Of a stretch of DNA of 17,204 nt, positions 1 to 17,204 are shown piece by piece. The DNA lies in assembly GCA_031255115.1 (NCBI GenBank), contig JAIRTD010000097.1, positions 1 through 17,204 on the forward strand, given 5' to 3'. This stretch comes from Spirochaetaceae bacterium. GTDB taxonomy: Bacteria; Spirochaetota; Spirochaetia; Treponematales; Breznakiellaceae. Each line of letters begins with the position of its first letter. Within the stretch, counting starts at the first letter, position 1. The notes beneath the pieces are model-generated. The model had not been told where the DNA came from and searched no databases. It was given only the letters and a program-made list of their open reading frames with translations. The position numbers and the translations under genes are program-made.

Positions 1-12
1 AGAATAAATCAG
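1..12. repeat. Right-end fragment of a further copy of the two-hairpin repeat
   Basis: The first twelve bases (AGAATAAATCAG) are identical to bases 181-192, which form the right end of repeat copy 1. This suggests that another copy of the element ends here and that its body lies to the left of the window. Twelve bases is short, so this is a suggestion. Bases 13-58 hold no gene; a weak 7-bp inverted repeat (28-34 with 49-55) is the only structure seen there. Confidence 0.4.
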
Positions 13-58
13 TGCTACTTTATTATCGCAAATGCGTAATGAAATGAACATTTGCAAG

Positions 59-200
59 GGGAACCGCTGATTTGAGTCAATTATACTCCATAGATTTGAG
101 TTTGTCAGGTGTGGAATTAGTTAATTCCTTACCTGACAAACACTTATAATCGGAATTCTCTGACAATTTCAAATTGTCAGAGAATAAATCAGCGGTTCCC
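59..200. repeat. MITE-like repeat copy 1: 105-bp core (82-186) inside 15-bp terminal inverted repeats
   Basis: The core at 82-186 matches 1891-1995 at 103 of 105 positions. It has two hairpins. Hairpin A (101-140) pairs TTTGTCAGGT with ACCTGACAAA and, after a two-base mismatch, GGAATTA with TAATTCC. Hairpin B (155-185) has perfect 15-bp arms around a single C. The word TTGTCAG or its complement CTGACAA occurs four times, once in each arm. In this copy only, the core is bracketed by perfect inverted repeats GGGAACCGCTGATTT (59-73) and AAATCAGCGGTTCCC (186-200). No open reading frame inside encodes a transposase, so if it is mobile it is non-autonomous. It ends 5 bp from the stop codon of the neighbouring secreted-protein gene. 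No T-tract follows the hairpins, so a terminator role is not evident. Confidence 0.85.
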
Positions 201-205
201 TAACA

Positions 206-874
206 CTACTTCAATCCATATAAATGAGCAATGCGGTATAAGCCTTTTATTTCTTCCAATTTGTCATACTCAGTTATAGTTATAATAATGGGATCTGATC
301 CATCATCTTCAATAATAAACGCCATACCATTGATATGATCAATGGTACTCCCGTCATCCGGCAATGTAAAATCAATACTCGCAAGATAATAAAATTGGCT
401 GTTACCATCCATCCTGATAATTTCTTCTATTTGTCCTGAATAATAATACATATATCTACTTCTAAAGTGTTCTGCCTCACAACCTTGTATATCAAAATAT
501 CCGGTATTGACATAATTATATTCATGGCCGCTAAATTCACTCGGCGGCTCTTGTGCGGCTAAAGGCAATAAAGCATCATACCTAATTATAAACTTGTGTT
601 TAAACGAAACCCTCATCAAATAATCCGGGGTCGAACTCCTGTCGGAAAGCACCAAAAAAATATGAGCGCCGTCGTACATCAGCCGAATCAATCTGTCATG
701 ATCTCCATATACGGTAATATAATATGCCTTATTGTTAAAATTCCATTTCTTAATTCCAGGGTTGCTGAATAATATGCTCTCTAAAATATCATCGCGGGTT
801 CTATCCGTTTGCGAAAAACCAAAAGACGGGTTTTCCAAAAGTATAACGAGCGATAGCAGCAATAACTTTTTCAC
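206..874 (-). CDS. Orphan secreted protein of unknown function (222 aa)
   Basis: I do not recognise the family. The GTG start at 874 was chosen because GGAGGAAG lies a few bases upstream and because the protein then begins with a classic signal peptide: two lysines, a Leu/Ile/Val-rich core (residues 4-13) and a likely signal peptidase I site around Ser-Phe-Gly at 17-19. An upstream ATG at 922 would bury this signal behind 16 charged residues. There is no lipobox cysteine. The mature part is rich in Tyr, Ile and Asp with a beta-strand-like pattern and no further membrane segment, so a periplasmic or exported protein is likely. The DNA is visibly more AT-rich than its neighbours, and the gene is flanked by a repeat (59-200) and a hairpin (936-972). 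This fits recent acquisition or a lineage-specific gene. It could equally be a fast-evolving cell-envelope protein. Confidence 0.7.
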   Translation of the reverse strand: MKKLLLLSLVILLENPSFGFSQTDRTRDDILESILFSNPGIKKWNFNNKAYYITVYGDHDRLIRLMYDGAHIFLVLSDRSSTPDYLMRVSFKHKFIIRYDALLPLAAQEPPSEFSGHEYNYVNTGYFDIQGCEAEHFRSRYMYYYSGQIEEIIRMDGNSQFYYLASIDFTLPDDGSTIDHINGMAFIIEDDGSDPIIITITEYDKLEEIKGLYRIAHLYGLK

Positions 875-924
875 TGTATCTTCCTCCAAATTCCCATGCA
901 TGGTTTTGAGTGCTTCAATCACAC

Positions 925-953
925 TTTATAGTATAGACTTGTTCGATAACCAA
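925..953 (-). promoter_or_regulatory. Possible promoter of the orphan secreted protein gene
   Basis: On the minus strand TTGGTT (953-948) and TATAAA (930-925) are separated by 17 bp, about 50 bp before the GTG start at 874. The -35 box is poor and lies in the loop and left arm of the 936-972 hairpin, so that hairpin could affect transcription. The call is weak. Confidence 0.35.
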
Positions 954-972
954 CCGGGTTATTGAACAAGTC
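936..972 (-). terminator. Strong hairpin just after the EamA transporter gene, without a T-tract
   Basis: GACTTGTTC (936-944) pairs with GAACAAGTC (964-972), and after one mismatch ATAACC (946-951) pairs with GGTTAT (957-962), leaving a 5-base loop. It begins 4 bp beyond the transporter stop codon on the minus strand. The position suits a terminator or an mRNA 3' end protector, but no run of T follows. It could also be another interspersed repeat. Confidence 0.45.
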
Positions 973-976
973 CAGC

Positions 977-1888
977 TTAGTTTGGTCCCTTGACAAGGGT
1001 CAGGTATACGCCTGATATAACCAGGGCCGCCCCCAGCCACTGGAAGGGCAATAGCCGTTCTCCCAGAACCAGGAAACCGGCGATTACCGTAATGACCGGA
1101 ACAAGGTTTACAAAAATCGTGGAAACGCCTATGCCCAGAACTTCGAGGGACCGGGCGTAGAACCAATACCCCAGGGCCGAACAGCAGACGGCGAGAAAGA
1201 GCAGATGGGCCAGTATCGAAAAATCGGGCCTAAGCCAGCGGGAACTTTCCATGAGGGCAAAGGGTATAAAGCCCAAAAAGCCGAAGAAGGACTGCCAAAA
1301 AACAATAAAGATACGGGAGTGATTTTCAAAGAGCGGCCTGGTGCAAAAACAATAGGCCACCCAGCTCAGGGCCGCGCCAAGCATATACACATAACCGGCA
1401 ACGCTGCCAGAGACCGAAAAGGAAAGGCTTGCCACAAGCCAGACCCCCGCTACCGAGACCGCGGTTCCCAGAATGCGCGTAACGGAGATTCCTGCGCGCG
1501 ATGAACCTGTTTTTGAACCAGAACCGGACCGCCTCATTTTAGCGGCCCCCCATTCGGCAAACATGCTGATAACGGGAATCGCAGAGATGATAATAGAAGC
1601 TTCTGAAGCGGTAACCAGGGACACACCGGTATTTTCGCAAAAAAAGTACAGTGTTACCCCGGTAAGTCCCGCGCCGGCAAGCAGGGGCAGGTCCCGGCGG
1701 CTGAGCCGCTCTCCCGCCGCAAAGCTTCGCTTAAAGAAAAAAAGAACCGCCAGCGCTATGGCAAAACGCAGCGCTCCCAAGGTCATGGGCGGAAAGACCG
1801 CCACCGTAACCTTTATGGAAACAAACGAAAAGCCCCAAAACAAAACACAGAGAATAATGGCAATCAAGGCGCTGCGCCGCTCGGTCAT
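977..1888 (-). CDS. EamA/DMT-superfamily membrane transporter (303 aa)
   Basis: This is a ten-helix permease of the drug/metabolite transporter superfamily, made of two EamA repeats in the inner membrane. The first repeat starts with a hydrophobic helix containing CVLFWGFSF (about residues 13-21) and continues through the GALRFAIALAVLFF segment. The second begins at about residue 165 with GYVYMLGAALSWVAYCF and contains the RSLEVLGIGVSTIFVNLVP segment typical of EamA repeats. The length matches the family's usual 290-310 residues. The ATG at 1888 was chosen because TATGGAG stands 6 bp upstream. An in-frame start at 1981 would only add translated repeat sequence, and one at 1900 has no good ribosome site. 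The substrate cannot be told from sequence; relatives export amino acids, nucleosides or other metabolites. The gene is divergent from larA and its leader is the 105-bp repeat. Confidence 0.9.
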   Translation of the reverse strand: MTERRSALIAIILCVLFWGFSFVSIKVTVAVFPPMTLGALRFAIALAVLFFFKRSFAAGERLSRRDLPLLAGAGLTGVTLYFFCENTGVSLVTASEASIIISAIPVISMFAEWGAAKMRRSGSGSKTGSSRAGISVTRILGTAVSVAGVWLVASLSFSVSGSVAGYVYMLGAALSWVAYCFCTRPLFENHSRIFIVFWQSFFGFLGFIPFALMESSRWLRPDFSILAHLLFLAVCCSALGYWFYARSLEVLGIGVSTIFVNLVPVITVIAGFLVLGERLLPFQWLGAALVISGVYLTLVKGPN

Positions 1889-1890
1889 GG

Positions 1891-1995
1891 TATACTCCAT
1901 AGATTTGAGTTTGTCAGGTGTGGAATTAGTTAATTCCTTACCTGACAAACAGTTAAAATCGGAATTCTCTGACAATTTCAAATTGTCAGAGAATA
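1891..1995. repeat. Two-hairpin 105-bp repeat, copy 2, forming the eamA leader
   Basis: This copy differs from 82-186 at only two bases. Both differences fall in the linker between hairpin A (1910-1949) and hairpin B (1964-1994), so both stems are intact. It lacks the terminal inverted repeats seen in copy 1. On the minus strand it runs from the predicted transcription start of the transporter gene to 3 bp before the ATG, and its end carries the GGAG used as ribosome site. It probably inserted upstream of the gene, or is a conserved leader cassette. Confidence 0.85.
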
Positions 1996-2001
1996 GAACC
2001 C

Positions 2002-2029
2002 AGTATAGTCAGAAACCACAACAAAACAA
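2002..2029 (-). promoter_or_regulatory. Predicted promoter of the EamA transporter gene
   Basis: On the minus strand TTGTTT (2029-2024) and TATACT (2007-2002) are 16 bp apart. The predicted start of transcription is near 1995, which coincides with the edge of repeat copy 2. The mRNA leader would then be about 107 nt and made almost entirely of the repeat. Confidence 0.55.
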
Positions 2030-2072
2030 ACCCACGGGCAGCGCCCTGCGACTGCCAGAAACACGGCGGCGC

Positions 2073-2099
2073 TTGCCGGAAAAGGCGTTTTGGTATAGA
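2073..2099 (+). promoter_or_regulatory. Possible larA promoter
   Basis: TTGCCG (2073-2078) and TATAGA (2094-2099) are spaced 15 bp apart, which is short. Transcription would begin around 2106, about 5 nt before the larA ATG at 2111. There is no room for a Shine-Dalgarno sequence in that leader. A second AT-rich hexamer, TATATA, lies at 2101-2106. Confidence 0.4.
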
Positions 2100-2110
2100 A
2101 TATATAGAAG

Positions 2111-3400
2111 ATGAAGATACAAATACCTTATTTGCAGAAAAGTTTTTCTCTCGAATTCCCTGATAAAAACCTTTTGGCCGTGGTTGAACCAAATGAATTC
2201 GAGCGAAAGGGAACCAGCGAATCCATACTAAAAGGAGCGCTTTCCGCGCCCTATGGACCTGAACGCAGGGAGGGGCAGAGCCTAAAGGACTTTCTCTCCG
2301 GGGGAAAAAAGCTCCTCATCATCATCAATGACGCTACGCGCCCCACGCCCACCGCGGCCATGCTGGGAGCGCTTGTTCCGGAGCTTGACGCTTCGCCCAT
2401 AAAGAACCAAGACATCACCCTCATCATCGCCACCGGCGCCCACCGGACCCCCACCGAAGCTGAGTACCAGCAGATACTCGGCCCCTGGCACGGGCGTTTT
2501 CGGGAACGCTGCGTCTACCACAACGCGCGCGACAACAGCGTCATGGTCGATCTGGGGACAACCCGGAACGGAACCCCCATACTGCTTAACCGGCTGCTTT
2601 TTGAAGCCGACCGCATTATCGCCACCGGAAGCGTGGAGCCCCACTACTTTGCCGGTTTTACCGGCGGCCGCAAGGCCTTTCTCCCCGGCATTGCCGCGTA
2701 CCGGACCATAGAGGCAAACCACAAACAGGCCCTCTCGCCCCGCTCCCGCTCCCTTGCCCTCGAAGGTAATCCGGTCCACGAAGATATGATGGACGCCCTG
2801 CCCCTGATTAAAGCGCCGGTCTTTTCGTTTATGACGGTACTGGACAAGGAACAGGGCATTGCCGACGCGGCCTGCGGCGATCTTATGGCCTCGTTCTACG
2901 CGGCGGTTGATACGGCGCGGAAGATCTTCTGCGTTCCCGTGGCGTCCAAAGCGGACATTGTCGTATCAGTGGCAAAATTCCCCATGGACATAGACCTCTA
3001 CCAGTCCCAAAAGGCAATAGACAACGGCGCCCTTGCCCTCAAAGACGGCGGCTTTCTCATCCTGGTATCATCGTGCAGGGACGGCATAGGCGACGAAGCC
3101 TACGCAAAACTCCTTGCCCAGGCATCGAGCCCGGCCGACGCCATTGAGCAAATACGCGTGCTTTACAAACTGGGTTACCACAAGGCCGCAAAAATGGCCG
3201 AAGTCTCAGGCCGGGCAACCATTAAAGCAATCACCGAGCTTCCACCGGAAAGGCTCGCGTCAATGTTTATAGAAAGCGCCCCAAGCCCCCAAAAAGCCCT
3301 TGACGACGCCCTTGCCGAACTTAAAAAAAGAGGCGTTGCCGAACCCGCGATACTCGTACTGCCCGACGGCTGCGTTACGATACCTGATCCCCGGCAGTAA
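2111..3400 (+). CDS. larA: LarA-family nickel-pincer racemase (lactate racemase-like, 429 aa)
   Basis: LarA enzymes interconvert D- and L-2-hydroxy acids by hydride transfer to a nickel-pincer cofactor covalently bound to a lysine. The residues expected from Lactobacillus plantarum LarA (His108, His174, Lys184, His200) are present at almost the same numbering: His111 in ATGAHRTPTEAE, His178 in GSVEPHYFAGF, Lys188 in TGGRKAFLPG, and His204 in EANHK. Asp74 and Arg77 in NDATRP complete the substrate site. The length is normal (L. plantarum about 424). The start begins MKIQIPY, as in the family, although no clear ribosome site precedes it. The cofactor genes larB, larC and larE are not in the window and would have to lie elsewhere. 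LarA homologues also act on malate or sugar acids, so lactate is only the default substrate. The gene converges on the hemerythrin gene with a 26-bp overlap. Confidence 0.88.
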   Translation: MKIQIPYLQKSFSLEFPDKNLLAVVEPNEFERKGTSESILKGALSAPYGPERREGQSLKDFLSGGKKLLIIINDATRPTPTAAMLGALVPELDASPIKNQDITLIIATGAHRTPTEAEYQQILGPWHGRFRERCVYHNARDNSVMVDLGTTRNGTPILLNRLLFEADRIIATGSVEPHYFAGFTGGRKAFLPGIAAYRTIEANHKQALSPRSRSLALEGNPVHEDMMDALPLIKAPVFSFMTVLDKEQGIADAACGDLMASFYAAVDTARKIFCVPVASKADIVVSVAKFPMDIDLYQSQKAIDNGALALKDGGFLILVSSCRDGIGDEAYAKLLAQASSPADAIEQIRVLYKLGYHKAAKMAEVSGRATIKAITELPPERLASMFIESAPSPQKALDDALAELKKRGVAEPAILVLPDGCVTIPDPRQ

Positions 3401-3869
3401 ACCCGTGCTGCTCATCCCTCATCGTGATGACCAGCTTTCCGTCGGCCCTCCGCGTTGCGATTCGCTTAAAATATTCAAAATACTGCTTGTCCGAAATGGC
3501 GATATGGGTCAACACCCAGTCTTTGAGAAAACGGGTAAAATGGGTAAGATCAAACTTATGCCCCAAATGAAACGAGCGCACCTGCTCGACCACGGTCAGC
3601 ACAAACATATCATGCTCCCGCTTGTGATCGGTGTAACCCGAGAATTTTGTCTTGAGCATAATCCTCTCTTCAGTGGCAAAATGCACCTTGATATAGTTGA
3701 CCGCGCCCTGAATAACTTTCTTGAAATACGCCTTTTCCGACTCGCTGTCTCCGACACAGTGGTTGAAAAGATCATTGGTGATATTAAACAGCTCCTTGTG
3801 CTGCTCGTCTATCTGCTTAATTCCTACCGAAAAAGTTGAAGACCAAGAGACCAGTTCTGACTTATCCAT
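3375..3869 (-). CDS. Bacteriohemerythrin, single-domain O2-binding protein (164 aa)
   Basis: This soluble four-helix diiron protein binds oxygen reversibly. All seven metal ligands are visible: His24 (IDEQHKEL), His63 and bridging Glu67 (HFATEE), His82 and His86 (HKREH), and His122 with bridging Asp127 (HIAISD). The Trp9 to Gly16 opening (W-SSTFSVG) is also typical. The core ends at about residue 137, and a charged tail of about 27 residues follows with no known domain. There is no signal peptide or methyl-accepting domain, so it is a stand-alone cytoplasmic protein. In anaerobes such proteins are thought to sense, store or scavenge oxygen. The end overlaps the end of larA by 26 bp in convergent orientation. 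No Shine-Dalgarno fits well; the -10 box ends 5 bp before the ATG. Confidence 0.93.
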   Translation of the reverse strand: MDKSELVSWSSTFSVGIKQIDEQHKELFNITNDLFNHCVGDSESEKAYFKKVIQGAVNYIKVHFATEERIMLKTKFSGYTDHKREHDMFVLTVVEQVRSFHLGHKFDLTHFTRFLKDWVLTHIAISDKQYFEYFKRIATRRADGKLVITMRDEQHGFTAGDQVS

Positions 3870-3874
3870 GACCT

Positions 3875-3904
3875 ATTGTATCATATAATTGAAAAAAAAG
3901 GCAA
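3875..3904 (-). promoter_or_regulatory. Hemerythrin promoter, possibly leaderless
   Basis: On the minus strand TTGCCT (3904-3899) and TACAAT (3880-3875) are 18 bp apart. Transcription would start within a base or two of the ATG at 3869, so the mRNA may have no leader. The spacer contains a run of eight T. Confidence 0.55.
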
Positions 3905-3979
3905 GGAAATTTAAGTTGAAGGCTTTTCAGGCTCCGGCGGGGCCCGGAACAAGATCGGTTTATGCCTCAGATATGCCGG

Positions 3980-4008
3980 TTGCGGCCCTGACACGAATTG
4001 TTTATAAT
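3980..4008 (+). promoter_or_regulatory. hprK promoter, possibly leaderless
   Basis: TTGCGG (3980-3985) and a perfect TATAAT (4003-4008) are exactly 17 bp apart. Six bases separate the -10 box from the hprK ATG at 4015, so the first transcribed base would be at or next to the A of the start codon. Confidence 0.65.
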
Positions 4009-4014
4009 GGGCTT

Positions 4015-5004
4015 ATGGATGTTAAGCGCTTTACCGTGCTCGACTTTATCGATATAGACCTCAAAGAACATGATTCCCTTAATCTCCGCTGTATTGGAGG
4101 CCGCAGGGGCCTGTCGCGGGAAATCGCCAGTCCTGACCTGAACCGGCCGGGGCTGGCCCTGTCGGGTTTCTATGATTCTTTTGCGTTCCAGAGGATACAG
4201 CTTTTTGGCCGGGGGGAGGTTGCCTATCTCCGCAAACTCGAAGAAGAAGACCAAAAAGGGACCATCAAGCGCATGTTTACCTACCCCCTTCCCTGCTGCA
4301 TTTTTACCCATAATCTTCATCCCGGCAAGGATTTTTTTGAAGAAGCCGAAGGGGTGGACTGTCCTATACTGCAGACCGACCTCCCTACTTCGGAATTTTC
4401 TTCCCGGCTGATGCGTATTCTTTCCAATATTTTCGCCCCCAAAAAGAGCGTCCACGGCGTACTGGTAGAGGTTTTCGGCCTGGGCATACTGATACTGGGC
4501 GATTCGGGGGTGGGAAAGAGCGAAACCGCCCTGGAACTCATTGAACGGGGCCACCGCCTGGTTGCCGACGACGTGGTCGAAATTCACTGTGTCAACGGCA
4601 ATATACTCATGGGGGCCGGGGCAAACAAGATCATCGGCCATCACATGGAGGTCAGGGGGCTTGGAATCATCAATATAACCCACCTTTTTGGCGTAGGGGC
4701 CATCAGGGACCGGAAGCAGATACAACTTGTGGTAAATCTCGAAGAATGGGATTCGGCCAAAAGTTACGACCGCCTGGGCACCGACGACACTTTCGAGGAG
4801 ATACTGGGGGTAAGCGTTCCCAAGCTGGAAATCCCCGTCAAACCCGGGCGGAATATCCCGGTGATTATAGAAACCGCGGCAATGAACGAAAGGCTCAAAA
4901 AGATGGGCTATAATTCGGCCAAAGAATTCAACCAAAATATACTCAAGTGGATCGAGAGCGATATGGCGCGCTCGGTGTATTTCGGTCAGGAAGACATAAT
5001 TTAG
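4015..5004 (+). CDS. hprK: HPr kinase/phosphorylase (329 aa)
   Basis: HprK phosphorylates HPr on Ser46 with ATP or pyrophosphate and removes that phosphate in the reverse reaction, linking carbon status to regulation. The Walker A loop GDSGVGKS is at 162-169, the HprK signature MEVRGLGIINI at 211-221, an aspartate pair at 185-186 (VADDVV), and a conserved His at 148 precedes the loop. The N-terminal domain (1-130) is the usual one. The start at 4015 was preferred over an in-frame ATG at 3889 because the family begins with a short lead into FTVLDFI, the length then fits (about 310-330), and a TATAAT box lies just upstream. The stop codon overlaps the ribosome site of ptsH, 8 bp before that gene. 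Spirochaetes are known to keep HprK and HPr as a regulatory PTS without sugar permeases. Confidence 0.95.
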   Translation: MDVKRFTVLDFIDIDLKEHDSLNLRCIGGRRGLSREIASPDLNRPGLALSGFYDSFAFQRIQLFGRGEVAYLRKLEEEDQKGTIKRMFTYPLPCCIFTHNLHPGKDFFEEAEGVDCPILQTDLPTSEFSSRLMRILSNIFAPKKSVHGVLVEVFGLGILILGDSGVGKSETALELIERGHRLVADDVVEIHCVNGNILMGAGANKIIGHHMEVRGLGIINITHLFGVGAIRDRKQIQLVVNLEEWDSAKSYDRLGTDDTFEEILGVSVPKLEIPVKPGRNIPVIIETAAMNERLKKMGYNSAKEFNQNILKWIESDMARSVYFGQEDII

Positions 5005-5012
5005 GAAGGCCT

Positions 5013-5279
5013 ATGTTTGAAAAAACCATTACGATACAGAACCGGGCGGGGATTCATGCCCGGCCCGCAGCCATGCTGGTCCAGACCACCAAGAATTTCA
5101 GCTCCAATATATACCTCGAAAAGGGCAAGGACCGCATAAACGCCAAATCCATCATGGGCATCATCACCCTTGGGGCGGGTTACGGCGTCGAACTCAAGGT
5201 AATAGCGGACGGCCCGGATGAACAAGAGGCGGTAGAGGCCGTTGCCAGGCTTTTCGCCTCCAAATTTGAAGAAGAATAG
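5013..5279 (+). CDS. ptsH: Phosphocarrier protein HPr (88 aa)
   Basis: HPr is the small phosphocarrier of the PTS. Both control sites are intact: His15 in AGIHARPAA, phosphorylated by enzyme I, and Ser46 in NAKSIMGI, the target of HprK. Length is exactly typical. The ATG at 5013 follows AGGAAGG, which overlaps the hprK stop, so the two genes are likely translationally coupled. An in-frame start at 4947 lies inside hprK and adds residues foreign to the family. No EI or EII gene is in the window. Confidence 0.96.
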   Translation: MFEKTITIQNRAGIHARPAAMLVQTTKNFSSNIYLEKGKDRINAKSIMGIITLGAGYGVELKVIADGPDEQEAVEAVARLFASKFEEE

Positions 5280-5295
5280 CCCCATTGCTGGAATT

Positions 5296-5317
5296 GCCGG
5301 CGCAAGGCCGCGCCGGC
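5296..5317 (+). terminator. GC-rich hairpin after ptsH, without a T-tract
   Basis: GCCGGCGC (5296-5303) and GCGCCGGC (5310-5317) form a perfect 8-bp stem with a 6-base loop, 17 bp after the ptsH stop codon. No T-run follows, so it may be a Rho-dependent end, an mRNA stabiliser, or simply a palindrome. Its place between ptsH and the lexA promoter supports a transcript boundary. Confidence 0.45.
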
Positions 5318-5370
5318 GCGACTCATGGCACAAGGCGCAAGAAAAAGGGCAAAAAAACGTGTTTTTGACT

Positions 5371-5398
5371 TTGACTTTTTCAGGAACCGGTGTATAGT
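5371..5398 (+). promoter_or_regulatory. lexA promoter
   Basis: TTGACT (5371-5376) and TATAGT (5393-5398) are 16 bp apart, about 37 bp before the lexA ATG. A tandem second TTGACT sits at 5365-5370. GGAAC (5383-5387) and GTTCC (5410-5414) form an inverted pair around the -10 box. This could be an operator, but the spacing of 22 bp does not match a known LexA box. Confidence 0.6.
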
Positions 5399-5434
5399 AT
5401 CCCATATCAGTTCCAGAAAAATAAGGAAAAGCCG

Positions 5435-6049
5435 ATGAGGGACTTAACCCAGCGACAACAGGAAGTGCTGGCTTTTATTGTTGAATTTATCGCCAGACAT
5501 ACCTATCCGCCGACCATACGGGAATTGGCGGATCATTTTTCGATTTCCGTTAAAGGCGCCTATGACCATGTGGACGCTCTCAGAAAAAAAGGCCGGCTTA
5601 AAAACGGCGGCAAGCGTTCACGGACTATGGAAGTTATTCATACTGAAGAAGAAGCCCAAAGGGACGGTTTTATAAACATACCCATACTGGGGACCGTAGC
5701 CGCCGGGCGGCCCATTCTTTCGGAAGAAAACTACGAAGGCGCCCTGCCGGTTCACAATTCGCTCCTGAAACCAAGAACAAACTACTTTATACTCAAGGTA
5801 CGGGGTGATTCTATGGTTCAGGCCGGTATCATGGACGGGGATCTGGCCATCATAGAGAAGCGCGAAAACGCCCAAAACGGGGAAATTATCGTGGCGGTGG
5901 TCGACGAGGCGGTTACGCTAAAGCGTTTCTTCAAGGAAAGTTCCCGGATAAAGCTCCAGGCCGAAAATCCCTCCTATTCGCCCATATACAGCCAGGATGT
6001 CAGGGTCATAGGCAAACTCGCCGGGATATACCGCGCCTGCGGCGTCTAA
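5435..6049 (+). CDS. lexA: LexA SOS repressor and self-cleaving protease (204 aa)
   Basis: LexA represses DNA-repair genes and cleaves itself when RecA filaments form. A winged helix-turn-helix fills residues 1-65 (TIRELADHFSISVKGAYDHV, 27-46). The self-cleavage bond is Ala90-Gly91 in VAAGRP, the catalytic serine is Ser126 in VRGDSM and the lysine is Lys163 in VTLKRFF. The spacing matches E. coli Ala84-Gly85, Ser119 and Lys156. The ATG at 5435 has AAGGAAA upstream and gives the standard length; an earlier in-frame ATG at 5390 overlaps the -10 box. holA starts 1 bp after the stop codon. Self-regulation is usual for lexA but the operator could not be identified here. Confidence 0.96.
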   Translation: MRDLTQRQQEVLAFIVEFIARHTYPPTIRELADHFSISVKGAYDHVDALRKKGRLKNGGKRSRTMEVIHTEEEAQRDGFINIPILGTVAAGRPILSEENYEGALPVHNSLLKPRTNYFILKVRGDSMVQAGIMDGDLAIIEKRENAQNGEIIVAVVDEAVTLKRFFKESSRIKLQAENPSYSPIYSQDVRVIGKLAGIYRACGV

Positions 6050-6050
6050 C

Positions 6051-7001
6051 ATGGCCAAAGGCAGCTCCTGTCTCTTTCTGGGGCCGGAAATCGGCGAAAA
6101 ACAAGAGGCGCTACAGGAACTCCGCAAAAAACTCGGCGGAAACCCCGAAGAGTATTCATTCTATTTTGGCGAAACACCCCTAAACCAGATACTCTCGGTA
6201 CTCCTCAACGGCTCTCTCTTTGCCGACGCGCGGCTGATTCAAATTAAAAACGCCGAAAGCATCAAAAAAAAAGAAGATATCGAAGCGCTTGCCGCCTATA
6301 TCAAGGCTCCCCAGGATAATACCATCCTGGTGCTGGTCTCCGACCATACCGGTGTGGACAAAAGGCTCGAAAAAGCCCTGGGCCCCCGGGAAAAACGCAT
6401 ATTCTGGGAGCTTTTTGAAAACCAGAAAACCCAATGGCTTGAGAATTTTTTCCGCAGGGAAGGCTGCGTCATAGACAAAGACGCTGTAGAAGCCATACTT
6501 GCCCTGATTGAGAACAATACCGACGCGCTGAGGCGGGAATGTTCCCGGCTCATCCTCTTTCTTGGTAAAGACCGCCCCATAAGCCTTAAAGATGTCGAAA
6601 AATGGCTCCCCCATTCGCGGGAAGAATCGGCGTTTACCCTCTTTTCCCGCATAGCCAGGGGGGAACTCGAAAAAAGCCTTACGATATGCCGGTCCCTCCT
6701 CGCCGCCAGAGAAGCGCCCCAGGCCATACTGGCCGGGCTTTCCTGGTGTTTTCACCGGCTCAGGGATTATGAACGCCTTGTCAGCTCAGGCGGCGCCTCT
6801 GATTTTGAACTTAAAAAAATCGGCCTGGGTTCTTCCAGGGTACGGGAGGACTATATCCAGGCGTCGCGGCGTTATTCCCTTGCCGCCGTGGACCGCGCCC
6901 TTGCCCTCCTGGCCCGCTACGACATCATGCTCCGCAGCGGCGGCAGGACCCTGGAAGGGCTGCTCATGGACCTGTTTCTGTTCAAACTTATAGTCCTGTA
7001 A
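6051..7001 (+). CDS. holA: DNA polymerase III delta subunit (316 aa)
   Basis: The delta subunit is the wrench of the clamp loader and opens the beta sliding clamp. The N-terminal AAA+-like domain opens with SCLFLGPEIGEKQEALQELR (6-25), the position of the degenerate nucleotide fold, and includes the family segments around FADARLIQIKNAES (57-70) and NTILVLVSD (88-96). A middle domain with the NNTDALRRECSRLILFL stretch and a helical C-terminal collar domain follow. Length is slightly below E. coli HolA (343). No clear ribosome site is seen; the start lies 1 bp after the lexA stop, so translational coupling is likely. The co-transcription with lexA would place a replication subunit under the SOS promoter. 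Confidence 0.88.
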   Translation: MAKGSSCLFLGPEIGEKQEALQELRKKLGGNPEEYSFYFGETPLNQILSVLLNGSLFADARLIQIKNAESIKKKEDIEALAAYIKAPQDNTILVLVSDHTGVDKRLEKALGPREKRIFWELFENQKTQWLENFFRREGCVIDKDAVEAILALIENNTDALRRECSRLILFLGKDRPISLKDVEKWLPHSREESAFTLFSRIARGELEKSLTICRSLLAAREAPQAILAGLSWCFHRLRDYERLVSSGGASDFELKKIGLGSSRVREDYIQASRRYSLAAVDRALALLARYDIMLRSGGRTLEGLLMDLFLFKLIVL

Positions 7002-7007
7002 ATACTC

Positions 7008-7036
7008 TTGCCTTAATTTTAAGAATAGCGTAAAAT
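7008..7036 (+). promoter_or_regulatory. Promoter of the NADH dehydrogenase gene
   Basis: TTGCCT (7008-7013) and TAAAAT (7031-7036) are 17 bp apart. Transcription would start near 7043, leaving a leader of about 30 nt that carries GAGGAG before the ATG at 7073. It lies 6 bp past the holA stop codon and probably starts a new transcript. Confidence 0.6.
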
Positions 7037-7072
7037 AATACATATTCTGCCATTCTAATGAGGAGATTTTTT

Positions 7073-9031
7073 ATGGGCAAAAAAATACTGATTATCGGGG
7101 GCGGGTACGCGGGTATAGCGGCCGCGAAAAAACTGGCCAAAAAGTACAAGAGCAGGGATGACATAAACATCACCCTGGTTGACCGCCGGCCCTTCCATAC
7201 GCTCATGACCGAACTGCATGAGGTAGCGGGCCACAGGGTCGAACCTGATTCTGTCCGGGTTCCCTATGCCAAAATCTTCGGCGCTTCCAAAGTAAACGTA
7301 CAGCTTGATTCTATTCTTTCCGTTGACTTTGAGAAAAACCAGGCCAAATCAGCTGTAAAAACCTATGACTACGATTATCTTGTTCTTGGTTCAGGGGCGG
7401 ACCCCGAATTTTTCGGTATTGGGGGAATAAAAGAAAATTCCTTTACCCTCTGGTCCTTTGACGACGCCATGAAGCTCAGGCACCACATCGAGGATACCTT
7501 TGAAAAGGCCGTTGCCGAACCGGACCGGACCAAAAGGCAGAAAATGCTTACCTTTGTGGTCGCCGGCGCGGGCTTTACCGGCATTGAGATGGCCGGAGAG
7601 CTTATTGAATGGCGGGACGTGATGTGCGCCAAATGGCTGGTTCCCAAGAGCGAGGTACGGGTCATTGTCATCGAGGCCATGGCCAGCATACTTCCCATTC
7701 TTGAGGAAGACCTCAGAACCAAAGTTGAATTCTACATGAAGTCCAAGGGAGCGGAACTGCTCACCAATACGCCTATAGTAGGCGCCGATCCCGGACTGGT
7801 CAAACTCAAGGACGGTTCGTCCATTTCGACTTCGACCTTTATCTGGACAGCCGGTGTTTCGGGAAGCAACTGGGCCGACACCCTGGACCTTGCCAAGGGT
7901 CCCTTTGGCAGGAATCCCCAGGACCCCAACGCCAAGAACCGCCGGGGGCGGCTCCTGGTAACCGAAGAGATGCGTTCTGTTGATCATGCCAATGTGTTTC
8001 CCGTAGGGGACAATCTCTGGTTTATTGAAAACAGCAAGCCTCTGCCCCAGATTGTCGAGACCGCCCTCCAGACCGCTGAAACCGCGGCGCATAACATAAT
8101 CGCCGCCATTGAGGGTTCCGAGGCGAAGAAATTCAAATCGAATTATCACGGCTTTATGGTTTCCGTAGGCGGCAAATACGCCGTATCAAACGCCATGGGC
8201 ATCAAACTTTCGGGCTTCTTTGCCATGGTGATGAAGCACATTGTCAATCTCCACTACCTTATTTCGGTGGCGGGCATTAACCAGTGCTGGGAATACATCA
8301 AGCATGAATTCCTCGATATGAAGAACCACCGTTCCATAGTCCACGGTTTTGGTTCCTACAAGACCAGGGGCTACTGGCTGCTTCCCCTGCGGCTCTGGCT
8401 GGGCCTCATGTGGGTTTTCGAAGGCATCAACAAAATAGGCGAAGGCTGGTTTTCCTGGGCGGAGGGTTCCAAATCAGGCTGGATGTTCTCCGAAGGCGTG
8501 GTACAGGCCGGGGTGGACAATGCCGCCGAAGATCTGTTTGGAGCGGCGGGAGACCTCTTTGGCGGTGTCGAAGCGGCGACCGACGCACTGAGCGCCGCTT
8601 CCGGCGCGACGGCGGGGGCCGAAAGCGCGGGCACGATCTGGGATTTTACCAAGCCCATACTGGATATGAACGGCGTCATAGCAACCTGGTTCAGGACCAC
8701 CTTTATGGATAATATCATGGCCCTGGTTCCTTTCCAGGTATTCCAGCTTATGATAGTACTGGTGGAAATGGGCATAGGCCTTGCCATGATGGGCGGCCTC
8801 TTTACCTGGTGGGCAGCGGCGATTTCCATCGTTATGTGCTTTGTCTTTACCCTTTCGGGGCTTTTCGCCTGGAACCAGGTGTGGTTTATCTTTGCGGGCT
8901 TCCTCCTCCTTGGCGGAGCGGGACGGGCCTTTGGCCTTGACTGCTGGATAGTGCCTCTGGTAAAGAAGTGGTGGAATGGGACCAGGTTCGCCCGGAAGCA
9001 TTACTTCTATCTTGACGGACCTTCAAAATAA
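7073..9031 (+). CDS. Type II NADH dehydrogenase fused to a DoxX-like membrane domain (652 aa)
   Basis: NDH-2 enzymes pass electrons from NADH through FAD to a quinone without pumping protons. The FAD-binding loop GGGYAG is at 9-14, the NADH-binding loop GAGFTGIE at 165-172 and the second FAD motif VFPVGD at 308-313. Ordinary NDH-2 proteins end near residue 400-430. Here a further 220 residues follow: a helix at about 434-450 (LLPLRLWLGLMWVFEGINKI), an Ala/Gly/Asp-rich stretch at 477-520, then three hydrophobic helices at about 550-573, 578-600 and 602-620. This four-helix arrangement resembles DoxX. GAGGAG stands 7 bp before the ATG at 7073, which decides it over the in-frame ATG at 7058. The polyprenyl synthase begins 18 bp downstream. 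The electron acceptor is not known; a membrane quinone is the family expectation. Confidence 0.9.
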   Translation: MGKKILIIGGGYAGIAAAKKLAKKYKSRDDINITLVDRRPFHTLMTELHEVAGHRVEPDSVRVPYAKIFGASKVNVQLDSILSVDFEKNQAKSAVKTYDYDYLVLGSGADPEFFGIGGIKENSFTLWSFDDAMKLRHHIEDTFEKAVAEPDRTKRQKMLTFVVAGAGFTGIEMAGELIEWRDVMCAKWLVPKSEVRVIVIEAMASILPILEEDLRTKVEFYMKSKGAELLTNTPIVGADPGLVKLKDGSSISTSTFIWTAGVSGSNWADTLDLAKGPFGRNPQDPNAKNRRGRLLVTEEMRSVDHANVFPVGDNLWFIENSKPLPQIVETALQTAETAAHNIIAAIEGSEAKKFKSNYHGFMVSVGGKYAVSNAMGIKLSGFFAMVMKHIVNLHYLISVAGINQCWEYIKHEFLDMKNHRSIVHGFGSYKTRGYWLLPLRLWLGLMWVFEGINKIGEGWFSWAEGSKSGWMFSEGVVQAGVDNAAEDLFGAAGDLFGGVEAATDALSAASGATAGAESAGTIWDFTKPILDMNGVIATWFRTTFMDNIMALVPFQVFQLMIVLVEMGIGLAMMGGLFTWWAAAISIVMCFVFTLSGLFAWNQVWFIFAGFLLLGGAGRAFGLDCWIVPLVKKWWNGTRFARKHYFYLDGPSK

Positions 9032-9049
9032 ATTCCTTAAGAGAAGCCT

Positions 9050-10027
9050 GTGACTTCATACTGGAATGATTTTCCCGGAATGCCGGAGACCCTGATAAAG
9101 GTTTCCGGCATCATAGACCGTTCATCGGCTTCTCAGAATCCCATCATAGCGGAGGGGCTTTCCGCCATACTTAACGGCGATGGAAAGCTCCTCAGACCCG
9201 GACTCTTGCTTCTCTCTTCCCAGTTCGGCGGCGCCCTGAAACACAATTCCGAAAAGTGCCTCAGTCTTGCCGCCGCCATAGAAATGCTCCATGTGGCAAC
9301 CCTCATTCACGACGACGTGATTGACGATTCGCCGCTGCGCAGGGGACAGCCCAGCGTCCATACCAGTTACGGAAAACAGGACGCGGTGCTTATCGGCGAT
9401 TTTCTGCTTTCCCGTTGCTTTATCCTGGTATCCGAATACAGTTCCCAGGAACAGGCCCTTGCCCTTGCCAGGGCTATCTCGGTGATCTGTTCTATGGAGA
9501 TAGAACAGAACAGCAGCCGCTATCAGGCCGATACTTCGATACGCCGCTACTTCAAAAAAATAATGGGCAAGACCGCCCTGCTCTTTTCCCTGGCCTGCTA
9601 TGTAGGCGCGGCAGAGGCCAAGGCTTCGTCCGAAAGCGCCGCGCGCCTCAGGCGGGTGGGCTACAATATGGGTATGGCCTTTCAGATTATCGACGATATT
9701 CTCGACTATACGGGAAGCGCCGAAACCGTGCGCAAGGCCCTGGGCAATGATTTTAAGGCTGGTATCGTAACCCTGCCCCTTATCTTTGCCCTTACCATGG
9801 ATGGTTCGGGGGAACTAAAAAAACTCACCGTTCCGGGACAGTTTGCCCTGGCTGACAGCGGGCGGGTCATAGCCCTGGTCAAGGAGTCAGGTGGCATTGA
9901 AGCTGCCAGAAGCTGCGCAAAAAAATATACCGACCGGGCCCTCAGAGAAATCTCCCTGCTCCCCGGCGGCGCTCCAAGGGACATGCTCGAAAAACTCACA
10001 CAAAGACTTTTAGTCAGGAACTATTAA
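9050..10027 (+). CDS. Long-chain all-trans polyprenyl diphosphate synthase (325 aa)
   Basis: This enzyme extends an allylic diphosphate with isopentenyl diphosphate units to build the side chain of a quinone or another long isoprenoid. GKLLRP (45-50) binds diphosphate. The first aspartate motif is DDVIDD (88-93) followed by PLRRG (95-99); the second is DDILD (215-219). Ala83 lies five residues before the first motif, and a small residue there is the mark of long-chain synthases. The GND and VTLPL segment (232-243) resembles the catalytic subunit of heptaprenyl synthases (HepT). No HepS-like partner is present, so it may act as a homodimer, as octaprenyl synthase does. The GTG start at 9050 follows AAGAGAAG. 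It lies between NDH-2 and mntP, all closely spaced. Confidence 0.9.
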   Translation: MTSYWNDFPGMPETLIKVSGIIDRSSASQNPIIAEGLSAILNGDGKLLRPGLLLLSSQFGGALKHNSEKCLSLAAAIEMLHVATLIHDDVIDDSPLRRGQPSVHTSYGKQDAVLIGDFLLSRCFILVSEYSSQEQALALARAISVICSMEIEQNSSRYQADTSIRRYFKKIMGKTALLFSLACYVGAAEAKASSESAARLRRVGYNMGMAFQIIDDILDYTGSAETVRKALGNDFKAGIVTLPLIFALTMDGSGELKKLTVPGQFALADSGRVIALVKESGGIEAARSCAKKYTDRALREISLLPGGAPRDMLEKLTQRLLVRNY

Positions 10028-10035
10028 GGGGTACT

Positions 10036-10593
10036 ATGCTCTCGCTCATCTTTATAGCCCTGAGCCTTTCTCTTGACGCTTTTGCCGTGTCGGTATGCTC
10101 AGGCATTTCCATGAGGAATTCGCTGCGTTTTTACGCGGTCAGGGCCTCGTTCTTTTTCGGGCTTTTTCAGTTTCTCATGCCCCTTGCGGGCTGGTACCTG
10201 GGCGGAACCTTCAGCTCGTATATCGAAGCCTACGATCACTGGATCGCCTTTGGCCTCCTTGCCTTTGTAGGCGGCAAAATGCTTAAAGAAAGCAGGGCAA
10301 TACAAAAAGAAGAATCCAAAAAGTACGCCGATATACGAAACCTGAAAGTACTGTTCACTCTGGCCCTGGCAACCAGCATAGACGCCCTGGCCGTAGGGCT
10401 TTCGTTTAAGCTCCTGGAAAGACCCATCTGGGGCTTCGCTGCCTTTATCGGCGCCGTAACCTTTGTCGTATGTCTTGTGGGTTTTGAATTCGGAAAGCGC
10501 ATAGGTTTTCTCTTTAAGAAGTGGGCGCAGATCGCAGGCGGCCTCATACTCATCGGCCTGGGCATCACCATACTCATTGACCATCTGCTTTAG
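10036..10593 (+). CDS. mntP: Putative manganese efflux pump MntP (185 aa)
   Basis: MntP exports Mn2+ and protects against manganese overload. The protein has six hydrophobic helices in two inverted repeats, each carrying the conserved aspartate: Asp14 in LSLDAFAVS and Asp116 in ATSIDALAVG, equivalent to Asp16 and Asp118 of E. coli MntP. The length is normal. AAGGGG overlaps the stop codon of the prenyl synthase 8 bp upstream, which makes it the third gene of that operon. No space exists for a yybP-ykoY manganese riboswitch in front of it, so metal control would have to act on the whole operon or not at all. It converges on the methyltransferase gene with an 18-bp gap and no hairpin. Confidence 0.93.
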   Translation: MLSLIFIALSLSLDAFAVSVCSGISMRNSLRFYAVRASFFFGLFQFLMPLAGWYLGGTFSSYIEAYDHWIAFGLLAFVGGKMLKESRAIQKEESKKYADIRNLKVLFTLALATSIDALAVGLSFKLLERPIWGFAAFIGAVTFVVCLVGFEFGKRIGFLFKKWAQIAGGLILIGLGITILIDHLL

Positions 10594-10611
10594 CGGGTTT
10601 GGTTGCAGCTA

Positions 10612-11940
10612 CTACAACACCCGGTAACAGCCGCATTTTAGATAGGCGGATTCGTCATAGCCTGAGAGCACCGGGTGGTCCGGAGACTGGCCGCGGAATT
10701 CAATCTGAATAATACGCCGTCCGGCATCCAGCGCCGCGCTTGCTATCATGGCCTTAAAACGCCCTTCGCTCATTGCCTGGCTGCAGGAACAGCTTACCAG
10801 GAAGCCTCCTTTTTTAAGGAGTTTTATTGCCCTGCGGTTGACTTCTTTATAACCCCGTACCGCTCCTTCAAGGGCGGCTTTGGTTTTGGCAAAGGCCGGG
10901 GGATCGAGGATGACCATATCAAAACGTTTTGAAGTATCCCGTTCATAGCGGGGGAGTATATCAAATATATCCCCGGCTTCGGTACTGACCTGGTTTGTAA
11001 AGCCGTTGAGAGCCGCGTTAAGCGTAAGCCCTTCGAGGGCCCGGAGGGAGCTGTCTATGGCAAGAACCGATTCAGCGCCGCCTTTGAGGGCGTGCATGGA
11101 GAAGCCGCCTGTATTGGAACAAAGGTCCAGCACCTGCCCGCGTCCGTGATTTTGTACCCAGAGCCGGTTGTCCCGCTGGTCAAGGTAATGGCCTGTTTTC
11201 TGGCCTTCTTCAAGATGAACCGCCAGGGGAAGGCCGTTTTCAAAAATCACTATGCCCTTTTCGGGAAAACTCCCCTCGAGCATACCCTGCCGGTTCTCAA
11301 GACCCTCAAGTTCCCGCACCGGCGCGCCGCGTTCAACAATACCCTGGAGGACAGGCCAGGAAGCTTCCCGCTCCAGGGAAGAAAGCACTTCGGTAAAGGC
11401 TTCGAGTATCAGGTCCCGGCGCAGATCCATCCCGTACGAAAGAAATTCAAGGGAAAGCCAGGAAAGCGGCGGACCGAGTTTTCTGGAAAGTTCCGCGCAC
11501 TCAATGGGCCCGTCGCCCTGTATTTTGAGGGCCTCTTCCAAAGGCCAGCCTACAAAGCGGTCGGCGATAAAACCGGGGAGAAAATCAGCCTCGCCAAATA
11601 CGGCGCGGCAGGATTCACCGGTGAGTTCATAAAAGGCGGCGCGCCTCTCCAGGGCTTCCCGTATGCGGCGTTTGAAGAAACCCTTATCGGCCCCTTCCTT
11701 GGAAGGACTGTAGATACGCACGAGAATTTTTGAATGGGGATTGGCGAATCCGCGGCCCAGATATTCCTTGCGGGAACTTTCCACATCTACGGCTTCGCCG
11801 GGTTTAAGGCCGGCAATACCGAGTACGGCCGCGCCGTCTCGCTTGCCGTCCAGGACGAGACCAAGCTCGTTGTCATACACCCAGGGGTGGCCCCTGAGTA
11901 TGCGGCCTTCTTCGCCGGGTTTCAGGATAATACGTTTCAT
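10612..11940 (-). CDS. RlmI-type class I SAM-dependent rRNA methyltransferase (442 aa)
   Basis: Members of this group (COG1092; E. coli RlmI makes m5C1962 in 23S rRNA) join an N-terminal PUA RNA-binding domain to a Rossmann methyltransferase. The PUA part (1-75) starts with KPGEEGRILRGHPWVYDNEL. The central block NGLPLAVHLEEGQKTGHYLD (236-255) and QRDNR is diagnostic. SAM-binding motif I is VLDLCSNTGGFS (270-281), motif IV is DPPAF (346-350), and the cysteine motif SCSCS (383-387) is compatible with m5C catalysis. It is about 45 residues longer than RlmI; the extra sequence seems spread over the region at 110-225. Its start overlaps the ppk1 stop by 4 bp, so it is translated as the last gene of the operon. 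The exact rRNA target is inferred only. Confidence 0.88.
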   Translation of the reverse strand: MKRIILKPGEEGRILRGHPWVYDNELGLVLDGKRDGAAVLGIAGLKPGEAVDVESSRKEYLGRGFANPHSKILVRIYSPSKEGADKGFFKRRIREALERRAAFYELTGESCRAVFGEADFLPGFIADRFVGWPLEEALKIQGDGPIECAELSRKLGPPLSWLSLEFLSYGMDLRRDLILEAFTEVLSSLEREASWPVLQGIVERGAPVRELEGLENRQGMLEGSFPEKGIVIFENGLPLAVHLEEGQKTGHYLDQRDNRLWVQNHGRGQVLDLCSNTGGFSMHALKGGAESVLAIDSSLRALEGLTLNAALNGFTNQVSTEAGDIFDILPRYERDTSKRFDMVILDPPAFAKTKAALEGAVRGYKEVNRRAIKLLKKGGFLVSCSCSQAMSEGRFKAMIASAALDAGRRIIQIEFRGQSPDHPVLSGYDESAYLKCGCYRVL

Positions 11941-14051
11941 GGCTGCGGCGGATTACGGCGGACTATGAATTCCTGTTTCGGGGCCCAGCGCTTGTCTGAT
12001 GAGTCCTTGACCATGCGGGAAAAATACGCCTGAGCCCGGAAGGGTTCCGCCTTTCCCCGTTCAGCGCGCTTCCATGTTCCATCCCCGGCAAGAAAGCTGG
12101 ACTGGCAGTTGTCCTTAAAATAGGCGTCCAGTATGGAAACGACTTCTTTCCTGATATCCTCCTGAAGTACCGGAAACATCAGCTCTACCCGGTGTTCAAG
12201 ATTACGGGTCATCCAGTCGGCGCTGGAAAGGTATACCTCGCCCCGGCCGCCGCCGGAAAAATAAAAAATCCGGGCATGTTCAAGATAGCGGTCTATGATG
12301 CTTACCACTTTTATGTTTTCGGAAAGTCCCTTAACGCCGGGAACAAGCATACAAATGCCCCGGACATTAAGCCGTATGGAAACACCCGCCTGGGAAGCCC
12401 GGTACAGGGCCTTGATGACATCGGCATCGGCAAGGGAGTTCATTTTTGCCATGATGAATCCCGGCGATTCCTGGGTGGAGCGCCTGGTCTCCCGCTCGAT
12501 GAGGCCGAGGAGGCGGTGCTTTAAGGCCAGCGGGGCTATCATGAGCTTGGCCGTTCCTGATATGAGAGAATAGCCGGTTACCATATTGAAGAAGAGACCC
12601 GCGTCATAGGCAATTTCTTCCTGGGCGGTAAAAAGGCCGAGGTCGCCGTAGAGCGCGGCGCTGCGGTCATTGAAGTTTCCTGTAGAAAGATACACATAAC
12701 GGGTGATGCCGGTTTTTTCCTTCCGCAGTATCAGGGCGGCCTTGGCGTGTATCTTGAGATGGGAAAGGCCGTAGATGACGATGCCGCCCGCCCTCTCAAG
12801 CCTCTGGGCCCAGGCTATGTTCCGCTCTTCGTCAAAGCGGGCCTTGAGTTCCACCACGGCGGTAACCTGCTTTCCGTTTAGCGCGGCCCGTTCCAGCGCT
12901 TTAACTACAGGCGAATCGCCGCCGGTACGGTACAGGGTGGTCTTGATGGATACCACGTCAGGATCGTCGGCGGCGTCCTGGAAAAACCGGAGTACCGGAT
13001 CAAACGAGTGATAGGGCAGATGGAGCAGCACATCGCCTGCCCTGATACGGTCCCAGAGCGTTTCTTCTTCTGAAAATTCAGGAGTCCAGTAATGCCTCCA
13101 GGATTTTTCCCTTAGCCCCGAAATCCCCGCGTTGTCGAGGACGGAGAGCGCTTTGGAGTCAAGTTCGAGAAAGCCGCCTGTTTCGTAGATATCCTGGGGG
13201 CCGAGGGCAAAAAGCCCGGCAAGTTTATCCCTGAGCTTACCCGGCCCCGCGCCGCCTGAGACCATGCGTACCGGCATCGAATCTTCGCGCCCGACAAGGA
13301 CCTCTTCCATGGCGGCGATAAAGTCGTGGTCCCGCTGTTCATCAACAGAAAAATCAGCGTCCCTTGCCAGCTTAAAGACCAGGGCCTCCCGGACTTCGTA
13401 GCCGTAAAAAAGACCGGCGCCCCAGCTTATGATAATGTCCTCAAGGAGTGTCCAGCGCTTTACGCCGTTTCCGCCGGGGAGCCAGACCACCCGGCCGGAA
13501 GAAGCGGGAAGCTGCACTATGGCAATGCCTTCTTTTTCTTCTTCGAGGCCGCCATATTCCTCCCGGCTGAGATGAAACGCGACGCATATTTTGAGGCTTC
13601 CTATAGAAGGGAGCCCGTCTTCTCCGGCCCTAAGAGGCGTGAGCAGGGGAAATATTTCCCGCTGAAAAAGGGATTCGAGGTAGGCTTTCTCTTCTTCGGT
13701 ATAGAATTCGGGCCGTACCAGGCAGAGGCCGTCTTTGGCCAGGCCGGGAAGCACTTCGTCCCGGAGACACGCGTACTGGCGCGCCGTAATGGCGTGGATT
13801 TTTTCCGCCGCCTCCCTGAGCAGGAGTTCGGGGCTGTATCCCGCGGGGTCAAACCAGTCGCCGGATTTCAGGGCCCGCTTTATGGCGGCGATGCGTATCA
13901 TAAAAAATTCATCAAAATTGGACGACACAATAGAGAGAAAGCGCAGACGGTCAAGGTTCGCAAGGCTGCTCCGTAAACCCTCTTCCAGTACGCGATTGTT
14001 AAAATCTATCCAGGAAAGATCGCGGTTAAAAAATTTCGGCTCTTCGTTCAT
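11937..14051 (-). CDS. ppk1: Polyphosphate kinase 1 (704 aa)
   Basis: Ppk1 reversibly transfers the gamma phosphate of ATP to long-chain polyphosphate. The four-domain layout is complete: the N domain begins FFNRDLSWIDFNNRVLEEG (7-25), followed by the head domain and two PLD-like catalytic domains. The autophosphorylated histidine is His435 in HLKIHAK, the same number as in E. coli, and the second catalytic histidine is His591 in YLEHARIFYF (His592 in E. coli). IKTTLYRTGGDSPVV (369-383) and VYLSTGNFNDRSA (453-465) are the other family blocks. A tail of about 50 residues after 650 is not conserved. The ATG has AGGAAA 5 bp upstream, which overlaps the ppx stop codon, so the two genes are coupled. 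Confidence 0.96.
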   Translation of the reverse strand: MNEEPKFFNRDLSWIDFNNRVLEEGLRSSLANLDRLRFLSIVSSNFDEFFMIRIAAIKRALKSGDWFDPAGYSPELLLREAAEKIHAITARQYACLRDEVLPGLAKDGLCLVRPEFYTEEEKAYLESLFQREIFPLLTPLRAGEDGLPSIGSLKICVAFHLSREEYGGLEEEKEGIAIVQLPASSGRVVWLPGGNGVKRWTLLEDIIISWGAGLFYGYEVREALVFKLARDADFSVDEQRDHDFIAAMEEVLVGREDSMPVRMVSGGAGPGKLRDKLAGLFALGPQDIYETGGFLELDSKALSVLDNAGISGLREKSWRHYWTPEFSEEETLWDRIRAGDVLLHLPYHSFDPVLRFFQDAADDPDVVSIKTTLYRTGGDSPVVKALERAALNGKQVTAVVELKARFDEERNIAWAQRLERAGGIVIYGLSHLKIHAKAALILRKEKTGITRYVYLSTGNFNDRSAALYGDLGLFTAQEEIAYDAGLFFNMVTGYSLISGTAKLMIAPLALKHRLLGLIERETRRSTQESPGFIMAKMNSLADADVIKALYRASQAGVSIRLNVRGICMLVPGVKGLSENIKVVSIIDRYLEHARIFYFSGGGRGEVYLSSADWMTRNLEHRVELMFPVLQEDIRKEVVSILDAYFKDNCQSSFLAGDGTWKRAERGKAEPFRAQAYFSRMVKDSSDKRWAPKQEFIVRRNPPQP

Positions 14052-14059
14052 GGCGTTTC

Positions 14060-15619
14060 CTAAACCAGGAGTACCCGGTACCCGAATACATCCTGAAACA
14101 TAACCCCTTTATCTTCAAGCCCCAGGCGTTCTATGCTGGTATCCACGATTTCCGAAGGCCGCAGTACCACCATGTCCTGCTGGCGTTCTACGCTTATTTT
14201 CCTGATATGCCGGGAATGTCCCCGGTCAAGACAGTCGGCCACCCTGAGTATGGCCGCCATTTTTAATACCAAAAGCCTGTCTTCCCTCTGGAGGGCTATG
14301 TAGTCTATATCGGCTTCCGAAGGAGGTTCGCCCCGGTGGTAGCATATAACGTTTGAAATAATATCCAGCTCGCCCTGGTGGAGGCCGAAAATTTCAGAAT
14401 GGGCAACAATATACTGGCCGTGCTTCTGGTGGGCCGAGCTCCGTATGTACATACCCACATCGTGGAGTGTGCCCGCAACTTCGAGGAGCAGCCTGTCCCG
14501 CCTGTTCATGCCGTGTTCGTGGCGCAGGGCGTCAAAGAGGGTCATGGAAAGCTGGGCCACATGGCGGTTGTGGGCCTCGTCAAAATGGTACTTGCGGCCC
14601 AGATTTACCGCCGAAGCAATGACCTGGGAATAAAATTCCTCCTGTAAGCCGCTGTCAACCTGGGATACAAGATTTATCAGCATGCCTTCCCTGATGGATA
14701 CCAGGGGAACCACGATTTCTCCGGCGGCGGTATGCTCAAGGAAAAGCCGGTATATGAGTATGCCCGGAATCAGGTCCTCGGCGTCAGAGTAAGGTATTTC
14801 GAATTCCCGCACACATTCTTCGACCGTATAGTTCTTTACCCTTTCGGTAAATTCCATAAAGAGTTTCCGGGGCACGATGCGGCAGTCCTTGTTGAATTCC
14901 CGCCCTATGTTCATGGCCATGATGCGGGAACCGGACCCGGAAATGACAAGGCTTCTGATATACGTCAGGTCCATTTCGGTTTTAAGGGCCTCGGCGGTAT
15001 TCCGCACATTCTCGTTGAGGTAACGGCTCTGAAAGGCCGCCGAATCGGAAGCCTGGTGAACAAGCTGGTCCATGCGTATGGTTCCCAGCTTGAGGCTGTG
15101 GGCGGCGACCATCTTGCCCCTGCGGAGCAGCATGATCTCGGTGGAACCGCCGCCAACTTCGAGTATCATGGAATTGGCCCGCCTGAACAGGGGCAGATCG
15201 TTTTTGAGGGCATAACGCACAGCCAGGTACATGAGCCTGGTTTCTTCTATACCCTCGATGATGTTTATCCTGAACCCTGTTTCGTGGTAGACCCGGTCGG
15301 CAAAAAGATCCCTGTTCCGCGCTGCCCTGAGCGCACTGGTCCCGATGACATGGACATCTTCCTGCGCCACGCCCCAGCCCCTGATAAGTTCCCGGTAATT
15401 CTGCAGCACCGAAAGACACTCAAGAACCGATTCCCTGGACACCATGCCCGAAGTAAACACGTCCCGCCCCAGAGACACGGGCTTGCCCGCCTGGTCCCTG
15501 ATGCGCCAGGAGTCGGCGGGAACTTCCGAAGAAAGCCCCATCGAAACTTCCGCCACCAGCACTCGTATCCCGGTTGAGCCGATTTCTATGATTGCCGCAG
15601 GGTGGTTCTTCAAATTCAT
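14060..15619 (-). CDS. ppx: Exopolyphosphatase, Ppx/GppA family with C-terminal HD domain (519 aa)
   Basis: Ppx removes terminal phosphates from polyphosphate, and relatives (GppA) hydrolyse pppGpp. The ASKHA phosphatase fold spans residues 8-310, with the first phosphate loop IEIGSTGIRVLV (11-22), the catalytic acid within EGIEETR (122-128) and the second loop EVGGGSTE (154-161). The HD part (335-480) has His353, the HD pair 386-387 in TLHDVGM, His400, and Asp462 in ADCLDRGH. These suggest a metal-binding but not necessarily active phosphohydrolase. The length agrees with Ppx of E. coli (513). The gene begins 2 bp after the glycosidase stop, with AAGG touching the ATG, and is followed after 8 bp by ppk1. 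Having synthesis and degradation of polyphosphate in one transcript is common. Sequence does not settle Ppx versus GppA activity; the ppk1 neighbour favours Ppx. Confidence 0.9.
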   Translation of the reverse strand: MNLKNHPAAIIEIGSTGIRVLVAEVSMGLSSEVPADSWRIRDQAGKPVSLGRDVFTSGMVSRESVLECLSVLQNYRELIRGWGVAQEDVHVIGTSALRAARNRDLFADRVYHETGFRINIIEGIEETRLMYLAVRYALKNDLPLFRRANSMILEVGGGSTEIMLLRRGKMVAAHSLKLGTIRMDQLVHQASDSAAFQSRYLNENVRNTAEALKTEMDLTYIRSLVISGSGSRIMAMNIGREFNKDCRIVPRKLFMEFTERVKNYTVEECVREFEIPYSDAEDLIPGILIYRLFLEHTAAGEIVVPLVSIREGMLINLVSQVDSGLQEEFYSQVIASAVNLGRKYHFDEAHNRHVAQLSMTLFDALRHEHGMNRRDRLLLEVAGTLHDVGMYIRSSAHQKHGQYIVAHSEIFGLHQGELDIISNVICYHRGEPPSEADIDYIALQREDRLLVLKMAAILRVADCLDRGHSRHIRKISVERQQDMVVLRPSEIVDTSIERLGLEDKGVMFQDVFGYRVLLV

Positions 15620-15621
15620 CC

Positions 15622-17049
15622 TTACAATTTATCAATCAGCATACTGCATTTACCTGACGGTATGGGCAGGGTCTTTTTCTTCTTTCCTAGTATGTTAATG
15701 GTAAAATAGTACAGTTTTTCGCTTTCCATGTGGATCTCCCAGCCCCTTCCGCTTTTATTGGAAAGAATCGTTATCATGTTTTTTTTGAGGGAAAGATTCT
15801 CCACCCCCATGATTTCGAGATTGGGGATAATCCAGTCTACGGTCTTTCGGGGAAGGGAAATAAACAGCCCGACGATGTTTTCGATGGTAAGGCAGATGGT
15901 AGAAAGGGCGTCGTAGGACAGATACTGGGCCCGGGGAAAGTCGGGGAGTTTTTTGGTCTTGCCGGCAGGGCCCTCCTTGAGGGGAAGATAGGCCTCCCAC
16001 AGATTGCCCTTGTGATGATTGCCGTCAGGACTCATGGAATCAAGCATAAAGTAAAGATGCCTGATGGCAAAATCCCTTGCCAGATCCCAGCGCTGGTAAC
16101 GTTCCAGCCCCTTGATGACCATAAAGGTCAGATGCGGAAAAACCGAACCCCGGTAGCCGTTCCCGTTTTCATCAAAAGACGGATCGCTCACCGACACGGA
16201 CGGAAAGGGATGGGGGGCGCCAAAATAGCCGGGGTCCTGGAGCTTGTTGATAATACGCTCGGCTTTGTCGTCGTTGGAGATTTCCGCAAGAAGCGGCCAG
16301 TAACCTGCCAGGGTCTTTACCGGAAGCCGCTTTTCGTGCCGGTCAAGGTCGCAGTAAAAACCCTCGTCAGGGTCCCACATAAGGGAATTTATCCTTGTTT
16401 TAAGGGAAAAATACTGGCGCTTGTACTGAAAGCTCGCCTCTTTATCGTTGAGTATATCGGCCAGCGCCGACAGATACAGCACGTTAATCGCCATGACCGT
16501 ATTAAAGTCCACCGGGTATACGGCCCTCTCCCTGGGCGCGTTGTCCATGCCCGTTGCCGAGAGCGGCACTTCGTAGAGCCCGTTGGACCGCTTAAAAAGA
16601 CTGTCTATCCATTCGGTGTACCGGTGAAGAACAGGCAAAACCTCTTTGATGCGCTTTTTGTTTGCCGATTTATGGTACAGGTTGAATTCCGCCCAGGAAA
16701 AAAGCGGCAGGGCCAGCCCGTCGGGATTATCCTTGCTTACCTCTGGCAGCCCCGTGGCAATAGTATAGGCTGAACGTATGGCCCCGTTGGGCTCCTGTTT
16801 GCCGTAAAAAAAATCCAGGGTAGGATGGGCCTGATAAATACGGTTGGAATACACCAAAAAGAAGGAAGAAAACACCGCGTCGGTCTGGAGAACCACGGAA
16901 CTGCCCGGATTGGCAAAGATTTTACCTTCCGGAGAACTCTTTTCGCCCCCGAAAGCCCAATAATCCTGTATCCATGCCCAGGTTTTATCGTAAATATCCA
17001 CAAAATCCTGGTCATAAAAGTGGATTTTGGGAAAATCTCGTTTTGTCAC
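15622..17049 (-). CDS. GH63/MGH1-like (alpha/alpha)6-barrel glycosidase (475 aa)
   Basis: The protein is a single (alpha/alpha)6 barrel of the kind found in GH63 and related bacterial glucosidases, trehalase-like and amylo-1,6-glucosidase-like enzymes. Recognisable blocks are QTDAVFSSFF (55-64), YGKQEPNGAIRSAY (82-95), ATGMDNAPR (165-173) with the likely catalytic acid Asp169, GYRGSVFPHLTFMV (298-311) and LWEAYLP (350-356) with the likely catalytic base Glu352. No signal peptide or membrane segment is seen, so it acts in the cytoplasm. The last 70 residues form a small beta-rich domain. The GTG start at 17049 is fixed by TAAGGAG five bases upstream. It is the first gene of the operon leading into ppx and ppk1. 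The natural substrate is unknown; a glucosyl or mannosyl oligosaccharide, such as mannosylglycerate or glucosylglycerate, is plausible for this group. Confidence 0.75.
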   Translation of the reverse strand: MTKRDFPKIHFYDQDFVDIYDKTWAWIQDYWAFGGEKSSPEGKIFANPGSSVVLQTDAVFSSFFLVYSNRIYQAHPTLDFFYGKQEPNGAIRSAYTIATGLPEVSKDNPDGLALPLFSWAEFNLYHKSANKKRIKEVLPVLHRYTEWIDSLFKRSNGLYEVPLSATGMDNAPRERAVYPVDFNTVMAINVLYLSALADILNDKEASFQYKRQYFSLKTRINSLMWDPDEGFYCDLDRHEKRLPVKTLAGYWPLLAEISNDDKAERIINKLQDPGYFGAPHPFPSVSVSDPSFDENGNGYRGSVFPHLTFMVIKGLERYQRWDLARDFAIRHLYFMLDSMSPDGNHHKGNLWEAYLPLKEGPAGKTKKLPDFPRAQYLSYDALSTICLTIENIVGLFISLPRKTVDWIIPNLEIMGVENLSLKKNMITILSNKSGRGWEIHMESEKLYYFTINILGKKKKTLPIPSGKCSMLIDKL

Positions 17050-17073
17050 GGCAGCTCCTTACCAATCCTGTTG

Positions 17074-17102
17074 AGAATAATCCATAAGAATCAAAAAGTC
17101 AA
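17074..17102 (-). promoter_or_regulatory. Promoter of the glycosidase-ppx-ppk1-methyltransferase operon
   Basis: On the minus strand TTGACT (17102-17097) and TATTCT (17079-17074) are 17 bp apart. The start of transcription is predicted near 17067, leaving a leader of about 18 nt with a strong ribosome site. Confidence 0.6.
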
Positions 17103-17115
17103 ATTAAACTGGCGT

Positions 17116-17129
17116 CAATTTTAAAATTG
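17116..17129. promoter_or_regulatory. 14-bp AT-rich palindrome upstream of the glycosidase promoter
   Basis: CAATTTTAAAATTG is a perfect palindrome 14 bp upstream of the -35 box. It may be an activator operator or an UP-like element. Bases 17130-17204 beyond it contain A- and T-runs but no gene that I can see. Confidence 0.35.
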
Positions 17130-17204
17130 GCCTGGTTTTGGGGCTTTTTTTGAAAAAATCAGCTCAAAAACCGCTTTTTTTCCTGAATTTAAGAACTCCG
17201 GACA

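Follow-up and report, generated by a model that had tools for sequence, protein, structure and literature searches.

REP/REPIN sequences, which go with RAYT, are palindromes that occur in many copies, and Y1 elements (REP/RAYT, IS200/IS605) are not known to possess terminal inverted repeats (TIRs) or a target duplication. The Correia elements (CE) of Neisseria have a TA duplication. In PMC3049150, CE are described as short, bounded by inverted repeats and affecting neighbouring genes. The same paper presents RUP of Streptococcus pneumoniae as an AT-rich, folded element of 107 bp with TIRs and target duplication, which is thought to be mobilised in trans, has a TIR like that of IS630-Spn1 and is over-represented between convergent genes (PMC3049150). 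MITEAba12 of Acinetobacter is, according to PMC6382973, a 111-114-bp MITE with target duplications, in which signals directed outward from one end can affect neighbours and whose end provides the first codons in some genes.

Here, we describe a repeat that is present twice in the window, that is, the whole stretch of 17,204 nt analysed (contig JAIRTD010000097.1 of a Spirochaetaceae bacterium, whose genome is referred to as G000). The data are best explained by a MITE family of termite-gut treponemes, to which we assign a probability of roughly 80%. In its described features, RUP is like the repeat, namely in size, AT-richness, folding, TIRs, target duplication and presumed trans mobility; the repeat differs in that no partner IS was found among the loci examined here and in showing an end-specific excess at start codons instead of the excess between convergent genes. 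With CE it shares shortness and bounding inverted repeats. However, CE provide promoters and RNase III sites, whereas the present element may contribute a Shine-Dalgarno sequence, and a scan of copy 2 revealed no promoter. MITEAba12 and the repeat are both short MITEs with target duplications and with outward signals from one end, putative ones in the present case, but MITEAba12 acts via a promoter and start-codon fusion, and sequence and host differ. REP/REPIN are likewise palindromic and present in many copies, but no link to Y1 was found here, and the element has TIRs and a target duplication, the latter at the majority of testable sites. In the literature searched, neither this repeat nor any MITE supplying a Shine-Dalgarno sequence is described.

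The two window copies (82-186 and 1891-1995, both on the forward strand; delimited by repeat search and scored copies) are 98% identical and constitute the sole direct-repeat family of at least 25 nt in the window. Repeat search and alignment confirmed what a first-pass annotation of this DNA had claimed, namely two copies of 105 bp with two differences that both fall in the linker; these are at element positions 62 and 66 of the element, inside a 13-base linker. The element measures 101 bp plus TA on either side, the element proper of copy 1 extending from 84 to 184, and contigs C126 and C270 of G000 carry copies that do not differ from copy 1 at all. The element has no ORF of its own, so that the earlier statement that no protein is encoded holds, though one of the reverse frames runs through both copies without a stop; of the six frames, five contain stops in copy 1 and four in copy 2. 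An outward promoter on the reverse strand was also considered, since the linker is TATAAT-like in some copies; it was rejected upon the negative scan of copy 2, and by eye most copies of G000 read TTAAAAT at this place.

Hairpin A (100-141 in copy 1, 1909-1950 in copy 2) and hairpin B (155-185 and 1964-1994, respectively), neither assigned to a strand, were delimited by covariation and folding, for copy 2 by the fold of the reverse strand, which folds strongly. The DNA fold of copy 1 reaches -28.4 kcal/mol (z -9.6), and 0 of 200 shuffles were as good. In this fold, hairpin A comprises 12 plus 6 pairs separated by one 1x1 mismatch; its stem is thus imperfect, as annotated previously, but has 18 pairs instead of the 17 bp given then. 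Similarly, the 15-nt arms of hairpin B around one C stand as annotated, while the fold pairs 14 positions of these supposedly perfect arms. TTGTCAG or CTGACAA can indeed be read in all four hairpin arms. Counted inward, TTGTCAG occupies positions 21-27 from each element end; the shared word therefore belongs to the terminal inverted repeat, which accounts for its presence in all four arms.

The two subterminal hairpins are kept by compensatory changes. The underlying alignment of 39 rows, 38 of them distinct, combined 37 of 55 non-redundant full copies with both copies of the window, leaving aside 7 near-identical copies from G000 and 11 copies with larger indels. Here, 94.6% of hairpin cells were paired, as compared to 33-49% when the pairing was slid. 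Double-changed hairpin cells numbered 72 versus 24.5 in shuffles, and 11 pairs carried double changes versus 7.6 in shuffles, a value reached by 9 of 500 shuffles. These counts fit DNA and RNA structure alike and do not discriminate between them.

G000 harbours at least 40 copies, on both strands and on many contigs (40 of 64 candidates were scored), in an assembly that is a 1.9-Mb draft of 323 contigs and 74% complete. The 40 scored copies include 32 complete ones at 95-100% identity, five complete older ones at 82-91% and three partial ones, two of which are truncated at the edge of a contig. Further copies and remnants came to light when hairpins and ends were searched for as patterns. Scoring at most six candidates per genome, matches were obtained in 29 of 145 family genomes, the own genome included and other genera among them. 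The search of the genome and its relatives that the first-pass annotation had proposed thus turned out positive. Its counter-scenario, in which only two copies exist through a simple local duplication of one sequence, would fit the distance of 1.8 kb between the window copies, but is refuted by the copy number in G000 and by the copies in other genera, and we dismiss it. The exact left-end pattern, searched in one genome per species (84,980 species), matched 24 loci, 22 of which are labelled Treponema, Spirochaetaceae or Brucepastera, in agreement with the proposal of a family of this lineage. The remaining two belong to a Desulfovibrio MAG with a full copy and an Ignavibacteriae MAG that has just the left-end stretch; viral contigs gave no exact left-end match. 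The full copy in the Desulfovibrio-labelled MAG (L126:6703-6807) reflects either cross-phylum transfer or a mis-binned contig.

Shortened forms were observed as well. Four 33-bp solo forms (L238, L240, L241, L198) seem to have arisen by deletion between the TTGTCAGG of the first arm of hairpin A and the TTGTCAGG of the last arm of hairpin B. Left-end-only matches in relatives look like remnants or deletion forms; inspection of the 330 bases downstream of them revealed no recognisable autonomous element. In genome G124 (L078:1441-1577, L266:587-714), a small palindrome (about TTCAGCTTTTTTTATAAAAAAGCTGAA) interrupts hairpin B.

The element is bounded by imperfect TIRs of ~28 nt. In copy 1, the left TIR including TA (TATACTCCATAGATTTGAGTTTGTCAGG, 82-109, forward strand) agrees at 19 of 28 positions, in register 0, with the reverse complement of the right one (159-186, reverse strand), a degree of identity attained by 3 of 200,000 shuffles. 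Over the outer 45 nt, 23 positions agree in register as compared to 6-15 at 24 other shifts.

At most testable sites, although not at all of them, insertion is accompanied by a 2-nt target duplication; at copy 1, the presumed duplication corresponds to the TA at 82-83 and 185-186, as judged from empty relatives of the site. For this test, empty versions of each flank pair were sought in the collected loci, allowing up to four mismatches per side. Among 85 loose matches, a gap of 2 nt was found in 30, followed by 12 with 8 nt and 10 with 0 nt (other gaps, 3 to 12). The 30 matches with a 2-nt gap trace to 10 insertions, of which window copy 1 and those on C322, C320, C291 and C185 are best supported. 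In empty relatives of the copy 1 site, the flanks are separated by 2 nt (TT) in L119, L295 and L298 and by a single nucleotide in L091. For C322, the empty site reads CGGT-TA-GTTTCG in L015 and has TG in L099 and L205, and the empty ortholog of C185 in G035 carries TA. Together with one C291 comparison, the L015 and G035 sites are the only ones at which the dinucleotide is TA; elsewhere it is TT, CA, GA or others, because the compared sites are related but not identical. The lengths at C81 and C127 are closer to no duplication, and the length at C194 fits neither case clearly. The 2-nt difference between empty and filled sites points to a duplication of TA.

Insertion sites were also compared within the genus, searching 19 of the 40 copies of G000 in same-genus genomes. 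Alignable orthologs without the element exist for C127, C185, C194, C81 and C65, and the element is also absent, less cleanly, at C257 and C221; for the rest of the 19 sites, there was no match spanning the site or alignment was impossible there. None of the 40 copies lies within a called gene, as judged by a crude ORF caller, and five are overlapped by 12-18 nt by a gene end. The left flank is rich in T and the right one in A. The element also inserts into the loops of other palindromes, including that of an older copy of itself on C291.

Several other repeats are present in the vicinity of copies. A second palindromic family, GGGAA-CGCTGATT...AATCAGCG-TTCCC, has its arms at 59-72 (GGGAACCGCTGATT) and 187-200 (AATCAGCGGTTCCC) of the window (forward strand); copy 1, which is unrelated to this outer palindrome, entered its loop. 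Judging from sequence and relatives, this family recurs in L119, L295, L298, L091 and L086 and in several places adjoins GCAAATGCG..ATGAAATGA..CATTTGC-like DNA. A third family with the palindrome GACTTGTTCGATAACCAACCGGGTTATTGAACAAGTC is found at 936-972, with relatives in L096, L167, L290, L294 and L304, and the element on C320 is inserted in one such relative. In L005 (G000:C291:3758-3934), an element resides within the hairpin-B loop of an older, diverged self copy. Another interspersed repeat, which is G+C-rich (GGGCGCATCCGGCGC...), lies to the right of the element in G000:C168 and recurs in many of the loci retrieved from same-genus genomes, so that it has numerous matches in the genus. 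A gene for a 238-aa protein without Pfam match (206-922, reverse strand) ends 19 bp from copy 1.

Hence, the element is short, dispersed in many copies, lacks an ORF of its own and has TIRs and a target-site duplication. The combination of TIRs and 2-nt target duplication argues for a MITE that is mobilised by a transposase encoded elsewhere. A TA duplication, as applies to the IS630/Tc1 type, is seen with C81 and C127 as exceptions, the empty site reading TA in some comparisons only. A DDE-type transposase would act in trans, bind the TTGTCAG-containing ends and insert the element at TA. Where the first-pass annotation had suggested a REP/MITE-like family, the MITE part is borne out by dispersed copies, TIRs, 2-nt duplication and lack of an ORF, but the REP part, which implies Y1/RAYT, is not. 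Derivation from REP/REPIN or IS200/IS605 (Y1, HUH), with the hairpins as single-strand recognition sites for TnpA/RAYT, could account for two subterminal hairpins, a T-rich left flank, intergenic location and insertion into hairpin loops, and Y1 matches do occur in 12 of 20 carriers. However, the eight others, including G054, G086, G112, G015, G005 and G055, have none (these are drafts), and G000 contains a single PF01797 (Y1) fragment at a contig end. Moreover, 31 Y1 loci (30 of 34 carrier matches and the one in G000) had no left end or hairpin B nearby, yielding one blast match with an E value of 0.94, and inverted ends in register together with a 2-nt duplication are not known from Y1 elements. 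We therefore regard this origin as largely refuted and very unlikely. The matching ends that the first-pass annotation had proposed to look for at a Y1 or IS transposase gene were also absent from the other loci examined. PF13358 (DDE_3) is present in 6 of 15 carriers (14 loci without matching ends) and PF01609 (DDE_Tnp_1) in 9 of 15, again without matching ends; G000 has neither. Altogether, 69 Y1, DDE_3 and DDE_Tnp_1 loci contained no autonomous element with matching ends, in drafts that lose repeated IS; the best end-like score, 17/21, equals the shuffled maximum, and one weak profile match was obtained (L297, model positions 66-96, E 0.0038). The partner transposase may be unassembled, extinct or a member of a family other than Y1, DDE_3 and DDE_Tnp_1.

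A cis-acting RNA leader such as a riboswitch or attenuator, duplicated along with genes and not mobile, would explain why the reverse strand folds strongly, covaries and ends in a Shine-Dalgarno-like motif next to some starts. However, most copies are located away from any start, copies at unrelated genes share 95-100% identity, and orthologous sites are empty. In addition, an Rfam covariance-model search of window positions 1-2400 gave no match inside the element, the sole match being outside and below the cut-off. An RNA leader is accordingly even harder to credit than a Y1 origin. The core sites of integron attC are RYYYAAC/GTTRRRY and are found in cassette arrays. By eye, the outer ends of hairpin A read GTTTGTC/GACAAAC, and the copies are single and dispersed; this candidate was rejected. 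Integron gain is placed after the termite species split off in PMC3607928.

The MITE family is ordinary in kind, but has an end-specific tie to translation starts. On its reverse strand, the left end reads GGAGTATA. In copy 2, GGAG at 1895-1898 (reverse strand) precedes the ATG at 1888-1886 by 6 nt; it is Shine-Dalgarno-like, and sequence and statistics point to a possible role of this kind. This ATG, separated by 2 nt from the left end of the element, is the likely start codon of an EamA-family transporter gene (977-1888, reverse strand; PF00892, E 2.2e-41), although the frame stays open upstream through copy 2 (ORF listed to 1981). To relate copies to starts, we used a gene caller that is blind to Shine-Dalgarno signals and to the element, and random intergenic sites from the same loci. 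The left end lay within 0-8 nt of a start in 8 of 80 complete copies as compared to 1.8% of random sites (p = 1e-4), and the right end in 0 of 80; like the counts that follow, these statistics are post hoc, several and modest, and the copies share ancestry. This caller omits C81, C127 and C185, for which orthologs support the start. As a cruder proxy, CAT was present 0-8 nt from 29 of 113 left ends, 28 of them at 0-6 nt (p = 1.3e-4), whereas ATG after the right end was not enriched (8 of 810 positions, p = 0.89; left versus right, p = 0.004). The CAT excess is seen in relatives alone (p = 5.7e-5) but lacks significance in G000 alone (p = 0.21), and some flanking CATs are not starts (C126, C166). 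CTCC is kept in 23 of the 29 CAT-adjacent copies versus 49 of 84 others (p = 0.047), and 11 of 23 left-end-only remnants are CAT-adjacent versus 17 of 86 (p = 0.013; 4 of the 113, cut by contig ends, omitted). At C81, C127 and C185, a Shine-Dalgarno-like stretch lies beyond the far side of the element and the start codon 0-6 nt from the left end, an arrangement that L138 and L070 resemble, without ortholog. It does not reflect a general rule, given that the right flank carries a Shine-Dalgarno motif in 11 of 79 cases (p = 0.22); such a motif is thus unsupported as insertion target. In the G099 ortholog of the EamA gene beside copy 2 (L191, G099:C95), a left-end-like stretch (12 of 16 bases) abuts the same start codon with nothing else recognisable; it is perhaps an older, decayed insertion.

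These observations raise the possibility, at less than even odds, that the left end serves as Shine-Dalgarno sequence for the adjoining gene. The element would likewise be a MITE if the excess at start codons reflected target choice only, that is, insertion at T-rich and CATG-containing sites next to TA with a functionless GGAG, and to this explanation we give even odds. It is favoured by the left flank, which is also T-rich in copies away from starts (TTT 3-fold), and by the left-end motif, which varies between GGAG and GGTG. Moreover, CATG accounts for the whole excess. At a distance of 0-8 nt from the 113 left ends, it occurred 16 times (5.4-fold, p = 1e-7), as compared to 13 occurrences of CAT without a following G (1.25-fold, p = 0.25). 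On the same side, ATG was enriched to an equal degree (27, p = 1.2e-4). Because CATG reads the same on both strands, the excess would be expected from a target preference and likewise from start codons that follow a C. Since this control places all of the CAT excess in the palindromic CATG, it lowers the odds of a Shine-Dalgarno role and raises those of a target preference. On the other hand, the more frequent retention of CTCC and of the left end at starts, the position of the CAT excess at 0-6 nt, which is the usable Shine-Dalgarno distance, and the lack of such an excess at the right end speak against target choice alone.

If the left end does act as a Shine-Dalgarno sequence, an element landing 0-6 nt upstream of a gene, with its left end toward it, would present GGAGTATA outward and thereby supply a new Shine-Dalgarno sequence. 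Start-adjacent insertions might thus be tolerated owing to the element's own Shine-Dalgarno sequence, and the left end could be retained as the gene's ribosome site once the remaining element decays. One TIR would then double as transposase site and functional Shine-Dalgarno sequence, with GGAG at 4-10 nt from the ATG, and the element would itself make good the damage of inserting between the ribosome site of a gene and the start codon; read from sequence, we consider this conceivable but rather doubtful. In some genes, an N-terminal extension through the open reverse frame is possible.

Taken together, this insertion family is common to many genera of termite-gut treponemes, which form a large group and are for the most part uncultured, and is usable for genome comparison. 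Should the left end indeed act as a Shine-Dalgarno sequence, mobile DNA could occupy the few bases at which a gene is most sensitive and yet leave it active, and there would be a route from transposon ends to host translation signals.
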